A stretch of DNA of 64,000 bases from Halosegnis rubeus (GTDB lineage Archaea; Halobacteriota; Halobacteria; Halobacteriales; Haloarculaceae): NCBI RefSeq assembly GCF_009184545.1, contig NZ_QJOW01000002.1:310001-374000 (forward strand), read 5' to 3'. Position numbers and translations under genes: made by a program. Position 1 is the first letter of the stretch, and each line of letters opens with the position of its first letter. The notes below the pieces were generated by a model. It searched no databases, had not been told where the DNA came from, and saw only the letters and a program-made list of their open reading frames with translations. Shown here in pieces: positions 1 to 64,000 of this stretch.

Positions 1-2
1 AC

Positions 3-176
3 TACGCGCTGTTGTACTCGGGGAAGATGTGGGGCGGCGTCTTCGGTGGTGCCGTCGTGGCGTGGCTCGTCACCCGGACCGGTTGGTACACCGCGTTCGG
101 TCTCGGTGGGGTGCTCGCGATGGCTGCCGGACTCACCGCGCTCCTGCTCCGGCCGCCGACCCAACCGACGGAGTAG
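3..176 (+). CDS. MFS transporter, C-terminal end (partial, runs off the left edge)
   Basis: The frame is open from the window edge to a TAG at 174-176 and encodes the last 57 residues of a membrane protein. It reads through YSGKMWGGVFGG, a hydrophobic stretch, a short polar turn with RTGW, and a final membrane segment ending in LLLRPPTQPTE. Two transmembrane helices joined by a short loop and a short cytoplasmic tail fit helices 11-12 of a major facilitator transporter. The SGKMWGG motif resembles the OFA (oxalate/formate antiporter) group, but the fragment is too short to name a substrate. The next gene starts 41 bases downstream behind its own TATA box. Confidence 0.6.
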   Translation, partial: YALLYSGKMWGGVFGGAVVAWLVTRTGWYTAFGLGGVLAMAAGLTALLLRPPTQPTE

Positions 177-187
177 AAAACCCACAG

Positions 188-195
188 TTATATTT
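188..195 (+). promoter_or_regulatory. TATA box of the MetE-like gene
   Basis: TTATATTT is centred about 26 bases before the ATG at 218. This is the spacing expected for an archaeal promoter whose transcript begins at or next to the start codon. It supports ATG 218 over the longer upstream reading frame, which would overlap the MFS gene. Confidence 0.6.
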
Positions 196-217
196 CTACG
201 CACAAGTATTACTGAGT

Positions 218-1372
218 ATGCCAAACGACTCACGGCAGATTCCGACGACACACATCGGTAGCCTCCCGCGTCCCCCGGAACTGCTCGACCTCCTGAAACG
301 GCGACAAGACGGCGAGCAGGTGGACGAACAAGAGTGGGCCGAGACGGTACGCGAGGCGACCGAGACGGTCGTCCGGCGGCAGGTCGACGCCGGTATCGAC
401 ATCGCCAACGGCGGCGAACAGCCCCGCGTCTCGTTCAACTGGTACGTGAAAAACCGGCTCAGCGGTATCGAGGGGACCGAGACCACGGCGCTGTGGGCCG
501 ACCTGCAGGACTACCCCGAGTACGCCGACGAGACGTTCACCACCGACGTACTCGACCTCTCCGAGCATCCGGTCGTCACCGGGCCACTCGAGTACACCGG
601 CCGCGAGGAGGCCGAGACCGAACTCGCCGTCTTCGAGGACGCGCTCGACGCGACCGGCGCGACGTTCGACGACACGTTCGTCACGAGCGCCTCGCCGAGC
701 GTGGTCACCGCCACGCACGTCGACGAGCACTACGGCGACTACGAGGAGTATCTGTTCGCCGCCGCCGACGCGATGCAGACTGAGTACGGACTGCTCGCCG
801 AGGCCGGCTACACCCTCCAGATCGACGCCCCCGAATTGCTCACCGTCGGCCAGACCGACGCCTACGCCGACGCCTCGCTGGAGGAAATCAAGCAGGCCAG
901 CCGACTCCACGTCGAGGCGCTCAACGACGCGCTGGAGAACGTCCCCGCCGAACAGGTGCGGCTCCACACCTGTTGGGGGAGCTACGAGGGACCGGGCCAC
1001 CGCGACACCGACCTCGCGGAGATGTTACCTATCCTGTACGAGGCCGACATCACGGGTCTCAGTGTCGAACAGGCGAACCACCGCCACCAACACGAGTACC
1101 GCGCCTTCGCCGAACACCCCGTCCCCGACGGGTGGACGCTGATTCCGGGCGTCGTCGACGTGAAGACGAACATCATCGACCACCCCGAGACAATCGCCGA
1201 CCGGCTCGAACGGGTCGCCGACGCCGTCGACGACGACACGCCACTCGTCGCCGCACCGGACTGCGGCTTCGGCACACAAGCCGGACTCGGCATGGTCAGT
1301 CCCGAAATCGCGTGGGCGAAACTGGAGGCGCTCGACGAGGGGGCCGCCATCGCGAGCGGGCGTCTCGCCTGA
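218..1372 (+). CDS. Cobalamin-independent methionine synthase family protein (MetE C-terminal-like)
   Basis: This 384-residue protein is a single MetE C-terminal-type TIM barrel, as in archaeal core methionine synthases. It starts with TTHIGSLPRP, the family signature. Zinc ligands are visible as His250-x-Cys252 (in HTCWG) and Cys349 (in PDCGFG). The family moves a methyl group to homocysteine from methyl-tetrahydrofolate or, in archaea, from a corrinoid or pterin donor. The same fold and ligands also serve epoxyalkane:coenzyme M transferases, so the acceptor thiol is not proven. The N-terminal half of bacterial MetE is absent, which is normal for archaea. The ATG follows a TATA box at about -26. 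Confidence 0.8.
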   Translation: MPNDSRQIPTTHIGSLPRPPELLDLLKRRQDGEQVDEQEWAETVREATETVVRRQVDAGIDIANGGEQPRVSFNWYVKNRLSGIEGTETTALWADLQDYPEYADETFTTDVLDLSEHPVVTGPLEYTGREEAETELAVFEDALDATGATFDDTFVTSASPSVVTATHVDEHYGDYEEYLFAAADAMQTEYGLLAEAGYTLQIDAPELLTVGQTDAYADASLEEIKQASRLHVEALNDALENVPAEQVRLHTCWGSYEGPGHRDTDLAEMLPILYEADITGLSVEQANHRHQHEYRAFAEHPVPDGWTLIPGVVDVKTNIIDHPETIADRLERVADAVDDDTPLVAAPDCGFGTQAGLGMVSPEIAWAKLEALDEGAAIASGRLA

Positions 1373-1413
1373 GCCGGGGCAACGGTTATGTGTCTCTCCG
1401 TTCTGTTGTCACT

Positions 1414-2811
1414 ATGCAGACGCGCCGCAGACTCCTCCAGACGGCCGGCGTCACGGCTTCTTTCCTGCTTGCGGGCTGTAGCAGCGACGAGCCGACGGCG
1501 ACCGAGACCGACACGTCGACGGAGACGCCGACAGATACGGAGACAGCGAGTCCGACGCCCGCTGGACCGACCGCCGTCGCACTGCGCGACCGCACCCGCG
1601 CGTACGTCGAACGTCTCGTCGACGGCGAGTACACGACGGCGATCGAGGAGTACGAGTACACCGACGCCGTCACACAGCAGCTAGACGCTGCGACGCTCGA
1701 GTCCGTCTGGACGACACAGACCGAGGGACTCGGCGAGTACGTCGAAATCGCGACCGTTCAGTCGGCCACCCAGCAGGAGTTTCTCGTCACCGACGCGGTG
1801 GTCAGATTCACCGGCGGTCGGGTAATCATCCGACTGGTCTACGACGACGCCGGCCGGATCGCTGGCATCCAGTTCCCCAGCGCGGGGACGTACAGCCCAC
1901 CGGCGTACGCCGACACCAGCGCGTTCACCGCGCAGTCGCTTTCGCTCGATACCGGCGACGGCTGCACCCTGCCGGCCGAACTCACCCTCCCGACTGGGGA
2001 CGACTCGGTTCCGGGTGTCGTGCTCGTCCACGGGAGCGGTCCTCTCGATATGGACTCGACAGTTGGGCCGAACAAGCCGTTTCGAGACCTCGCAATGGGG
2101 CTAGCGAGCAACGGGGTCGCCGTCCTCCGGTACGGAAAGCGCACGAGCGCCTGCAACGTGGACCCCGCCGCGCTCTCGCTCGACGCGACCGTCACCGACG
2201 ACGCGCTTACGGCGGCCGCGACGCTGTGCGAACAGGAGCGCGTCTCCCGGACGGCGGTCGTGGGACACAGCCTCGGTGGAATGCTCGTCCCGCGGCTGTT
2301 AGCGCGCGACGATTCGCTCGCCGGCGGCGCGATGCTCGCTGCACCAGCCCGCCCGTTGGTGGAACTGATTCCTGAGCAGATGCGGTATCTGCTCTCGCTG
2401 GACGGTGAGATTTCCGACGGCGACGAACGGCGACTCGCGTCGGTCGAGGAGACGATTACCCGGATTCGCAACGGAACTCTCGACGCCGGCGAGCGACCGT
2501 TCGGACTCGGCGGTCCGGCCTACTGGCGAGAGCTCCAGGCGTACGACCAGGTCGCGACCGCCGGCGACCTCGACCGACCGCTCTACTTCCTGCAGGGCGA
2601 GCGCGACTATCAGGTGAGCGTCGAGCGCGACTTCGGGCGCTGGCAGGAGACGACGCCCGGCCGGTTCGACGCTTACCCGTCGCTCAATCACCTGTTCGTG
2701 AGCGGCGAGGGCCAGTCGACCCCGAACGAGTATTTCCGGCCGAGCAACGTCGCCGAAGGGGTCACCACCGACCTCGCCGACTGGGTCAGAGGCGAGACGG
2801 GCGGCTACTGA
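1414..2811 (+). CDS. Tat-exported lipoprotein with alpha/beta-hydrolase domain
   Basis: The 465-residue protein begins with MQTRRRLLQTAGV, a twin-arginine signal, then the lipobox LLAGC (Cys about residue 23) and a Thr/Glu-rich linker. Residues of roughly 50-170 resemble the small DUF3887-type domain often placed before secreted hydrolases. The rest is an alpha/beta hydrolase: oxyanion region VLVHGSGPLD, nucleophile elbow GHSLGG, acid in LQGERDYQV and catalytic His in PSLNHLF. It probably acts as a membrane-anchored esterase or peptidase on the cell surface; the substrate is unknown. Its stop overlaps the stop of the convergent pyruvate kinase by 7 bases. Confidence 0.8.
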   Translation: MQTRRRLLQTAGVTASFLLAGCSSDEPTATETDTSTETPTDTETASPTPAGPTAVALRDRTRAYVERLVDGEYTTAIEEYEYTDAVTQQLDAATLESVWTTQTEGLGEYVEIATVQSATQQEFLVTDAVVRFTGGRVIIRLVYDDAGRIAGIQFPSAGTYSPPAYADTSAFTAQSLSLDTGDGCTLPAELTLPTGDDSVPGVVLVHGSGPLDMDSTVGPNKPFRDLAMGLASNGVAVLRYGKRTSACNVDPAALSLDATVTDDALTAAATLCEQERVSRTAVVGHSLGGMLVPRLLARDDSLAGGAMLAAPARPLVELIPEQMRYLLSLDGEISDGDERRLASVEETITRIRNGTLDAGERPFGLGGPAYWRELQAYDQVATAGDLDRPLYFLQGERDYQVSVERDFGRWQETTPGRFDAYPSLNHLFVSGEGQSTPNEYFRPSNVAEGVTTDLADWVRGETGGY

Positions 2812-4580
2812 CCCGTCCCGGCGGGCAGGTCGGCGTGAGCGCGGTCCACGCGGCCCTCGTAGACGACCCCGCGATTCGCGTCCACGGTGACGGTCGTTCC
2901 GTCCGCTATCTCCTCCGGTAGGACGGTCCCCACAAGCATCGGGAGTTCGAGTTCCCGCGCGAGGACGGCCGCGTAGCTCGTCAGCCCGCCTCGCGCGTCG
3001 ATGATACCGGCGAGGTCCGGGATCTCGCCGGTGAGGCCGTCGTCGAAGCCGTCGTCGAGGACGGCAATCGCGCCGTCTGGCACCTCGGCGAGGTCGCGTT
3101 CGACTCGGTGGACGAGACCGGTCTGGTATCCACTGACGGCGACGCGCCCGGTCGCGAGCACGGCCGCAGCGGTGTGTATCTTCAGCGTGTTCGTCGTGTC
3201 GACGCCGCTGATGTCGTTCATCATCCCCGCGAGCGCGACGACCGTCTCGCCGGAGGCCGCAATTCCCGAATCGAGCGCGGCGGCGATGGCGTCGTGGATG
3301 ACGGCGTCGGCTCCGTCGCCGGAGAGGTCCACCCGGACCGGCGTGACGTTGCCGCTCAACACCAGCCGGCGGCGGACGCTGTCGTCGGGCGTCGCGGCGA
3401 CGATTGGGGTCTCAGGGCGGTACTTTGCCACCTTGCGCGCGGTGTAGCCGGACTCCGAGGCGACGACGATGGTGGAGGCTCCCACGTCGCGGGCGAGATA
3501 GCGGGCCGACCGGGCGAGCGCGTCCGTCGCCGACTCGCCCGCGGCCGGCACCCGCTGCTCGCGGAGTTCGGCGTACTCCTCGCTGTCGGTCACATCCCGG
3601 ACGATACGGTCCATCGTCTCCACGACGTGTACGGGATGGTCGCCGATCGCCGTCTCGCCCGATAGCATGACGGCGTCCGTCCCGTCGAGGACGGCATTCG
3701 CCACGTCGGTCGCCTCGGCCCGCGTCGGTCGGCCGGCCGTCACCATCGAGTCGAGCATCTCCGTCGCCGTGATGACCGGCACGCCGGCCTCGTGACACCG
3801 CCGGATGATGCGCTTTTGAATGAGCGGCACCGTCTCCAGTGGACACTCGACGCCGAGGTCGCCGCGTGCCACCATCACCCCGTCTGTCGTCTCCACGATG
3901 GAGTCGAGGTTCGCGACGGCGTCGGAGCGCTCGATTTTTGCGACGACCGGTATCTCGGCGTCGCGCGCCTCCAACGCCTCGATGATGCGGTACACGTCGT
4001 CGCCGTCGCGCACGAACGACGCCGCCACGAAGTCGACTTCGGCCTCGGCCGCGAGGTCGAGTTCCCGCTCGTCGCGCTCGGTGATAACGTCGAGTCCGAG
4101 GTCCACGCGCGGGACGTTCACCCCCTTCCGGCTGCCGAGGTCGCCGCCGTCGTCGACGGTGACGACCACCGTTTCGCCGTCGACGCGCTCGACGGTCGTC
4201 TCGATACGCCCGTCGTCCAAGAGGACGCGGTCGCCCGGCTCCACGCCCGACAGCGACTGTGACACGCCGACCTCGGTCGCGGTGACGGTGTCGCCGGTCG
4301 TGAGCCGGAGTTCGCTCCCCGTTTCGATGTGGACGGGGTCGTCGGTGGGTGCGGTCCGAATCTCCGGGCCGGGCAGATCGAGCATGACGGCCAGCGTGTC
4401 GTCGCGCTCGGCGTCGACGCTGCGGACGTGGTCGATGGCCGTCGCGCGGTCGTCGGTCGCGCCATGGCTGGCGTTGAGCCGCGCGATGGAGACGCCGGCG
4501 TCGGCAAGCGCCGCAATCTGACTTCGCTCGTCGGACGCCGGCCCGAGCGTCGCGACGATACTGATAGGTGAGGGGGACAT
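2805..4580 (-). CDS. pyk: Pyruvate kinase with C-terminal PEP-utiliser-like domain
   Basis: The 591-residue enzyme transfers phosphate from phosphoenolpyruvate to ADP in the last step of glycolysis. Visible motifs are ATLGPAS at the N-terminus, IARLNASHG, the catalytic Lys in VAKIERSD, the metal site in MVARGDLGVE, and TATEMLDSM. After the A, B and C domains (to about residue 470) there is an extra domain of about 80-110 residues like the swivelling domain of PEP synthases. Its usual phospho-His position in TSHA is Tyr (GGLTSYAAVLAREL), so the domain cannot be phosphorylated there. Extra domains of this type are known in some bacterial and haloarchaeal pyruvate kinases. ATG 4580 is preferred because homologues begin just before the ATLGPAS strand. 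Confidence 0.93.
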   Translation of the reverse strand: MSPSPISIVATLGPASDERSQIAALADAGVSIARLNASHGATDDRATAIDHVRSVDAERDDTLAVMLDLPGPEIRTAPTDDPVHIETGSELRLTTGDTVTATEVGVSQSLSGVEPGDRVLLDDGRIETTVERVDGETVVVTVDDGGDLGSRKGVNVPRVDLGLDVITERDERELDLAAEAEVDFVAASFVRDGDDVYRIIEALEARDAEIPVVAKIERSDAVANLDSIVETTDGVMVARGDLGVECPLETVPLIQKRIIRRCHEAGVPVITATEMLDSMVTAGRPTRAEATDVANAVLDGTDAVMLSGETAIGDHPVHVVETMDRIVRDVTDSEEYAELREQRVPAAGESATDALARSARYLARDVGASTIVVASESGYTARKVAKYRPETPIVAATPDDSVRRRLVLSGNVTPVRVDLSGDGADAVIHDAIAAALDSGIAASGETVVALAGMMNDISGVDTTNTLKIHTAAAVLATGRVAVSGYQTGLVHRVERDLAEVPDGAIAVLDDGFDDGLTGEIPDLAGIIDARGGLTSYAAVLARELELPMLVGTVLPEEIADGTTVTVDANRGVVYEGRVDRAHADLPAGTGQ

Positions 4581-4666
4581 ACGCCTCCGTTCTGGTCCCT
4601 CGTATATCACTCTCCGCCCTCGCGACCACAACACATTTTTCCACTAACTCGATACTGAACACAGCC

Positions 4667-6721
4667 GTGGAGATTCCACCCCCCGTCGCCCCGGACGACC
4701 CGGAAGCGTGGTACGCCCCCGACGTTCGCGCACAGTACGCGGTGTCGCCGGGCGTCGTCGCGACGATTCGCGAGCGGTCGACCGGTGCGCCGTTCTCCTA
4801 TGCGGTGCGCGAGCCGTCCCTCTCGCCCGACGGGCGCGACGCGCTCGATACCGTGTCCGATTATCTCACCGACGTAGACTCCGACCCCCCGCGGACCGCG
4901 ACGGGCGTTCGCGAACAGTTCGGCGCACCGCTGCCGGCGTCGTGGCGCGAGGCCCGTGACCGTGTCCACGGCGGCCCGCCCGCGTCGACCCGCCGCCTCG
5001 ACTACCACCTCCGTGCGACCCACCGCGGACTCGGCGAGCTGACGCCGCTCGCGCTCGACCCTCGTATCGAGGCGGTCGACACGGGTGCGACGGTCGCCGT
5101 CCATACCGAGCGGTTTGCCCCTGCCGTGACGGCGTTCGAAGCCGACGCCGACCGCGTGGCCCGGCTGGCGAGCGAGCGGCTCGCCCGCGAGACCGTCCGG
5201 TTTTGCGGCTACGAGATACCGGTCGTTCGCTACCGCGACGACACGCTCGGCACGGACAGCTTCACCCGCAAGTACGCCGTCGACGAGCCGCCGCTTCGGG
5301 CCGGCGACCGCGACCGCATCGACCGGTGTCGCCGCCACCTGCTCGCGACGGCCGACGAGTTCGACACCACCGACCCCGACGCGGTCCGAGCGCGCGCCGC
5401 AGCCTTCTTTCGGCGCGACCTGGCGGCCGCCACGCCGGCGACGTGGCTCGCGACCGCCCGCGAGCGGACGCGCGAGCTGCTCGCCGACCACGGACTCGTC
5501 GCTCCGGCCGTCGAGTCTCCGGTCCCGCCAGACCGCCTCGACGACCTCTGTTACTACGTGCTCCGCGCGTTCGCCGGCGAGGGCCGATTGACGATACCCT
5601 TGCGCGACGAGCGACTCGAAGCCGTCGAGACCACCACCGACGGGCGAGTCACCGTCCGCCACCGCGACGACGAGGGGCAGACGCGCCGGCTCCCGACGAA
5701 CATCGAGTTCGACGCCGACCGACTGCGCGAGCAGGTGCGCCGACTCGCTGCGGCCGGCGGGACCGACCTCTCGGCGCAGCGGCCGACCGCGACCGTCACC
5801 GTCCGGCCTGAGGGAACCGAAACCGTCCTCGACTGCACGCTCGGACTGGCCCGCACGACCGACGCCGGTCCACAGCTATCGGTCCGTCATAGACCGGCCG
5901 ACCCGCCGACGGCTCCCGGACTCGTCGCCGAGGACAGACTCCCCGCCGAGGTGGCCGCGCTCTGCTGGCTCCTCGCCGAGCACCGTGGGCGAATTGCCAT
6001 CAGCGGCGGACGTGGTGCCGGCAAGACCACCCTCCTGAACGCCCTCCTCCCGTTCGTCCCGCACGACCGCCGGCCGGTCGTCGCCGGCGACACGGCGGGC
6101 GTCGCCGTCCCGCACGAGTCGTCGCTCCGACTCGCGACCCACGCGCACGTCGACCCTGAGCGCCGGGTCACGACGGCAGACGTGGGCGAAGAGCTCGCTG
6201 CGTTGAATCCGGCAGTCACCGTCCTCGACGACGTGGACGGGCCGGCACGCGGTGACCTGCTCGCGGAGCGACTCGCCGCGGGCGGGGGCGTCATCGCGAC
6301 CGTCGACGCTCGCAATCCCGACGCGCTCGCGTCCCGACTCGACGCGTGGACCGCCGACGCCGCCGCCCGTGATTTCGACATCGTCCTCGTCACTCGCCAC
6401 GTCGACGGGAAACGACGGGTCACCGCGGTCGGCTACTTCGCCGGCGAGGACGACCCGTCGTGGACACAACTGTGGGCGCGCGGCGGCGAGGGCGTCTCGC
6501 TCGCCGAGGAACTGACGGCGCAACTCGCTCGCCGAACCGACCGGACGGCCGCCGACATCGAGACCGACCTCGCCCGCAAGCGCCGGTACGTCGAGTATCT
6601 CGTCGACGAGAGCATCGACGGACACGCGGCGCTGTTCGAGTTCCTCGCGGACCTTCACGAAGCCGAGGCGGCGACGATAGAGCGGGTGGGCCACCGTCGC
6701 GACGCCTACCGACAGAAGTAG
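4667..6721 (+). CDS. Type II/IV secretion-family ATPase (GspE/VirB11-like), divergent and solitary
   Basis: The GTG start gives 684 residues. The protein has an N-terminal alpha/beta region, then a middle domain (about 150-420), then an ATPase core with Walker A GGRGAGKTTLLNALL near residue 445. Homologues power archaeal pili, archaella or adhesion filaments. Here the second acidic motif reads VTVLDDVDGPARGD, where secretion ATPases normally have a VGEIRG-type motif, so the usual catalytic Glu is absent. No GspF/TadC membrane partner or pilin lies nearby. It may be a specialised or degenerate paralogue. The GTG at 4667 begins the conserved EIPPPVAPDD segment; the frame stays open upstream to 4568 but would overlap the divergent pyk. 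Confidence 0.7.
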   Translation: MEIPPPVAPDDPEAWYAPDVRAQYAVSPGVVATIRERSTGAPFSYAVREPSLSPDGRDALDTVSDYLTDVDSDPPRTATGVREQFGAPLPASWREARDRVHGGPPASTRRLDYHLRATHRGLGELTPLALDPRIEAVDTGATVAVHTERFAPAVTAFEADADRVARLASERLARETVRFCGYEIPVVRYRDDTLGTDSFTRKYAVDEPPLRAGDRDRIDRCRRHLLATADEFDTTDPDAVRARAAAFFRRDLAAATPATWLATARERTRELLADHGLVAPAVESPVPPDRLDDLCYYVLRAFAGEGRLTIPLRDERLEAVETTTDGRVTVRHRDDEGQTRRLPTNIEFDADRLREQVRRLAAAGGTDLSAQRPTATVTVRPEGTETVLDCTLGLARTTDAGPQLSVRHRPADPPTAPGLVAEDRLPAEVAALCWLLAEHRGRIAISGGRGAGKTTLLNALLPFVPHDRRPVVAGDTAGVAVPHESSLRLATHAHVDPERRVTTADVGEELAALNPAVTVLDDVDGPARGDLLAERLAAGGGVIATVDARNPDALASRLDAWTADAAARDFDIVLVTRHVDGKRRVTAVGYFAGEDDPSWTQLWARGGEGVSLAEELTAQLARRTDRTAADIETDLARKRRYVEYLVDESIDGHAALFEFLADLHEAEAATIERVGHRRDAYRQK

Positions 6722-6766
6722 TCGTGGGGAAAACATATCACTCCGACCGCTGAACGCTCAGTCAGT

Positions 6767-7678
6767 ATGCCAGCGATACGCGCACAGGACGTGACCAAGC
6801 GGTACGGCTCGGTGACGGCCGTCGATCGTATCGATCTCACCGTCGAGGAGGGTGAGGTGTTCGGCTTCCTCGGCCACAACGGCGCGGGCAAGTCCACGAC
6901 CATCAACATGCTGTTGGACTTCGCCCGCCCGACGAAGGGGACCATCGAGGTGTTCGGAAAGGACTGTCAGGCCGACAGCGTCGCCGCCCGCAAACACATG
7001 GGGGTGCTCCCGGAGGGGTACGCCGTCTACGACTCGCTGACCGGGCGCGAACACATCGAGTTCGCCATGGAGTCGAAAGGCGTCGAGGGGGAGCCGTTCG
7101 ACGTGCTCGACCGCCTCGACATCACGCACGCCGCAGACCGTCCCGCCGGCGGCTACTCGAAGGGGATGGCCCAACGGCTCGTGCTCGGCATGGCCCTCGT
7201 CGGGAACCCGGACCTGCTCGTCCTCGATGAGCCGACGAGCGGCTTGGACCCCAACGGCGCGAAGGCGATGCGGGAGATTATCCGCGAGGAGAACGAGCGG
7301 GGGACGACAGTCTTCTTCTCCTCGCACGTCCTCGAACAGGTGGAGGCCGTCGCCGACCGCGTCGGCATCATGCACCACGGCACGCTCGCGGCCGTCGACA
7401 CCATCGAAGGACTGCGCGAGACGGCTGGCGGTGGGACGAAGCTGCTCATCACCGTCGATACGCCCGACGAGGCGCACATCGAGACCATCGAAGCGACCGA
7501 AGGCGTCGACTCGGCGTGGCTCGACGAGGACGGTCAGTTCGTCGTCACCTGCGAGGACGACGCGAAGCTGGATGTCCTCGTCGCGCTCGACGAGCGGGGC
7601 GTCGACGTGGTGGACTTCTCGACCGAGGAGGCGTCGCTCGAAGACCTGTTCGTCGAATACACGCGGGGCACGGCCTGA
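6767..7678 (+). CDS. ABC transporter ATP-binding protein (ABC-2 exporter type)
   Basis: This 303-residue ATPase has a complete nucleotide-binding domain: Walker A GHNGAGKST near residue 35, a signature region SKGMAQRLVL, Walker B LLVLDEPTSGLDP, and the H-loop SSHVLEQVE. A C-terminal extension of about 85 residues is typical of the NatA/CcmA-like group that works with ABC-2 permeases. It overlaps the following permease by one base (TGATG), and a second permease follows 25 bases after that, so the three form one export operon. The substrate cannot be told from the sequence. Confidence 0.9.
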   Translation: MPAIRAQDVTKRYGSVTAVDRIDLTVEEGEVFGFLGHNGAGKSTTINMLLDFARPTKGTIEVFGKDCQADSVAARKHMGVLPEGYAVYDSLTGREHIEFAMESKGVEGEPFDVLDRLDITHAADRPAGGYSKGMAQRLVLGMALVGNPDLLVLDEPTSGLDPNGAKAMREIIREENERGTTVFFSSHVLEQVEAVADRVGIMHHGTLAAVDTIEGLRETAGGGTKLLITVDTPDEAHIETIEATEGVDSAWLDEDGQFVVTCEDDAKLDVLVALDERGVDVVDFSTEEASLEDLFVEYTRGTA

Positions 7679-8496
7679 TGTCGTGGCGACCGATTGCCCG
7701 CCGCGAGTTCGCCGACGTAATCGAGGGTCGCTCGATGCGTATCGGCATGGCGTTCGTCGCGTTCGTGTTCGTCGCCGGCGGCTACGTCGCCGGCGGTTCG
7801 ACCAGCGGCGACGTGGCGACGTACGCGAGTCAACTGTCGGGGCTCGTCCCGCTCGTCGTCACCGTGTTCGCGCTGCTGGTCGGCTACCGAGCCATCGTCG
7901 CCGACCGCGCGGCCGGCCGGCTGACACTCCTGCTCACGCTACCACACTCTCGCTGGGACGTGCTCGCCGGGAAGTTCGCGGCCCGCGGAACCGTCATCGT
8001 CGGTTCCATCCTCGCCGGCCTGCTCGTCGGGGGGTGGCTCGTCTCATACCCGTTCGGGACGGTCGACGGCGTGACGTTCCTCGTCTATCTCGGCGCGACG
8101 CTGCTGTTTGCTCTCGCCCTGTTTGCGATTTCGCTGGCGCTCTCGACGCTGACGGCCTCGCCGCGTCGGGCGACCGTCGGCGCGTTCGCCGTCATCGTCG
8201 CCGTCCTGTTCTGGCGGAACCTCCGGGGGACGTTCGCGCGCGTGCTGGACGCGCTGGGACTGGCGACGCCCGCCGGCGGACTGCCAGACTGGGCGCTGTT
8301 CGTCTACGGCGCCGAGCCGTCGCTCGTCTACGACCGCATCGTTGAGGGGTTCGTCGTCGGACGCGAGACCGGGACGTTCCTCGGTCCCGACGCGCCGTGG
8401 TATCTGGGCGGAGAGGTGGCCGTCCTGCTCCTGTTCGCGTGGTTCGTCGGCCCGCTCGTCGGTGGCTACCGTCGCTTCCGGGGGACGGACCTATGA
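7678..8496 (+). CDS. ABC-2 type transporter permease, first of two
   Basis: The protein has 272 residues and about six transmembrane helices. It starts MSWRPIARREFADVIEGRSM, a cytoplasmic elbow typical of NosY/ABC-2 permeases, followed by membrane segments near 20-45, 55-80, 105-135, 140-165, 170-200 and 240-265. A conserved stretch RLTLLLTLPHSR sits in the loop after helix 2. The second permease (8522-9340) shares the MSW-x-IAR start and the LSFPHSR-like loop, so the two arose by duplication and probably form a heterodimer with the upstream ATPase. The start overlaps the ATPase stop by one base. Confidence 0.85.
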   Translation: MSWRPIARREFADVIEGRSMRIGMAFVAFVFVAGGYVAGGSTSGDVATYASQLSGLVPLVVTVFALLVGYRAIVADRAAGRLTLLLTLPHSRWDVLAGKFAARGTVIVGSILAGLLVGGWLVSYPFGTVDGVTFLVYLGATLLFALALFAISLALSTLTASPRRATVGAFAVIVAVLFWRNLRGTFARVLDALGLATPAGGLPDWALFVYGAEPSLVYDRIVEGFVVGRETGTFLGPDAPWYLGGEVAVLLLFAWFVGPLVGGYRRFRGTDL

Positions 8497-8521
8497 GCCG
8501 CCGTCACAGGGGTGATCGACG

Positions 8522-9340
8522 GTGAGCTGGCGCGCCATCGCGCGCAACGACCTCCGGATCGCACGCCGCGCCCGCGGAGCGTGGGGGCTGGTCGTCGTCT
8601 TCCTGCTCGCGTATCTCGGGATCGCTGGCGCGTTCCTCTACGGAACGCCGGAGTTTACTCCGTACGTCGACGTGCTCGGATTCGTGTTCGCGGCGTTGGT
8701 CCCGCTGCTTGCTATCGTCTTTGGCTACGAGTCGGTCGTCGGCGAGCGCACGTCGGGGTCGGCCGCGCTCACGCTCTCGTTTCCCCACTCGCGGCTCGAC
8801 CTCGCGGTCGGGAAGTTCGTCGCCAGAACCGCCGTCATCGCGGGTGCTATCGGTCTCGGGACGCTTCTCTCGGGAATCGTCACGGCGGTCGCGTTCGACG
8901 GCTTCGACCCGCTCGCACTGCTCGGACTCGGCGTCGTCTCGGCCGCCTACGCCGCGGTGTTCGTCGCGCTCGCGACGGGGTTATCGATGGGGTTGGCGAC
9001 GACCCGGCGGGTCATCACCGCGGCTTTCGGTGCGTATATCGGGCTCGTCGTCTTCTGGACGCAGTTTATCGATATCGTCGCGCTCATTCTCTTCCGGCTG
9101 AACACCGCCACTATTGCCGCCAACCCGCCGACCTGGGCGGTGTTCGCCAAGTTCTTCTCGCCGAACGTGGCCGTCTCGTACCTGCTCGGTGAGGTAATCG
9201 GCGTCGGTCCCGTGCCGGCGGTCGCAGCGCAAAACGAGACGTGGTTCATCTCGCCGGTCGTCGCGGTCGCCGTCCTCGCGGCGTGGGGTCTGGTCCCCTT
9301 CGCCGTCGGCTACCAACGGTTCCGTCGGGGCGATCTCTAG
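8522..9340 (+). CDS. ABC-2 type transporter permease, second of two
   Basis: The GTG start gives 272 residues, exactly the length of its upstream paralogue. It begins MSWRAIARNDLRIARRARG and has six predicted membrane helices; the loop SAALTLSFPHSRLDLAVGK matches the equivalent loop of the first permease. The last residues YQRFRRGDL also mirror the partner's YRRFRGTDL. It is the third gene of the exporter operon. Its TAG stop shares the four bases CTAG with the stop of the convergent MoxR gene. No ATG lies in frame between the upstream stop and the conserved start, so GTG is accepted. Confidence 0.85.
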   Translation: MSWRAIARNDLRIARRARGAWGLVVVFLLAYLGIAGAFLYGTPEFTPYVDVLGFVFAALVPLLAIVFGYESVVGERTSGSAALTLSFPHSRLDLAVGKFVARTAVIAGAIGLGTLLSGIVTAVAFDGFDPLALLGLGVVSAAYAAVFVALATGLSMGLATTRRVITAAFGAYIGLVVFWTQFIDIVALILFRLNTATIAANPPTWAVFAKFFSPNVAVSYLLGEVIGVGPVPAVAAQNETWFISPVVAVAVLAAWGLVPFAVGYQRFRRGDL

Positions 9341-10284
9341 ACGGTCGGCACTTCCACGCGGTCTAACACGTCCGCGAGCACGTCTCGCTTGTCGATGTTC
9401 TCGACGGTCGCGTCCGGCGTCAAGATGAGTCGGTGTGCGAGCACCGGCGTCGCGACGCGTTTCACGTCGTCGGGCGTGACGAAATCTCGGTCGGCGAGCG
9501 TCGCCGCCGCCCGCGTCGCCTCGAGGAGTCGCTGGGTTCCGCGGGGCGAGACGCCCACCTCGACCCGGCGATCACTCCGGGTGGCCTGTGTCACGTCGAC
9601 CATGTACGCGAGCAGATCCTCCTCGATGCGAACGGCTTCGGACGCTTCGCGTGCTCCGACCACGCGTTCGGTGTCGAGGACCGGCTCGACCGACGGCGAC
9701 TGCTCTACGCGGTCGAGTCGCCGCTTCAACAGCTCGATTTCGCCGTCGGTGTCGGGGTAGCCCATCGAGGTCTTGACGCTGAAGCGGTCCAGTTGCGCTT
9801 CGGGCAGCGGGAAGTTACCAGACTGCTCGACGGGGTTCTGGGTCGCGATGAGGAAGAACGGACTCGGGAGTTCGTAGGTCGTCCCGTCGACGGTGACCTG
9901 TTCTTCCTCCATCGCCTCTAGCAGCGCGGCCTGTGTCTTCGGCGGCGCGCGGTTGATCTCGTCAGCGAGGACGACGTTCGCGAAGATGGGACCCTCGGAG
10001 AACTCGAACTCGCCGGTGCCCTCGTCGTAGATCGTCGTGCCCGTCACGTCCGAGGGGAGCAGGTCGGGCGTGAACTGGATGCGGGAAAACGAAAGTCCGA
10101 GTGCGGTCGCCATCGACCGCGCGGTCAAGGTCTTCCCGGTGCCGGGAACGTCCTCGATGAGGACGTGACCACGCGAGAGCAGTCCGAGCAGGATGTCCTC
10201 GAAGAAGGCGTCCTCGGCGATAATCGCGCCACGAAGCGTGTCGAGTACGTCCCCGCAGGCCGCACTCGTCTCGGAGATGTCCAT
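9337..10284 (-). CDS. MoxR-family AAA+ ATPase
   Basis: The 315-residue protein has the MoxR architecture: Walker A EDVPGTGKTL near residue 45, the MoxR-specific insert FTPDLLPSDVTG, Walker B NVVLADEINRAPPK, sensor 1 IATQNPVEQSG, an arginine finger region PEAQLDRF, and a C-terminal lid. These ATPases act as metal-insertion or protein-maturation chaperones, usually beside a DUF58 (VWA-like) protein and a transglutaminase-like protein. Neither partner is next to it here. A TTG six codons upstream is in frame, but ATG 10284 (MDISET) is preferred because a TTTATC-like box lies about 20-25 bases before it. Confidence 0.88.
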   Translation of the reverse strand: MDISETSAACGDVLDTLRGAIIAEDAFFEDILLGLLSRGHVLIEDVPGTGKTLTARSMATALGLSFSRIQFTPDLLPSDVTGTTIYDEGTGEFEFSEGPIFANVVLADEINRAPPKTQAALLEAMEEEQVTVDGTTYELPSPFFLIATQNPVEQSGNFPLPEAQLDRFSVKTSMGYPDTDGEIELLKRRLDRVEQSPSVEPVLDTERVVGAREASEAVRIEEDLLAYMVDVTQATRSDRRVEVGVSPRGTQRLLEATRAAATLADRDFVTPDDVKRVATPVLAHRLILTPDATVENIDKRDVLADVLDRVEVPTV

Positions 10285-10670
10285 GGTGGTGGTGACAGCC
10301 AAGCCAAGATAAATCGCCGTGGTTGTGACCGGCTACACCGCCCAGCGAGCGCCCCAGATTGGCCCCGCGTGGACAGCCAGCCGGCGACGAGCGACGACGC
10401 CGAGAGCGCTCGACTCGATATCCAGTGGAGCGACCCGGGGATGTCTTCATCTTCGCGCTGTCGCCGTTCTTCCTGTTGACGGCATTCACCGTCCGCGTGG
10501 CGACGGTGACAATCAGGACACGGGCAGCCGGGCAGTTCGTCGTTGAGGAGTAATCCTCCGAACCACGCCGGCCGTGCAATCGCGTCGTCTGCGTTCGTCG
10601 CATTGCGTCCGTTTTGCTCCGACAAGCAGGCGGACCCAGCGATTAAACACACGCCAATCGTGTGCTGCAT
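10285..10670. other. 386-base gap without a convincing gene
   Basis: The left end holds the MoxR promoter. A plus-strand frame ending with the TAA at 10551-10553 encodes a hydrophobic stretch (DVFIFALSPFFLLTAFTVR) and a polar tail, but it has no good start: only a TTG about 60 codons up, and the codons before the hydrophobic part look non-coding. It could be the broken end of a membrane protein. The right end, ATTAAACACA, may be the promoter of the DUF3179 gene. I see nothing else here. Confidence 0.4.
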
Positions 10671-11660
10671 ATGGATATCCAGGATGTGCTTCCGCAAGAT
10701 TCGATTCCGAGTATTGACGAGCCGTCGTTTGGCTCGTCGTACTTCGGTGACGACGACGATGACGTCATCGTCGTTGGAAGTGATCCACCGCGCGCGTATC
10801 CGGTTCGCATCCTCAGCTATCACGAAATCGTCAACGACGTACTCGATGGAAGCTTCCACTCCGGTACGTTCACATCTTCAGACGCCTCCGACGAGCAGCT
10901 CCCGATCGCGGTTACGTGGTGTCCAATCTGTGCCAGCGGCATTGTCTACGTCCGGGCGGCAGGGGGACAGGTACTGACGTTCGGTACCTCCGGAAAGCTC
11001 GCTGACGACGCACTCGTGATGTACGACCACGAGACTGAATCGGAGTGGAAACAACCGCTCGGAGAAGCCATCACTGGGCCGCTCGACGGGGAGTCACTGC
11101 CGGTCGTCCCTGCGTCCATGATGTCATGGCACCAGTTTCGCGAGGCGTATCCAGATGGCATCGTGCTACAGCCTGTGTACGGCGGCGAGCGCGACCCGCG
11201 ACGTGGCTCACCCAAAACGGCGTACGACATGACGCCCTACGAGCGATATGAGTCGAAGGAGGCATTCGGCCTGCGAGCGATGCGCGGCGAAGGACCGGAA
11301 CGGACGTGGGACAGAGACGACATCAGCGCGAAAACGACGGTACTGGGGATTGTTCACGACGGCGACGCAGTGGGGTACCCGCTGTCCGTGATTCAATCGG
11401 AAGGCGGCGTCGTCTCTGATTCCGTCGGTGGACGCAGCGTGCTCATCGTCAGTAGTGGTGGTGACCTTCACGCCTTCGCGCATCCGGGCGACCAGTTCGA
11501 ATTCCGCGACGAGACGCTGTACGGCGACGGTGTGTCGTGGAACCTCGCGACCGGAGAAAGCAGCGACGGGCGACAGCTGACACGGCTTCCAGCCCGCCGG
11601 CTGTACGCGTTCGCGTGGCAGGATGATCACGGCCGAGAGAGTTTTTATAGACTCAACTGA
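10671..11660 (+). CDS. DUF3179 domain-containing protein
   Basis: The 329-residue protein shows the DUF3179 pattern: an early GDDDDDVIVV segment leading to PVRILSYHEIVND, the conserved ITWCPICASG-like block (VTWCPICASGIVY), FGTSGKL, LVMYDHETESEW, and PASMMSWHQFREAYP. The family function is unknown. Secreted members exist, but this one lacks a signal peptide, so it is probably cytoplasmic. A GTG three codons upstream is possible; ATG 10671 is the better start. Its codons end in A or T far more often than those of flanking genes (for example gat, att, ttt, gtt), hinting at transfer. Confidence 0.85.
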   Translation: MDIQDVLPQDSIPSIDEPSFGSSYFGDDDDDVIVVGSDPPRAYPVRILSYHEIVNDVLDGSFHSGTFTSSDASDEQLPIAVTWCPICASGIVYVRAAGGQVLTFGTSGKLADDALVMYDHETESEWKQPLGEAITGPLDGESLPVVPASMMSWHQFREAYPDGIVLQPVYGGERDPRRGSPKTAYDMTPYERYESKEAFGLRAMRGEGPERTWDRDDISAKTTVLGIVHDGDAVGYPLSVIQSEGGVVSDSVGGRSVLIVSSGGDLHAFAHPGDQFEFRDETLYGDGVSWNLATGESSDGRQLTRLPARRLYAFAWQDDHGRESFYRLN

Positions 11661-11752
11661 TCCCTCTGGAGCGCATCTCAGTTTGTGCTAGTGGCTTCTC
11701 GCCCCTCACAATCTGCATAGCGCGAATCCGACCGACGGTATGTTTTGATTTT

Positions 11753-11768
11753 AACCAATCGACTGGTT
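11753..11768. promoter_or_regulatory. 16-base imperfect palindrome, operator-like
   Basis: AACCAATCGACTGGTT reads the same on both strands at 14 of 16 positions. It lies just after an AT-rich box (TTTTGATTTT) and four bases before the ATG of the truncated frame at 11772. This is the position of a repressor operator, and the shape recalls TetR-family sites. What it controlled is unclear because the gene behind it is cut off. Confidence 0.4.
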
Positions 11769-11771
11769 GGC

Positions 11772-11894
11772 ATGTTCATCTACTCGTTGGACACACTCTC
11801 GAAGGAGGAGGCGACCCGGACTCACCGTCGATGCCGTACTGTTCTCGGCGCTCGTCGTAGAGCCGAATCACGACGCCGGTGGCTGTCTCGATGA
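11772..11894 (+). pseudogene. Possible 5' remnant of an unknown gene, cut at the cas6 junction
   Basis: The frame starts MFIYSLDTLSKEEATR behind a promoter-like AT-rich box and the 16-base palindrome, and these first 16 codons look like a normal haloarchaeal N-terminus. After about 11820 the reading becomes Arg-rich antisense of the cas6 fragment until TGA at 11892. I interpret the front as the clipped start of a gene joined to the truncated 3' end of cas6. I do not recognise the family. Confidence 0.3.
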
Positions 11895-12243
11895 CTCCCC
11901 GGGTACCCGGTTCGCCCACATCCGGCTCGACGGGTGTGAGGTCCGTCACGGTGAACGGCATGTCACCGACGTTGAACTCCGGATGCTGCTTGAGCGACTC
12001 CGCCATCGTCGCCAACAACCCCTCGCGCGGTGAGGCGACGAGTAGCGACCGCTCGTCGTCCTCCACAATTTGTCCCCACGGGAAGATATTCGAGAATGCG
12101 AGTCCGGTCGGCTCCCCGTCGTCGTGCTCGCTCCCGTACTCCGTTCCGTCAAGCGCTCGCCAAAGCCGTCCACGGAGCTTGTGGTGGTAGTCGGTCCGAT
12201 ACTCGGCGTCGGCGTCGGCGTCGAGCGTAATCAGCAGTCGCAT
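11776..12243 (-). pseudogene. cas6: Truncated CRISPR endoribonuclease Cas6 (N-terminal half only)
   Basis: The 155-residue frame starts MRLLITLDADADAEY and continues with YHHKLRGRLWRAL, AFSNIFPWG, LLVASPREGLLATMAE, and VDVGEPGTRG-like VEPDVGEPGTRGV. This matches the N-terminal ferredoxin-like domain of haloarchaeal (type I-B) Cas6, which cuts CRISPR precursor RNA. Similarity stops at about residue 139 (REQYGID); the last 16 residues are unrelated. Full-length haloarchaeal Cas6 has roughly 260-280 residues, and the second domain with the Gly-rich RNA-binding loop is missing. No other cas gene or CRISPR repeat lies in the window, so this is very likely a relic. The family call rests on remembered consensus, not a search. 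Confidence 0.72.
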
Positions 12244-12275
12244 CTGTCGTCGCCGTCACCCCTGTACTGTTTCAT

Positions 12276-12313
12276 TATCTGACACGCTGCGTTGTTCAGG
12301 TGGATGTCAGATA
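12276..12313. repeat. Inverted repeat TATCTGACA / TGTCAGATA
   Basis: Nine-base arms at 12276-12284 and 12305-12313 are perfect inverted copies separated by 20 bases. The repeat lies upstream of the cas6 relic start and downstream of the siroheme decarboxylase stop. It could be an old cas operator or the end of the decarboxylase transcript; there is no T-run that would decide for a terminator. Confidence 0.4.
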
Positions 12314-12341
12314 GTTCTTTTGGGGGTAAAACGGGGCGAAT

Positions 12342-13376
12342 TTACTCCTCGACGAGTCGCTCGTACTGTGCGCCGGTCTGTTTGAGCGTCGCCGTCGAGT
12401 AGAGCCGCTCGTGGTTGACGGGGAGATACTCGCTCGCGAGTTCGTCGATGACCTCGTCGACGGCCGCCGAATCGCGCCCGTGGACCATCGTGAACAGATT
12501 GTACTCCCAGCCTTGCTCGGGCCGCCGCGGGCGGTGATAACAGAGGGTGACGTACGGCAGGCTGCCGACGCGCTCGCCGTACTCGTCGAGCTTGTCGTCG
12601 GGGACGTTCCAGACGACCATGCAGTTGCTGTCGAAGCCGGTGACGACGTGGTTGACGACACAGCCGATGCGCTTGATGCAGCCGTTCTCGCGCAGGCGCT
12701 CGACGCTGTCGAGCACCGACGCCACGTCCACGTCGAGGTCGGCGGCGATGTCGGCGTACGGCGTCAGCGACAGCGGAAAGCCGTCCTGAATCGCGAGCAG
12801 GAGGCGGCGGTCGAGCGCGGAGAGGTCGCCGGTGGCCTGCTCGGAGATGCGGGTCGCGCTCACCTCGGTCTCGGTCAGCGACTCGCGGGCGAAGCGGTCC
12901 TCGTTGACGACCGGAAACTCGAGGTCGATGTAGTAGTCCGTCAACATCGGGAGATTCAGGACCGCACAGCCGGTCTCGGTCTCGATGTCGGCGAGAATCT
13001 CGTTGCGGGTGTCGCGGTCGCTCGCGGTGACGACGAACCACATGTTCCACTCGTGTTCGCGCCGGTAGTTGTGGTTCACCTGCCGGTGGCTGTTGATGAT
13101 GGCGGCGATTTCATCGAAGCGTTCCTCGGGGGCGCTGACGGCCGCGAGCGTGGAGGAACCGATGACGGGGGGATTCAACACCGCGCCGAAGCGGCGGAAA
13201 ATCCCGTCCTCGCGGAGCCGCTGGACCCGGTCGAGTGCCTCTGACTCCTCGATACCAAGCTCGTCGGCAAGGACGCGAAACGGGCGTTCGGTGACGGGAA
13301 AGCCGCTCTGGTACTCGTCGATGAGGGCGGCGTCGGTGGCGTCGAGTCCGATACGCCAGTCGGCCTGCTGGCTCAT
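12342..13376 (-). CDS. ahb: Siroheme decarboxylase, fused AhbA/AhbB-type (Lrp/AsnC fold)
   Basis: The 344-residue protein contains two consecutive Lrp/AsnC-like units. Each has a winged-helix start (DAALIDEYQSGFPV near residue 15; DRRLLLAIQDGFPLS near residue 195) and a C-terminal AsnC-ligand-like domain (VNHNYRREHEWNMWFVV; LCYHRPRRPEQGWEYNLF). The paired F-G-F-P motifs and the HxWNxWF/WEYNLF blocks are hallmarks of the alternative heme pathway enzyme that decarboxylates siroheme to didecarboxysiroheme, not of DNA-binding regulators. In many organisms AhbA and AhbB are separate; here the two halves form one chain. A palindrome covers the promoter at 13391-13406. Confidence 0.85.
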   Translation of the reverse strand: MSQQADWRIGLDATDAALIDEYQSGFPVTERPFRVLADELGIEESEALDRVQRLREDGIFRRFGAVLNPPVIGSSTLAAVSAPEERFDEIAAIINSHRQVNHNYRREHEWNMWFVVTASDRDTRNEILADIETETGCAVLNLPMLTDYYIDLEFPVVNEDRFARESLTETEVSATRISEQATGDLSALDRRLLLAIQDGFPLSLTPYADIAADLDVDVASVLDSVERLRENGCIKRIGCVVNHVVTGFDSNCMVVWNVPDDKLDEYGERVGSLPYVTLCYHRPRRPEQGWEYNLFTMVHGRDSAAVDEVIDELASEYLPVNHERLYSTATLKQTGAQYERLVEE

Positions 13377-13390
13377 TATCTCTCTTAGGT

Positions 13391-13406
13391 GGGGTAGCTA
13401 TACCCC
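13391..13406. promoter_or_regulatory. Palindrome GGGGTA-N4-TACCCC over the ahb promoter
   Basis: Six-base perfect arms with a four-base centre lie 15-30 bases before the ATG at 13376, where the TATA box should be (GGTATAGCTA on the minus strand). A protein bound here would block initiation of the siroheme decarboxylase gene. Heme or iron control is an inference from the gene product only. Confidence 0.45.
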
Positions 13407-13417
13407 GTTTTCGGTTC

Positions 13418-13510
13418 CTACGCCGCCGCGACGGCCTCGACCAGCTCCTCGTAGAGCCGCAACGTGGCGTAAAAGTGCGGGGTGTCCGGGGCGAGCGGGA
13501 GGAGTTCCAT
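13418..13510 (-). CDS. Small protein of 30 residues, unknown
   Basis: ATG at 13510 to TAG at 13418 encodes a small acidic protein starting MELLPLAPDTPHFYATL and ending EAVAAA. Nearly every codon ends in G or C, as in neighbouring real genes, and it fits between two genes without overlapping either. Its start is about 100 bases from the divergent TrpD-like gene and its stop lies about 40 bases before the ahb start, so it could be the first gene of an ahb transcript. No family is recognised. The length makes chance possible. Confidence 0.35.
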   Translation of the reverse strand: MELLPLAPDTPHFYATLRLYEELVEAVAAA

Positions 13511-13612
13511 ACACAACCGACGCACGCATCGGGGATGAAAGGCGGGCGTCACGATAGTAGCCAGCTAGCCGGAGCCGACGGATTTTCGGCGCGCGCGCCC
13601 CCACGAACGGAT

Positions 13613-14674
13613 ATGGCAACAACGAACGCGACCGAGGAGGAGTGGCCGCTCGTCCGACTGATGACGGAGGTCGTCGGCTCGGGCCACAAGTCCGCAGACG
13701 ACATGACACGCCCGCAGGCCAGCCAGGCGTTCCGCCGGATTCTCGACGGCGAACCCGACCAGACGACGCTGGGCGCGTTCTGGCTCGCCAACCGCTGGAA
13801 GCGCAACACGCCCGAGGAGCTGGGCGCGTTCGTCGACGAGATGGCCGCCGACACCCATACCGCCGCGCCCGACTGTGACCCGGTCGACTGCGGCGCGAAC
13901 TACGACGGCAAGGGCCGCACCGCGATTCTCGGTGTCGCCGCGGGACTCGTCGCCGCCGCGGCCGGCACGCCCGTCGTCGTCCACTCGGGCGACCGCGTGC
14001 CGACACAGAAGCAGGACGCCTACAAACACGTCCTCGATGAACTCGGCGTCGAGACCGACCTCGCGCCTGAAGATTCGGCGGCGATGACCGACGAGGTCGG
14101 CTTCGGCTTCTACTACCAGCCCAACTTCGCGCCGGCAATCGACGCGCTCTCGGACCGCCGCGCCGCGATGGGTGTCCGCACCTTCGTCAACACCATCGAG
14201 ACGCTGGCGAACCCCGCCGAAGCGTCGACGCATCTCGGCTCCTTCTATCATCTCCCCTACGCCGTCCGCATCATCGAGACGTTCCAAGAGGCCCGCTCTT
14301 CGGACGTAGAACGCGTCCTGATGTTCCAGGGGATGGAGGGGTACGACGACATTCGGCCGGGGTCGACGACCGTCGCCGAGTGGTCCGGCGGCGACGTGGA
14401 CGATTTCACCATCGAGACGCCCGACTACGGGATGGACTTCGAGTCGGAGACCCTCGGCGTCGAGGAGGTGGCCGGCGAGTCGGCCGCCATCACGGAGGCT
14501 GTACTCGCCGGCGAGCGGGAAGACGCCTTCGCCGACGCGGTCGCGCTCAACGCCGCGCTCCGCATCTACGCGGGCGAAGACGCCGACTCCATCGAGGACG
14601 GACTCGACCAAGCGCGCGAGGCAATCGACTCCGGCGCTGCCGCCGACCGACTCGACGCGCTGCGCGAGTTCTGA
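13613..14674 (+). CDS. Anthranilate phosphoribosyltransferase family protein (TrpD-like)
   Basis: The 353-residue protein follows the TrpD/glycosyltransferase-3 fold: an N-terminal helical domain with MTRPQASQAFRRIL and a catalytic domain with VDCGANYDGKGRT, VVVHSGDRVPTQKQDAYKHV, VGFGFYYQPNFAPAI and LFQGMEGYDDIRPG-like LMFQGMEGYDDIRPG. True TrpD has GTGGD for pyrophosphate binding and KHGNR. Here these read CGANYDGKG and VHSGDR, as in the YbiB-like paralogue group, so tryptophan synthesis is unlikely. Role unknown, possibly nucleic-acid or nucleotide related. There are no trp genes nearby. Confidence 0.75.
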   Translation: MATTNATEEEWPLVRLMTEVVGSGHKSADDMTRPQASQAFRRILDGEPDQTTLGAFWLANRWKRNTPEELGAFVDEMAADTHTAAPDCDPVDCGANYDGKGRTAILGVAAGLVAAAAGTPVVVHSGDRVPTQKQDAYKHVLDELGVETDLAPEDSAAMTDEVGFGFYYQPNFAPAIDALSDRRAAMGVRTFVNTIETLANPAEASTHLGSFYHLPYAVRIIETFQEARSSDVERVLMFQGMEGYDDIRPGSTTVAEWSGGDVDDFTIETPDYGMDFESETLGVEEVAGESAAITEAVLAGEREDAFADAVALNAALRIYAGEDADSIEDGLDQAREAIDSGAAADRLDALREF

Positions 14675-14728
14675 GCCAGATTTGACCGAACGCTTATAGA
14701 TGCCTCTCCCGAGTCTCCCGATAGCTGA

Positions 14729-16630
14729 ATGAGTGGTGAACACACACCCGGTCGCCGAGATACGGTTTCGCCTCCAGCGTCGTTCGTAGAGCAGGCGAAC
14801 GTCAGTCCCTCCAACTCGGTGGTTGATGCGGAATCACACGCCGTCTGGGAGCGTGCCGCCGAGCTACTGACGTGGGAGACACCCCCCGACCAGCCGTTGC
14901 CCGATGACGACACCGTCGAGTGGTACGCCGACGGAACGCTCAACGCGGCTGCCAACTGCCTTGACCGGCATCTGGAGACGCGCAAAAACCGGGTTGCTAT
15001 CCGCTGGGAGGGAGCTGACGGCGACACCCGGCTCTACACGTATCTCGACTTACACCGCGAGGTGAACGAAGCCGCCGCCGCACTCCGTGAGCTTGGCGTT
15101 GAGACCGGTGACGTGGTCACCTGCTATCTTCCCGTGATTCCCGAACTGGTCGTCACCATGCTGGCGTGTGCCCGCATCGGCGCGCTCCACAACGTCGTCT
15201 TCGCGGGCTTTTCCGCCGATGAACTCGCGACGCGACTTGACCGCACCGAATCCGGCTATCTTGTCACCTGTGACGGCTACTACCGACGCGGAAGCGCGGT
15301 GAACCAGCTCACGACCGCCGACACCGCCCGGATGTCGGTCGACCACGACGTGGAGCCGGTCGTCGTCGGGCGACTCGACGATGACGCCGTCTATCTCGGC
15401 GAGGAACACCGCCGCTACGAGACGCTGTTGGACGCCCACCGCAACGAGACGGTCGAGCCGGTGTCACGGGCTGCGACCGACCCGCTGTTCGTCATCTACA
15501 CCTCCGGCACGACGGGCGAGCCGTCCCGCGTCACCCACACGACGGGTGGCTATCTCGCCCACGTCGCGTGGACCGGCCACAGCGTCCTCGATATCAAGCC
15601 GGACGACACCCACTGGTGTGCCGCCGACGTGGCGTGGATTACCGGCCACTCCTACATGGTGTATGCGCCCCTCGCGCTCGGGGCGACGACGCTGCTGTAT
15701 GAGGGTGCCCCCGACCAGCCGGAGAAAGACCGGATGTGGCAGTTGGTCGAGCGCCACCGCGTCGACACCTTCTACACCGCCTCGACGGCCGTGCGCGCCT
15801 TCATGAAGTGGGGGGAGACACACCCCGAATCACACAATCTCTCGTCGCTTCGTCTGCTCGGGATGGTCGGTGAGCCAATCGACCCGCGCACGTGGAACTG
15901 GCATCGCAACCATGTCGGCGGCGGCGATACGCCGGTCGTTGACACATGGTGGCAGACGGAGACGGGGGGCATCCTCGTCTCGACGCTCCCCGGCGTTGAC
16001 GACATGAAGCCGGGAAGTGCCGGCCCTGCGCTTCCTGGCGTCGATATCGCCGTCATCGACGAGGAGGGTGAACCGGTCGCTCCCGGCGAATCTGGTTATC
16101 TCGCGGTCACGTCACCGTGGCCCGGAATGTCACAGTCGCTTGCGGCCGAGGCCAGCGGCGCGAACGCCGACGACTGGTACTACGTCACCAGCGACCGCGC
16201 CGTCATCGACGAGGACGGCTACGTCACCTTCCTCGGGCGTGAGGATGATACCGTCACCGTCGGCAACACCGCTTTCGGCCCGGCAACGCTCGAAAGTGCC
16301 ATCATCGATGTAAATGGGGTCGCAGAGGCAGCCGTCGTCGAGGCGAACGAGCGGGGTGGGACGGCACTCGCGTACGTCTGTACCAAACACGGCAAAAGCG
16401 GTGACGAACAGCTCCGTGACCGCATCGAACACCACGTTAGCGAACGGCTCGGCCCGACTGCCCGCTTCGGTGCGATCGTCTTCATCCCCGAACTCCCGAA
16501 GACGCACTCGGGGAAGATTATGCGTCGACTACTGGGTGCAATCGCCGACGGCGACAGCTATGGTGACACCTCCGCGCTCCGCAACCCCGAGACGGTCGGC
16601 GAAATCGAGACGGTAACGCGCGACGAGTAG
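14729..16630 (+). CDS. Acetyl-CoA-synthetase-like AMP-forming ligase, divergent paralogue
   Basis: The 633-residue protein aligns along its length with the acetyl-CoA synthetase at 18827-20812 (LNAAANCLDRHLE versus LNAAHNCVDRHLD; WWQTETGG; KTHSGKIMRRLL). Two key places differ. The nucleotide loop TSGTTGKPKG reads TSGTTGEPSR, and the hinge motif GHRLGT reads NTAFGP, losing the Arg that contacts the adenylate phosphate. The A10 Lys in SGKIMRR is kept. It may use another acid, act with reduced activity, or be regulatory. A TATA-like CTTATAG box lies about 33 bases before the ATG. It heads the cluster that runs to 26464. Confidence 0.8.
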   Translation: MSGEHTPGRRDTVSPPASFVEQANVSPSNSVVDAESHAVWERAAELLTWETPPDQPLPDDDTVEWYADGTLNAAANCLDRHLETRKNRVAIRWEGADGDTRLYTYLDLHREVNEAAAALRELGVETGDVVTCYLPVIPELVVTMLACARIGALHNVVFAGFSADELATRLDRTESGYLVTCDGYYRRGSAVNQLTTADTARMSVDHDVEPVVVGRLDDDAVYLGEEHRRYETLLDAHRNETVEPVSRAATDPLFVIYTSGTTGEPSRVTHTTGGYLAHVAWTGHSVLDIKPDDTHWCAADVAWITGHSYMVYAPLALGATTLLYEGAPDQPEKDRMWQLVERHRVDTFYTASTAVRAFMKWGETHPESHNLSSLRLLGMVGEPIDPRTWNWHRNHVGGGDTPVVDTWWQTETGGILVSTLPGVDDMKPGSAGPALPGVDIAVIDEEGEPVAPGESGYLAVTSPWPGMSQSLAAEASGANADDWYYVTSDRAVIDEDGYVTFLGREDDTVTVGNTAFGPATLESAIIDVNGVAEAAVVEANERGGTALAYVCTKHGKSGDEQLRDRIEHHVSERLGPTARFGAIVFIPELPKTHSGKIMRRLLGAIADGDSYGDTSALRNPETVGEIETVTRDE

Positions 16631-16801
16631 CCGTTTCGCCAGCGCGCATCAACTCGAAACATCTGCGGATGCTCACCGCCAATCGACACACACTCAGCGC
16701 GGTTTCGGCACGACGTTCCGGTTTTCACCACGATGTTGGTGCGCGAGCGGTTCGGTATCTTGCCCGAGTGCTTATTTCGCCACGCGAAGAGAATTCGAAA
16801 G

Positions 16802-18781
16802 ATGCCCGCGAACGGTGACCGCACACGGCTTGCCGACGAGCAGTACGAGCGGCTCCGAGACGGGGCGACAACCCATCGGACGCGGCTGCTCGTCCGGCTC
16901 TGTGGTGAGGTCGGGCTCCGGCCGACCGAAATCGTCCAGCTTCGGCCTCCCTTGATTCGTGTCACCCCACATGACGGGACGCCACACCACTTTCTCGTCG
17001 TTCCCGAAGAGGACGGCACGCGAGATGCGTATCTCCCCACCTCGGTGAAACGTGAACTCGACCGCTACATCGAGAGCAACGGGATTCGTGAGGATGAACC
17101 GATATTCGACCTCTCGGCCCGGCGCGTCCAGATGCTCGTCGGCGACGCGGCGACGGCGGCCGAACTCGACGACGTCTCGACGGCAGACGTTCGCCGCTAC
17201 TGTGCTCAGTCACAACTCCGCCGGGGTGTCCCGCCGGCCGCCGTGATGGTCTCGGGCGGCTGGACACGGCTTGATGGAGTGGCAGACGACCCCGCGCGGC
17301 TGGACCGCTCGGCCATCGCGGCGGCGTTCGACCGCGCCGACACCACGCCTGAACGGGTGTTCGCTGAGGTTGACGTCCCCGCACTCGTGCTTGATGCAAG
17401 CGGACACGTGACCCGCGCGAACGAGCAGTTCGAGACGACGACCGGCCACGACATGACGACGCTTGCCGGGCGTGAACTCCGTTCGCTGTTCACCCCGACC
17501 GACGGCGACTCCTTCAGTCGCGCGTGGGAGACGGCACTCGATGGGGGCCGATGGCGCGGCTCGGTCGTCTGTACCCTTCCCGATGGAGACACTCTCGACG
17601 GAACGCTCTCACTCTCCCCGCTGGGTGCAGGACACGATGGTTTCGTCGTGACACTCAAATCCGAAACAGCGACGAACGCGACGCACTCCCCACGACTCGA
17701 CGACGCCCAGCGGCGAACGCTCGCTGCCGGCTCCGTACTCGCTGACACCGGCACCCGACAGGGGGTGTTCACCCGTGTCTGTGAGCGGCTCGTCGCCGGT
17801 GACCTCTATGCGGGCGTGGCCGCGTTCGATACCCCTGTTACGGCGTCAGCTTCCCCGGTGGCGACTGCCGGTGACGTGCCTGACGGTGTGGCCCCACTCG
17901 CCGTGACGGCTATCGAGGCTGGTGAACTGACTGTCGACGAGCAACAGGTCGCGATTCCGCTCACGACCGGCGACACCGACCACGGCTGTCTCGTCGTCGT
18001 CGCAACCGACACCGTCGGTGGTGGCGAGCAACGGGCGCTCCGCGGGCTGGGTGGCCGGATTGCCGAGACGCTCGCCGCCATTGAGTGGAAACAGCTCCTG
18101 CTTGCTGACGCGGTCGTGGAGCTGGAGCTACGCGGTGACAACACCGACTCGCTGTTCGGCGAGCTGTCGGCACAGCTCGGCTGTACGCTCACGGTCGAGG
18201 GGTTGGTTCCGCTCAACGACGGCTCGCTGCTCTATTACGTCACGGTTTCGGGTGTCTCCGCCGAGCGTGCACTCGAAGCGTTCGGAGCGGTCGGCACGTC
18301 TACCCGGCTCGTCGCCGCCGCGAGCGACGGCTCGCTGCTCGAACTCACGGCGACGGGCGGCTCACTCCCCAGTGAGATTATTGACCGCGGCGCGAGTCTC
18401 ACGTCACTCACCGCAGACGACGGCGTCATCACGCTCTCGTGTGAGTTGGCTCCGACCGCAGACGTGCGTGAGTTCATCGACGGGCTGAAAGCCGCCTATC
18501 CGGGCGTTGGTCTGCTGGCGAAACGCGAAATCGAGCGGTCGGTGCGGACGGCGACGGAGTTCCAACAGGCACTCGAAACCGCACTTACCGACCGGCAACA
18601 GTCCGTGCTACAGGTCGCATACCACGCCGGCTACTTCGACTGGCCACGCGGCTCCACCGCCGAGGAGTTGGCCGACTCCGTCGGCGTCTCCTCTCCTACC
18701 CTGCACAACCATCTCCGGCGCGCCCAACGGAAACTGCTTGCCGCCTTTTTCGACGGGGAAAGCGACACCGAATTGGCATAG
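16802..18781 (+). CDS. Bat-type transcription regulator: integrase-like domain, PAS, GAF-like and HTH_10
   Basis: The 659-residue protein has four parts. Residues about 5-180 resemble a tyrosine-recombinase catalytic domain (GEVGLRPTEIVQLRP and DVRRYCAQSQLRRGVP), but the HxxR and GH motifs and the Tyr nucleophile are absent, so it cannot recombine DNA. A PAS domain follows (VPALVLDASGHVTRANEQFE, near 200-300), then a GAF-like/bacterio-opsin-activator sensor region (about 310-590). It ends with the HTH_10 DNA-binding domain: LTDRQQSVLQVAYHAGYFDW and SVGVSSPTLHNHLRRAQRK. It lies between two acyl-CoA synthetase genes and probably controls the cluster. ATG 16802 follows a TTATTT box by about 30 bases. 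Confidence 0.82.
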   Translation: MPANGDRTRLADEQYERLRDGATTHRTRLLVRLCGEVGLRPTEIVQLRPPLIRVTPHDGTPHHFLVVPEEDGTRDAYLPTSVKRELDRYIESNGIREDEPIFDLSARRVQMLVGDAATAAELDDVSTADVRRYCAQSQLRRGVPPAAVMVSGGWTRLDGVADDPARLDRSAIAAAFDRADTTPERVFAEVDVPALVLDASGHVTRANEQFETTTGHDMTTLAGRELRSLFTPTDGDSFSRAWETALDGGRWRGSVVCTLPDGDTLDGTLSLSPLGAGHDGFVVTLKSETATNATHSPRLDDAQRRTLAAGSVLADTGTRQGVFTRVCERLVAGDLYAGVAAFDTPVTASASPVATAGDVPDGVAPLAVTAIEAGELTVDEQQVAIPLTTGDTDHGCLVVVATDTVGGGEQRALRGLGGRIAETLAAIEWKQLLLADAVVELELRGDNTDSLFGELSAQLGCTLTVEGLVPLNDGSLLYYVTVSGVSAERALEAFGAVGTSTRLVAAASDGSLLELTATGGSLPSEIIDRGASLTSLTADDGVITLSCELAPTADVREFIDGLKAAYPGVGLLAKREIERSVRTATEFQQALETALTDRQQSVLQVAYHAGYFDWPRGSTAEELADSVGVSSPTLHNHLRRAQRKLLAAFFDGESDTELA

Positions 18782-18826
18782 TTAGGCGACGGGATTAATA
18801 CCCATCTGTCGGGTGGATAAGCTACC

Positions 18827-20812
18827 ATGTCTGATGAGGACACAGCGGATATCCAACTGGAATCGAGGCTCCGTGAACAGGAGTACTTTCGGCCACCACC
18901 GGAGTTCGTCGGGCAGGCCAACGCGACCGACCGCGACATCTACGACGAGGTCGGCGAGTTCCCCGAGGGGTTCGACCGCTACGCCGAACTACTCGACTGG
19001 GATGAACGCTGGGACCAGACGTTCGACGGCTCGAATCCCCCCTTCTTCGAGTGGTTCGTCGGCGGGAAGCTGAACGCCGCCCACAACTGCGTCGACCGCC
19101 ATCTCGACGAGCGAAAGAACCAGACCGCCATCCTCTGGGAGGGATCCGACGGCGAGCAGGTGAATCTCACCTATCAGGACCTCTACCGCCGGGTGAACGA
19201 GACGGCTGCCGCCCTCCGGGCACAAGGGGTCGAGGAGGACGACGTGGTGACCATCCATCTGCCGATGGTGCCCGCACTCCCGATTACGATGCTGGCGTGT
19301 GCCCGCATCGGTGCACCCCATTCGGTCGTGTTCGCGGGCTTCTCCGCGCAGGCGCTCGCCGAGCGCACCGACTCCGCCGACTCTGATTTCATCGTCACCA
19401 TCGACGGCTACTACCGCCGCGGTGAGTTCTTAGACCACATCGAGAAGACGGACGAGGCACTCGAACAGACCGAGCGCGACCCCGACGTGTTGGCGTGGCT
19501 GCGCCACGACGAACCACAGGCCGACGTATCGGACGACTACGTCCGGATGGCCGACCTGCTCGACGAGCACGCCGGTGCGCGTGTCGACCCCGTCTCTCGT
19601 GACGCGGAGGACCCGCTCTTCTTGATGTACACTTCGGGAACGACCGGAAAACCGAAAGGGTGTCAACACCGCACCGGCGGCTATCTCTCCTACGTCACCG
19701 CGACGGCAAAAAATGTCCTCGACATCGAGCCGGGTGACACCTACTGGTGTGCGGCCGACATCGGCTGGATTACCGGCCACTCCTACATCGTCTACGGCCC
19801 GCTCGCGCTCGGGACGACCAGCGTGATGTACGAGGATACGCCGGATTATCCGCACAAGGGCCGCATCTGGGAGATCGCCGAGAAGTACGACGTGGATATC
19901 TTCCACACCTCGCCGACGGCGGTCCGGATGTTCATGAAGTGGGGCGAAGAGTACCCCGAGAAGTACGATTTCGACTTCCGGCACATGACGACGGTCGGCG
20001 AGCCGATTCAGCCGGAGGCGTGGCTTTGGTACTACAAACACATCGGCGACGAGGATGCCGTCATCGTGGATACGTGGTGGCAGACCGAGACCGGCGGTCA
20101 CCTGCTCACGAACCTGCCGGCGTTAGACGATATGAAACCCGGCTCTGCGGGGCGTGCCTGTCCGGGTATTGAGGCGGCACTCGTCGGTGATGACGGCAAA
20201 ACACTGCCCGAGGCGTCGGGACAGGCCGGCAATCTCATCATCGAGCGGCCGTGGCCCTCGATGCTCCAGACCGTCTACGGCAACGACGAGCGGTTCATCG
20301 ACACCTACTGGGCGGAGTACTCCGACACCGATTCCGACGACTGGCGCGACTGGAACTACAAGGCGGGCGACGGGGCAGTCCAAGCCCAAGACGGCTACTG
20401 GCGCGTGCTCGGCCGACTTGACGACGTGATGAACGTCGCCGGCCACCGGCTCGGGACGATGGAACTGGAATCTGCCGTCGCAGAGGTTGAGAAGGTCGCA
20501 GAGGCCGCTGTCGCCGCCCGCGAAGACACGGAAAAGGGTGAGGTGCCGGACGTGTACGCCGTCCTGCGTGAGGGTATCGAGGAGAGCGATACCGTACGCG
20601 AGGAAATCGTCCGCGCCGTCGAGGACGAGATTGGAAAGTTCGCCCGCCCGGCGAACGTCATCTTCGTCGACGACCTGCCGAAGACGCGGTCGGGCAAGAT
20701 TATGCGCCGTATCTTGGAGAACATCTCCAACGAGGAGGAGTTGGGCAACACGACGACGCTGCGTGACCCCTCCGTCCCCGAGCAGATTCGCGACGAACTG
20801 GCCGAGAAGTAA
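18827..20812 (+). CDS. acs: Acetyl-CoA synthetase (AMP-forming)
   Basis: This is a full-length 661-residue enzyme with intact motifs: P-loop YTSGTTGKPKG, VDTWWQTETGGH, adenylate hinge GRLDDVMNVAGHRLGT, and the acetylation-sensitive catalytic Lys in KTRSGKIMRRIL. WWQTETGG contains the Trp that limits the acyl pocket to acetate or propionate. It turns acetate, ATP and CoA into acetyl-CoA. The next genes downstream encode an ABC importer, so the product may feed on imported acids or on acids released from imported compounds. A TATA-like ATTAATAC box lies about 31 bases before the ATG. Confidence 0.93.
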   Translation: MSDEDTADIQLESRLREQEYFRPPPEFVGQANATDRDIYDEVGEFPEGFDRYAELLDWDERWDQTFDGSNPPFFEWFVGGKLNAAHNCVDRHLDERKNQTAILWEGSDGEQVNLTYQDLYRRVNETAAALRAQGVEEDDVVTIHLPMVPALPITMLACARIGAPHSVVFAGFSAQALAERTDSADSDFIVTIDGYYRRGEFLDHIEKTDEALEQTERDPDVLAWLRHDEPQADVSDDYVRMADLLDEHAGARVDPVSRDAEDPLFLMYTSGTTGKPKGCQHRTGGYLSYVTATAKNVLDIEPGDTYWCAADIGWITGHSYIVYGPLALGTTSVMYEDTPDYPHKGRIWEIAEKYDVDIFHTSPTAVRMFMKWGEEYPEKYDFDFRHMTTVGEPIQPEAWLWYYKHIGDEDAVIVDTWWQTETGGHLLTNLPALDDMKPGSAGRACPGIEAALVGDDGKTLPEASGQAGNLIIERPWPSMLQTVYGNDERFIDTYWAEYSDTDSDDWRDWNYKAGDGAVQAQDGYWRVLGRLDDVMNVAGHRLGTMELESAVAEVEKVAEAAVAAREDTEKGEVPDVYAVLREGIEESDTVREEIVRAVEDEIGKFARPANVIFVDDLPKTRSGKIMRRILENISNEEELGNTTTLRDPSVPEQIRDELAEK

Positions 20813-20884
20813 CGCTCACGGGGTTTCGTCTCAGGTCGGGTGTTCCTTCCGCCGTGTGGATATTTATCATATTTTTACTCTATA

Positions 20885-20892
20885 CTTATACC
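20885..20892 (+). promoter_or_regulatory. TATA box of the ABC importer operon
   Basis: CTTATACC lies in an AT-rich tract (20861-20892) and is centred about 32 bases before ATG 20921 but only about 14 bases before ATG 20903. For a leaderless transcript this favours 20921. A second TATA-like box (TTTATCAT, 20863-20870) would fit ATG 20903, so the choice is not final. Confidence 0.5.
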
Positions 20893-20920
20893 ATAGTGTA
20901 CAATGGGTGTCTCTATCGTG

Positions 20921-22249
20921 ATGAACGATACCAACCACACTCGACGAACCGTGATGAAGGCGGCCGGCGCGGCCGGTATCGCTGGCCTTGCGGGGTGTAG
21001 CTCACTCACCAGCTCCAGCGGCGAATCGATCGGTAACTACCCAATCGAGGGAGACACGGCGACGTTCGGCTTCAACATCCCGCGCTCGGGACCGTACGCC
21101 TCCGAGGGTGAGGATGAACTGCGAGCCTACGAGCTGGCGGTCAAACATCTGAACAACGGTGGCGGCTGGGTCGATTCACAGTTCGACGGCCTCTCCGGTG
21201 ACGGTGTCGCGGACAAAACCATCGACTACGAGGTGATGGACACCGGGACGGACAAGACCCGGGCCCGCGAGAACGCCAAACAGCTCATCGAGCGGGAAAA
21301 CGCCATCATGGTCACCGGCGGCTCCTCCTCGTCGGTCGCCATCAACGTCCAAGCGGAGTGTCAGGCACAGAACGTCATCTTCATGGCCTGTCTCACGCAC
21401 TCGAACGCGACGACCGGCGCGGACTGTGCCCGCTACGGCTTCCGCGAGATGTTCAACGCCTACCACACGGCAGAGGCACTTGCCCCCGTGTTACAGGAAG
21501 AGTACGGCAGTGACAACACGTTCTATCAGCTGTACGCCGACTACACGTGGGGTGAGTCGGTCCAAGCGTCGATGCGGCGCACCCTCACCGAGACGGCCGG
21601 CTGGACGGAAGCAGACTCCGTCGCCACCCCACTCGGTGAGGACGACTACTCCTCGTTCCTCTCGGAGGCGGCAAACTCCGGGGCGGACGTGCTGTTGCTC
21701 GACCACTACGGACTCGACGGGGCAACCTCCGTCCAGCAGGCGGTCGATGCCGGTCTCAACGAGGAGATGGAAATCGTGTTGCCACTGTACAACCGTCCGA
21801 TGGCAAGCGCGGCCGGTGACGCCATCTCAGGTGTGTTCGGGACCGTCGCGTGGGACTCTGCCATCGACAACACGCCGTCGAACGAGTTCACACAGACGTT
21901 CGAATCAGAGTACGACCGCACGCCGTCAGGGGTCGCACAGCTCGCGTACGCCCAGACGCTCAACTACGCCGCTGCCGTCGAGCGCGCTGGCTCGTTCAAT
22001 CCTATCGACGTCATCGGTGAACTCGAAGACTACGACTACAACAACATCGGCATGGGTGAGGAGACGATGCGCGGCTGTGACCACCAAGCACAGCGTGCCG
22101 TCCCGGTTGTTCGGGGACTCCCCGCCGACGAGATATCCACCGGCAACTACTTCGATATCGTGAATCTGACCGACCGGTCACAGGTGAGCTACGGCTGTGA
22201 CTCCGGCCCGGCCGCCGAATGTACGCTGGGACCTGCAGAGCCACAGTGA
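20921..22249 (+). CDS. livJ: ABC importer substrate-binding lipoprotein (branched-chain amino acid/amide type)
   Basis: The 442-residue protein has a Tat lipoprotein signal: HTRRTVMKAAGAAGIAGLAGCSS with the lipid-bearing Cys near residue 25. The mature part is a periplasmic-binding type 1 (LivJ/AmiC-like) domain: FGFNIPRSGPYASEGEDELR, then NAKQLIERENAIMVTGGSSS and LYADYTWGESVQASMRR. Such proteins bind branched-chain amino acids, amides, urea or short acids. It heads a five-gene operon with two permeases and two ATPases. An ATG six codons upstream (20903) is an alternative; the TATA position favours 20921. The gene's position behind acs hints at an organic acid or amide rather than leucine. 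Confidence 0.85.
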   Translation: MNDTNHTRRTVMKAAGAAGIAGLAGCSSLTSSSGESIGNYPIEGDTATFGFNIPRSGPYASEGEDELRAYELAVKHLNNGGGWVDSQFDGLSGDGVADKTIDYEVMDTGTDKTRARENAKQLIERENAIMVTGGSSSSVAINVQAECQAQNVIFMACLTHSNATTGADCARYGFREMFNAYHTAEALAPVLQEEYGSDNTFYQLYADYTWGESVQASMRRTLTETAGWTEADSVATPLGEDDYSSFLSEAANSGADVLLLDHYGLDGATSVQQAVDAGLNEEMEIVLPLYNRPMASAAGDAISGVFGTVAWDSAIDNTPSNEFTQTFESEYDRTPSGVAQLAYAQTLNYAAAVERAGSFNPIDVIGELEDYDYNNIGMGEETMRGCDHQAQRAVPVVRGLPADEISTGNYFDIVNLTDRSQVSYGCDSGPAAECTLGPAEPQ

Positions 22250-22304
22250 GCCGTCCGTCTTTCCATGTCGCCATGAGTGACACAACGTTCACGGGGGCCC
22301 GACG

Positions 22305-23249
22305 GTGAGTCTCCTCATCGAAGTGGTTTCGCTCCTGCTTGATGGACTACAACAGGGTGCGATTTACGTCCTGTTGGCCGTCGGTCTCTCGATTATCCTC
22401 GGGACCGTCGAGTTCGTCAACTTCGCACATGGCGCGTTGTATCTCGTCGGCGCGTTCTTCGGGCTGTACGTCGCACAGGGGTTCGAACCCGGCGGCTATC
22501 TCGCCGAGTGGGGGTTCACGAGTATCGGGCTGGACGCCGGCTTCCTCGCCGGCCTGTTCGCGAGCGCGCTGCTCGTGTTCGTGCTCGGGTTGCTGTTCGA
22601 GCGGTTCGTCGCACGCGCCTTCTATGACCGCCCCGACACGGACCAGATTCTCGTCACGTTCGGACTCGCCATCATCCTTCAGGAGCTACTCGGACTGTTG
22701 GTCGGTCGCGGAAGTCACCGATTCGACCCGCCGGTGTGGGCCGCCGACCCGGTTCCTATCGCGGGTATCTCACTCCCACAGTGGCGACTCTGGATTATCG
22801 TCATCACGGCGGTGCTCGTCGGTGCGGTGTACGTACTGGTCGAGTACACCGACTTCGGACTCGTCGTGAAGGCCGGCACCGTCGACCCCGAGATGGTTCG
22901 ACTGCTCGGTATCAAGATTACGCGGCCGTATCTGCTCATCTTCGGTATCGGGTCGGCACTCGCCGGGGTAGCCGGTGTCGTTGGTGGGCCAATCGCGGCC
23001 ATCAACTACACCAGCGGAACCGACATTCTCGTGCCCGCCTTCGTCACCGTCGTTATCGGCGGCGTCGGGTCGATACGCGGCGCGGTCGCCGGCGGGGTGT
23101 TGCTCGGTCTCACACAGGCGACCCTCGTGCGCGTCTCCATCGCCGGGCTTGATTTCACCGCCTGGTCACAGGTCGGTATCTACGTGATTGCTGCGTTGGT
23201 CCTGCTTTACCGGCCACAGGGGCTCCTCGGTGAGGAGGTGAGTTCATGA
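22305..23249 (+). CDS. livH: ABC importer permease, LivH type
   Basis: The GTG start gives 314 residues with about eight to nine membrane helices. The start SLLLDGLQQGAIYVLLAVGLSIILG and the segment VNFAHGALYLVGAFFG are the classic LivH signature, and the EAA-like loop is seen in EMVRLLGIKITRPYLL. It pairs with the LivM-type permease that overlaps it by four bases. A short frame of 11 codons (22273-22308) ends across this GTG, which may couple translation to it. LivH and LivM form the channel for the substrate delivered by the upstream binding protein. Confidence 0.9.
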   Translation: MSLLIEVVSLLLDGLQQGAIYVLLAVGLSIILGTVEFVNFAHGALYLVGAFFGLYVAQGFEPGGYLAEWGFTSIGLDAGFLAGLFASALLVFVLGLLFERFVARAFYDRPDTDQILVTFGLAIILQELLGLLVGRGSHRFDPPVWAADPVPIAGISLPQWRLWIIVITAVLVGAVYVLVEYTDFGLVVKAGTVDPEMVRLLGIKITRPYLLIFGIGSALAGVAGVVGGPIAAINYTSGTDILVPAFVTVVIGGVGSIRGAVAGGVLLGLTQATLVRVSIAGLDFTAWSQVGIYVIAALVLLYRPQGLLGEEVSS

Positions 23250-24313
23250 GTCCGCGCGTTCCGCGCGATGAGTTGCGCGTGCTCGGACTCACGGCACTCG
23301 CCGTGCTCGCGTTCCCGTATCTGTTCGCGGAAGCCCCGGTCGTGAGTGATGTTCTCAACGGTTACGCCGGGTTAGCAACCCCGATACTCATCTGGGGTAT
23401 CTTCGTGATGGGATATGACCTTCTACACGGCTACACCGGTCTTCTGTCCTTCGGGCACGCCGCCTTCTGGGGTGCCGGCGGGATGACTGTCGGCGCGTTG
23501 ATTCACCACGCCGAGTTCTCCTTCCCGCTCGTCGCGGTCGCGTTGGCCGTCATCGTCGGCATCCTGCTTGCGGCACTCATCGGCTATCTCTCCCTTCGCC
23601 GGGGTGGCATCTACTTCGCTATCCTCACGCTGGCGTTCGGCCAGATGATCTACTACACGATGCTCGGCCCGGCCGGCCAACTCACCAACGGTGAGGACGG
23701 ACTCATCCTTGATGCGAGTTCGCTGTTCGGCGTGATTCCCCTCGATGCTGGACTGCCGGTGTTGACGCCGCTCGGTATCATTCCGTCGTGGCTCTACGCC
23801 GTCACCGGTGTCCTCACGCTCGTCTCCGTGGCTGTTGCCTACCGCATTCTACAGTCGCCGTACGGACTGGTGTTCAAGGCCATCAGGGAGAACGAACAGC
23901 GTGCGTCGTTCGTCGGACTCAACGTCTGGCGGTACAAGCTTGCGGCGTTCGTGGCCTCCGGAGCCTTCGCCGGCCTTGCGGGTGGTCTACACGCACTGCA
24001 GGCGGGCAACGCCTCGGCCTCGCCGTTCTACTGGATTGTCTCCGGTGACGTGGTCATCATGTCCATCCTCGGCGGGGTCGGAACGCTGTTTGGTGGCTTC
24101 ATCGGCGCAGGTATCTACCTCTACATGGACAACGTCGCTAGCTCGATTGGACTCATCGGTGACCGGTGGCATCTCCTGCTCGGCGTCCTGTTCGTCGTCA
24201 TCGTCTGGCTGTTCCCCGACGGCGTCTGGGGCGGTCTCAGACGGCTCCGGTCGATGGTCGGGAGTGACGATACAACTCACACACAGACAACAGATGACGG
24301 AGGAAACGACTGA
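23246..24313 (+). CDS. livM: ABC importer permease, LivM type
   Basis: This 355-residue membrane protein has the LivM pattern: IFVMGYDLLHGYTGLLSFGHAAFWGAG early in the chain, LRRGGIYFAILTLAFGQMIYY in the middle, and the ATPase-contact loop ESPYGLVFKAIRENEQRA-like SPYGLVFKAIRENEQRAS. A final segment MSILGGVGTLFGGFIGA is also characteristic. It has about ten membrane helices and a short polar C-terminal tail. The ATG overlaps the livH stop, and the stop touches the livG start directly, so the genes are tightly coupled. Confidence 0.9.
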   Translation: MSPRVPRDELRVLGLTALAVLAFPYLFAEAPVVSDVLNGYAGLATPILIWGIFVMGYDLLHGYTGLLSFGHAAFWGAGGMTVGALIHHAEFSFPLVAVALAVIVGILLAALIGYLSLRRGGIYFAILTLAFGQMIYYTMLGPAGQLTNGEDGLILDASSLFGVIPLDAGLPVLTPLGIIPSWLYAVTGVLTLVSVAVAYRILQSPYGLVFKAIRENEQRASFVGLNVWRYKLAAFVASGAFAGLAGGLHALQAGNASASPFYWIVSGDVVIMSILGGVGTLFGGFIGAGIYLYMDNVASSIGLIGDRWHLLLGVLFVVIVWLFPDGVWGGLRRLRSMVGSDDTTHTQTTDDGGND

Positions 24314-25072
24314 ATGCCACTACTCGAAACAGAGAATCTAGTCAAGCGGTTCGGTGGCGTGACGGCGACAGATGACGTCTCCGTCTCCATCGAGAGCAAC
24401 GAACGCGTCAGTCTCATCGGCCCGAACGGAGCCGGCAAATCGACGCTCATCAACCTCATCACGCGCCGTCTCGACCCGACGGAGGGGGAGATTCGGTTCA
24501 ACGGTGAGTCCATCCTCGGACTCAAACCTCACGACGTGGTCCAGCGGGGCGTCTCGAAATCGTTCCAGACCGCCTCAATCTTCCCCCAACTGCCGGTCAT
24601 CGACAACGCCCGCATCGCAGCACTGGGCGCAGAACACGGCGCGTTTCGGCTGAATCTGCTCTCGCGACTCGACTCCTACGACGAGGTCGATGCCGTTGCG
24701 CGGGAGACGCTCCAAGACGTTGGGCTGTGGGCCGAACGCGAAACAGCGGCGGCTGACCTCCCGTACGGTGACAAACGCCGGCTCGAACTCGGTATCGCCC
24801 TCGCGGCTGAACCGGACCTGCTTCTCATGGATGAGCCGACTGCGGGGATGTCCCCCGAGGAAACCGCCGCGACGGTCGAACTCATCGAGAACGTGAAAGC
24901 CGAACGCGACCTCACCTTCCTGCTCGTCGAACACGACATGGAGATTGTGATGAACATCTCAGACCGGATTATCGTACTTGACCGCGGCAGCGTCATCGCA
25001 CAGGGAACGCCCGAGGAAATACGCGAGAGCGAGCGCGTTCAGGATGCTTATCTCGGAGGTGCAGACCGATGA
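24314..25072 (+). CDS. livG: ABC importer ATP-binding protein, LivG type
   Basis: The 252-residue ATPase has Walker A GPNGAGKSTLINL near residue 36, the LivG-type phrase SFQTASIFPQLPVIDNARIA, signature region LPYGDKRRLELGIAL, Walker B LLLMDEPTAGMSPEE and switch VEHDMEIVM. LPYGDKRR replaces the usual LSGGQ, as is normal for LivG proteins, which read LPYG. It starts directly after the livM stop and overlaps livF by four bases (ATGA). Confidence 0.92.
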   Translation: MPLLETENLVKRFGGVTATDDVSVSIESNERVSLIGPNGAGKSTLINLITRRLDPTEGEIRFNGESILGLKPHDVVQRGVSKSFQTASIFPQLPVIDNARIAALGAEHGAFRLNLLSRLDSYDEVDAVARETLQDVGLWAERETAAADLPYGDKRRLELGIALAAEPDLLLMDEPTAGMSPEETAATVELIENVKAERDLTFLLVEHDMEIVMNISDRIIVLDRGSVIAQGTPEEIRESERVQDAYLGGADR

Positions 25073-25812
25073 GCATGCTCTCAGTCGACGGTATCGACGC
25101 CTACTACGATGAGAGCCACATCCTCCGTGAACTCTCGATGGAAGTCGAAGAGGGTGAAATCTGCGCGCTGTTGGGTCGCAACGGAGCCGGCAAGACGACG
25201 ACGCTCCGGTGTATCGCGGGGGCGACCCCGCCACAGGTGCGTCGTGGCTCGATTCGGTTCCGCGGCGAGGATATCACCGGCCAACCGGCTGAGGATGTCG
25301 CTCCACAAGGAATCTCACTCGTTCCCGAAGAGCGGCGTGTCTTCCCGAACCTCACCGTCGAGGAGAACCTCCATCTGCCGGAGGTGGCGCGCAACGTCTC
25401 CAACCGGTTCGGTCGCTCCGTCGCAACCACGGAGAGTGGCATGTCTCTCGATGACGTGTACGATGATTTCCCACGACTGGACGAGCGGCGCAATCAGACG
25501 GCCGGGACGCTGTCTGGCGGTGAACAGCAGATGCTCGCCATCGGGCGCGCGCTCCGGCAGCCAACACAGATGCTTCTGCTCGATGAGCCGTACGAGGGGC
25601 TTGCCCCCCAGATTATCGAGACTGTTGAGCGAGCCATCGAGCGAATCCGCGACTCCGGGCGCACGATTCTGCTGGTCGAGCAGAACGCCGTCGCCGCCAC
25701 GGAGATTGCAGATAGTGCCTACGTCATCGACGCGGGTGAGGTCGTCTTCGACGGGACGGCCGACGAACTCGCGGCCGACGAGGAGACACGACAGCGGTAT
25801 CTGGGGGTCTGA
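25069..25812 (+). CDS. livF: ABC importer ATP-binding protein, LivF type
   Basis: The 247-residue ATPase has Walker A GRNGAGKTTTLR near residue 38, the LivF-like phrase ISLVPEERRVFPNLTVEENL, signature TLSGGEQQMLAIGRAL, and Walker B LLLDEPYEGLAP followed by VEQNAVAA. The EGLAP ending is typical for LivF. It forms the ATPase pair with LivG. It overlaps livG by four bases, and a thioredoxin-like gene follows after one base, so it is not the last gene of the operon. Confidence 0.92.
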   Translation: MSMLSVDGIDAYYDESHILRELSMEVEEGEICALLGRNGAGKTTTLRCIAGATPPQVRRGSIRFRGEDITGQPAEDVAPQGISLVPEERRVFPNLTVEENLHLPEVARNVSNRFGRSVATTESGMSLDDVYDDFPRLDERRNQTAGTLSGGEQQMLAIGRALRQPTQMLLLDEPYEGLAPQIIETVERAIERIRDSGRTILLVEQNAVAATEIADSAYVIDAGEVVFDGTADELAADEETRQRYLGV

Positions 25813-25813
25813 G

Positions 25814-26464
25814 ATGGCCGACGACAGCGCACTGTTTACACGGCTCACCGATGCGGCCGTCCTCGTCGAACGGGACGACCGGGTCGAACTCACCGACGAG
25901 TTCGCCTCCACGCTCGGTATCGTCCGTGCCACGTACGGCGACTGCCCGACCGACAAGTTTCACGCGGCGGTCGCGGAGACGTTCGACCTCTCGACCAAGG
26001 CGGCCGCCGAACAGATTGATACCCACGACGTGACCCGCGAGGAGTTTTGCATCCTGAAGGCGGTCCAGCGGTTTCTCGACGGAGCCACGTCTGAGACGCT
26101 CCTTGTAAGCGTCGGCATGGTGGCTGCGGCCCGCGATTCACCGGTTCCGGGGTCGTTGCCGCTGTTGTCGAAGTCGCCCGACGATGTGCTTGCCGACCGC
26201 GATGCGGTTGTGTTTGTCTTCGCGCGCGACTGCCGACCCTGCACACGGCTGAAGGCAGAGTTCGAAACGGTGACAGACGCGATTCCCGACGCGGTGGCGA
26301 CGTTCGGTGTCGACGGCGGGAACGCGCCGACCATCCGTGACCGCTACGACGTGACCGTCGCCCCGACGGCGCTGTTTCTCGTCGACGGTGAACTGGCGAC
26401 ACGCGTTGAAGGGGATGAATCGCCGGCGGCGTTCGAGGCGGCCGCGACGTCGGCATACCAGTGA
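25814..26464 (+). CDS. Thioredoxin-like protein at the end of the importer operon
   Basis: The 216-residue protein starts one base after the livF stop. Its first about 110 residues are acidic and helical ([23 protein letters not shown]) and could be a small winged-helix domain. The second half is a thioredoxin fold with [21 protein letters not shown], a CRPC redox pair at about residues 135-138, and the cis-Pro region [15 protein letters not shown]. It has no signal peptide, so it acts in the cytoplasm. Its place in an importer operon is unusual; it may keep a cluster enzyme reduced or sense redox state. Homologues in other liv clusters were not checked. Confidence 0.75.
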
Positions 26465-26511
26465 CTGGTCGGTTCCACTACCTTTTTGCGCGCAACACGC
26501 CACCTGTCGGT

Positions 26512-27081
26512 ATGGAGAACAACGAGCGTGCCGACCCGGAGAATCCGACAGTCACCTTCCACACCACCCACGGCGACATCACCATCGAACTGTTCGCCGA
26601 CCGCGCGCCGAAGACGGTCGAGAACTTCCTCGGGCTCGCCCGCGCAGACCCCGCGGCCGACGCGACGCCGGCCCCGGACACAAACACGTGGAAAGACCCG
26701 GAATCCGGCGAGGTACGAGGCGACTCGCTGTACGCGGGCGTTCCGTTCCACCGCATCATCGGGGGGTTCATGATCCAGGGCGGTGACCCGACCGGGACCG
26801 GCCGCGGCGGCCCCGGCTACCAGTTTGACGACGAGTTCCACGACGACCTGACCCACGACGGCCCGGGGCTGTTGTCGATGGCGAACTCCGGCCCGGACAC
26901 CAACGGCTCGCAGTTCTTCATCACCCTGGACGCGCAGCCGCACCTCGACGGCAAGCACGCCGTCTTCGGGCAGGTCATCGACGGGATGGACGTGGTCGAG
27001 GAGCTCGGCTCGCTCCCCACTGACCGACAGGACCAGCCACAGGAAGACGCCGAAATCGAAGCCGTCACCGTCGAAGCGTAA
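26512..27081 (+). CDS. Peptidylprolyl isomerase, cyclophilin type
   Basis: The 189-residue protein is a cyclophilin, an enzyme that speeds proline cis-trans isomerisation during folding. Signature blocks are [41 protein letters not shown] (catalytic Arg in FHRII), [19 protein letters not shown], and [19 protein letters not shown]. An insert of about 30 residues after the second strand ([20 protein letters not shown]) is common in haloarchaeal members. ATG 26512 is chosen; the frame extends upstream to a GTG at 26461 that overlaps the preceding gene. Confidence 0.92.
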
Positions 27082-27163
27082 CGCCTCTCGTCTTCGTCCT
27101 TCTCACGCCCGCGAGCCGCGCGGCTCGAAAAGGGTTATCCGACCCCGCCCCCCACCATCAGGT

Positions 27164-27700
27164 ATGAAGATCGACTTCCGGGTCATCGCGCTCCTGCTGT
27201 TGGTGCCGCTGTTGGACGCGATGCTGCTCGCCGTACTCGCGACCCGCCTCTCGCTGGTCGCTATCGTCGCGCTTGTCGTCCTGACGGCGCTCGTCGGCAT
27301 GGTGCTCGTGCGCGCCGAGGGGAGACGCACGCTCGCCAACCTCCAACGGAAGCTCGCGACCGGTGAGATGCCGACCGACGAGGTCGTCGACGGCGCGCTC
27401 CTGTTGGTCGCCGGCGCGATGTTCCTCACGCCCGGGCTGGTCACCGACTTCGTCGCGCTGCTGTTGGCGCTGCCGCCGACCCGGTACCCGATTCGCGTCG
27501 TCGTGAAGAAGTACGTCGTCACGCCGTATCTCGACGCCAAGACCGGCGGCTTCGCTACCGGCAACGTCTACATGGGCGGGTTCCCGAACGACGGGGGCAC
27601 GGGCACCGGTTCCGGTCCCGGAACTGGGTCGAAATCGACGGACGGAGACACGATTGACATGGACGGCGACGAGTACCGAAACGTCGATGACGACCGATAG
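27164..27700 (+). CDS. FxsA-family membrane protein
   Basis: The 178-residue protein has three to four membrane helices in its first 115 residues and a Gly/Thr/Asp-rich soluble tail. The family pattern is visible in LLLVPLLDAMLLAVLATRL, the amphipathic RRTLANLQRKLATGEMPTDE, and VAGAMFLTPGLVTDFVALL. FxsA in E. coli modulates phage exclusion by F; the general role is unknown. The acidic tail after about residue 140 is low in complexity and typical of haloarchaeal versions. It is a single gene upstream of tRNA-Ile. Confidence 0.88.
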   Translation: MKIDFRVIALLLLVPLLDAMLLAVLATRLSLVAIVALVVLTALVGMVLVRAEGRRTLANLQRKLATGEMPTDEVVDGALLLVAGAMFLTPGLVTDFVALLLALPPTRYPIRVVVKKYVVTPYLDAKTGGFATGNVYMGGFPNDGGTGTGSGPGTGSKSTDGDTIDMDGDEYRNVDDDR

Positions 27701-27759
27701 CGTCTACCGAAACGAAACGGTTAAACAACCGACGACGATACGCTAAGATGCGCTGACCT

Positions 27760-27834
27760 GGGCCAATAGCTCAGCCAGGTATGAGCGCTCGGCTGATAAC
27801 CGGGAGGCCCTCGGTTCAAATCCGAGTTGGCCCA
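27760..27834 (+). tRNA. tRNA-Ile (anticodon GAT)
   Basis: The 75-base sequence folds into a full cloverleaf: acceptor arms GGGCCAA and TTGGCCC, D stem GCTC/GAGC, anticodon stem CTCGG/CCGGG with one T-G pair, and T arm CTCGG-TTCAAAT-CCGAG. The seven-base loop CTGATAA places GAT at 27795-27797, reading isoleucine codons ATC and ATT. The discriminator is A and the CCA end is not encoded. No intron is present. No copy of the 3' end was seen elsewhere in the window, so there is no evidence of an integrated element here. Confidence 0.95.
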
Positions 27835-28016
27835 TCCAACTTCCGGGCGATTATCGTCCGACGCGAATCTCGGGCGTGGGCCTCCCCAGCCACCACAATT
27901 CTGGCGATACCAACTTCCGAGCAGCGGCTGTTCTACGCCGAGTTCAGGAGGACCACGAACGGCCGACCCCGCAGCCTGGCGATTACCGTCGCTCCATCTC
28001 CAGAGTGGGGCAGGGA

Positions 28017-28024
28017 TTTATATT
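28017..28024 (+). promoter_or_regulatory. TATA box of the HMGCS-like/DUF35/thiolase operon
   Basis: TTTATATT is centred 29-30 bases before ATG 28050, right for a leaderless transcript. It argues against the in-frame ATG at 28035 (MSWIT), which would lie only 14 bases from the box. Confidence 0.6.
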
Positions 28025-28049
28025 GGGTTCCTCCATGTCTTGGATTACC

Positions 28050-29015
28050 ATGGCAGGAATACTCGGCTACGGTGCGTATATTCCGCTCTATCGTATCGAG
28101 CGGTCGCGTATCGCCGAGCAGTACGGCGACTACGCGGGTGACGGTGAAACCGCCGTCCCGGGCCACGATGAGGATACGACGACGATGGCTGTCGAGGCGG
28201 CGACGGACGCACTCACGCAAGCGTCGACTGACGGTGACCAGATCGATGCGGTGTTCGCGGCGACGACGAGTGACCCGTTCGTCGAGCGGGGGGTCGCCGC
28301 CCACGTTGCCCACGCGGTCGGAGCGGGGCGTGACACGCGCGTCGGCGATTTCCAGGGGAGCGCCCGCGCCGGAACGAACGCGCTCCTCGCGGCGCGGGAC
28401 GCGCTTTCGACCGATGCCGACACCGTGTTAGTCGTCGGGAGCGATGCGCTCTCTGCGCCGGCCGGGTCGGCCGCCGAGCGGACCGCTGGCGCCGGCGCTG
28501 GCGCGCTGGTGTTTGGTGAGGGGGACGCGGTCGCAGCCCTGACCGACTCCGGTGTCGCGACGACGGGGTTCGTCGGTCGATTCGCGACGCACGAGGACGT
28601 GACCGACGGTGACGGACGATTCAACCGCGAGCGGTATCTCGACGCTGTCGAGATCGCAGTCGGTCACCTTGGTGACGACTCGTTCACCCACGCGGTGTTT
28701 CCAGCACACGATGGCGGGTGGGGGCGAAAGGCGAGCGACGCGCTCGGTCTCGATGCGACGCTCGTTTCGACGTTCCCCGAGGTCGGATACACGGCTGCCG
28801 CCGGTGTCTTTCTCGATACCGCCGCGGCGTTGGATACCGCGAAAGCCGGTGAGTCGGTGCTTCTCGCCGGCTACGGCCCGGGTGGCTGTGACGCGCTGCG
28901 TATCGAGCGACGAACGGCAGAAACACCAGAAATGACGACAGACGAGTACATTCAGAGCAGCGAGCAGCTCCCGTATGGAAAACACCGGCAGTTCCGGACG
29001 TGGGGTGGGAACTGA
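28050..29015 (+). CDS. HMG-CoA-synthase-like protein, catalytic residues lost
   Basis: The 321-residue protein has the archaeal HMG-CoA synthase fold: GILGYGAYIPLYRIERSRIA, VPGHDEDTTTMAVEAATDAL, and a C-terminal VLLAGYGPGGCDAL. Canonical archaeal enzymes read SESHP (catalytic Glu) and EFACKAGT (catalytic Cys); this protein reads TTSDP and FQGSARAGT, so Glu becomes Thr and Cys becomes Ala. The His region (VFHQPNGK) reads VFPAHDGGWG. It therefore cannot work as a normal condensing enzyme and is probably a structural partner of the thiolase two genes down. The TGATG overlap with the DUF35 gene supports a joint complex. A true HMG-CoA synthase is not in this window. The alignment is by eye. Confidence 0.82.
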   Translation: MAGILGYGAYIPLYRIERSRIAEQYGDYAGDGETAVPGHDEDTTTMAVEAATDALTQASTDGDQIDAVFAATTSDPFVERGVAAHVAHAVGAGRDTRVGDFQGSARAGTNALLAARDALSTDADTVLVVGSDALSAPAGSAAERTAGAGAGALVFGEGDAVAALTDSGVATTGFVGRFATHEDVTDGDGRFNRERYLDAVEIAVGHLGDDSFTHAVFPAHDGGWGRKASDALGLDATLVSTFPEVGYTAAAGVFLDTAAALDTAKAGESVLLAGYGPGGCDALRIERRTAETPEMTTDEYIQSSEQLPYGKHRQFRTWGGN

Positions 29016-29428
29016 TGTTCGAACCGCCGTACACACGGACGCGCGCCGCGAACGAGCGGCTTCGTGCACACGAGTGTGACGCCTGTGGCTGGGTCAGCTT
29101 TCCGGAGCAACCACAGTTCTGCAAGCGGTGTGGAGTCGATGCGTCGTGGTCCGAGACACGGCTTCACCCCCGCGGAACGGTCCGGTCGTACGTCGTCCAG
29201 CAGCGACTCCCCGAGGAGTTCGAGACTCCGCTCCCCCTCGCCGTGATGGATATGCCACAGGAAGAAAGCGGTGAGCCGGCGCGCGTCTACGGACTGTTCA
29301 CCGAGACTGACCCCGCGGATATCGAAATCGGGATGGAGGCGGAGGGGGTGTTCCGCCGCGTCTTCGATGTGGCGGGACTGCCGATTCACTCCTTCAAGTT
29401 CACGCGTCCGCGAGGTGATCGCCTGTGA
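29015..29428 (+). CDS. DUF35 zinc-ribbon/OB-fold acyl-CoA-binding protein
   Basis: The 137-residue protein has a rubredoxin-like zinc ribbon (CDACGWVSFPEQPQFCKRCG; four Cys in two CxxC pairs) followed by an OB-fold domain (TVRSYVVQQRLPEEF, then LAVMDMPQ). In archaea such proteins bridge acetoacetyl-CoA thiolase and HMG-CoA synthase and share the CoA-binding channel. In Pseudomonas the equivalent is PhlB. It overlaps the upstream gene by one base and the thiolase by four bases, so all three are made together. Confidence 0.9.
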   Translation: MFEPPYTRTRAANERLRAHECDACGWVSFPEQPQFCKRCGVDASWSETRLHPRGTVRSYVVQQRLPEEFETPLPLAVMDMPQEESGEPARVYGLFTETDPADIEIGMEAEGVFRRVFDVAGLPIHSFKFTRPRGDRL

Positions 29429-30597
29429 GCAGTGAGACCGACGTGGCAGTCGTCGGTGCTGGCATGATCGACTTCGGCGAGCTGTTCGAGCAGTCCATCG
29501 ACGATATGTTGGCGGCGGCGTTTCGCGACTGTCTCGACGACGTGGATAAGGGAATGTCGCCGGCTGACGTGGACGCCGCGTGGTTCGGTACGATCGATAT
29601 AGCGGATAACGCCTCGTCGGGGCTCGGATTGAGTCATCCGACGGGCCTGTTCGAGATGCCGGTCACTCGCGTCGAGAACGCCTGTGCGACCGGGAGCTCG
29701 GCGTTCCGGTCGGCCGTCGAGTCGGTTCGTGCGGGGAATACGGACGTTGCACTCGTCGCCGGTGCAGAGAAGATGCGCGACTCCGCCGCCGGGCTCATCG
29801 AAGGAGCCGCGCTCGATCAGGTGTGGCGTGGCCGTGGCGTGACGATGCCCGCCTTCTTCGGCCTGCGCGCGACCCGACACATGGAGGAGTACGGTACGAC
29901 CCGCGAGCAAATTGCGAAAATCTCCGTGAAGAACCACGAGAACGGCGCGAAGTACCCCCACGCCCACTACCGGTTCACCTGTGATGTGGACGATGTGGTC
30001 GACAGCCCACAGGTGACATACCCGCTGAATCTGTACGACTGCTGTCCGGTGACGGACGGGGCGGCTGCTACCCTCGTCGTCAGCGAGGACGTGGTCGATG
30101 AGTTCACCGACGACCCGATTTGGGTCGCTGGAAGCGGGCTCTCTGTTGACTCATTCGAGCGTGGAAACGACGAGTCGCTCGTCGGCTTCCCGGCGACGGA
30201 ACAGGCCGCCGGGCAGGCGTACGAACAGGCAGGAATCACGGCCGACGATATCGACGTGGCGGAGGTACACGACTGTTTCACCATCACGGAGCTGGTCACG
30301 TACGAAGATCTCGGCTTCTGTGAGAAGGGTGACGGCGGCGCGTTCATCGACTCCGGCGAGCCACTTCTCGACGGTGAGACGCCCGTGAATCCGTCAGGCG
30401 GCCTGCTCGCGAAAGGTCACCCAATCGGCGCAACGGGTGTCGCCCAGGTGAACGAAATCTATGAACAGCTCCGGGGTGAAGCCGGCGCAGTCCAGGCTGA
30501 TAACGACCCCGAGTACGGACTCCAACACAACATCGGTATCGGGCGCAACGCGACCGGAAGCGTCTCCTGTGTGAATATCCTCTCAAGACAGCGCTAA
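29425..30597 (+). CDS. Thiolase-family acyltransferase, SCP-x type
   Basis: The 390-residue thiolase has nucleophile Cys in ENACATGSSAF near residue 88, the SCP-x type HDCFTITEL, and the final GGLLAKGHPIGATG with the catalytic His. The last CxGGG motif of classical thiolases is replaced by SCVNILSR, as in the SCP-x/PhlC group. It could cleave 3-ketoacyl-CoA, condense acyl units, or transfer acyl groups. It is the only partner in this three-gene operon with a full catalytic set. Its stop overlaps that of the convergent acyl-CoA dehydrogenase by four bases. Confidence 0.9.
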   Translation: MSSETDVAVVGAGMIDFGELFEQSIDDMLAAAFRDCLDDVDKGMSPADVDAAWFGTIDIADNASSGLGLSHPTGLFEMPVTRVENACATGSSAFRSAVESVRAGNTDVALVAGAEKMRDSAAGLIEGAALDQVWRGRGVTMPAFFGLRATRHMEEYGTTREQIAKISVKNHENGAKYPHAHYRFTCDVDDVVDSPQVTYPLNLYDCCPVTDGAAATLVVSEDVVDEFTDDPIWVAGSGLSVDSFERGNDESLVGFPATEQAAGQAYEQAGITADDIDVAEVHDCFTITELVTYEDLGFCEKGDGGAFIDSGEPLLDGETPVNPSGGLLAKGHPIGATGVAQVNEIYEQLRGEAGAVQADNDPEYGLQHNIGIGRNATGSVSCVNILSRQR

Positions 30598-31775
30598 AGC
30601 CCGTTTTCTTTCGCAATCGTATTGAGCTGAATCTCGTCGGTGCCCTCGACGACGCGGAGCACGCGAGCCCGGGCGAGCGCGTTCGCGAACTCGCTCCCCT
30701 CTGCGAGCCCGGTCGCACCGTGGGTCTGGAGCACGCTGTCTGCGGTCTCCCACAGCGCGTTCGTCGCAAACCACTTGAAAATCGACGTATCTTCGACGGC
30801 CCGTTCACCGGCATCGAGTCGCCGTGCACACCGCTTGCCGGCGGCGTCTGCGGCGTACGTGCGCGCCTTTCCCCGTGCCAGCGCGGCTGACACTTGCTGG
30901 AAGTCGCCGATCGGACGGCCGAACGCCTCCCGGTCGCGTGCGTACGAGAAGCCACTGTCGAGCAGTCGCTCCGCGGTGCCGACGGCTTCTGCCCCGAGTT
31001 CGAGCCGTCCCAATGAGAGAAACGCCATCGCCGACCGGAACGCGTTGCCAACCTCACCGAGGACGCGTGTCTCGGGAACGCGCACGTCGTCGAACGCGAG
31101 CTCTCCCTGCCAGCCACCGAGTCCGATGGCATTGTTCACGCCCGTCAGCTCGAACTCGTCGCGCTCGACGATGAAGCAGGTGATGCCGTCATATCGGCCT
31201 TCCTCGGCAGGGCTGGTGCGTGCGAACACCTGTACGAAGTCGGCGAACGGAGCGTTCGTAATCCACTGCTTGTGGCCGTCGATGACCCACTCGTCACCCT
31301 CCTTGTGTGCGGTGGTCGCCATCCCCGGAGAGTCGGAGCCAGCCCCGGGCTCTGTCTGTGCGAATGCGGTCGACTGCTCGCCCGCGAGGACCGGCTCCAC
31401 GTACTGGTCGTGTTGGTCATCGGTCGCATCGAGGAGGAGCGGCTTCGGCCCCTCGGGTCCAGCGAGTGCTCGCCCGGCCAGCGGACAGTCGTGGGCCGCA
31501 GCGGCCTTCTTAACGGCGTACCACGTCAGCTTCGAGACGCCACCGCCGACCGGTTCGGGCAGGTTCATCGCGTAGAAGCCGGCATCAGCAGCGCGCCGTC
31601 GCACCGTCTCCACGGCCTCGACAACCGTCTCATCGGGGCGTCCATCCTGTTCACGCCCTAATCGTGGGTCGGTGAGCCGATCGCCGAGGTCGGCCGCAAT
31701 CGGGGCAATTTCTTCGTCGATGAACGATTCGAACGCGTCGAGAACGAGCCGCGTCTCCTCGTCGTACTCGGCCAT
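30594..31775 (-). CDS. Acyl-CoA dehydrogenase
   Basis: The 393-residue flavoenzyme removes two hydrogens from an acyl-CoA to give the 2-enoyl-CoA. The family blocks are present: FAQTEPGAGSDSPGMATTA (FAD and substrate binding), WVIDGHKQWITNAPFADF, RDREAFGRPIGDFQ, LQTHGATGLAEGS and the catalytic Glu in RVVEGTDEIQLNTIA. The Glu sits in the usual position near the C-terminus, as in medium-chain enzymes. It is co-transcribed with the upstream acyl-CoA ligase (TGATG overlap, one base). Electron transfer flavoprotein genes are not in the window. Confidence 0.92.
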   Translation of the reverse strand: MAEYDEETRLVLDAFESFIDEEIAPIAADLGDRLTDPRLGREQDGRPDETVVEAVETVRRRAADAGFYAMNLPEPVGGGVSKLTWYAVKKAAAAHDCPLAGRALAGPEGPKPLLLDATDDQHDQYVEPVLAGEQSTAFAQTEPGAGSDSPGMATTAHKEGDEWVIDGHKQWITNAPFADFVQVFARTSPAEEGRYDGITCFIVERDEFELTGVNNAIGLGGWQGELAFDDVRVPETRVLGEVGNAFRSAMAFLSLGRLELGAEAVGTAERLLDSGFSYARDREAFGRPIGDFQQVSAALARGKARTYAADAAGKRCARRLDAGERAVEDTSIFKWFATNALWETADSVLQTHGATGLAEGSEFANALARARVLRVVEGTDEIQLNTIAKENGL

Positions 31776-33400
31776 CAGCTCTCACCCGGAGTGCGGTCTA
31801 GTGTCACATCCAGCCCCTCTCGGAGCTGCTTCTTGTCGAACTTCCCGGTGCTCGTGCGAGGAATCGCGTCGCGGATCTCGTAGGCGTCCGGCAGCCACCA
31901 CGACGGCATCGACTCGGCCAGATGCGCTTCCAGCCCGTCGGGGTCCGGTGGCTCCCCACTCGGCACGACGACGGCGACGGGTCGCTCCCGCCACTGCTCG
32001 TGGCTGGTGGCGATGACACTCGCCTCGGCCACGGCGTCGTGTGCCATCAGTTCGTTCTCTAACTCGACGCTCGAGATCCATTCGCCGCCGGACTTGATGA
32101 CGTCCTTGATGCGGTCGACGATATCGATGTAGCCACGCTCGTCCCACGTCGCGATGTCGCCGGTCTTGAGCCAGCCATCGTCGGTGAAGGACTCAGCAGT
32201 CGCCGTTGGGCGCTCGTGATATCGGTCGGCGACCCACGGCCCGCGGACCTGCAACTCGCCGCTGGATTCGCCGTCGCGGTCGACCGGCTCGCCCGTCTCG
32301 TCGCGGATGCGGACGGAGATTCCCGGCACCGGGAGACCGGCCTTCGCCCGCTTCGCGTACCGCTCCTCGGATGGGGCGTCTGCGTCCTCCTTCCGGAGCG
32401 TCGAGAGCGTGCCGAGTGGACTCAGCTCGGTCATTCCCCATCCCTGGACGATTGGGGCGTCGTACTGTTCGTCGTAGGTGCGAATGAGCGACTCTGGGGG
32501 TGCAGACCCGCCGACGACCAATCGGTCGATGTTGGACACGTCGATTTCCGGATTGGCATCGAGATACTCGGCCATCTCCAGCCAGATAGTCGGCACCGCA
32601 GCAGACATGCTCACGTCCTCCTCCGCGATGAGCTCGGCCACCGGTTCCGGCTCCGTGTGCGGGCCTGGTAGCACTTGCTTGGCTCCCGATAGCGTCGCGG
32701 CGTACGGCAATCCCCAGCCGTTCGCGTGGAACATCGGCACAATCGGCATCACGGTGTCGCGCTCGCTCACGCCGTTCGCATCGGTGTGGCCGCTCATCAC
32801 GCTGTGGAGATAGACGCCCCGGTGGCTGTACTCGACGCCTTTCGGCTTACCGGTCGTTCCGGACGTGTAACACATCCCACACTCCTGCTCTTCGTCGATA
32901 TCTGGCCACTCGTAGCTCGTCGGGTGGTCAGCGAGCAACGACTCGTAATCCGTCACGGGGTCAAGTGATGTCTCCGGCACCTCATCGGCCAGGACGACGT
33001 ACTGTTCGACCGTCTTGAGGTCCTCAGCAACCGACTCCACCAGGTCGAGAAACGCCGGATCGACGAACATGACTCGGTCTGCGGCGTCGTTTACGATGTA
33101 GGTGAAGTGCTCTTCCGGAAGCCGCATGTTACACATGTGGATACTCCGGCCAGAGCAGGAGGGACCGAAGTAGAGCTCGTAGTGGCGGTAGTGGTTCCCC
33201 GCGACCGTCGCAATCCGGTCTTTAGGGCTGAGTCCCAACTCATCGAGCGCGTGTGCGAGCTGTGCAATCCGGTCACCGGCATCGGCGTAGCTATACCGGT
33301 GGCGGCTTCCGTCGGGGCGGGCAGTGACGATCTCCCGGTCGGGATACAGCGTCTCTGCCCGGTCGAGTATCCGATCTAGGGTCAGGTCAACGTCCATCAT
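31775..33400 (-). CDS. Medium/long-chain acyl-CoA ligase (AMP-forming)
   Basis: The 541-residue enzyme activates a fatty or branched acid with ATP and CoA. Its motifs are intact: P-loop CYTSGTTGKPKGVEYSHRG, VPMFHANGWGLPY (long-chain type), QGWGMTELSPLG, DGWLKTGDIATWDERGY, VDRIKDVIKSGGEWISS, and the catalytic Lys in RTSTGKFDKK. MFHxNxW is typical of long/medium-chain ligases. It is the first gene of a two-gene operon with the acyl-CoA dehydrogenase. Two adjacent ATG codons (33400 and 33397) are possible starts. A candidate operator lies at 33439-33455. Confidence 0.9.
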   Translation of the reverse strand: MMDVDLTLDRILDRAETLYPDREIVTARPDGSRHRYSYADAGDRIAQLAHALDELGLSPKDRIATVAGNHYRHYELYFGPSCSGRSIHMCNMRLPEEHFTYIVNDAADRVMFVDPAFLDLVESVAEDLKTVEQYVVLADEVPETSLDPVTDYESLLADHPTSYEWPDIDEEQECGMCYTSGTTGKPKGVEYSHRGVYLHSVMSGHTDANGVSERDTVMPIVPMFHANGWGLPYAATLSGAKQVLPGPHTEPEPVAELIAEEDVSMSAAVPTIWLEMAEYLDANPEIDVSNIDRLVVGGSAPPESLIRTYDEQYDAPIVQGWGMTELSPLGTLSTLRKEDADAPSEERYAKRAKAGLPVPGISVRIRDETGEPVDRDGESSGELQVRGPWVADRYHERPTATAESFTDDGWLKTGDIATWDERGYIDIVDRIKDVIKSGGEWISSVELENELMAHDAVAEASVIATSHEQWRERPVAVVVPSGEPPDPDGLEAHLAESMPSWWLPDAYEIRDAIPRTSTGKFDKKQLREGLDVTLDRTPGES

Positions 33401-33438
33401 GGGCTATGTTATCATGCCTATACGCTATCTACATAAGC

Positions 33439-33455
33439 GTTCTCTCGTGTTAGAA
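33439..33455. promoter_or_regulatory. Candidate operator upstream of the acyl-CoA ligase operon
   Basis: GTTCTCTCGTGTTAGAA contains TTCT and AGAA as inverted halves eight bases apart. It lies 39-55 bases before the ligase start, just upstream of the TATA-like CTTATGTAG, and overlaps the stop of the SDR gene. A closely similar element sits between the SDR and racemase genes at 34260-34278 (the first ten bases differ at one position). The same regulator may bind both. Confidence 0.4.
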
Positions 33456-34226
33456 TGAAAATAGGTCGACGCCGCCCGTCACGCCGACGGCCTGCCCGGT
33501 CACGTACCGAGCCTGTTGGCTGGCGAGATACGCGACCATGAACGACACGTCCTCCTCCCGGCCGAGCTCCTTCATCGGTGTCGCCTGTCTGATGCGCTCG
33601 TACATCGGATTGACCGCCTCCAGCTCCTCCCCTGAGAGGTCAGCGAACTCGTCCACGACGATGTTCGGGACGATAACGTTCGAGGTGACGCCGTGTTGTG
33701 CCCCTTCGAGCGCGAGGGTCTTGCCCAGCCCGATGAGTGCAGCCTTCGTCGCCGAGTAGGAGGCCTGCCCAAACCCACCTTGCAGTCCGGCCATGCTCGA
33801 CATGCTGATAACGCGTCCCCAGCCGCGCTCGCACATCGCCGGGAACACCTCCTTCGTGATGTTGTACGCGCCGGTCAGATTCACCGCGACGTCGCGGTCC
33901 CACACGTCGTCGTCGAACTCGCCGACTTGTGCGGCGGCATCGACGAACGCCGCGTTGTTCACGAGAATATCGACGCCGCCAGTCGCCTCCCGAACCGTCT
34001 CGACGGTTTCACGCACCGCCTCGCGGTCGGTGAGGTCACACTCGGCGGTAATCGCATCGCCACCGTTCGATTCGATTTCGTCAGCGACGGCCGCCGCCGC
34101 GTCGGCGTCGACGTCGAGCACCACCACCGCTGCTCCCTCGTCGGCGAGCACACGACAGTCCTCACTGCCGATTCGTCCCGCACCTCCCGTCACCAGCGCC
34201 GTCTTGTCAGCGAGTCCGAAATCCAT
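33450..34226 (-). CDS. Short-chain dehydrogenase/reductase
   Basis: The 258-residue classical SDR has the NAD(P)-binding motif TALVTGGAGRIG, an acidic Asp after strand 2 (VVVLDVDAD) that favours NAD over NADP, LVNNAAFVD (NNAG-like), and the catalytic Ser (ISMSSMAG) with YSATK. The C-terminus ending TGGVDLFSF is typical of the 3-ketoacyl/3-hydroxyacyl group. In this cluster it may be the 3-hydroxyacyl-CoA dehydrogenase of beta-oxidation. It is divergent from the racemase gene, with a shared control region of 80 bases. Confidence 0.85.
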   Translation of the reverse strand: MDFGLADKTALVTGGAGRIGSEDCRVLADEGAAVVVLDVDADAAAAVADEIESNGGDAITAECDLTDREAVRETVETVREATGGVDILVNNAAFVDAAAQVGEFDDDVWDRDVAVNLTGAYNITKEVFPAMCERGWGRVISMSSMAGLQGGFGQASYSATKAALIGLGKTLALEGAQHGVTSNVIVPNIVVDEFADLSGEELEAVNPMYERIRQATPMKELGREEDVSFMVAYLASQQARYVTGQAVGVTGGVDLFSF

Positions 34227-34259
34227 CTCGTTTGTGGGTGCTACCGGTCCTTGTTAAAT

Positions 34260-34278
34260 GTTCTCTTGTCCCAAGAAC
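34260..34278. promoter_or_regulatory. Candidate shared operator between the SDR and racemase genes
   Basis: GTTCTCTTGTCCCAAGAAC is an imperfect inverted repeat (GTTCT...AGAAC with an inner CTTG/CAAG). It lies 34 bases from the SDR start and 29 bases from the racemase start, in the middle of the divergent promoter region. It resembles the element at 33439-33455. Confidence 0.45.
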
Positions 34279-34306
34279 TTTTCAAGCCATTCCGACGTTC
34301 TGCGGT

Positions 34307-35386
34307 ATGCAACTGCAAGACGTGCGCGTGCTCGACCTGACGCGGCTGCTTCCCGGCCCGTACGCGACCCAGCTACTCGCGGATCTCGGCGCGGATGTCA
34401 TCAAAATCGAGGCTCCAGACCGCGGCGACTACGCCCGCGAGATGGAACCGACGACCGACGAGGGCGTCGGCCGGATTTTCGACGCCGTCAATCGAGGCAA
34501 ACGAAGTATCAGTCTCGACCTGACGACGGAGGCAGACCGTGATCGCTTCGACTCGCTCGCTGCGACTGCAGATGTCGTCATCGAGGGGTTCCGTCCCGGG
34601 ACAGCAGAGCGTCTCGGTATCGGCCACGAGCGACTCCGAGAACGCCATCCCGACCTCATCTACTGTTCTCTGTCCGGCTACGGTGGCACAGGCCCGCGTC
34701 GCGACTGGCCGGGCCACGACCTCAACTACATCGCGACGACCGGACTACTGGATATGACCCGCCGCGACACCGAGGAGTCGCCCCAGATTCCGGGCGTGCC
34801 GGTCGCAGATATGGCGGGTGGACTGGTCGCGACACTCTCAATTCTCGCCGGACTGCTGGCCCGGTCGCGTGGTGACGGCGGCTGTTACATCGACGCATCG
34901 TTGGCCGATGCCGCGATGTCGCTTACCGCACCGGTCGCAGCGCTCGCGTTCGACGGGGTCCCTCGTCCTGGAGCGACGCCACTCACCGGCGAGTTACCGT
35001 GGTATGATCTGTACGAGACTGCCGACGGCTACGTGACGCTCGCGGCGCTGGAGCCGCCGTTCTGGCAGGCGTTCTGTGAGACGGCTGGCTGTCCGGAGCT
35101 CATCGACGCCCACGGGACGACCGACCCGGCCGAGCGGAGTGCCGTCCGCGAGCGACTCACCGACCTGTTCCGTGAGCGAACGGCCGAGGAGTGGGAACAG
35201 CTGTGTGGGGAGACAGGGATGGTCGCGGCGGTTCAGTCACCCGCTGACGCCGTCGATGACGAGAGCTACCGCGAGCGTGGAATCGTCCACGACGGCCGCG
35301 TCGGCTTTCCGGCTCGAATCGACGGCGAGGTGCCGACCGCAGGCGAGTCGATTCCGGACTTGGGCGAAGACGACGACCTCGTTTAG
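34307..35386 (+). CDS. CaiB/BaiF family protein, alpha-methylacyl-CoA racemase-like
   Basis: The 359-residue protein begins VRVLDLTRLLPGPYATQLLADLGADVIKIE, the start of the CoA-transferase III fold. The racemase pair is present: His in WPGHDLNYIATTG and Asp in GVPVADMAGGL, the positions corresponding to His126 and Asp156 of the mycobacterial enzyme. That favours 2-methylacyl-CoA racemase over formyl-CoA-type transferase. Such enzymes interconvert R and S 2-methyl acids so that dehydrogenase can act on them. It stands beside ligase, dehydrogenase, SDR and thiolase genes, which fits branched-chain acid breakdown. ATG 34307 is used; the frame continues up to 34232. Confidence 0.83.
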   Translation: MQLQDVRVLDLTRLLPGPYATQLLADLGADVIKIEAPDRGDYAREMEPTTDEGVGRIFDAVNRGKRSISLDLTTEADRDRFDSLAATADVVIEGFRPGTAERLGIGHERLRERHPDLIYCSLSGYGGTGPRRDWPGHDLNYIATTGLLDMTRRDTEESPQIPGVPVADMAGGLVATLSILAGLLARSRGDGGCYIDASLADAAMSLTAPVAALAFDGVPRPGATPLTGELPWYDLYETADGYVTLAALEPPFWQAFCETAGCPELIDAHGTTDPAERSAVRERLTDLFRERTAEEWEQLCGETGMVAAVQSPADAVDDESYRERGIVHDGRVGFPARIDGEVPTAGESIPDLGEDDDLV

Positions 35387-35916
35387 TTATCGCCGACGAC
35401 CGAGGAGACGGCGTTTGCGGCCTCGGTCGCGTCGAGCGGGAGCCGCAGCGTCGTGTCCCCGCCCGTGGAGATGACTTCGACGCGGATGTGGCTCTCCTGT
35501 GTGTTGAACGCCTCGTAGGCGATGTACGCTCCCGATGGAACGAGCAAGAGCGGGGCGAGCGCCACGATGAGCGCGAGTTCACTCTCGGTTGGCGTCCCGA
35601 GGAAGTTCTGGACGAGACTCCCGTACGCGAACAGCGCCCCCACGCCGGTGAACAGCGACCCGAGGGCAATCTTCCCCCACTCGGGTGCGGTCGCCGGATA
35701 CGTTCGGACGCGCGCGCCGAGAATCTGCGGGCCGGTGAGCATTATAGACTCTACGTCGGTCGCATCCGTCCCCTCGATTTCGTGGTCGCGCGAGCGGACG
35801 ATACGGCGGTCCGTCACGACCGTGACGGTGTTGTCGTCCGTGTACACCGCTCGCGGTTCCTCGCCGCGCGCGAGGTGTGGCTCGACGATTTCCCGGACCG
35901 ACTGTCCACTCCCCAT
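35383..35916 (-). CDS. Membrane protein with N-terminal PH-like domain, unknown function
   Basis: The 177-residue protein has a short N-terminal soluble part with alternating strands (ARGEEPRAVYTDDNTVTVVTDRRI) that resembles bacterial PH domains. Two transmembrane helices follow near residues 82-102 and 110-132, then a soluble C-terminal part (HIRVEVISTGGDTTLRLPL). I do not recognise a named family. Its stop overlaps that of the racemase by four bases (TTAG), and it is transcribed alone. Confidence 0.65.
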   Translation of the reverse strand: MGSGQSVREIVEPHLARGEEPRAVYTDDNTVTVVTDRRIVRSRDHEIEGTDATDVESIMLTGPQILGARVRTYPATAPEWGKIALGSLFTGVGALFAYGSLVQNFLGTPTESELALIVALAPLLLVPSGAYIAYEAFNTQESHIRVEVISTGGDTTLRLPLDATEAANAVSSVVGDN

Positions 35917-35957
35917 CGTTCACCCGGAGACGCGCCGCCGAGATAAATCGCCGGGTG

Positions 35958-37160
35958 TCAAAACCCTTCTCGGAGATACGTCGCAGTTTCCGGAAACACG
36001 GCCGCGAGCGTTTCGACCGTCTCGCGGTCGGTCTCGAGGTCGTCGGTCGCGGCGAGGGCGTCCGCGCCGCGATACCCGACCGCGAGCTGTGAGAACGCGC
36101 CAATCGACGCGACCGCGTCGCCGGTCGGGTCGTCGCCGACGCGGTCGACCGTCGCCTCCCCGCCGGCGACGGCGAGTCGGTAGCGACCGGCCACGGTTTC
36201 GAGCAACGGGTCCCGAATCCCGACTTCGACCGTCGCGTCGACGCCGTCGGGGTACGAGAGCGACTCGAGCGCCGCCGGCACGTCGACGAACCGAATCATC
36301 GGCCCGGTCGTCAGCTTCGGCGAGAGGTCGTCCGGGTCGTCCACCATCGCGTGCAGCGGGTTGTCGGTCCCCGTCTCGACGTGGACCTCTCCGACCTGCG
36401 AGTCGTGGTCGGTGAGGAAGCCGAGCAGGTGGCGGAACGCCTCGAGGTCGGCCGCGTCGTAGCTCCGAACGTAGAGGGTGCGGTCGCCCCAGTCGCCGTC
36501 GATGGTGTACGCGAGCCACGCCCGACGCTCGCCGTCGTCGTCCCGCCACCGGTAGACGTACGGGTTGGTGCCGAAGCTCCGGAGCTGGCGGGTCCGCCAC
36601 CACGCCTCCGACCGGTCGAGCGAGAGGTCGTCCGTGCCGGTGGCGGCCTCGTGAATCGCATCGAGCGACTCCCACGCGTCGCGGTCGACCCGCTCCCATG
36701 TGCCGCCGGTCGTGGCCGCGGACCGCAGCGTCGACGGCTCCGTCTCCCACTCCAGCCTGCGGCTGGCGGTCGCCCAGCCGAACTGCGCGTAGAAGGCGTG
36801 TTTGAACGGCCACAGCACCGAGATGGATACTTCGTCGTCGCGGTACAACAGACAGAGCTTCCGGAGCATCGTCTCGACGTAGCCGTTGCGCCGATGTTCC
36901 GGCGGGGTCGCAACCGTCGAAAGCCCGCCCGCCGAGACGAGACTGTCGCGCACCCACAGCGAGAAGTCGTACGACGAGCAGATGGTGACCGGCTCGTCGT
37001 CGGCTGTCACCGACGCGTCGGGATACAGTCCGTAGCGGGTGTGCGGGGGGTTCGGGCGGTCGGACTCCTCGAGATCGGGGCCGGCGTTCGGCTGGAAGGC
37101 GTACTGGACGTACTGCCGGAACAGGTCGTCGGTGCCGTCCGGCAGTCGGTGGAGGTGCAT
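35958..37160 (-). CDS. GNAT-family N-acetyltransferase, Eis-like
   Basis: The 400-residue protein has an N-terminal GNAT domain with acetyl-CoA-binding core STVATPPEHRRNGYVETML, then FYAQFGWATASRR, a second GNAT-like domain, and a C-terminal SCP2-like domain (residues about 290-400). This three-part build is that of Eis-type acetyltransferases, which modify amines of proteins or aminoglycosides. The substrate here is unknown. The start at 37160 matches the MHLHRLPDG beginning; the frame upstream is antisense to other sequence. Confidence 0.83.
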   Translation of the reverse strand: MHLHRLPDGTDDLFRQYVQYAFQPNAGPDLEESDRPNPPHTRYGLYPDASVTADDEPVTICSSYDFSLWVRDSLVSAGGLSTVATPPEHRRNGYVETMLRKLCLLYRDDEVSISVLWPFKHAFYAQFGWATASRRLEWETEPSTLRSAATTGGTWERVDRDAWESLDAIHEAATGTDDLSLDRSEAWWRTRQLRSFGTNPYVYRWRDDDGERRAWLAYTIDGDWGDRTLYVRSYDAADLEAFRHLLGFLTDHDSQVGEVHVETGTDNPLHAMVDDPDDLSPKLTTGPMIRFVDVPAALESLSYPDGVDATVEVGIRDPLLETVAGRYRLAVAGGEATVDRVGDDPTGDAVASIGAFSQLAVGYRGADALAATDDLETDRETVETLAAVFPETATYLREGF

Positions 37161-37256
37161 ACACGAAGGTTTCGACGGTGGCTGATAATCGCGTCGACCG
37201 CGTGGGAGGCCGTCACGGACCGGCGGATTCAGGTGGCCACGGCGGTAACTGGAGGT

Positions 37257-37463
37257 ATGGCAGACAGTACGGACAGCCCCGACTGGCTCCCGCTCGCCGG
37301 CCTGTTCGCGGCGATTATCGCGATTGCCGGGCTGGGCAACTACGTCTTCGCGCAGCTGGGACTCGGGCGCGTGGGGTCGCTCATCTGGGTGCTCGGCTAC
37401 GGCGGCGTAATCATCACGGCGTGGGCGCTGTGGTTCCGCGGGCAGACGTTCGACCCGCAGTAG
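37257..37463 (+). CDS. Small two-helix membrane protein, unknown
   Basis: The 68-residue protein starts MADSTDSPDWLPLAGLFAAI and has two transmembrane helices (about 12-32 and 40-60) with a short GLGRVG turn between them. It ends WFRGQTFDPQ. I do not recognise a family. Codon use is typical of the genome, and the gene sits alone before the next unknown gene. Confidence 0.65.
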   Translation: MADSTDSPDWLPLAGLFAAIIAIAGLGNYVFAQLGLGRVGSLIWVLGYGGVIITAWALWFRGQTFDPQ

Positions 37464-37500
37464 CCGAACGCTCTTCTCGCTGTGTCCCGTGCGGTCGAAC

Positions 37501-37920
37501 GTGGAGTCCGACAGTCCGTCCGTCATCGACCGCGTCGTCATCCACGCCGACGACATCGTCACGGCCCTAGAGGCGAACGTCCGGCGTGACGCCGGCGCAG
37601 TGTTACGCATCACGCCGCCCTTTTCGGGTCGCATCCGCGCGCGTCTCCACCTCGACGGCCAGGAGGCCGACTACGGCGACCCGCAGCCGATTCACGTTGA
37701 CCCCGAACTGCTCGTGGCCGACGCGCCGGCGTTTCCGACGCCCGACGACACCGACGAACAGGTGCGTGAGACCGGCGACTACTCGGTGAAGCGTCACCGC
37801 GACGCCCACACCGAGGCCGTCGACGGCTGGCGGCGCACGGTCGCGACGAGCATCGTCGAGTCGACCACCATCGACACTGCCGACGGGAGCCACGAGGTCT
37901 CCGTCGTCACCCTCGGGTAG
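37501..37920 (+). CDS. Conserved-looking haloarchaeal protein of unknown function
   Basis: The GTG at 37501 gives 139 residues (MESDSPSVIDRVVIHADDIV). A GTG at 37489, four codons up, is also possible. It is a soluble, acidic protein with a core DAGAVLRITPPFSGRIRARLH and a mid-section rich in Asp/Glu. No catalytic motif, membrane segment or metal site is obvious. The stop is 36 bases from the next gene's ATG. I cannot assign a function. Confidence 0.6.
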   Translation: MESDSPSVIDRVVIHADDIVTALEANVRRDAGAVLRITPPFSGRIRARLHLDGQEADYGDPQPIHVDPELLVADAPAFPTPDDTDEQVRETGDYSVKRHRDAHTEAVDGWRRTVATSIVESTTIDTADGSHEVSVVTLG

Positions 37921-37956
37921 CAGAACGTTGAGGTGACCCTCGGCCGGACGGTCGGT

Positions 37957-38934
37957 ATGGAGTACACCCAACTCGGCAACACGGGGACGGCGGTGACGGA
38001 GATTTCTTTCGGGACGTGGCGATTCGGCCGCGAGACCGACGACGGCTACGAGGTGGACAAACAGCAGGCGCACAAACTCCTTGACGCGTACGCCGACGCC
38101 GGCGGCAACTTCATCGACACCGCTGACGTCTACGGCGGCGGATTAAGCGAGGAGTGGATCGGCGACTGGCTCGCCGGCCGCGACCGCGAGGACTTCGTCA
38201 TCGCCTCGAAGGTGTACTGGCCAACCCGCGAGGACGACCCGAACGGTCGCGGGCTCTCGCGCAAGCATATCCGCCGACAGATCGACGGGATTCTCGACCG
38301 GCTCGGTACGGAGTACGTCGACCTCCTCTACATCCACCGCTGGGACGACGCCACCCCGACCACGGAGCTGATGCGCACCCTCGATGGACTGGTGCGTGCG
38401 GGGAAGGTGAACCACCTCGGCACCTCGACGATGGAGCCGAACGCGTGGCGTATCGCGCAGGCGAACGAAATCGCAAAGCGTGAAGGGTACGAGCCGTTCA
38501 CCGTCGCCCAGCCGCGCTACAGTCTCGTCACGAAGGAAGTAGAGTACGATTACACCGACGCGCTCGCCGAGTACGACGTCGGGATGTGTCCGTGGTCGCC
38601 ACTCGGCGGCGGCTTCCTCTCCGGGAAGTACACGCGCGATGAGATTCCCGCGGGGACCCGCGGCGCGGAAAGCGACCGCTTCGAGGACCGGTATCTGACC
38701 GAGGAGAACTTCGACGTACTCGACGAGGTGCGGGCCGTCGCCGACGAGGAAGACGCCTCGCCGGTACAGGTGGCCATCGCGTGGCTGCTCGAGCAGCCGA
38801 CGATGACCGCACCCATCATCGGAGCCCGAACCGTCGACCAGCTGGAGGAGAACCTCGGCGCGACCGACATGGACCTCTCCGAGCAACAGGTCGAGCGGCT
38901 GAGCGAGGCGAAGGACGCGCCGTCGCTGGTCTAA
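37957..38934 (+). CDS. Aldo/keto reductase
   Basis: The 325-residue protein is an NADP-dependent aldo/keto reductase with the catalytic tetrad visible: Asp and Tyr in FIDTADVYGGG, Lys in VIASKVYW and His in LLYIHRWDD. The start YTQLGNTGTAVTEISFGTW and the C-terminal VAIAWLLEQPTMTAPIIGAR are typical. It resembles the YajO/tas-like subgroup that has the extended loop before EEWIGDWL. The substrate is unknown. Its stop overlaps the convergent PrsW-like gene by four bases. Confidence 0.9.
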   Translation: MEYTQLGNTGTAVTEISFGTWRFGRETDDGYEVDKQQAHKLLDAYADAGGNFIDTADVYGGGLSEEWIGDWLAGRDREDFVIASKVYWPTREDDPNGRGLSRKHIRRQIDGILDRLGTEYVDLLYIHRWDDATPTTELMRTLDGLVRAGKVNHLGTSTMEPNAWRIAQANEIAKREGYEPFTVAQPRYSLVTKEVEYDYTDALAEYDVGMCPWSPLGGGFLSGKYTRDEIPAGTRGAESDRFEDRYLTEENFDVLDEVRAVADEEDASPVQVAIAWLLEQPTMTAPIIGARTVDQLEENLGATDMDLSEQQVERLSEAKDAPSLV

Positions 38935-39920
38935 CTCTCGTCGATTCGCGTGATGGCCGGCTCGACGGTCGGCTCGTCGTCCTCCTCGGTCACGCGGGTG
39001 TAGTAGCTGTTGTAGCGACTGAGCTTCCGGTAGAGGATGTAGCCGAAGACGCCGTCGTACACGAGGATGAAGAGCAGGAAGGTAATCCCGGGAAAGGAGA
39101 CGTAGGTGACGATGCTGTTGTACGTCGCGTGGATACCTGCGGCGATGAGCAGCCCCTTCACGACGATGGGACCGGCATCCTCGGGGTTGAACTTCGCGAG
39201 CCCGAGATAGTAGCCGGCGAAGGCGGAGTAGATGACGTGGCCGGGACCGACGAACGCGCGGGCATAGGCCGTCTGGAAGCCAGCCTCGACGGTTCCCGGG
39301 CCGGTGAGCGCGTTCGCGCGGATGACCCCCTGCACGATGTACAGCGCGTTCTCGACGGTGGCGAAGCCGAGTCCGGCGACGGCTCCGTACACCGCACCGT
39401 CGATGACGGCGTTGAACGCCGAGCGGTCGAACGCGTACACGCGGATGGCGAGCCACTTGAAGAACTCCTCGCCGGGACCGACGACGAGGAAGAAAAAGAG
39501 CACCATTCCGAACTGAATCCCGTCGAAAAGCGGGCTGAGTGCCGTGTTCACTGTTGTGGCGAAAGAGGCAAACAGGATGGCGAGAATAAACGTGACCGCG
39601 AGTGGCCACCACGGCTCGCGCATCGTCTCGTCGTGGTACCAGACGAAGCCGGCCAACCCGAGCGCCGGCACCACGGAAAGCAGCGTCAGTCCGCCGATTG
39701 CAGGGTTCTGATACATCGCGTAGCCGATGACGCCCACCTGCGCGATGAGCAGAAGCAACGCGGTGAGGACGAACAGGCCCTTGCCTCCCCATCGCACGGC
39801 GGTGTGTATCTTGACTGCAAGTGCGTCGACCGGTCCTCGTTTGTCCCACTCGGCGATGTCATAGAGGTCCTCGTCGCCGAACTGTTCCCCGACGGGGTCG
39901 CCCGCGCTCGAATCTCCCAT
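38931..39920 (-). CDS. PrsW-family intramembrane metalloprotease
   Basis: The 329-residue protein has a soluble N-terminus of about 50 residues and eight or so membrane helices. The three protease motifs are present inside helices: EExxK in VVGPGEEFFKWLAIR, the Glu of FATVENALYIVQG, and histidines in GPGHVIYSAFAGYYLG and AGIHATYNS. PrsW in Bacillus cleaves an anti-sigma factor; haloarchaeal members are of unknown target. ATG 39920 is chosen, ten codons below the longest frame. Confidence 0.85.
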   Translation of the reverse strand: MGDSSAGDPVGEQFGDEDLYDIAEWDKRGPVDALAVKIHTAVRWGGKGLFVLTALLLLIAQVGVIGYAMYQNPAIGGLTLLSVVPALGLAGFVWYHDETMREPWWPLAVTFILAILFASFATTVNTALSPLFDGIQFGMVLFFFLVVGPGEEFFKWLAIRVYAFDRSAFNAVIDGAVYGAVAGLGFATVENALYIVQGVIRANALTGPGTVEAGFQTAYARAFVGPGHVIYSAFAGYYLGLAKFNPEDAGPIVVKGLLIAAGIHATYNSIVTYVSFPGITFLLFILVYDGVFGYILYRKLSRYNSYYTRVTEEDDEPTVEPAITRIDES

Positions 39921-39966
39921 CTTGGCTTGCGACTCGCCGCCCGCGGGCAAAACAGTACGGGGCGTG

Positions 39967-40884
39967 TCACTCGAGGGCCGCGGCGACCGCCCGTCGCTTC
40001 ACGAGTAGGAAGCCCGCGAGGATGACGCCGAAGCCGACGACGGTCCGCGTATCGATGACCTCCCCGAGAAAGAGGAAGCCGACGACCGCGGTCGCGACCG
40101 GCGCGGCGTAGGAGACGAGGTTGATTTCGACGGGACCGAGCCGCGCCAACAGGTCGAAGTAGATGAGGAAGCCGACCGCACTCGCGGCGACGGACAAGAA
40201 CAACAGCGCGCCGACTGCCCGTGGTGTCACCGCCACGTCGGCCGCGGACTCCCCCACGGCGAGACTACCGAGGTGTAACAGTCCCGCGCCGATGACCATC
40301 GCCCACGCTTCGAGCGATGCGTCCGGGAGCGCAGCGTCGAGCCGCCGGTTCACGACCGAGCCGGCGGCGAACGCGAGCACGGCGAAGAAGACGGCGACGA
40401 GTCCGGGCGCGACCGTGAGCCGCCGTGGGTCCTCAACGGCGAGCACCCCGACGCCGACGAACCCCAACAGGAGGCCGGCGACACCCAGCGGTGTAAGCCG
40501 CTCACTCGGGAGGAGGACCCGGGAGAAGCCGGCCGTCAGGACCGGCGACAGCGAGACGACGATGGCGGCGGCAGCACTCGACACCGCCGGGTCGGTCTCG
40601 CCGACGAACAGCAAGGCGTGATACAGCGTGATGATGAGGACGGCCGTCGAGACAACGCTGGCCCACTCGCGGCGACCCTCGGGGACCAGTCGGTCGGTCG
40701 CCACGACGGCGTACGCGAGCATGATGACTCCGGCGATGTCGAACCGGAGCGCGGCAAACAGCACGGGCGTCTCGAAGAAGCCGGCCGGCGCGTCGGGCGT
40801 GCCGAGTCCGGCCTTGATAGCGACGAACGCCGACCCCCAGACGGCCGCCAACGTCGCGAACAAGAGGTGATTGCGGTGTCGCAC
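39967..40884 (-). CDS. EamA/DMT-family transporter
   Basis: The GTG start gives 305 residues with ten predicted membrane helices arranged as two EamA repeats of about 140 residues. It begins HLLFATLAAVWGSAFVAIKAGL, the typical first EamA helix, and the second repeat contains LLFLSVAASAVGFLIYFDLLAR and VNLVSYAAPVATAVVGFLFLGE (shown here as separate blocks). Drug/metabolite exporters of this kind carry amino acids or related compounds. The substrate is unknown. A GC-rich upstream region separates it from the divergent RNase H gene. Confidence 0.85.
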   Translation of the reverse strand: MRHRNHLLFATLAAVWGSAFVAIKAGLGTPDAPAGFFETPVLFAALRFDIAGVIMLAYAVVATDRLVPEGRREWASVVSTAVLIITLYHALLFVGETDPAVSSAAAAIVVSLSPVLTAGFSRVLLPSERLTPLGVAGLLLGFVGVGVLAVEDPRRLTVAPGLVAVFFAVLAFAAGSVVNRRLDAALPDASLEAWAMVIGAGLLHLGSLAVGESAADVAVTPRAVGALLFLSVAASAVGFLIYFDLLARLGPVEINLVSYAAPVATAVVGFLFLGEVIDTRTVVGFGVILAGFLLVKRRAVAAALE

Positions 40885-40944
40885 GCCGACACTCGCCCCG
40901 GTCGAGGGGAGAAGCTTTCGGACCGGAGTTTCGTGTCAACATGT

Positions 40945-40967
40945 GGCATGAATGCCGTAGCTTTATC
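40945..40967 (+). promoter_or_regulatory. RNase H promoter with adjacent palindrome
   Basis: TTTATC at 40962-40967 is centred about 27 bases before ATG 40992, fitting a leaderless transcript. Just upstream, GGCATGAATGCC (40945-40956) is a palindrome with perfect five-base arms, in the place of a BRE or an upstream operator. Confidence 0.45.
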
Positions 40968-40991
40968 AGTACAGCTGTCCCACATATCACC

Positions 40992-41627
40992 ATGGCCGCA
41001 TACGGCCGGCCCGCACTCAGATCGCTGTTTGACGACAGCCCGACACCCCACATTGCGCACCCACCGCGCACCCACCATCGAGACTTCTACGTCGCCACCG
41101 ACGGCTCCTACCGCAACTCCGGAGCCGGCGGCTTGGGCGTGCTCATCGAGACGGGTGACGGCGAGACGGTCGCGCGACTGGCTGTCGCGGACTCACCTCC
41201 GAACAACAATGTCGCGGAGTATCGCGCGCTCCATCTCGGACTCGACGTGTTGGCGGAGCGTGCACCGCCGTCGGCACGCGTCGGCGTCGTCCTCGACCAC
41301 GACGACCTCGCGGCGAACGTGAACCGGGCGATGCTCGCCCTCGCGACCCCCGAGGCCGAGCCGCCACATCCGGTCCGACTCCCGACCGCGACGGGGAACC
41401 ACTGGCGCGGGATTCTCGCGCGCATCGGCGGCTTCGACGGGCTTCGGGCCGCGCGGCTCGACTCCCGCGAGAACCCGGCCCACCCGCTCGCCAACGACCC
41501 GACCGGGTACAGCCACGTCAACCACGAACCCGACCGGTGTGTCGTCCCGTCGACGCTGGAGTCGACGGCCGACTCGACGGGCGAGCAGATTCCGCCGCCG
41601 TCGCGGGCGGACCGCCACGCCGACTAG
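40992..41627 (+). CDS. rnhA: Ribonuclease HI-like protein
   Basis: The 211-residue protein has an N-terminal extension of about 35 residues and then an RNase H fold. Catalytic acids can be placed: Asp in [15 protein letters not shown], Glu in [15 protein letters not shown], Asp in [13 protein letters not shown], and the last acid region in [14 protein letters not shown]. It cuts RNA in RNA-DNA hybrids. The C-terminal about 40 residues are Asp/Glu/Pro-rich. It starts 51 bases below the top of its frame at a leaderless promoter, and its stop overlaps the convergent pth2 by four bases. Confidence 0.85.
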
Positions 41628-41962
41628 AGGAGCGAGAGCTCGCCCGTCACCCGGTCCACGAGGTTCTCCTCGCCCGGCCCGACGGCGAGTGCCGTCACCG
41701 TCCCCGGTTCGAGTTGCGTGTGGCCGGCGTCGCTGATGACCGCGTTCGGTAAGCCTTCGCGTCGGGCCTGGTCGGCGAGTTCGTGAATCTCGCGCTCGCT
41801 CGAGACCTTCAGGACGATTTTCTTCTGACCGCCCTCCTTCCACTCGGACTGGCTCTTGGTGTGGGCGTTTTCGTAGGCCTTCAGCGAGGCGTGAGACGCC
41901 TGTGCGGCCAGCTTTCCGTTCCCCATGCCGATGTCGGTGCGGACGACGATTGCCTGTTTCAT
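41624..41962 (-). CDS. pth2: Peptidyl-tRNA hydrolase, archaeal type (Pth2)
   Basis: The 112-residue enzyme releases peptides from stalled peptidyl-tRNAs. The start [20 protein letters not shown], followed by [10 protein letters not shown] and a C-terminal [19 protein letters not shown], is the Pth2 pattern with catalytic His and Lys residues in place. ATG 41962 is 17 codons below the top of the frame and begins the conserved first strand. Confidence 0.95.
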
Positions 41963-42042
41963 AGTCGTCGCTCGGGGGCGACGGGCATATGCCTTCAGAC
42001 ACGACCGCCCCATTTTTGCTCTTCTCGCCCGGCCACTCTCGT

Positions 42043-42627
42043 ATGATACTTTCGGACGCCGATATCGAGCGGCGACTCGGCGACGACCTCGTCGTCGAAC
42101 CGCTCGACGACCCCGACATCCAGATACAGCCGGCGAGCGTCGACCTCAGACTCGGCAACGAGTTTCTCGAGTTCCAACACGCCAACATCCCGTGTATCCA
42201 CCCGAACGACGAGACGGAGACCGAGGAGTACACGAGAAAGACGACGGTCCCGGAAGGTGACGACTACATCCTCCATCCCGGCGATTTCGTTCTTGGGACG
42301 ACCGTCGAGCGCGTCGAGATTCCGGCCGACCTGATTGCCCACGTCGAGGGTCGCTCCTCGCTCGGCCGGCTGGCAATCGTCGTCCACGCAACGGCCGGAC
42401 TGTGTGACCCCGGCTACGAGGGCCAGATCACGCTCGAGCTGTCGAACCTCGGTCGCGCGCCCGTCGCACTCTCGCCGGGGATGCGCATCTCACAGCTCAC
42501 GTTCACGGAACTCAAGAGCGAGGCCGACCGCCCGTACGGGAGCGAGCGGGGGTCAAAGTATCAGGGCCAGACCGGGCCGCAGGCGTCACGGATTCAGAGC
42601 GACAGGGAATTCGGTGGTGACCAGTAA
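42043..42627 (+). CDS. dcd: dCTP deaminase
   Basis: The 194-residue enzyme converts dCTP to dUTP and ammonia in thymidylate supply. The signature [21 protein letters not shown] holds the active-site Arg/Ser, followed by the Glu-bearing strand [14 protein letters not shown]. The N-terminal [14 protein letters not shown] is also typical. It overlaps the next gene by one base (TAATG). ATG 42043 follows a T-rich box (ATTTTTG) by about 30 bases. Confidence 0.95.
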
Positions 42628-43517
42628 TGCGGTTCATCGAGGAGGTCGTCGTCGACGAGTTTCTGCCGACGTTCCGGGCGCTGTTGGCCGGAGACCTGCG
42701 CGACCGCGGGCTGACACAGAGCGAGGTGGCTGACCTACTTGGGATCTCACAGAGTGCGGTCTCGAAGTACGCCCACGGCGACGTGGACACGAACGACCGA
42801 CTCGCCGGCGACGAGCGCGTTCAGGACCTCGTCGTACGATTGGGTGCGGGTCTCGCAAGCGGCGACGTGACGCCGGTACAGGCGCTCGTGGAGACGGAGG
42901 TACTCATCCGGCAACTCGAACGCGGCGACGTGCTCGCGCGACTCCACGAGGAGACGTTCCCGCCCCTCACGGAGTACGAGGGCGACTTCGCGGTCCACGA
43001 CGCCGACTCCGAGGTGCGGACCGCAGAGCGCGTGCTCGCGTCCGTCCGTCGGGGCGTGCGGACTCTCGAAAACACGAGCGGCTTCGCGGGTCTCATCCCG
43101 GCGGTCGGCTCAAATCTCGTGGAGACGCTGCCCGACGCCACCGGCATCGAGGACGTAGCCGGCGTGCCGGGGCGGATTCTCGACGTGAAGGGGCGGGCGA
43201 CCGTCCCCGGCGACCCGGAGTTCGGCGTCTCTGAACACGTCGCGACGGTGCTGCTCGCGGCGCGCGCCGGCGGGAGCGGCGCGCGCGCGGCGCTCAACAT
43301 CCGCTACGACGACGAGATTGCGACGCGATTCGCCGAAGCCGGTCTCGCGACCGCGGAGTTCGACGCCGAGGCGTCGGTCGAGACGGCCGTGGCCGAGACC
43401 GTGACCGACGACGTGGACGTGGTGTTCCAGTCGGGCGGCTTCGGCATCGAGCCGGCGGCGTACCTGCTCGGGGCGGATGCCGGCGTGGTGGCGGAACTCG
43501 TTCGAGAGTTGTTGTAA
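42627..43517 (+). CDS. ThiR-like regulator: HTH domain plus ThiN domain
   Basis: The 296-residue protein has an N-terminal helix-turn-helix (DRGLTQSEVADLLGISQSAVSKYAHG, near residues 28-55) and a C-terminal ThiN domain (about 115-296) with GFAGLIPAVGSNLVE, DVAGVPGRILDVKG and VVFQSGGFGIEPAAYLLG. In archaea the HTH-ThiN proteins are thiamine-phosphate-sensing repressors of thiamin genes (ThiR), distinct from the catalytic ThiDN fusion. No thi gene is close; a co-transcribed dcd is likely just a neighbour. Whether the ThiN domain retains synthase activity cannot be judged by eye. Confidence 0.83.
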   Translation: MRFIEEVVVDEFLPTFRALLAGDLRDRGLTQSEVADLLGISQSAVSKYAHGDVDTNDRLAGDERVQDLVVRLGAGLASGDVTPVQALVETEVLIRQLERGDVLARLHEETFPPLTEYEGDFAVHDADSEVRTAERVLASVRRGVRTLENTSGFAGLIPAVGSNLVETLPDATGIEDVAGVPGRILDVKGRATVPGDPEFGVSEHVATVLLAARAGGSGARAALNIRYDDEIATRFAEAGLATAEFDAEASVETAVAETVTDDVDVVFQSGGFGIEPAAYLLGADAGVVAELVRELL

Positions 43518-43534
43518 CGCGTGGCGTCGCTCGA

Positions 43535-43696
43535 CTACTCCGGGGGGTCGGCTGGAATCGGCACCGTGGTCCGGTAGCCCAGACAGTCGGGACACTGGAC
43601 GCGCTCGCGGTCGGGGGCCTCGAACTCGTGCCCGCAACCCTCACACCGATACTCCCGTCGGGCGACCGTGGAAGCGAATAGGTCGGTGAGTCCCAC
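43535..43696 (-). CDS. Small zinc-ribbon protein
   Basis: GTG 43696 to TAG 43535 gives 53 residues: GLTDLFASTVARREYRCEGC, then HEFEAPDRERVQCPDC and a proline-rich tail ending PADPPE. The two CxxC pairs make a rubredoxin-like zinc site. GC-ending codons and the conserved-looking pattern support a real gene. It is transcribed toward the ThiR-like gene, with 17 bases between stops. Role unknown. Confidence 0.7.
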   Translation of the reverse strand: MGLTDLFASTVARREYRCEGCGHEFEAPDRERVQCPDCLGYRTTVPIPADPPE

Positions 43697-43834
43697 GCCT
43701 CCACGTTTCGAGGATCGGCGTGGTAAAACGGATGTCGAGATCCAGTGACTGAAAACGCCGGAGCCGGTACTCGTGGCGGTCGACCGACGGTACAGCGGGG
43801 AAAGTTGAAGCCCCGCGCCGTCGCCCATCTCGGT

Positions 43835-44971
43835 ATGCAACCGACCGCGCGCGTCCGGAGGTGCGACCGCTCCCCGATTCGCGTGCTCTTCGACCTCGCG
43901 CAACGAACCGACGGCGACCTCGTCCGACTGGAGGTCGGCGAACCGGACTTCGACACGCCCGCTCACGTCAAGGAGGCCGCAGTCGCCGCTATCGAGCGCG
44001 GCGAGACGAACTACACCTCGAACGCGGGACTGCCGGCACTCCGGACCGCAATCGCCGACACGCTCGCCCGCGAGTACGGCCACTCCTACGGGGCCGGCGA
44101 CGTGCTCGTCACGACGGGTGGGATGGAGGCGCTCCATCTGGCTTGTCTCTCCGTGCTCGAGCCCGGCGACGACCTCCTGATACCTTCGCCGGGCTGGCCG
44201 AACTACTGGACGCAGGCACAACTCGCCGACGCCACGCCCGTCGAGGTGCCGATGGCGTTCCCGTACGATCTCGACGCCGACCGCGTCATCGACCGGATGG
44301 GACCGGACACCGGGGCGGTGATGCTGTGTTCGCCGTCGAATCCGACGGGCCGGGTCTTCACAGACGAGACCGTCGCGGGGGTCATCGAGGCGGCCCGAGA
44401 ACACGACGCGTACGTCATCGCCGACGAGGTGTACGCCGCGCTCACCTACGACCGCGACCCGACCGGGATGGCGACACTCGTCGACGACTCCGAGCACGTC
44501 ATCACCATCGGCTCCTGCTCGAAGGCCTACGCTATGACCGGGTGGCGCGTCGGCTGGCTCGCTACCGAATCCAGCGTCGTGGACGAGACGACCAAGATTC
44601 GCGAATCCACGACCGCGAGCACGCCGACCCCTTCACAACACGCAGCCATCGCCGCGCTGGAAGGGCCACAGGCCCCCGTTCGAGAGATGCAGACCGCCTT
44701 CAGAGAGCGGCGCGACTACGTCACAGACCGACTCGCCGAGATGGACGGCGTCAAAGCGTCGCGCTCTCAGGGTGCCTTCTACGCCTTCCTCGACCCCGAG
44801 GGGTACGACGACAGCACGGCGCTCGCGAAGGCTCTCGTCACGGAGGCGGGCGTCGTGTTCGCCCCCGGCGCTGGATTCGGTGACGCCGGTGAGGGGAAAC
44901 TCAGACTCTCGTACGCGAACTCGCTGGACCGACTGGAGACGGGGCTCGACCGACTCGACGCGTACCTCTAA
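43835..44971 (+). CDS. Class I/II pyridoxal-phosphate aminotransferase
   Basis: The 378-residue enzyme has the aspartate-aminotransferase fold. Landmarks are VRLEVGEPDFDTPAHVKEAA, TTGGMEALHLACLSVLEPGD, PSNPTGRVF, ADEVYAALTY, the Schiff-base Lys in SCSKAYAMTGWRVGW, and the substrate Arg in LRLSYANSLDRL. The substrate is not predictable; aspartate, aromatic or alanine donors are all possible. ATG 43835 (MQPTARVRR) is taken; the longest frame starts 30 codons earlier. Its stop overlaps that of the convergent IMPDH-like gene. Confidence 0.9.
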   Translation: MQPTARVRRCDRSPIRVLFDLAQRTDGDLVRLEVGEPDFDTPAHVKEAAVAAIERGETNYTSNAGLPALRTAIADTLAREYGHSYGAGDVLVTTGGMEALHLACLSVLEPGDDLLIPSPGWPNYWTQAQLADATPVEVPMAFPYDLDADRVIDRMGPDTGAVMLCSPSNPTGRVFTDETVAGVIEAAREHDAYVIADEVYAALTYDRDPTGMATLVDDSEHVITIGSCSKAYAMTGWRVGWLATESSVVDETTKIRESTTASTPTPSQHAAIAALEGPQAPVREMQTAFRERRDYVTDRLAEMDGVKASRSQGAFYAFLDPEGYDDSTALAKALVTEAGVVFAPGAGFGDAGEGKLRLSYANSLDRLETGLDRLDAYL

Positions 44972-46062
44972 TCGTCGCTCTGGACGGCTGTTCCGTCCGC
45001 CTCGCCGACGCTGTCGACGCTGACGCCCTCCCAGTCGTGGTCCGAGTGGTAGCCTTCTCGCTCTTGTGCGCTGGCGGCGACACGAATGAACTCTGCCGAC
45101 TCGCGTGCCGTCTCGATAGTGTGTCCACCACAGTAGGAAAGCCCCGAGCGAATCCCGCCACAGAACTCTGTCACCACGTCGGCCACCGGACCCTTGTAGG
45201 GGGTGAGCGCCTCGACGCCCTCGTCGGCGCGCACCTCGCTGTCCTTGTCCTCGCGGTCCTCGGCGGCGGCCGTCGTCGCCATCCCGCGCGACTGCTTGTA
45301 CCGGGTTCCGTCGACCTCGACCACTGCGCCCGGGGCCTCCTCGGTCCCGGCGAAGAGACTCCCGAGCATGACCGTGTCCGCGCCGGCCATGAGGGCCTTC
45401 ACGGCGTCCCCGGAGGTACGGATGCCACCGTCAGCACAGATGGTCACGCCCGCCTCGTCTGCGGCGTCGGCACAGTCGTCCACGGCGGTCAACTGCGGGA
45501 CGCCGGCTCCGGCCACCTTCCGCGTCGTGCAGTGCGAGCCGGGACCGATACCGACCTTCACGCAGTCAGCGCCGGCGGCAGCGAGGTCACGGACGCCTTC
45601 GGGCGTGGCGACGTTCCCGGCGACGAGGTCCGTCTCGGGGAACGCCTCGGCGAGCGTCTCCACCACGTCCAGCGTGCGTTCGAGGTGACCGTGGGCCACG
45701 TCGACGACGAGCGCGTCGACGCCGGCCGCGACGACCGCCTCGCTCCGGGCGAGATAATCCTCGTTGATGCCGATGGCGACCGCGACCTGCTGGCCCGCCT
45801 CGTGGACCTCGCGCACCTGCCGGGCCTGTTCTTCGGCGGTGAGAAAGCGATGGAGCACGCCGAGTCCGCCCGCCTCCCCGAGTTCGGCCGCGAGGTCGGC
45901 TTCCGTGACGGTGTCCATCGCCGCGGAGACGAGCGGGTTCGACAGCTCGACGTTCGGCGTCAGCTGCGTCGAGAGGTCGGTGTCGCCGCGGCTGTCGACT
46001 GGTGAGCGTTGCGGCACGAGAAGCACGTCTCCGTAGCTCAGTCCGGTGCGTAGCGAATCCAT
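44968..46062 (-). CDS. IMP dehydrogenase-like enzyme without CBS domains
   Basis: The 364-residue TIM barrel starts [20 protein letters not shown] and carries the nucleotide site [20 protein letters not shown] with the catalytic Cys in CTTR. IMPDH-specific PYKGPV and [12 protein letters not shown] segments are present, and the flap contains SRGMATT. The CBS pair inserted in most IMPDHs is missing, as in GMP reductase and some archaeal GuaB. The features favour IMP to XMP oxidation in guanine synthesis, but GMP reductase is the alternative. The GMP synthase amidotransferase gene is 5.5 kb away in the same window. Confidence 0.83.
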
Positions 46063-46133
46063 TATCCTTCGGTCAGCAACGCTTGCTGCTTAATAAGTGA
46101 CTCGACACGATGGTCGGGACGCGGGTCGCGGCT

Positions 46134-46910
46134 CTACTCCCCGCGTCGAATCGCGCGCTCTGCGGCCTCAAGTGCGGTCTCGGGGTCGAACGATTCCACA
46201 ATCGCATGCAGTTCGGACTCGTCTGCGTCCTGTAGCTCGCGGGCGTGGCGCGTGATGTTCGGGACGGCGCGAATGATGTTGTCCACGACTGGGACGCTCG
46301 CGGCCTGTGCCGACCGCGAGAGCGGATTCAGGTCGATGACGACCTCGACTTTCCCCATCGCCGAGAGCGCCTGCGCACGGTCTCCGTCTTCGAGTGGGAC
46401 GAGCACCACGTCCGCCGAGCCGATGCCGTCGGCGTCCACCTTCGCACGGGCGTGGTCGAGACCCGGAATCTCGCTGTCGGCGGTGAGTCCCTTCACGTCC
46501 TCGGCTCCGTGCTCGCTAAGATGGTCGGCGATGGTCTCCATCCGCTCGCGGGTGCGGTTGAACAGATTCACCTCGATGTCAGCGCCGGCCGCCTCCGCGA
46601 GGGCGATGACCTCACCGGGGACGAGCGCGGCGACGTTCCCGTTGACGGAGATGACGGGGTGGTCCGCGAGCAGGAAGTGGGCGGCCGCGGCGCGGGCCGC
46701 GTCGTCGGCACTCTCGATGGTCCGCTCGCCGAGCAGGTAGTCGTAGGCCTCGCCGCGGCCCTGCGCGATGAGCCCCTGTCGAGAGGTGATGCCGATGTCG
46801 ACGCCGTGTTCGATGCGGTGGCGGGTGAGCAGCGACTCGTAGCGCGGGTGTGACTCCGGTATCTCGGTCTCGTCGTCCGGAGAGACGGGAATCTGTGGCT
46901 CGTCGCTCAT
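46134..46910 (-). CDS. 4-phosphopantoate--beta-alanine ligase (phosphopantothenate synthetase)
   Basis: The 258-residue protein is the archaeal enzyme that joins 4-phosphopantoate and beta-alanine with ATP, replacing bacterial PanC/PanK order in CoA synthesis. Family blocks are HPRYESLLTRHRIEHGVD, AYDYLLGERT, VISVNGNVAALVPGEV, EVNLFNRTRERME and ADVVLVPLEDGDRA, ending with VDNIIRAVPNIT. It lies 44 bases after the pantoate kinase gene on the same strand; together they make 4-phosphopantothenate. ATG 46910 sits at the start of the acidic leader; the frame continues upstream to 46997. Confidence 0.92.
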   Translation of the reverse strand: MSDEPQIPVSPDDETEIPESHPRYESLLTRHRIEHGVDIGITSRQGLIAQGRGEAYDYLLGERTIESADDAARAAAAHFLLADHPVISVNGNVAALVPGEVIALAEAAGADIEVNLFNRTRERMETIADHLSEHGAEDVKGLTADSEIPGLDHARAKVDADGIGSADVVLVPLEDGDRAQALSAMGKVEVVIDLNPLSRSAQAASVPVVDNIIRAVPNITRHARELQDADESELHAIVESFDPETALEAAERAIRRGE

Positions 46911-46954
46911 ACCACCTCTCGACGCGCCGGCTACAAATGTCACCGGATAGCCGC

Positions 46955-47776
46955 TCACTCGACGCGCAGGCCGGCTCCCGGCGGATGAATCCGACACACT
47001 GCGGGGTCGTACCCCGCATCGGACAGCCCGGTCCCGAGCGCGAACACCGTCTCGCCGAGCATCGCCATCGACGCCGTCTCGCCGACCGCGTCCACGTCGC
47101 GGAGAATTGCCCGGAGTTCGTCGGTGAGGAGACCTGCCTCCTCGGCGAAGCGCCGCGAGGCCGCGACGAAGGTCGCGAGCGTCGGCGTCTCTCGTACCGT
47201 TTCGAGTGCACGTTCCCCCGCCACAGACAGCGTCTCGGTGTCGCCGCCGAGCACGTCCGCCGTCGACAGCCCGCCCAAGGAGAGATACTCGACGCGCGAC
47301 CCGCCCGGCACCCCGTCCATCGCGCCGTACCCCGGTGCGCCCGGTTCGAGCCGCAGCGGAATCCCGCCCCGCGCCTGCCCGACCACGTCACCGAGTCCGG
47401 TCCCGGACTCCACTTCCGCGCGGTGGGCCAGCGACACGAGGTCGTTCTCGGAGAGACCGGCCGCCGTGTGGGCGCTCACGACGTAGGCGGTGCCGAGCGC
47501 CATCGCGCCCGAGACCCCGAAGCCGGAGCCGAGCGGGAGCGGCGTCTCACACGCCACCCCGAGGTCGACGTCGAGTGCGTCCAACACTCGCTCGACGGGT
47601 TCGACGGAAATCGACTCGCCGTTGAGCGTCACGCCCGTGTCGTCGGTGACGGTCGTCTCGACGCCGTGTGAGAGTGCGACGCCGCCGCCCCGAGACCCGG
47701 CGCGAAGCGGCCGCTCGTCGGGATGCGTGGAGAAGAACCCGGTCACGTGACCGGGGACGAACGCCGTCGCGTGCAT
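46955..47776 (-). CDS. Pantoate kinase (GHMP family)
   Basis: The 273-residue GHMP kinase phosphorylates pantoate at the start of archaeal CoA synthesis. The N-terminal motif ATAFVPGHVTGFF, the ATP loop PLPLGSGFGVSGAMALGTA and the late loop MAMLGETVFALGTGLSDAG are visible. It is first in a two-gene unit with phosphopantothenate synthetase. The start at 47776 is well placed; a 16-base gap follows to a GC-poor spacer. Confidence 0.92.
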   Translation of the reverse strand: MHATAFVPGHVTGFFSTHPDERPLRAGSRGGGVALSHGVETTVTDDTGVTLNGESISVEPVERVLDALDVDLGVACETPLPLGSGFGVSGAMALGTAYVVSAHTAAGLSENDLVSLAHRAEVESGTGLGDVVGQARGGIPLRLEPGAPGYGAMDGVPGGSRVEYLSLGGLSTADVLGGDTETLSVAGERALETVRETPTLATFVAASRRFAEEAGLLTDELRAILRDVDAVGETASMAMLGETVFALGTGLSDAGYDPAVCRIHPPGAGLRVE

Positions 47777-47854
47777 ACTCCGGCGTCGGTGTGACTCGAT
47801 TTAAAGAATCTGTTTTGGCGATTTCCCCTACGGCGAAAGTCGATGCCTGTCCGT

Positions 47855-47879
47855 GCGAGGCTCACTTCGTTCGCCTCGC
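47855..47879. repeat. Hairpin GCGAGG...CCTCGC after aspS
   Basis: Six-base perfect arms at 47855-47860 and 47874-47879 flank a 13-base loop. It lies 20-44 bases past the aspS stop on the minus strand, where a terminator or mRNA 3' end might be, but there is no T-run. Confidence 0.3.
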
Positions 47880-47898
47880 TGGCTCTCAGGTCTTCGTC

Positions 47899-49200
47899 CT
47901 ACGGACTCAGACGTTGGCGATCGCGCGGGAACAACACCGCCTCGCGGATGTTGTCCAACCCGAGCATCGTCATGATGAGTCGCTCGCCGCCGATTGCCCA
48001 GCCGGCGTGTGGCGGCATGCCGTACTTGAACATCTTGGTGTAGTACTCGAACTCGTCGGGGTTGAGTCCCTGCTTTCTGAACCCTTCGACGAGGCGGTCG
48101 AAGCGGTGTTCGCGCTGCCCGCCGGAGACGAGTTCCATGCGCGGGTGCATCATGTCGAAGCCAGTCGAGAGCGTCTCGTCGTCGTCGTGGTCTTTGATGT
48201 AGAACGGCTTGATTTCCGAGGGCCAGTCGGTGATGAAGTAGTGTTCGCCGACGTCCTGTCCGAGCGCGTGCTCGCCCTCGGTCGGGAGGTCGTCGCCCCA
48301 CACGAGCTGCTCGTCGAGCTCGCCCGTCGCGTTGATGCGCTCGATTGCCTCCTCGTAGGTGAGCCGCGGGAACGCCTCCTCGGGCACCTCGAAGTCGTCG
48401 ATGCCGAGCGTCTCCAGCTCGTCCGTGCAGTTCTCGGCGACGGCCTCGTAGGCCGCTTTCGTGACGGCTTCACACACGTCCATCGCCTCGGTGTGGTCGA
48501 AGAAGGCCGACTCGAAGTCGATGGAGGTGGCCTCGTTGAGGTGACGCGGCGTGTTGTGCTCTTCGGCGCGGAAGATTGGACCGATCTCGAAGACGCGCTC
48601 CAGCCCGGAGCCGACCATCAGCTGTTTGAACAGCTGTGGCGACTGGTTCATGAACGCCTCCTCGCCGAAGTACGTGATCGGGAACAGCTCCGTACCGCCT
48701 TCCGTCCCGGTGGCGACGATCTTCGGCGTCGTGATCTCCGTCGAGCCGAACGAGCGGAACTCCTCGCGCACCGCACGCAACACCTCCGAGCGAATCTCGA
48801 AGATGGCCTTCGACTCGTCGCGGCGCACGTCGAGCGTGCGGTTGTCGAGGCGGGTTGGGAGTTCGGCGTCGACCTTGCCGGACGGGTCGAGCGGTAGCTG
48901 TGTCTCGGCCTCGGCGATGACCTCGATGTCGGTCGGGACAATTTCGACGCCCGTCGGCGCGCGCGGCTCCTCTTTCACGTCGCCGACGATTTTGACGACC
49001 GACTCGCGGGCCACGTCGAGTCCGGTCTCTACGAGTTCGTCGTCCATCTCGTCTTTCTCGAGCTTGACCTGAATCTTCCCGCTCGTGTCGCGTACGATGA
49101 GGAAGGCGATGCCGCCGAGGTCGCGCAGTTCGTGTACCCAGCCGGCGACGGTGACAGTGTCGCCCGGCGCCGCGTCCGCCGTGTACGTCCGTTCGTCCAT
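47899..49200 (-). CDS. aspS: Aspartyl-tRNA synthetase, archaeal (possibly non-discriminating)
   Basis: The 433-residue class IIb synthetase has an N-terminal OB-fold anticodon domain ([20 protein letters not shown]) and a catalytic domain with motif 1 [16 protein letters not shown], motif 2 [21 protein letters not shown] and motif 3 [20 protein letters not shown]. Short archaeal AspRS enzymes often charge both tRNA-Asp and tRNA-Asn when GatCAB is present; the sequence alone does not decide this. The C-terminus [10 protein letters not shown] is the usual haloarchaeal end. Confidence 0.95.
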
Positions 49201-49244
49201 ACGACCATTTCCTGCGGTCGCGACTTAAGCCCCGTCTTTCCGGG

Positions 49245-50019
49245 TCACTCGTCGTCGAACGTCGCGTCCACGAGCCGGGTGTAGCCGCGCCGGAGCCGCT
49301 CGCTCACCGCCTGCCCGGAGATGCCGAGCTTCTCGGCCAGCGCGGCCGTCGTCGTCTCTCGCGGCACCGCGAAGTAGCCGTTCCGGTATGCCACCGCGAG
49401 CGCCTCCCGCTGTTCGGTCGTCAGTCCGGGGGTAGGCCCGTGTGGCTCCTCCGCGTAGATGCGACGCACCTCCACCTGCACGCCCGCGTCGACCAGCCTC
49501 TCGTGGAATCGCGAAGTAGCCCCGCTCTCTCGCCAACGTCACCACCGCCTGCTGTTCTGGCGTGAGCCCGCTGTCGCCTTCGGCGTCCGACCTGTACTCG
49601 CGAAGCAGCCGGACCGTCACGCCGGCGTCGGCGAGCCACTCCCTGTACGAGGTGAAGATCTCGGCGTCGGGAAATCGGGTCCGCGCGTGCCACCACCCCT
49701 CCGCGTACTGGACGTGAAGCCGCTGTGCGTCGATGTCGACGAGCTTTGGGTAGGTCGTGTGTGCCTCGTCGGTCACCACGTAGCGGTAGAGCCGGCGGCC
49801 GTTCTTCTCCGTGAGACACTGTACGTCACGGACCGTCGGGTCATTCTCGGTTCCCGCCTCAAACGCCGTCGCCCCGTCCGTTACCCACGAGAAGTGTGCC
49901 GGCCGAGAGGGGTCTACGCCGACCGTCCGTTCGAGCACCAGTCGAATCGATCCCCGTGAGAACGTCTCTGTGAGGGGCAGTGCATCGGATTGAATGGCGT
50001 ACCGAGCAATCACGCTCAC
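49245..50019 (-). pseudogene. Bat-family HTH_10 regulator, frame-shifted hybrid of two paralogues
   Basis: From GTG 50019 the frame reads MSVIARYAIQSDALPL, the full N-terminal sensor part, then LTPEQQAVVTLARERGYFAIPRE at about residue 172, where the HTH should continue as TTTAALAE. Instead the sequence, near 49500-49510, jumps to the end of a sensor part (FHERLVDAGVQVEVRRIYAE) in another frame, which then runs through a second copy LTTEQREALAVAYRNGYFAV to a complete HTH (LAEKLGISGQAVSERLRRG). The GYFAIPRE and GYFAVPRE stretches occupy the same position in each copy. The simplest reading is a deletion that joined two tandem paralogues out of frame. Without a frameshift the product lacks its DNA-binding end. 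Confidence 0.72.
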
Positions 50020-50040
50020 AAGATACCTGTCGATATTACC

Positions 50041-50049
50041 GAATATAAC
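50041..50049 (-). promoter_or_regulatory. TATA box of the hybrid Bat-family gene
   Basis: On the minus strand the box reads GTTATATTC, centred about 26 bases before GTG 50019. It supports that start and shows that the promoter of the disrupted gene is intact. Confidence 0.5.
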
Positions 50050-50128
50050 TTCTGGTACCGTTCTCAGCGGATGAAATAACGCGCGCGAGGAGAAACATCC
50101 GCCGTTTCGGCCGGAGATGAGTTGCCCG

Positions 50129-50872
50129 TCAGGCCGTGTTGTCCGGGGTGCGTTCTTTGGCCGCGGCCTTCGCACCGTCGACCGTCTCGGCCACTACGTC
50201 TGCTCCCTCGTCGTGGATGAGGTCGCCGACGACGACCGTGTCGGCGTGGTGTCGCATCCGGTAGGCGTCGTCGTACGTTCCGATGCCACCGCCGTAGAAG
50301 AGCGTCGCCTCGTCCAGCGCGTCGTGGGCCGCACCGACGACGTCGGTGTCGCCGAACATCCCCGAGTACTCCACGTAGACGATATCCTGTCCGAGCATTC
50401 GCTCTGCGACGGTCGCGTACGCGGCCACGTCGTCGGCGTCCAGCTCGCAGTTCGCCTCGGTGTACGTCGCCACGGAGGCGTCTGGATTCATGATGATGTA
50501 GGCTTCGTTGAACGTCCGGTCCCAGTCGATGTGCTCGTCCGATTTCACCCAGTTGAGATGTGCGCCGGTCGTCCAGAAGGTGTCGCCGGCATTGAGCACG
50601 ACCGGAACGAGAAAGCCGTCGGGAATCGGCTCGTGGACGACTGCGTCGGCGTGTGACGGCTCAATGTAACAGGCGACATCGTGTTCGGCACACGCCGCCA
50701 GACACGGGCGGAGATACTCGCGCATCTTCTCTGCCGTGATGTCGAGCGTGCCGCCGATTTCGATGGCGTCGGTGCCGGTCGCACACACGTCCGTGAACGT
50801 CTCGTCGGCGTACAGCGTCTTGTCGGGGTCGAGTTTCACGATGTGGTCCCAGTCGGTCCACGGAGCGGTCAT
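50129..50872 (-). CDS. Geranylgeranylglyceryl phosphate synthase
   Basis: The 247-residue TIM-barrel enzyme makes the first ether bond of archaeal lipids from glycerol-1-phosphate and geranylgeranyl diphosphate. Family features include [11 protein letters not shown], the metal/phosphate-binding [41 protein letters not shown] (substrate contact) and [15 protein letters not shown]. It is transcribed alone, and its gene ends 37 bases after the minus-strand CDS boundary at 50129. ATG 50872 gives the expected length. Confidence 0.95.
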
Positions 50873-50974
50873 ACTCCCCGAAACCCGGCGCGGAGAGAAA
50901 ACCTCTTCGGATACCCATCAGTTCAGGCTCACGCGTCCGAACTGGTATAACCGTGTGGCACCGAAAACGCGGGT

Positions 50975-51505
50975 ATGGTGCGACAGACGCCGGAGGGGAC
51001 CTCCGTCGGCGTGGACGACCCCTACGCGTTCGTTGACCGGTGTGAGTATCTCACCGACGACGGCCGCTGTCGCTACGCCGTCGAGCACGGCCACAACGAC
51101 CCCGGCTTCGCCCGCGAGCGCCGGCGAGACGACCTTCGATGTCCCGCCGCCGACCCCCACGGCGAGTGGGAGTGGAGCGACTGTCCGAAGTTCCGGTCGC
51201 GCACGCACGGGGACGAGTGTATCAGGTGTGGGCTCTCTGCCCACCGGCAGGCCCACGACGACAGCCGTCCCCTGCTCGAAGAACACCACCTCGAATACCC
51301 CGACGACGACCGCCGCGAGCTGAGCCACGAGATCACCGTCTCGCTGTGTCGGTGGTGTCACGCGAAGGTGCATCAGTCGTGGGCGCGCGTGGACGACGAC
51401 GCCAGCCCCGACGCCGAGGCGCTCGCCGCCCGCGAGCAGCGCCGCAGCGACGAGCAGTCGGAGGCGGGTTTCGCGACCGCAGCCGACCGCTACGACGACG
51501 AGTAG
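50975..51505 (+). CDS. Cys/His-rich HNH-like protein, haloarchaeal
   Basis: The 176-residue protein has several metal-ligand pairs: YAFVDRCEYLTDDGRCRYA, an internal CIRCGLSAHRQ, then EEHHLEYPDDDRRELSHEIT and SLCRWCHAKVHQSW. The order CxxC...HH...H...CxxCHxxxH fits an HNH/treble-clef nuclease fold, but I cannot say that it cuts DNA. The N-terminal third also holds three Cys. It is a single gene with an ATG start and about 78 bases to the GuaA gene. I do not recognise a characterised relative. Confidence 0.65.
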   Translation: MVRQTPEGTSVGVDDPYAFVDRCEYLTDDGRCRYAVEHGHNDPGFARERRRDDLRCPAADPHGEWEWSDCPKFRSRTHGDECIRCGLSAHRQAHDDSRPLLEEHHLEYPDDDRRELSHEITVSLCRWCHAKVHQSWARVDDDASPDAEALAAREQRRSDEQSEAGFATAADRYDDE

Positions 51506-51582
51506 TATGCACGGAGATGGGTACTGACGGCGACAGCCGTCGTATTCCGCAGATATTTCACCACGGATGTGCTACCCGGCCC

Positions 51583-52131
51583 ATGACCCGCATCGTCGTC
51601 GTGGACAACCACGGCCAGTTCACTCACCTCGAACACCGGACGCTTCGCGATTTGGGCGTCGACGTCGAACTCGTCGACAACGAGACGCCACTCGCCGAGA
51701 CCGACGCCGACGGCTACGTCCTCTCGGGCGGCCCATCGATGGACCGTGTCGGCCGCGCCCCGGAGTACATCGACGCCGACGTACCCGTCCTCGGCATCTG
51801 TCTCGGCCATCAACTCATCGCGACCGAACTCGGCGGCGAGGTCAAGTCCGGCGAGTACGGGGGGTACGCCGACGTAGACGTGGCAATCGACGACGACACG
51901 GACCCGCTCGTCGGCTCGCTCGCCCCGGAGACGCGGGTGTGGGCCAGCCACGCCGACGAGGTGACGAAGGTGCCCGAGGGGTTCGAGCGAACCGCCTCCA
52001 GCGACGTGTGCAGCGTCGAGGCGATGGGCGACACCGACCGCGACCTCTACGGCGTCCAGTGGCACCCCGAAGTGGCCCACACCGAGCGCGGCGAGGAACT
52101 GTTCGAGAACTTCATCGCCCGCTGTTCGTGA
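51583..52131 (+). CDS. guaA: GMP synthase glutamine amidotransferase subunit
   Basis: The 182-residue protein is the glutaminase subunit of split archaeal GMP synthase; it makes ammonia for the ATP-pyrophosphatase subunit (not in the window). Class I triad: Cys in VLGICLGHQL, and His and Glu in QWHPEVAHTE. The start MTRIVVVDNHGQFTHLEHRT and oxyanion Gly in LSGGPSMDR are as expected. ATG 51583 is preferred because the upstream part of the frame is antisense-like. Confidence 0.94.
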   Translation: MTRIVVVDNHGQFTHLEHRTLRDLGVDVELVDNETPLAETDADGYVLSGGPSMDRVGRAPEYIDADVPVLGICLGHQLIATELGGEVKSGEYGGYADVDVAIDDDTDPLVGSLAPETRVWASHADEVTKVPEGFERTASSDVCSVEAMGDTDRDLYGVQWHPEVAHTERGEELFENFIARCS

Positions 52132-52227
52132 ACGTCTGACGCCGGTCTAACGATTTGGGAGTGTGAACCCCTCACACCCCACCACACTGTCAGTAGCGTT
52201 ATCTGGCCCGAGCGACAAGCCGCGCCA

Positions 52228-54099
52228 ATGACGGCATCGCAGGGAGACCTCGCCTCGCTGTCGCGGTTCATCTTCCGCGCCCCGAGCTGGTACTCCAGTC
52301 TCGCGTTCGCGCTCGCCGTCGCGGCACTGGCCGGTATCGCGGCCTTCGACTCCCGGTTCGTCCTCGAAGACGCGTGGGAAGGAATCTTCTACATCGGGAT
52401 TCCGACCGTCGTCGCCAGTGCCGTGACGCCATACGTCGACCGGATGCTCGGCGGCAACCTCACGCCGAACCGCGCCTCCCTGCTCGCTCTCGTCTGTGAA
52501 CTGCTCCTCGTCGGCGCGCTCGTCGCGGCGAGCGTGCTCGCCGTGGTCGTGACCGGTCTCGGACAGGACTTCGTCTTCGACACGCTGTTGGCGGCACTCG
52601 CGGGGATCTTCGCGCTCCGGCTGCTCGTGGCGATGGCCATCTCCCACCGGTCACCGCTGCGCGCGAGTATCCCCGCCAGCATCCAGACCGTCACCGCCGC
52701 ACTCTTGCTGTTCGTCTACACCGGTGCGGCCCGTTATCTGGAGGGCGGCTCGCTCACGGAGTCGTTCCTCTCGCCGGCCACGCGCGCCAGCGAGGCCCCG
52801 ACCGAACTCCAGCTGCTCGCCGTCGTTCCGTCCGACTTCCTCCTGCTCGGCGGGATGTGCGTGCTCTATGCGACCGCGGTGACGCTGTTCGTCGCCGTCA
52901 TCGACCGGCCGTGGAAGCAGTCGATGGGCATCTCCGTGTTGGATTTCCTCCGCGGCTTCATCGGCCACATCGCCGAGGGGACCCGCGAGCTGGAGACGTT
53001 CTTCGAACGCATCGGCGACGAGGCGGTCGTCCCCGTCACGGTCCTCTCGTTTCGCACCGACGAGGGGGAGAAGGCCCGGTTCGTCCTCCCGATGATACAC
53101 CCGGGGCCGATGGGAGAAATCGGCGGCGGAAATCTCCCCGAGCGCGTCTCCCGACAGGCCGAGGGCCTCGCGTTTCCGCCACACGCCACCGCCGGCCACG
53201 ACTTCAATCTCGTCACCTCCCGCGAGGTCGACACCTTGCTCGATGCGACCGACCGCGCGATGGAGCGGCTGGAGTATCACGACTGCGCGACCGAGAGCGT
53301 CCGCACGACCGAGGGCGAAGCGACGCTGCTCGCACAGGCGTTCGGCGACGACGCGTTCATGACCGCCACCTACGCGCCGGGGTTCGCCGACGACGTGGAG
53401 TACGCCGTCGGGCTCTCCGCACAGGCGGAGGCCCGACAGGGCGGACTGGAGGACATCATGCTCGCTGACGCCCACAACTGCAACAACGGTCTCGACGGCG
53501 ACGACCTCGGCCACGTCGTCCCCGGGTCGAAGCGCTCGTTCGACATGATTGAGGGCGCACGCGCGTCCGGCGACCGACTGGCGGACGCGACCCGCTACCC
53601 GGTCAAGCTCGGTACGGCGTGGGACCGCACGCGGTGGGAGCCACTCGACGGTATCGGTCCCCTCGGCGTCCGCGTCGCCGTCACCGAGGTGAACGGACAG
53701 GTGACGGCGTACGTGCTCGTTGACGGGAACAACATGGAGCCGGGGCTGCGCGATTCAATCGTCGAGACGCTCGAAATGCACGTCGACTTCGCCGAGGTGA
53801 TGACGACAGACACCCACATCGTCAACACGGTCGAGGCGTCGAATCAGGTGGGCGAGCGAATGGACGGCGACGAGCTTCGGCTGCTCGCCGTCGAACTGCT
53901 CGAAGAAGCGCGAGAAGACCTCGAACCCGTGGAGGCGGGGATGGCGACCGAGCGGGCCGAGGTGACAGTGTTCGGGAACGACCGAACGGAGTCGCTTGCT
54001 GCCCACGCGAACGCAATGGTCCAGATGGGCGGAGCGCTGGCGGCGACGTTCATCCTCGCCGTCACGCTCATCTCGGCCGTGTTATTCTTCGTGACCTGA
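52228..54099 (+). CDS. DUF2070 family membrane protein
   Basis: The 623-residue protein has about seven membrane helices in its first 230 residues, a large soluble part (about 240-590) and a C-terminal helix (residues about 595-620). The soluble part has conserved-looking metal or active-site-like motifs: VLPMIHPGPMGEIGGGNLPE and DIMLADAHNCNNGLDGDD. DUF2070 is archaeal and of unknown function; the His/Asp-rich motifs suggest a hydrolase facing the cytoplasm. Its stop overlaps the 3' end of the convergent DUF3194 gene by 18 bases. Confidence 0.85.
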   Translation: MTASQGDLASLSRFIFRAPSWYSSLAFALAVAALAGIAAFDSRFVLEDAWEGIFYIGIPTVVASAVTPYVDRMLGGNLTPNRASLLALVCELLLVGALVAASVLAVVVTGLGQDFVFDTLLAALAGIFALRLLVAMAISHRSPLRASIPASIQTVTAALLLFVYTGAARYLEGGSLTESFLSPATRASEAPTELQLLAVVPSDFLLLGGMCVLYATAVTLFVAVIDRPWKQSMGISVLDFLRGFIGHIAEGTRELETFFERIGDEAVVPVTVLSFRTDEGEKARFVLPMIHPGPMGEIGGGNLPERVSRQAEGLAFPPHATAGHDFNLVTSREVDTLLDATDRAMERLEYHDCATESVRTTEGEATLLAQAFGDDAFMTATYAPGFADDVEYAVGLSAQAEARQGGLEDIMLADAHNCNNGLDGDDLGHVVPGSKRSFDMIEGARASGDRLADATRYPVKLGTAWDRTRWEPLDGIGPLGVRVAVTEVNGQVTAYVLVDGNNMEPGLRDSIVETLEMHVDFAEVMTTDTHIVNTVEASNQVGERMDGDELRLLAVELLEEAREDLEPVEAGMATERAEVTVFGNDRTESLAAHANAMVQMGGALAATFILAVTLISAVLFFVT

Positions 54100-54333
54100 C
54101 TCGAACAGCTCGTCGACGGCGTCGCGTGCGGCGCGTGCCGCCCCGTCGGCGACCTCTGCCGCGTGCTCTTCGGCGTCGAGGTACACGTCCACGTCGAGCA
54201 CGCCGTCCTCGAATGTGACAGTCACGTCGAGGTCGCGGACGTCACTCTGCGCGTAGCGTGAGAAAATGAGTCCCTCCGCGGCGTCGGAGGCAGTTTCGAC
54301 GACCTGTTCGTCGGTCGGCTCGGCGTCGCCCAT
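54082..54333 (-). CDS. DUF3194 family protein
   Basis: The 83-residue acidic protein starts [20 protein letters not shown] and ends in a helical DELFESGHEE. It closes the conserved archaeal unit rpl37ae-rpo12-pcc1-pfdB, with which it overlaps pfdB by one base. Function unknown; gene order suggests a role with translation or folding factors. The family name is taken from the operon context and the short length as well as sequence, so is moderately sure. Confidence 0.75.
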   Translation of the reverse strand: MGDAEPTDEQVVETASDAAEGLIFSRYAQSDVRDLDVTVTFEDGVLDVDVYLDAEEHAAEVADGAARAARDAVDELFESGHEE

Positions 54334-54719
54334 TACGCGCCGCCCGGACCCTGGGGACCCTGCGGGCCGCCACCGCCCTGCTGGAGCATGTTCTGCAGTT
54401 CGGACTGGAGACCGTTGAACTGGTCTTCGACGCGCTCTTCCTGCTTTTCGAGCGTCTCGACGCGGATTTCGAGCGAGTCGACCTTCTCTTCGAGCGCCTC
54501 GTAGGCGTCGTCGTAGTCGGTCTCGACGAGCAGTTCGCCGACCTCGCGGTACATCTCCAGCCCGTCGTCGAGGTCTTCGAGCGTCTCCAGTGCGGTCTTG
54601 GACTCCTGCAGCGAGGTCTGGGCCTGCTCCTTCTGTGCGGCGACCTGCTGGGCCGTGTCCTGAAGATCCTGTAGCTCCTCGATTTTCTCCTGTGCTTCCG
54701 GCGGAAGGTTGCCCTGCAT
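54333..54719 (-). CDS. pfdB: Prefoldin beta subunit
   Basis: The 128-residue protein is one of the two subunits of the archaeal hexameric prefoldin chaperone, which delivers unfolded proteins to the thermosome. Long N- and C-terminal coiled coils are seen: [20 protein letters not shown] and [19 protein letters not shown], joined by a beta-hairpin ([19 protein letters not shown]). A Gly/Pro-rich tail ([14 protein letters not shown]) follows. ATG 54719 starts [10 protein letters not shown]; the frame extends nine codons further. Confidence 0.93.
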
Positions 54720-54809
54720 ATTTCCGGCGACGGGCTTGCTGCCCAAAAACCCCCGCTTTCCGTCTTCCTCCGTTCAGCCGCCGATTCGGCCGCCTGCTGG
54801 CGACTCGCG

Positions 54810-55055
54810 TCACACCTCGGCGACCGACTCCGCCACCTCGACCAGCGAGAACCACGTGTTCATCCCGGCCCGGAGCGCGGTGAGGTCGTCGGCCGTGACG
54901 CGCACCTCGATGGACGCCTCGGACCGTGTCAGCGTCGCGTGCGTGCGGTCGCCTTCGATGTCGTCGAGTTCCTGTTCGACGCTCGCCGCGACGAGCCGCG
55001 CGGCTGTCGAGTCAGCGTAGTCGAAAACGAGTGTCGCCGCGTGTGGCCGGCTCAA
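54810..55055 (-). CDS. pcc1: KEOPS complex subunit Pcc1
   Basis: The 81-residue protein is the dimerisation subunit of KEOPS, which helps make the N6-threonylcarbamoyl-adenosine of tRNAs. It reads through [42 protein letters not shown] and [20 protein letters not shown], the family's two helices and strands. No ATG is available; a TTG at 55055 overlaps the rpo12 TGA by two bases (ATTGA), so translation is probably coupled. Confidence 0.9.
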
Positions 55056-55186
55056 TTGACCTGGACGGTCTTGATGTCGCGGCTGCGCTCTTTCAGCAGG
55101 ACGCGGTGACCGCAGTACGGACAGCGCACGCCGCCGTACTCGTCGAGGCTCACGTCGCGCTTACAGCGGGAACACTTGTACGTCAT
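55052..55186 (-). CDS. rpo12: RNA polymerase subunit Rpo12 (P)
   Basis: The 44-residue zinc protein starts [20 protein letters not shown] and continues [17 protein letters not shown]. Its CxxC pairs (CSRC, CPYC) bind one zinc; it corresponds to eukaryotic Rpb12 and stabilises the alpha-like subunit heterodimer. It begins directly at the end of rpl37ae (one base from its stop) and ends across the pcc1 start. The frame is too short for common length cut-offs. Confidence 0.93.
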
Positions 55187-55456
55187 TTACTCCTCGTCGC
55201 CGAGTGCAGCACGCAGCGACCGTCGCACGGTGCGACCGGCCGGGGTCTCCGGTTGGTAGGAGCCGCCGGCGAACTTGTGGCCGCAGGCACCACACTGCCA
55301 GATGCCCGTGCCCTTGCGGTCGACGCGGTCCTCACCGCAGGAGGGGCAACTGTGGTCTGCGTTCATGTCCTCCTCGATCTCCGCGACGCGGCGACGAGCG
55401 ACACGGCCGTAGCGTGCGCCAAAGCGGCCGGCGCTCCCGGTGATACTGTTGCTCAT
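55187..55456 (-). CDS. rpl37ae: Ribosomal protein L37Ae (eL43)
   Basis: The 89-residue protein has the L37Ae zinc ribbon: [20 protein letters not shown] at the start, CPSC near residue 37 and CGAC near residue 55, as needed for the four-Cys zinc finger. It is part of the large ribosomal subunit. It is first of the five-gene unit that continues with rpo12, pcc1, pfdB and DUF3194. ATG 55456 starts MSNSITG. Confidence 0.94.
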
Positions 55457-55501
55457 GTCGTATCGAACTGGTGTCGCGGGCATAAACCCTGCGAGACGCC
55501 C

Positions 55502-56224
55502 TTACTCCTGAAGCTCGGTCTCGCGCAGCGCGTGGTTGAGGTCCTCGCGGATGCGCTCGCCCAACTCGCGGCTGTCGGCCGTCGTGACAACGCGATTCTC
55601 CTGTACGGAAGAGCCGTCACGAATCAACAGCCGGACGTTGCCGGTGTCGTCGGCGCGGGTCGCCTTCGCCCGCACCCCGGAGTTCGAGCCGGCACCGCCC
55701 GCGTCGATTGGCCCCGGGATAATCTTCTTCACGTGCGGGTGGTCACCGACGGTCTGGATGGCCTCCATACCGTCGCGCTCCCCGATGAGCGTCGTGTGGC
55801 TCCCGCCCAACTTCTCGCGTGGGGGCGTGTTCACGACCTCCAGTGCCGGCTCGCCCTGTCGGTCGAGCACGTGCGCGACGGGGTCCTCGTCGGGGACGCG
55901 ATAGAGGGTGTAGTGCAGTTCCGCGCGCACGGCGTCGAGGACCTCACGGTCCCCGGCCGCGTACACCTCCTCGGGCCGCTTCCGGTGGACCTCGTCGGCG
56001 ACTCTGCCGGCGAAGTTCCGGAGTTCCCGCGGCTCCTGCTCGGGGTCGTCCTCGGGGAGCGTCGTCACGGTGCGCTCTGCGACAATCTCCTCGTCGAGCA
56101 GGCAGGTGACGGTCGCGCGGTCGCGGTCACAGCCGATGACGACGGTGTCGACGTTCGGCGTGCGGCAGGTGAGACAGAAGTCACCGGGGCGTTCCAGCGC
56201 CGTGCCACACTGCCGACAGTCCAT
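55502..56224 (-). CDS. DUF2103-type metal-binding protein
   Basis: The 240-residue protein begins with a zinc ribbon (MDCRQCGTALERPGDFCLTC; two CxxC pairs) followed by a mixed alpha/beta domain with VNTPPREKLGGSHTTLIGER and a Gly-rich IDAGGAGSNSGVRAKATRAD. The layout fits archaeal DUF2103, of unknown function. It lies 45 bases upstream of rpl37ae, so it may lead that transcript. It is cytoplasmic with no membrane part. Confidence 0.75.
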   Translation of the reverse strand: MDCRQCGTALERPGDFCLTCRTPNVDTVVIGCDRDRATVTCLLDEEIVAERTVTTLPEDDPEQEPRELRNFAGRVADEVHRKRPEEVYAAGDREVLDAVRAELHYTLYRVPDEDPVAHVLDRQGEPALEVVNTPPREKLGGSHTTLIGERDGMEAIQTVGDHPHVKKIIPGPIDAGGAGSNSGVRAKATRADDTGNVRLLIRDGSSVQENRVVTTADSRELGERIREDLNHALRETELQE

Positions 56225-56269
56225 ACGGAAGGGAGACGACGCCGGCGGATAAACCGCCCGGAGCCGCGC

Positions 56270-56986
56270 TCAAGACTTCCGTAGCTCGGCGACGTATCCG
56301 CCGCCCTCGTCTCGCGCAACCACCTCGTGGAGGTCCCACGGCGACGGCCCGAGGACCTCGCGCATCTCGTCGGGCGAGACCGTCAACAGGTCGAACCACG
56401 GAGTGGCGGTCGTCTCGTAACGACTCCGCACCCGGAGCGCGCCCGGCAGTCGCCCGCGCCGCCGGTTCAGGTCGTGGTACTCGCGGTGGACGGCGTCGTC
56501 GGTGGCGTGTGGGTCGCGCGTGTCGGCCAGTATCCGGGCGTCGTCGGTCGTCACCCGCGCCAGCGCGTCGAGCACCCGCGGCGCGCGCTCGCCCGTCCCG
56601 ACCAGCCCGAACGTGTTGCCGAACATGACGACCGTGTCGAATTCGCCCTCTAACTGCGCGGCGTCGGTCACGTCCAACTCTCTCGCGTCGACGCCCCGGT
56701 CGCGACTCACCCCGAGGGCTCCCGGCGACACGTCGATACCGACGACCTCGGTGTCGAGTGCCAGAGCGACCCGGCCCGCGCCACAGCCGACGTCGAGGAC
56801 GCGGCCCTCGGCGCGCTCGATGGCGGTCTGCTCGCGTGGACTCCACTCCTCGCGCACGGCGAAGTAGCGCTCCGCCGGCGGCGCGACCGACACCAGTCCG
56901 TCGTCGCGTTCAAGTATCTCGCGCCCGGCCTCGCCGTCCACGTGGTCGCGGAGCAGTTGGCCGTAGGCGTCGTGTTCGGGGTCCAT
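56270..56986 (-). CDS. Class I SAM-dependent methyltransferase
   Basis: The 238-residue protein has the Rossmann methyltransferase core: motif I VLDVGCGAGRVALALD near residue 63, an acidic residue in VVGIDVSPGAL, then ARELDVTDAAQL and the FDTVVMFGNTFGLVG strand. The C-terminal substrate region (about 160-238) is not familiar. It methylates an unknown small molecule or macromolecule. It is a single gene 45 bases from DUF2103 with the same orientation. Confidence 0.85.
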   Translation of the reverse strand: MDPEHDAYGQLLRDHVDGEAGREILERDDGLVSVAPPAERYFAVREEWSPREQTAIERAEGRVLDVGCGAGRVALALDTEVVGIDVSPGALGVSRDRGVDARELDVTDAAQLEGEFDTVVMFGNTFGLVGTGERAPRVLDALARVTTDDARILADTRDPHATDDAVHREYHDLNRRRGRLPGALRVRSRYETTATPWFDLLTVSPDEMREVLGPSPWDLHEVVARDEGGGYVAELRKS

Positions 56987-57035
56987 GCGCCGTCTACCGG
57001 GAGCCGGCGAAAAAGTCTGCTGACGCCGTGCGGGA

Positions 57036-58361
57036 CTATCCCAGACGGTCGGGCGCGACCTTCAGATACTCGCGCAACAGCGTCGTCGCGTAGCTCCCCT
57101 TCGGCAGCTGAAACTGGAAGGTCAGCGGCTCCGTCACCGTGAGGTCCGTCGTCACGAGCACGGCACGCCGGGTCCCCTCGGAGTGGAACTCTCCGGGCAG
57201 GTCGAAGTCAGACCGCTCGATGCTCTCTTCCGCGAGTATCTCGCGTTCGATGTCGCCCGGTTCGCCGTCCGCGAGATCGGTCTCCGTGCCGATGAGCGGC
57301 GCGGTGACGAACGCCCGCCCGCGCTCGACGTGGCGATTGACGGTCCTCACGCGGTCGCCGTCGACGTGCTGGAGTCGGTCCATGTCCGGCACGGGAAGCG
57401 GGGCGTCGCGGTCGGCGAAGGCGACCACGTCCCCCGCGACTGCCCCGTCGAAGGGTAGCCCCCGCTCTAATCGCGCCGAGACGATGCGATTGAACAGATA
57501 CGACTGCGCCGCATGAACGAGCAGCTGCTGGAGATTCGACGGGAACCGTTCGAGTGCGGCCCGGAAATCCTCGGGCGTGTCCCCGCCGGTCTCCGCGAGC
57601 CCCTGTAACAGCGACCGCTCGTAGTGGAGTCGGCCGGGGAGCAGTTCCGTCAGCTCGCCCCAGTCGTCGCCCCATCGGTCGTCGACCGAACGCCGCGCTT
57701 TCGCGCTCGTCTCGGGGTCCGTTTCGCTCGTGAACGTGACGTACGTCCGGACGGCTTCCTCCCACTCGCCGCGGAGAATCGCGAGCCCGACCCGGTGGGT
57801 GACGGGGCGCGCGCTCCCGAACCGCTGTGGCCCGAAGTAGTTCGGGACGCCCACGCGTTCGTCGTCGCCGGCGAACGTCCGGAGTTCCGCGGTGATGTCG
57901 GCGGCGCGTTCGGGGTGGGTTGGCTCCGCGACCGAAATCTCGAACTCGTTGCCCGCGAGGTCGCCGAAGAGGACGGGCCGGCCCACCCGTCCGAGCGGCT
58001 CGATGTCAGCGCCGTCGAGTTCGGGGAGGTCGCGTTCGTCCTCCAGTCGGACGGAAAACAGCTGTGTCGTCACCGCGTACTTGTCCTTCGTGCCGGCCCA
58101 CGAGACGCGCTCGCGGGAGACGCCGACTTTCGACGCCAGCGCGCCCGCGAAGGCGTTGGTGTCCCACTCGCGAAGGGTCGCCCGGAAGACGACGTGCGCG
58201 TACGAGCCGGGGTCGGCGTCGAGCGGCTCCGGCTCCACGGCTTCGAGCTCGCGCACCCGAAAGGCGTCGGCCGAGTCTCGGAGGTGGCCGCCGGTGCCGT
58301 CCGTGTCGCTGACGTACCACTCGACGCCCGTCGGACGCTCGTGGCGGTGGGCCTGTTTCAC
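57036..58361 (-). CDS. truD: tRNA pseudouridine(13) synthase TruD
   Basis: The 441-residue enzyme converts U13 (U35 in some) of tRNAs to pseudouridine. The catalytic Asp is in [17 protein letters not shown] and the TruD signature [20 protein letters not shown] follows; the TRUD insertion domain lies between about 190 and 330. The C-terminal [20 protein letters not shown] completes the catalytic fold. The GTG at 58361 begins [16 protein letters not shown], near the usual start; no in-frame ATG is closer to it. Confidence 0.93.
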
Positions 58362-58649
58362 TTTCTCGGTGTTCGGGTGGTGGTGGTTTGGACGTGTCGC
58401 TTGCCCGATTCCGGATACGTCGGTAATTCTGGCTTGGAACCTCTGGTCGTCTCACTTGCTGACTGCTCTGAATACATCGGTAACGAGAACAGGCGGAAAG
58501 TCCCGGACGTATCGTTCGCTGATTTCGCTGTTGTGAACGGCTTGAAAGCCCCGGGCGTGTCGCGGTCTTTCCGTGACATCTCTCGTTCGCTTCGCTCACG
58601 TCGAGAGGGGCCACGGAACAGACCAAACACGCGCGACACGCCCGTCTGG

Positions 58650-58670
58650 GCACGACGCTGCGCGTCGTGC
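58650..58670. repeat. Perfect hairpin GCACGACGC-tgc-GCGTCGTGC
   Basis: The nine-base arms are exact inverted copies around a three-base loop, followed four bases later by a second hairpin. It is part of the gap between truD and topA. Confidence 0.7.
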
Positions 58671-58674
58671 TGAC

Positions 58675-58702
58675 CCTGAAGTCTGCCACGGCAGACTTCA
58701 GG
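58675..58702. repeat. Perfect 13-base inverted repeat
   Basis: CCTGAAGTCTGCC at 58675-58687 and its exact inverse at 58690-58702 are separated by AC. In RNA this gives a stem of about 12 pairs with a four-base loop. The following CCCCTTTCT could act as part of a terminator for a plus-strand transcript. Confidence 0.7.
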
Positions 58703-58950
58703 ACCCCTTTCTATCCACCCGAACCGCCCACGAGCCTCCCCAGCCGATTCGCTCTTTTCAGTCGCTCATCCACTGTCAGAGCACGCGCTGACAAGCCGTC
58801 GCTCGGTGCCCTCGCGACGACCTCGCGCTGACTCGCGCGCACGAGGCGCGCTCGGACCACGCCACCGCACCATGTCACTCGATTGATCAACTGTCGCGGT
58901 GGCCTGACGCACCGGCGAAGCCGTGTGCGTCGTGAGGAAGGGTTGGGAGA

Positions 58951-58965
58951 GTGGCCGACGGCCAC
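58951..58965. repeat. Perfect hairpin GTGGCC-gac-GGCCAC
   Basis: Six-base arms flank a three-base loop. A further hairpin starts seven bases downstream. Confidence 0.6.
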
Positions 58966-58971
58966 GGGCCA

Positions 58972-58988
58972 GCGACCGCTGCGGTCGC
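58972..58988. repeat. Perfect hairpin GCGACCG-ctg-CGGTCGC
   Basis: Seven-base arms flank a three-base loop. The right arm overlaps the first copy of the 14-base direct repeat. Confidence 0.6.
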
Positions 58989-59035
58989 GGTGCTGTTTCC
59001 CCGATGCCAAGAATCGAGAGTGGTCGCGGTGCTGT
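58983..59035. repeat. 14-base direct repeat GGTCGCGGTGCTGT
   Basis: Two exact copies lie at 58983-58996 and 59022-59035, separated by 25 bases and in the same orientation. They are about 160-210 bases before the topA start. Such repeats can be binding sites or slippage products. Confidence 0.6.
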
Positions 59036-59163
59036 CGAAACCATACCAAACAGCGTCAGCAGTATCGAAAACAGACCACTCCAACCCGACCACGACACGC
59101 GCGAGCGTACACGCGAGAGCACGCGCACAGGCGCGCTTGCTGTCGATTTTGGCCGTCGAAGCG

Positions 59164-59170
59164 TTTATTT
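59164..59170 (+). promoter_or_regulatory. TATA box of topA
   Basis: TTTATTT is centred 28 bases before ATG 59195, the correct spacing for a leaderless transcript, and decides the start. Confidence 0.6.
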
Positions 59171-59194
59171 CGCCTGTCGGCCCTAACTTCGATA

Positions 59195-61702
59195 ATGGAA
59201 CTCATCGTCACCGAAAAAGACAACGCCGCCCGGCGTATCGCAGAGATTCTCTCAGAGGGCGGCCACGGTGTCGAACGCACGAACGGGGTCAACATCTACC
59301 GGTGGGGCGACACGCGCTGCATCGGGCTGTCGGGCCACGTCGTCGGCGTCGACTTCCCGCCGGAGTACAGCGACTGGCGCAACGTTCAGCCCGTCGAACT
59401 CTCCGAGGCGTCGGTCGTCAAGACGCCGACGAAAGAGAACATCGTCGCCGCGCTCAAATCCCTCGCCCGCGACGCCGACGAGGCCGTCATCGCCACCGAC
59501 TACGACCGCGAGGGGGAACTCATCGGCAAGGAGGCGTACGAACTCATCGAGGAGGAGACGGACGTCCCAATCAAGCGCGTCCGATTTTCGTCCATTACGG
59601 AGCGCGAGGTTCGAGACGCCTTCGCCAACCCCGACGACCTCGATTTCGACCTCGCTGCCGCGGGCGAGGCGCGCCAGATCATCGACCTGATGTGGGGGGC
59701 CGCGCTGACGCGGTTCCTCTCGCTGACCGCCGGCCAGCTCGGCAACGACTTCATCTCCGTCGGTCGCGTCCAGTCTCCAACGCTGAAGCTCATCGTCGAC
59801 CGGGAACGCGAGATTCAGGCGTTCGACCCCGACGACTACTGGGTGATCTACGGCGACCTCGCGAAAGACGACGAGGCGTTCGAAGCGCAGTACTTCTACG
59901 AGGGCGAGGACGGCACTGAAAACGAGCGCGTCTGGAACGAGGCCGACGCCGACGACGCCTACGAGGACCTGCGGGAAGCGACGAGCGCGAGCGTCGAGTC
60001 CGTGCGCAGACGCACCCGGACGGACGACCCGCCGGCCCCGTTCAACACGACGCAGTTCATTCGCGCGGCCGGCTCGCTCGGCTACTCCGCCCAGCGCGCG
60101 ATGTCCATCGCCGAGGAGCTGTACACCGCCGGCTGGATTACCTACCCGCGCACGGACAACACCGTCTACCCCGAGGACTTGGACCCCGAGGAACTGCTCG
60201 AGACGTTCGCCGACACGGGCGCGTTCGGCGAGGACGCCGCCAGCCTGCTCGAACAGGACGACATCGAGCCGACCGAAGGCGACGAGGAGACGACCGACCA
60301 CCCGCCGATTCATCCGACCGGCGAGATTCCCGGCCGACAGGACCTCGGCGAGGACGAGTGGGAGGTGTTCGAACTCGTCGTCCGGCGGTTTCTCGCGACC
60401 TGTGCGGAGCCGGCGACGTGGGCGCACCTGCGCGTCGTCGCAACGGCAAACGGCCGCTCGCTGAAGGCCAACGGGAAGCGCCTCGTCGAGGCCGGCTACC
60501 ACGCGGTCTACCCGTACTCCTCGGCCAGCGAGAACTTCGTCCCCGAAGTCGAGGAAGGCGACGACCTCGACCTCTCGGGCGTGCGGCTCGAAGCCAAAGA
60601 GACACAGCCGCCCCGCCGTCGCGGCCAGTCGCGGCTCATCGAGACCATGGAGCAGATGGGTATCGGGACGAAGGCGACCCGCCACGAGACCATCCAGAAG
60701 CTGTACGACCGCGGCTACATCGAGAACGACCCGCCGCGCCCGACTGGACTGGCGATGGCGGTCGTGGAGGCCGCAGAGCAGTTCGCCGACCACGTCACCG
60801 ACGAGGCGATGACGGCCCGACTGGAGGCAGACATGGACGCCATCGCGGCCGGCGAGAAGTCGCTAGACGAGGTGACAGACGAGTCGCGCGAGATGCTCCA
60901 GCGGGTATTCGAGGACCTCCACGAGCACCGCGAGGAAATCGGCGACTTCCTGCGCACGTCGCTGAAGGCGGACAAGACGCTTGGTCCCTGCCCCGAGTGT
61001 GGCGACGACCTGCTCGTGCGCCGGTCGCGCCGGGGGTCGTACTTCGTCGGCTGTGACGGGTATCCGGACTGCGAGTACACCCTTCCGCTCCCGAGCCAGG
61101 GCGAGCCGACCGTCACCGACGAGGTGTGTGCAGAACACGGGCTCGGTCACGTGAAGATGCTCGCCGGCCGGTCGACGTTCACCCACGGCTGTCCGTTGTG
61201 TAAGGCCGACGAGGCCGACCAGACCGAAGACAGAGTCATCGGGACTTGTCCGGAGTGTGGAGCCGAGGACGGCGGCGAACTCGCAATCAAGCAGCTCCGG
61301 TCGGGGTCGCGGCTCGTCGGCTGTACGCGCTATCCCGACTGCGACTACTCGCTGCCGCTTCCGCGGCGGGGCGACATCGAGGTGACGGACGACCGGTGTG
61401 GCGAGCACGACCTCCCCGAACTCCTCGTGCGCGACGACGAGGACGACGACGAGCCGTGGGAGCTGGGCTGTCCCATCTGTAACTACGCGGAGTATCAGGA
61501 GCGACAGGCCGCAAGCGCGATCGAGGACCTCGACGGGGTCGGCGCGAAGACGGCAGAAAAACTCGCCGCCGCGGGTATCGAGAGCCTCTCGGACCTCTCT
61601 TCGGCCGACCCCGAGACCGTCGCCGGCGACGTACAAGGCGTCTCTGCCGACCGCCTGCGCGACTGGCAAGCCGAGGTCACAGACACCGAAGCCGCCGACT
61701 AG
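59195..61702 (+). CDS. topA: DNA topoisomerase I (type IA)
   Basis: The 835-residue enzyme relaxes negative supercoils. The Toprim domain has the metal site ATDYDREGELIG near residue 105, and the catalytic Tyr is in AGWITYPRTDN near residue 320. The C-terminal part holds four-Cys zinc ribbons (CPECGDDLLV...CDGYPDC; CPLC; CPECGAEDGG...CTRYPDC; CPIC), then a helix-hairpin-helix DNA-binding end (IEDLDGVGAKTAEKLAAAGI). The extended zinc/HhH tail is normal in haloarchaea. The frame continues upstream but begins cleanly at ATG 59195. Confidence 0.95.
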   Translation: MELIVTEKDNAARRIAEILSEGGHGVERTNGVNIYRWGDTRCIGLSGHVVGVDFPPEYSDWRNVQPVELSEASVVKTPTKENIVAALKSLARDADEAVIATDYDREGELIGKEAYELIEEETDVPIKRVRFSSITEREVRDAFANPDDLDFDLAAAGEARQIIDLMWGAALTRFLSLTAGQLGNDFISVGRVQSPTLKLIVDREREIQAFDPDDYWVIYGDLAKDDEAFEAQYFYEGEDGTENERVWNEADADDAYEDLREATSASVESVRRRTRTDDPPAPFNTTQFIRAAGSLGYSAQRAMSIAEELYTAGWITYPRTDNTVYPEDLDPEELLETFADTGAFGEDAASLLEQDDIEPTEGDEETTDHPPIHPTGEIPGRQDLGEDEWEVFELVVRRFLATCAEPATWAHLRVVATANGRSLKANGKRLVEAGYHAVYPYSSASENFVPEVEEGDDLDLSGVRLEAKETQPPRRRGQSRLIETMEQMGIGTKATRHETIQKLYDRGYIENDPPRPTGLAMAVVEAAEQFADHVTDEAMTARLEADMDAIAAGEKSLDEVTDESREMLQRVFEDLHEHREEIGDFLRTSLKADKTLGPCPECGDDLLVRRSRRGSYFVGCDGYPDCEYTLPLPSQGEPTVTDEVCAEHGLGHVKMLAGRSTFTHGCPLCKADEADQTEDRVIGTCPECGAEDGGELAIKQLRSGSRLVGCTRYPDCDYSLPLPRRGDIEVTDDRCGEHDLPELLVRDDEDDDEPWELGCPICNYAEYQERQAASAIEDLDGVGAKTAEKLAAAGIESLSDLSSADPETVAGDVQGVSADRLRDWQAEVTDTEAAD

Positions 61703-62229
61703 AACTCGACTGCGGCCGGGTCGCCGGGGTCGTGTGCGCCATCGAGGTCGGCGAACGCCTCGCGGACCCGCTCGTAGGTGTCGTCGACGGCTTCGACGAT
61801 GACCTTGGTGTCCGCGAGCACGGGCATGAAGTTCGTGTCGCCGCCCCACCGGGGGAGCACGTGGGCGTGGACGTGGTCGGTGATGGAGCCGCCGGCGGGA
61901 CCACCGAGGTTCATTCCGGTGTTGAACGCCTCGGGACCGAGGGCGGCATCGAGCGCGTCGAACGTCTGCTGTTTGAGCGTCGCAATCGCGAGCAGCGTCT
62001 CCTCGTCGAGGTCGCGGTACTCCCCGGTGTGGTGGTAGGGAATGACCATCGCGTGGCCCGGGTTGTACGGGTAGTTGTTGAGAATGACGAACGCGTGGTC
62101 GTTGCGCGCGAGGATGCGGGAGTCGCGGTCGTCGTCGCGGTCGGGCAACACGCAGAACGGACACCCGTCGATGTCGGTCTCCTCGCGCTCGATCCAGTCG
62201 ATGCGCCACGGGGCGAACAGTTGGTCCAT
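61699..62229 (-). CDS. HIT-family nucleotide hydrolase
   Basis: The 176-residue protein has the histidine triad ITDHVHAHVLPRW (HxHxH) near residue 120, an early CPFC zinc pair, and YPYNPGHAMVIPYHH, as in Fhit/HinT-like enzymes. It hydrolyses dinucleoside polyphosphates or AMP conjugates. Its stop overlaps that of topA by four bases (CTAG). ATG 62229 is preferred (MDQLFAPWRIDWIE); the frame continues up to 62874 as antisense sequence. Confidence 0.9.
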   Translation of the reverse strand: MDQLFAPWRIDWIEREETDIDGCPFCVLPDRDDDRDSRILARNDHAFVILNNYPYNPGHAMVIPYHHTGEYRDLDEETLLAIATLKQQTFDALDAALGPEAFNTGMNLGGPAGGSITDHVHAHVLPRWGGDTNFMPVLADTKVIVEAVDDTYERVREAFADLDGAHDPGDPAAVEF

Positions 62230-62319
62230 ACCCGACGTGTGCGCCCCGCGGGTAAAATAGCCGCCCGCTGTCGCGTCGACCGAAGCAAAGTCAACACTCC
62301 CCGGCTCGTTTTCGCTACG

Positions 62320-62853
62320 ATGCGCGATGCGACCGAAGACGAGGAAATCGAGCGAGCGCTTCAGTATCTGGTCCACGCCTTCGAGAGCTCGGGCGACAAC
62401 CCGAAGCCGGTGATTCTCCACAGCACGCGCGTGGGGATGGACCTCTACGAGCGGGGGTACGAGGAGTCTGTCGTCGTCGCCGGCTTCCTCCATGACCTCA
62501 TCGAGGATACGGACGTGACCGCCGACGAGATTCGGTCGTGGTTCGGCACGGCAGTCGCCGATATCGTGGAAGCGGCCAGCTTTGACCCGAGCATCGACGA
62601 GTATCTCGAACGCCACTACGACATCTACGACAGCTGCTTTGCGGTGGGGCGGCCCGCGGTCCTCGTCAAGGCCGCAGACATTCTCGACAACAGCGACTAC
62701 TACGGGCTGGCAGACTCGGACGAACTGGCACAGCAGCTCCTCGCGAAGATGGCGTACTTCATCGAGGAATCGGAGCCGTACATCGGCGAGACGGACCTCT
62801 ATCGAGACCTCACGGAGAAGCGTCCCGCCGTACGAGAACGAATCAACGGGTGA
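62320..62853 (+). CDS. HD-domain hydrolase, MESH1/SpoT-hydrolase-like
   Basis: The 177-residue protein has HD-family ligands in the order seen in ppGpp hydrolases: HSTRVGMDLYERGYEE, VAGFLHDLIEDTDVTADEI (HD with the ED pair), and AVLVKAADILDNSDYY (KxxDxxxN). It is close in length to MESH1. It may cleave a nucleotide such as NADPH or (p)ppGpp; archaea usually lack ppGpp synthases, so the substrate is uncertain. Its stop lies four bases before that of the J-domain/ferredoxin gene. Confidence 0.8.
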   Translation: MRDATEDEEIERALQYLVHAFESSGDNPKPVILHSTRVGMDLYERGYEESVVVAGFLHDLIEDTDVTADEIRSWFGTAVADIVEAASFDPSIDEYLERHYDIYDSCFAVGRPAVLVKAADILDNSDYYGLADSDELAQQLLAKMAYFIEESEPYIGETDLYRDLTEKRPAVRERING

Positions 62854-62857
62854 GCGC

Positions 62858-63595
62858 TCAGTCCATCCTCGCACTCGAAAAGCGGCTCGGACGCAAAATA
62901 AGCTCCTCCAGTCCGGGTAACTGCTTCACGTTGTAGACGACCTTCGCGGACTCGGTGACGGGCGCGGAGAGACACGACAGCCGGATGCCGCGGTCGAGCC
63001 ACTCCTCGGTGAGGATGTGGCCCGCGGGGGTGGGCATCTCTCCTTCGACGAGCGCGACGGCGCAGTTCGAGCAGGCTCCGCCGCGACAGGAGTACGGCCA
63101 GGCGAAGCCGCGGTTCTCGGCAGCTTCGAGTAAGGTCTCGTTTTGCTGGACGAGCAGGCGGCCGTAGTCATCGGGGGCCAAGTCGGCGTCGCTGGCCTTC
63201 TCGAAGAGGTCGTCGTCGGTGAGTTCCCAGCCGTGGTCGTCGAACACCTCGTAGTTGAGATACTCGACGCGGCTCTTGTCGAGCGTCGAGTCGATGTCGG
63301 CCGGCTCCTCATCGTCCGGGCTGGTGCGCCGGCGTGCCCCGCGTCGCTCGCCGGGACCGGTGGGCTCGGCGTCGTCGCCGTCCTCGTCCGTCGTGGCAGG
63401 TGTATCGGGTTCCTCGGCCGTCGCGGGGAGGTCGTCGGCCTGAATCGTCTCGTACGCGGCACGCACCCGGCGGAACTCCTCCATATCGCCGCCGTGGTCG
63501 GGGTGTGCGCTCTTGATGCGCTCGCGGTAGGCGGTCTCGACGGTCGCCTCGCCGGCGTCCGACTCGACGCCAAGCACCTCGTACGGATTCTCCAC
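62858..63595 (-). CDS. J-domain/2Fe-2S ferredoxin fusion
   Basis: The 245-residue protein has an N-terminal J domain (YEVLGVESDAGEATVETAY, then HPDHGG with the HPD motif) that can bind DnaK/Hsp70. An acidic linker (about 60-100) and a plant-type ferredoxin domain follow, with cluster ligands in SCRGGACSNC and a fourth Cys in IRLSCLSAP. This architecture is known in haloarchaeal ferredoxins. It may carry electrons and help assemble or deliver the iron-sulfur cluster by contact with DnaK. It may share control with the adjacent HD gene. Confidence 0.88.
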   Translation of the reverse strand: MENPYEVLGVESDAGEATVETAYRERIKSAHPDHGGDMEEFRRVRAAYETIQADDLPATAEEPDTPATTDEDGDDAEPTGPGERRGARRRTSPDDEEPADIDSTLDKSRVEYLNYEVFDDHGWELTDDDLFEKASDADLAPDDYGRLLVQQNETLLEAAENRGFAWPYSCRGGACSNCAVALVEGEMPTPAGHILTEEWLDRGIRLSCLSAPVTESAKVVYNVKQLPGLEELILRPSRFSSARMD

Positions 63596-63649
63596 ACCAC
63601 TCGTACGGTTCGGGGGTGTAAATCCCCTCGGCCTCCGACAATCTGCGCG

Positions 63650-64000
63650 CTAGCTCGTCGTCACCTCACACCCGTCCTCGGTGACGATAATCGTGTGTTC
63701 ACGCTGGGCGACGAGACACCCCTCATCCTCCTGTAGGACGGGGTAGCCGTGGACCACGTCCTGCCGTTCGAGCCGGCGGAGGGCCATCTTCGCACGCGAC
63801 GTGTCGAGCCACCGACGCGCGAACGGGAGCGTTTTGAACTCCTCGACAATCTGTTCGAGCGCCTGTCGCGCCTGTCGGTTGCGGACCGACGCCTCCTGCT
63901 CGAGCGAGTAGATCTCCTCCTGTTGGCCCTGTGTGACCTTTCCGCCGCCGTCGGTGGCGAACGGTTCGATGGCGACGGTGTCGCCCACTTCGAGCTCGGT
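63650..64000 (-). CDS. map: Methionine aminopeptidase type II, C-terminal end (partial)
   Basis: The frame enters from the right edge and ends at 63650. It encodes the last about 116 residues of a type II methionine aminopeptidase. TELEVGDTVAIEPFATDGGGKV carries the metal-binding Glu region, and ARRWLDTSRAKMALRRLERQ with the final ITEDG-like IIVTEDGCEVTTS is the family's C-terminus, where the last metal Glu sits. The start and active-site His lie beyond the window. Confidence 0.9.
   Translation of the reverse strand, partial: TELEVGDTVAIEPFATDGGGKVTQGQQEEIYSLEQEASVRNRQARQALEQIVEEFKTLPFARRWLDTSRAKMALRRLERQDVVHGYPVLQEDEGCLVAQREHTIIVTEDGCEVTTS

Follow-up and report, generated by a model that had tools for sequence, protein, structure and literature searches.

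An out-of-frame fusion of two tandem BAT/HTH_10 regulator genes in Halosegnis rubeus, most likely a recent pseudogene left by a single deletion of about 500 bp

The regulator gene at 49245-50019 of a 64,000-nucleotide stretch of Halosegnis rubeus DNA (here called the window, whose positions are used throughout) raises the question of how a sensor with half of a helix-turn-helix (HTH) came to be followed, in a different frame, by the last part of another sensor and a full HTH. The genome (G000) measures 2.66 Mb in 12 contigs, and the gene lies on the minus strand. The first-pass annotation had described it as such a composite, with GYFAIPRE in the half HTH and GYFAVPRE in the complete one, and both the reading frames and Pfam comparisons confirm this description. 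The answer, which we give with high confidence, is that two tandem BAT/HTH_10 genes were fused out of frame by one deletion of some 500 bp, and that the result is most likely a recent pseudogene. The parts of the gene are as follows.

Front part: 49498 to 50019, minus strand; remnant of tandem copy 1, comprising a BAT-type sensor and the first half of HTH_10, ending in GYFAIPRE.
Back part: 49245 to 49497, minus strand; remnant of tandem copy 2, comprising a sensor end, a complete HTH_10 and the stop codon.
Deletion junction: 49498 to 49506, minus strand; the window reads CCACGAGAG, copy 1 of the related genome G001 reads CCGCGGGAG and its copy 2 reads CCGCGAGGC.
Out-of-frame tail of the front reading frame: 49225 to 49497, minus strand; ends in the stop at 49227-49225.

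The front frame starts with GTG at 50019 and encodes a 264-residue product, a sensor without a complete helix-turn-helix. The back part is one base out of phase with it: the back frame, which continues from 49496, opens after the stop at 49541-49539, carries LVDAGVQVEVRRIYAEEPHG, then GYFAVPRETTT, then SERLRRGYTRLVDATFDDE, and closes at the stop at 49247-49245 (last sense base 49248). Each half is stop-free in its own frame, and from 49538 to 49248 both frames are open simultaneously. The intact second HTH could be made only via an internal start, for example the GTG at 49481 (78 residues). Annotation of open frames alone would give a 264- or 316-residue protein or a 78-residue HTH, neither of which is a normal member of the family. 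Searches for tRNA genes and against Rfam revealed no RNA gene near the fusion locus, the single tRNA gene lying far away.

BAT (PF15915)/HTH_10 (PF04967) proteins are haloarchaeal regulators that we take to be the 'bacterio-opsin activator-like' family. The front product scored 23.6 bits against BAT, slightly below the curated cut-off of 25.8, and matched positions 1-24 of the 53 in HTH_10 (19.5 bits, slightly below the cut-off of 23.1), while the back fragment matched positions 1-51 of 53 with 63.8 bits, well above it. The two parent-type copies in G001 each have both domains (BAT 36.2 and 36.1 bits, HTH_10 58.5 and 58.7 bits, all above the cut-offs), whereas no single frame of the fused gene holds both a sensor and a complete HTH. 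An NCBIfam search with the four proteins gave nothing above any cut-off. Since the front product lacks, in its own frame, the complete HTH_10 expected of a functional BAT/HTH_10 regulator, the fused gene is most likely a recent pseudogene that would be non-functional.

The origin of the two halves is evident from G001, a genome of the same genus, in which two intact tandem genes (C1:616339-616965 and 616975-617610) lie between GGGPS and aspS. The same neighbours flank the fused gene in the window.

aspS, downstream neighbour: 47899 to 49200, minus strand; which we take to encode aspartyl-tRNA synthetase; 97.7% identity to its counterpart next to the G001 pair.
GGGPS/PcrB-like, upstream neighbour: 50129 to 50872, minus strand; presumably encoding geranylgeranylglyceryl phosphate synthase; 95.1% identity to its counterpart on the upstream side of the G001 pair.

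At the protein level the front half is 89% identical to copy 1 of G001, and the back half is 80% identical to copy 2 over 85 residues (0.807 over 83 codons). In trees of 20 rows the front half groups with G001 copy 1 and the back half with G001 copy 2, both with support of 100/100, so that both halves are orthologous to intact family members at the equivalent place. A 201-base query spanning the junction found two separate places in G001 and had no match in the remaining four genomes of the genus. The fusion is not a chance arrangement, because each half has its own intact orthologue, the two orthologues stand side by side in the same slot of G001, and it is there that the junction query splits.

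Aligned as DNA, the window and G001 copy 1 run without a gap from 50082 to 49498 (500 of 585 positions identical), and the alignment resumes in copy 2 at 49497 (221 of 252 identical) after 500 bp that are missing from the window. One 500-bp deletion accounts for the difference between the window and G001, the only other downstream gap being one base directly past the stop codon. The break is located at 49506-49498, close to the 49500-49510 of the first-pass annotation, and its proposal of a recent deletion between tandem copies is supported by the intact pair in the equivalent slot, by the single deletion and by the bases common to the break points in G001. Since 500 is not divisible by three and the two genes share one phase in G001, the halves are out of frame.

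The deletion joined non-equivalent positions, the break in copy 1 falling halfway through the HTH and that in copy 2 at the sensor end, which shows that it was not homologous recombination between equivalent sites. Homologous unequal crossing-over gives an in-frame chimaera, whereas the fusion here is out of frame. Possible microhomology had been suspected at the junction, and CCGCG is indeed common to both break points in G001, where the window has CCACG; the break points are otherwise unmatched, and this comparison was made in G001, not in the ancestor of this species. A shared run of at least five bases in a 10-position zone is found in 3.1% of random junctions between the two G001 genes, and in 1.2% if only the exact junction is considered; that the run is short, was read in the relative and has a chance level of only modest weight was counted against the deletion reading. 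Non-equivalent break points with these few shared bases fit the expectation of microhomology-mediated end joining, a pathway to which the pattern of bases points.

One report on Haloferax volcanii gives deletions of 6-977 bp and microhomology of 3-5 bp for inaccurate end joining (PMC2700283), and another describes how, in mutants with enhanced self-targeting, microhomology-mediated end joining deletes within the targeted gene (PMC7521656). The roughly 500 bp and five shared bases of our locus fall inside the ranges of the former account, in which the events described are laboratory plasmid repair, whereas the one proposed here comes from a natural chromosome (PMC2700283).

The proposed course of events is as follows. 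The ancestral slot between GGGPS and aspS would have held two tandem BAT/HTH_10 regulator genes, as it still does in G001. One deletion, about 500 bp long, would then have taken the second half of the copy 1 HTH together with the beginning of copy 2 and the greater part of its sensor, presumably by microhomology-mediated end joining of non-equivalent positions via a short run of shared bases (CCGCG in G001). The fused remnant probably represents a step toward loss of the regulator pair. Deletion between tandem paralogues can yield fusion pseudogenes, and the locus shares with these the front of one copy and the back of the next, both intact in a relative. The kind of event is already known, and this locus is a clear example of it: a natural case, in a haloarchaeon, of an end-joining-type deletion that fused tandem regulators, both of which a sister species retains intact. 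With a close relative keeping both genes, it resembles ordinary gene loss seen while under way.

Alternatively, the strain might truly have two intact tandem genes, 500 bp having been lost in sequencing or assembly. The genome is a draft in 12 contigs and the paralogues share high-identity stretches; for example, a 59-base piece of the stretch missing relative to G001, from the HTH of copy 1, is 88% identical to the retained HTH. Yet the join is at non-equivalent positions, with five identical bases in G001 and outside the best shared stretch, and so few shared bases would hardly suffice for an assembler to collapse the copies. In addition, the missing stretch was not found elsewhere in the assembly, whether sought by DNA or by protein. 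As DNA, its best match in the window genome was the retained HTH, the other listed matches being short and weak (E ≥ 0.002); as protein, its best match was the front half (38%), followed by a paralogue (31%). A longer two-copy locus hidden by a sequencing error, which the first-pass annotation had offered as its second explanation, is therefore unlikely, and we consider an artefact of this kind improbable.

That the deletion is recent is suggested by the state of the two halves. Relative to G001, dN/dS was 0.16 for the front half (bootstrap 0.09-0.25) and 0.44 for the back half (0.20-0.92), with 0.05 for aspS and 0.10 for GGGPS. Both values probably record mostly the time before the deletion. 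That of the front half gives no sign of lost function and was counted against the pseudogene reading, although it may mainly predate the deletion. Also counted against a deletion pseudogene was the dS of the front half (0.43), which exceeds those of GGGPS (0.27), the back half (0.23) and aspS (0.22).

Relative-rate counts (window:G001) with three outgroups were 5:4, 6:2 and 4:2 for the front half and 3:4, 4:1 and 4:1 for the back half, with no significant excess in either; the controls gave 4:3 and 3:4 for aspS and 3:3 and 4:2 for GGGPS. These tests are weak because most differing sites in both halves were undecided (11-14 per front test and 8-10 per back test). In the trees, the end branches of the two halves of the fused gene were longer (0.094 against 0.023 and 0.18 against 0.068), which points towards faster change, though not significantly so by the relative-rate counts. 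Relaxed constraint on these halves was considered and set aside, the counts, weak as the tests are, showing no significant excess. The event looks recent since both halves are free of stops in their own frames and neither shows a significant excess of change.

The tail of the front frame is not an old coding frame, because in G001 copy 2 the same frame has a stop at codon 31. Nor was selection on the out-of-frame tail accepted; its openness is weak evidence, since over about 84 codons the offset-2 frame is stop-free in two of six intact copies, with one stop in each of the other four.

The deletion could instead have made two split regulators that are still in use, one protein consisting of the sensor and an altered tail and the other of an HTH by itself, or else a fusion read by frameshifting that contains one and a half HTHs; we give these possibilities together little credence. 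Separate use of both remnants, with the sensor-only front product beside a free HTH of 78 residues from the GTG at 49481, would suit an intact back HTH (63.8 bits), two parts with neither stops nor significant acceleration and the existence in the genus of short open frames with HTH_10 (74 residues in G000 and G001, 77 in G003). A recent event accounts equally well for the intactness, however, and the interruption of the tail frame by a stop in G001 copy 2 shows that the tail is not an old coding frame, so that continued separate use is improbable. Programmed +1 frameshifting, by which a working gene would yield sensor, half HTH and second complete HTH in one protein, could draw on the two frames open together from 49538 to 49248 and on the intact back HTH, but it is very improbable, given that 19 of 19 comparison rows span the gene without a shift or an internal stop, that no relative examined needs one, that G001 shows where both halves came from, that the front frame runs through the junction without a stop and that the product would hold half an HTH in mid-protein.

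The content of the slot is variable. Across the six genomes of the genus, including that of the window, the GGGPS-aspS slot contains two genes in two (G001 and G002), one gene in two (G003 and G005), none in one (G004) and the fusion in one, and thus ranges from two genes to none inside a single genus. G005 is 67% complete, and its slot is inside a contig with both neighbours present. The first-pass annotation had suggested a look at close relatives for tandem regulators, and G001 and G002 each have two intact genes. A relative with the same single gene and a frame open through the junction, by contrast, was not found among the single genes of G003, G005 and G032, which align over their full length to the intact copies and have no internal stop. 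In G004 the front query had no match, and the GGGPS and aspS matches (C3:35354-37470) are 77 bp apart. The whole pair is gone there, since the gap region aligns to the end of G001 GGGPS and resumes just past the stop of copy 2.

In the family as a whole, at least 48 of the 57 genomes contribute to the listed matches to the alignment at E ≤ 1e-30. The surroundings were viewed at 24 loci (two of them second views), mostly with 1.5 kb on each side, in 22 distinct genomes including that of the window; the set was made up of those members of the genus that have the gene and of the highest-scoring loci, and was not drawn at random. GGGPS and aspS are both beside the gene in 12 of the 22, one of them is within the fetched stretch in five, and neither is in five. 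A tandem pair is present in three (G001, G002 and G013) and a single gene within the fetched stretch in 18, the window being the remaining one.

The intact pair in G013 (C1:485983-487333) belongs to another genus, as does the single copy-1-type gene of G032 (C1:1881955-1882590); contraction of the pair seems to have occurred more than once, because one of these genomes has the pair and the other the single gene. In the first tree the copy-2-type genes of G001, G002, G003 and G005 cluster (98/97), with G013 copy 2 adjoining (93/91), and the G032 gene groups with G013 copy 1 (98/96). The corresponding groups in the second tree have support of 99/96 and 99/97, G013 copy 2 being without a resolved place. 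This suggests an old tandem pair of which different lineages lost different members, although copy 1 of both G001 and G002 has no firm position in the trees and gene conversion could blur the pattern.

Two minor observations concern other members of the family. The 74-residue open frame with HTH_10 lies at C7:41436-41582 in G000 and at C1:975158-975307 in G001, where the surrounding DNA of the two genomes is 93% identical across 1302 aligned positions, and may be either a small HTH_10 protein in its own right or the last part of a gene that was broken earlier; G003 has a 77-residue open frame that holds an HTH_10. Elsewhere in the family, paralogues in G041 (C60:28124-28729) and G053 (C1:1465092-1465718) each have one TGA inside the match; the family is large, and these two may be additional members of it that have been broken.
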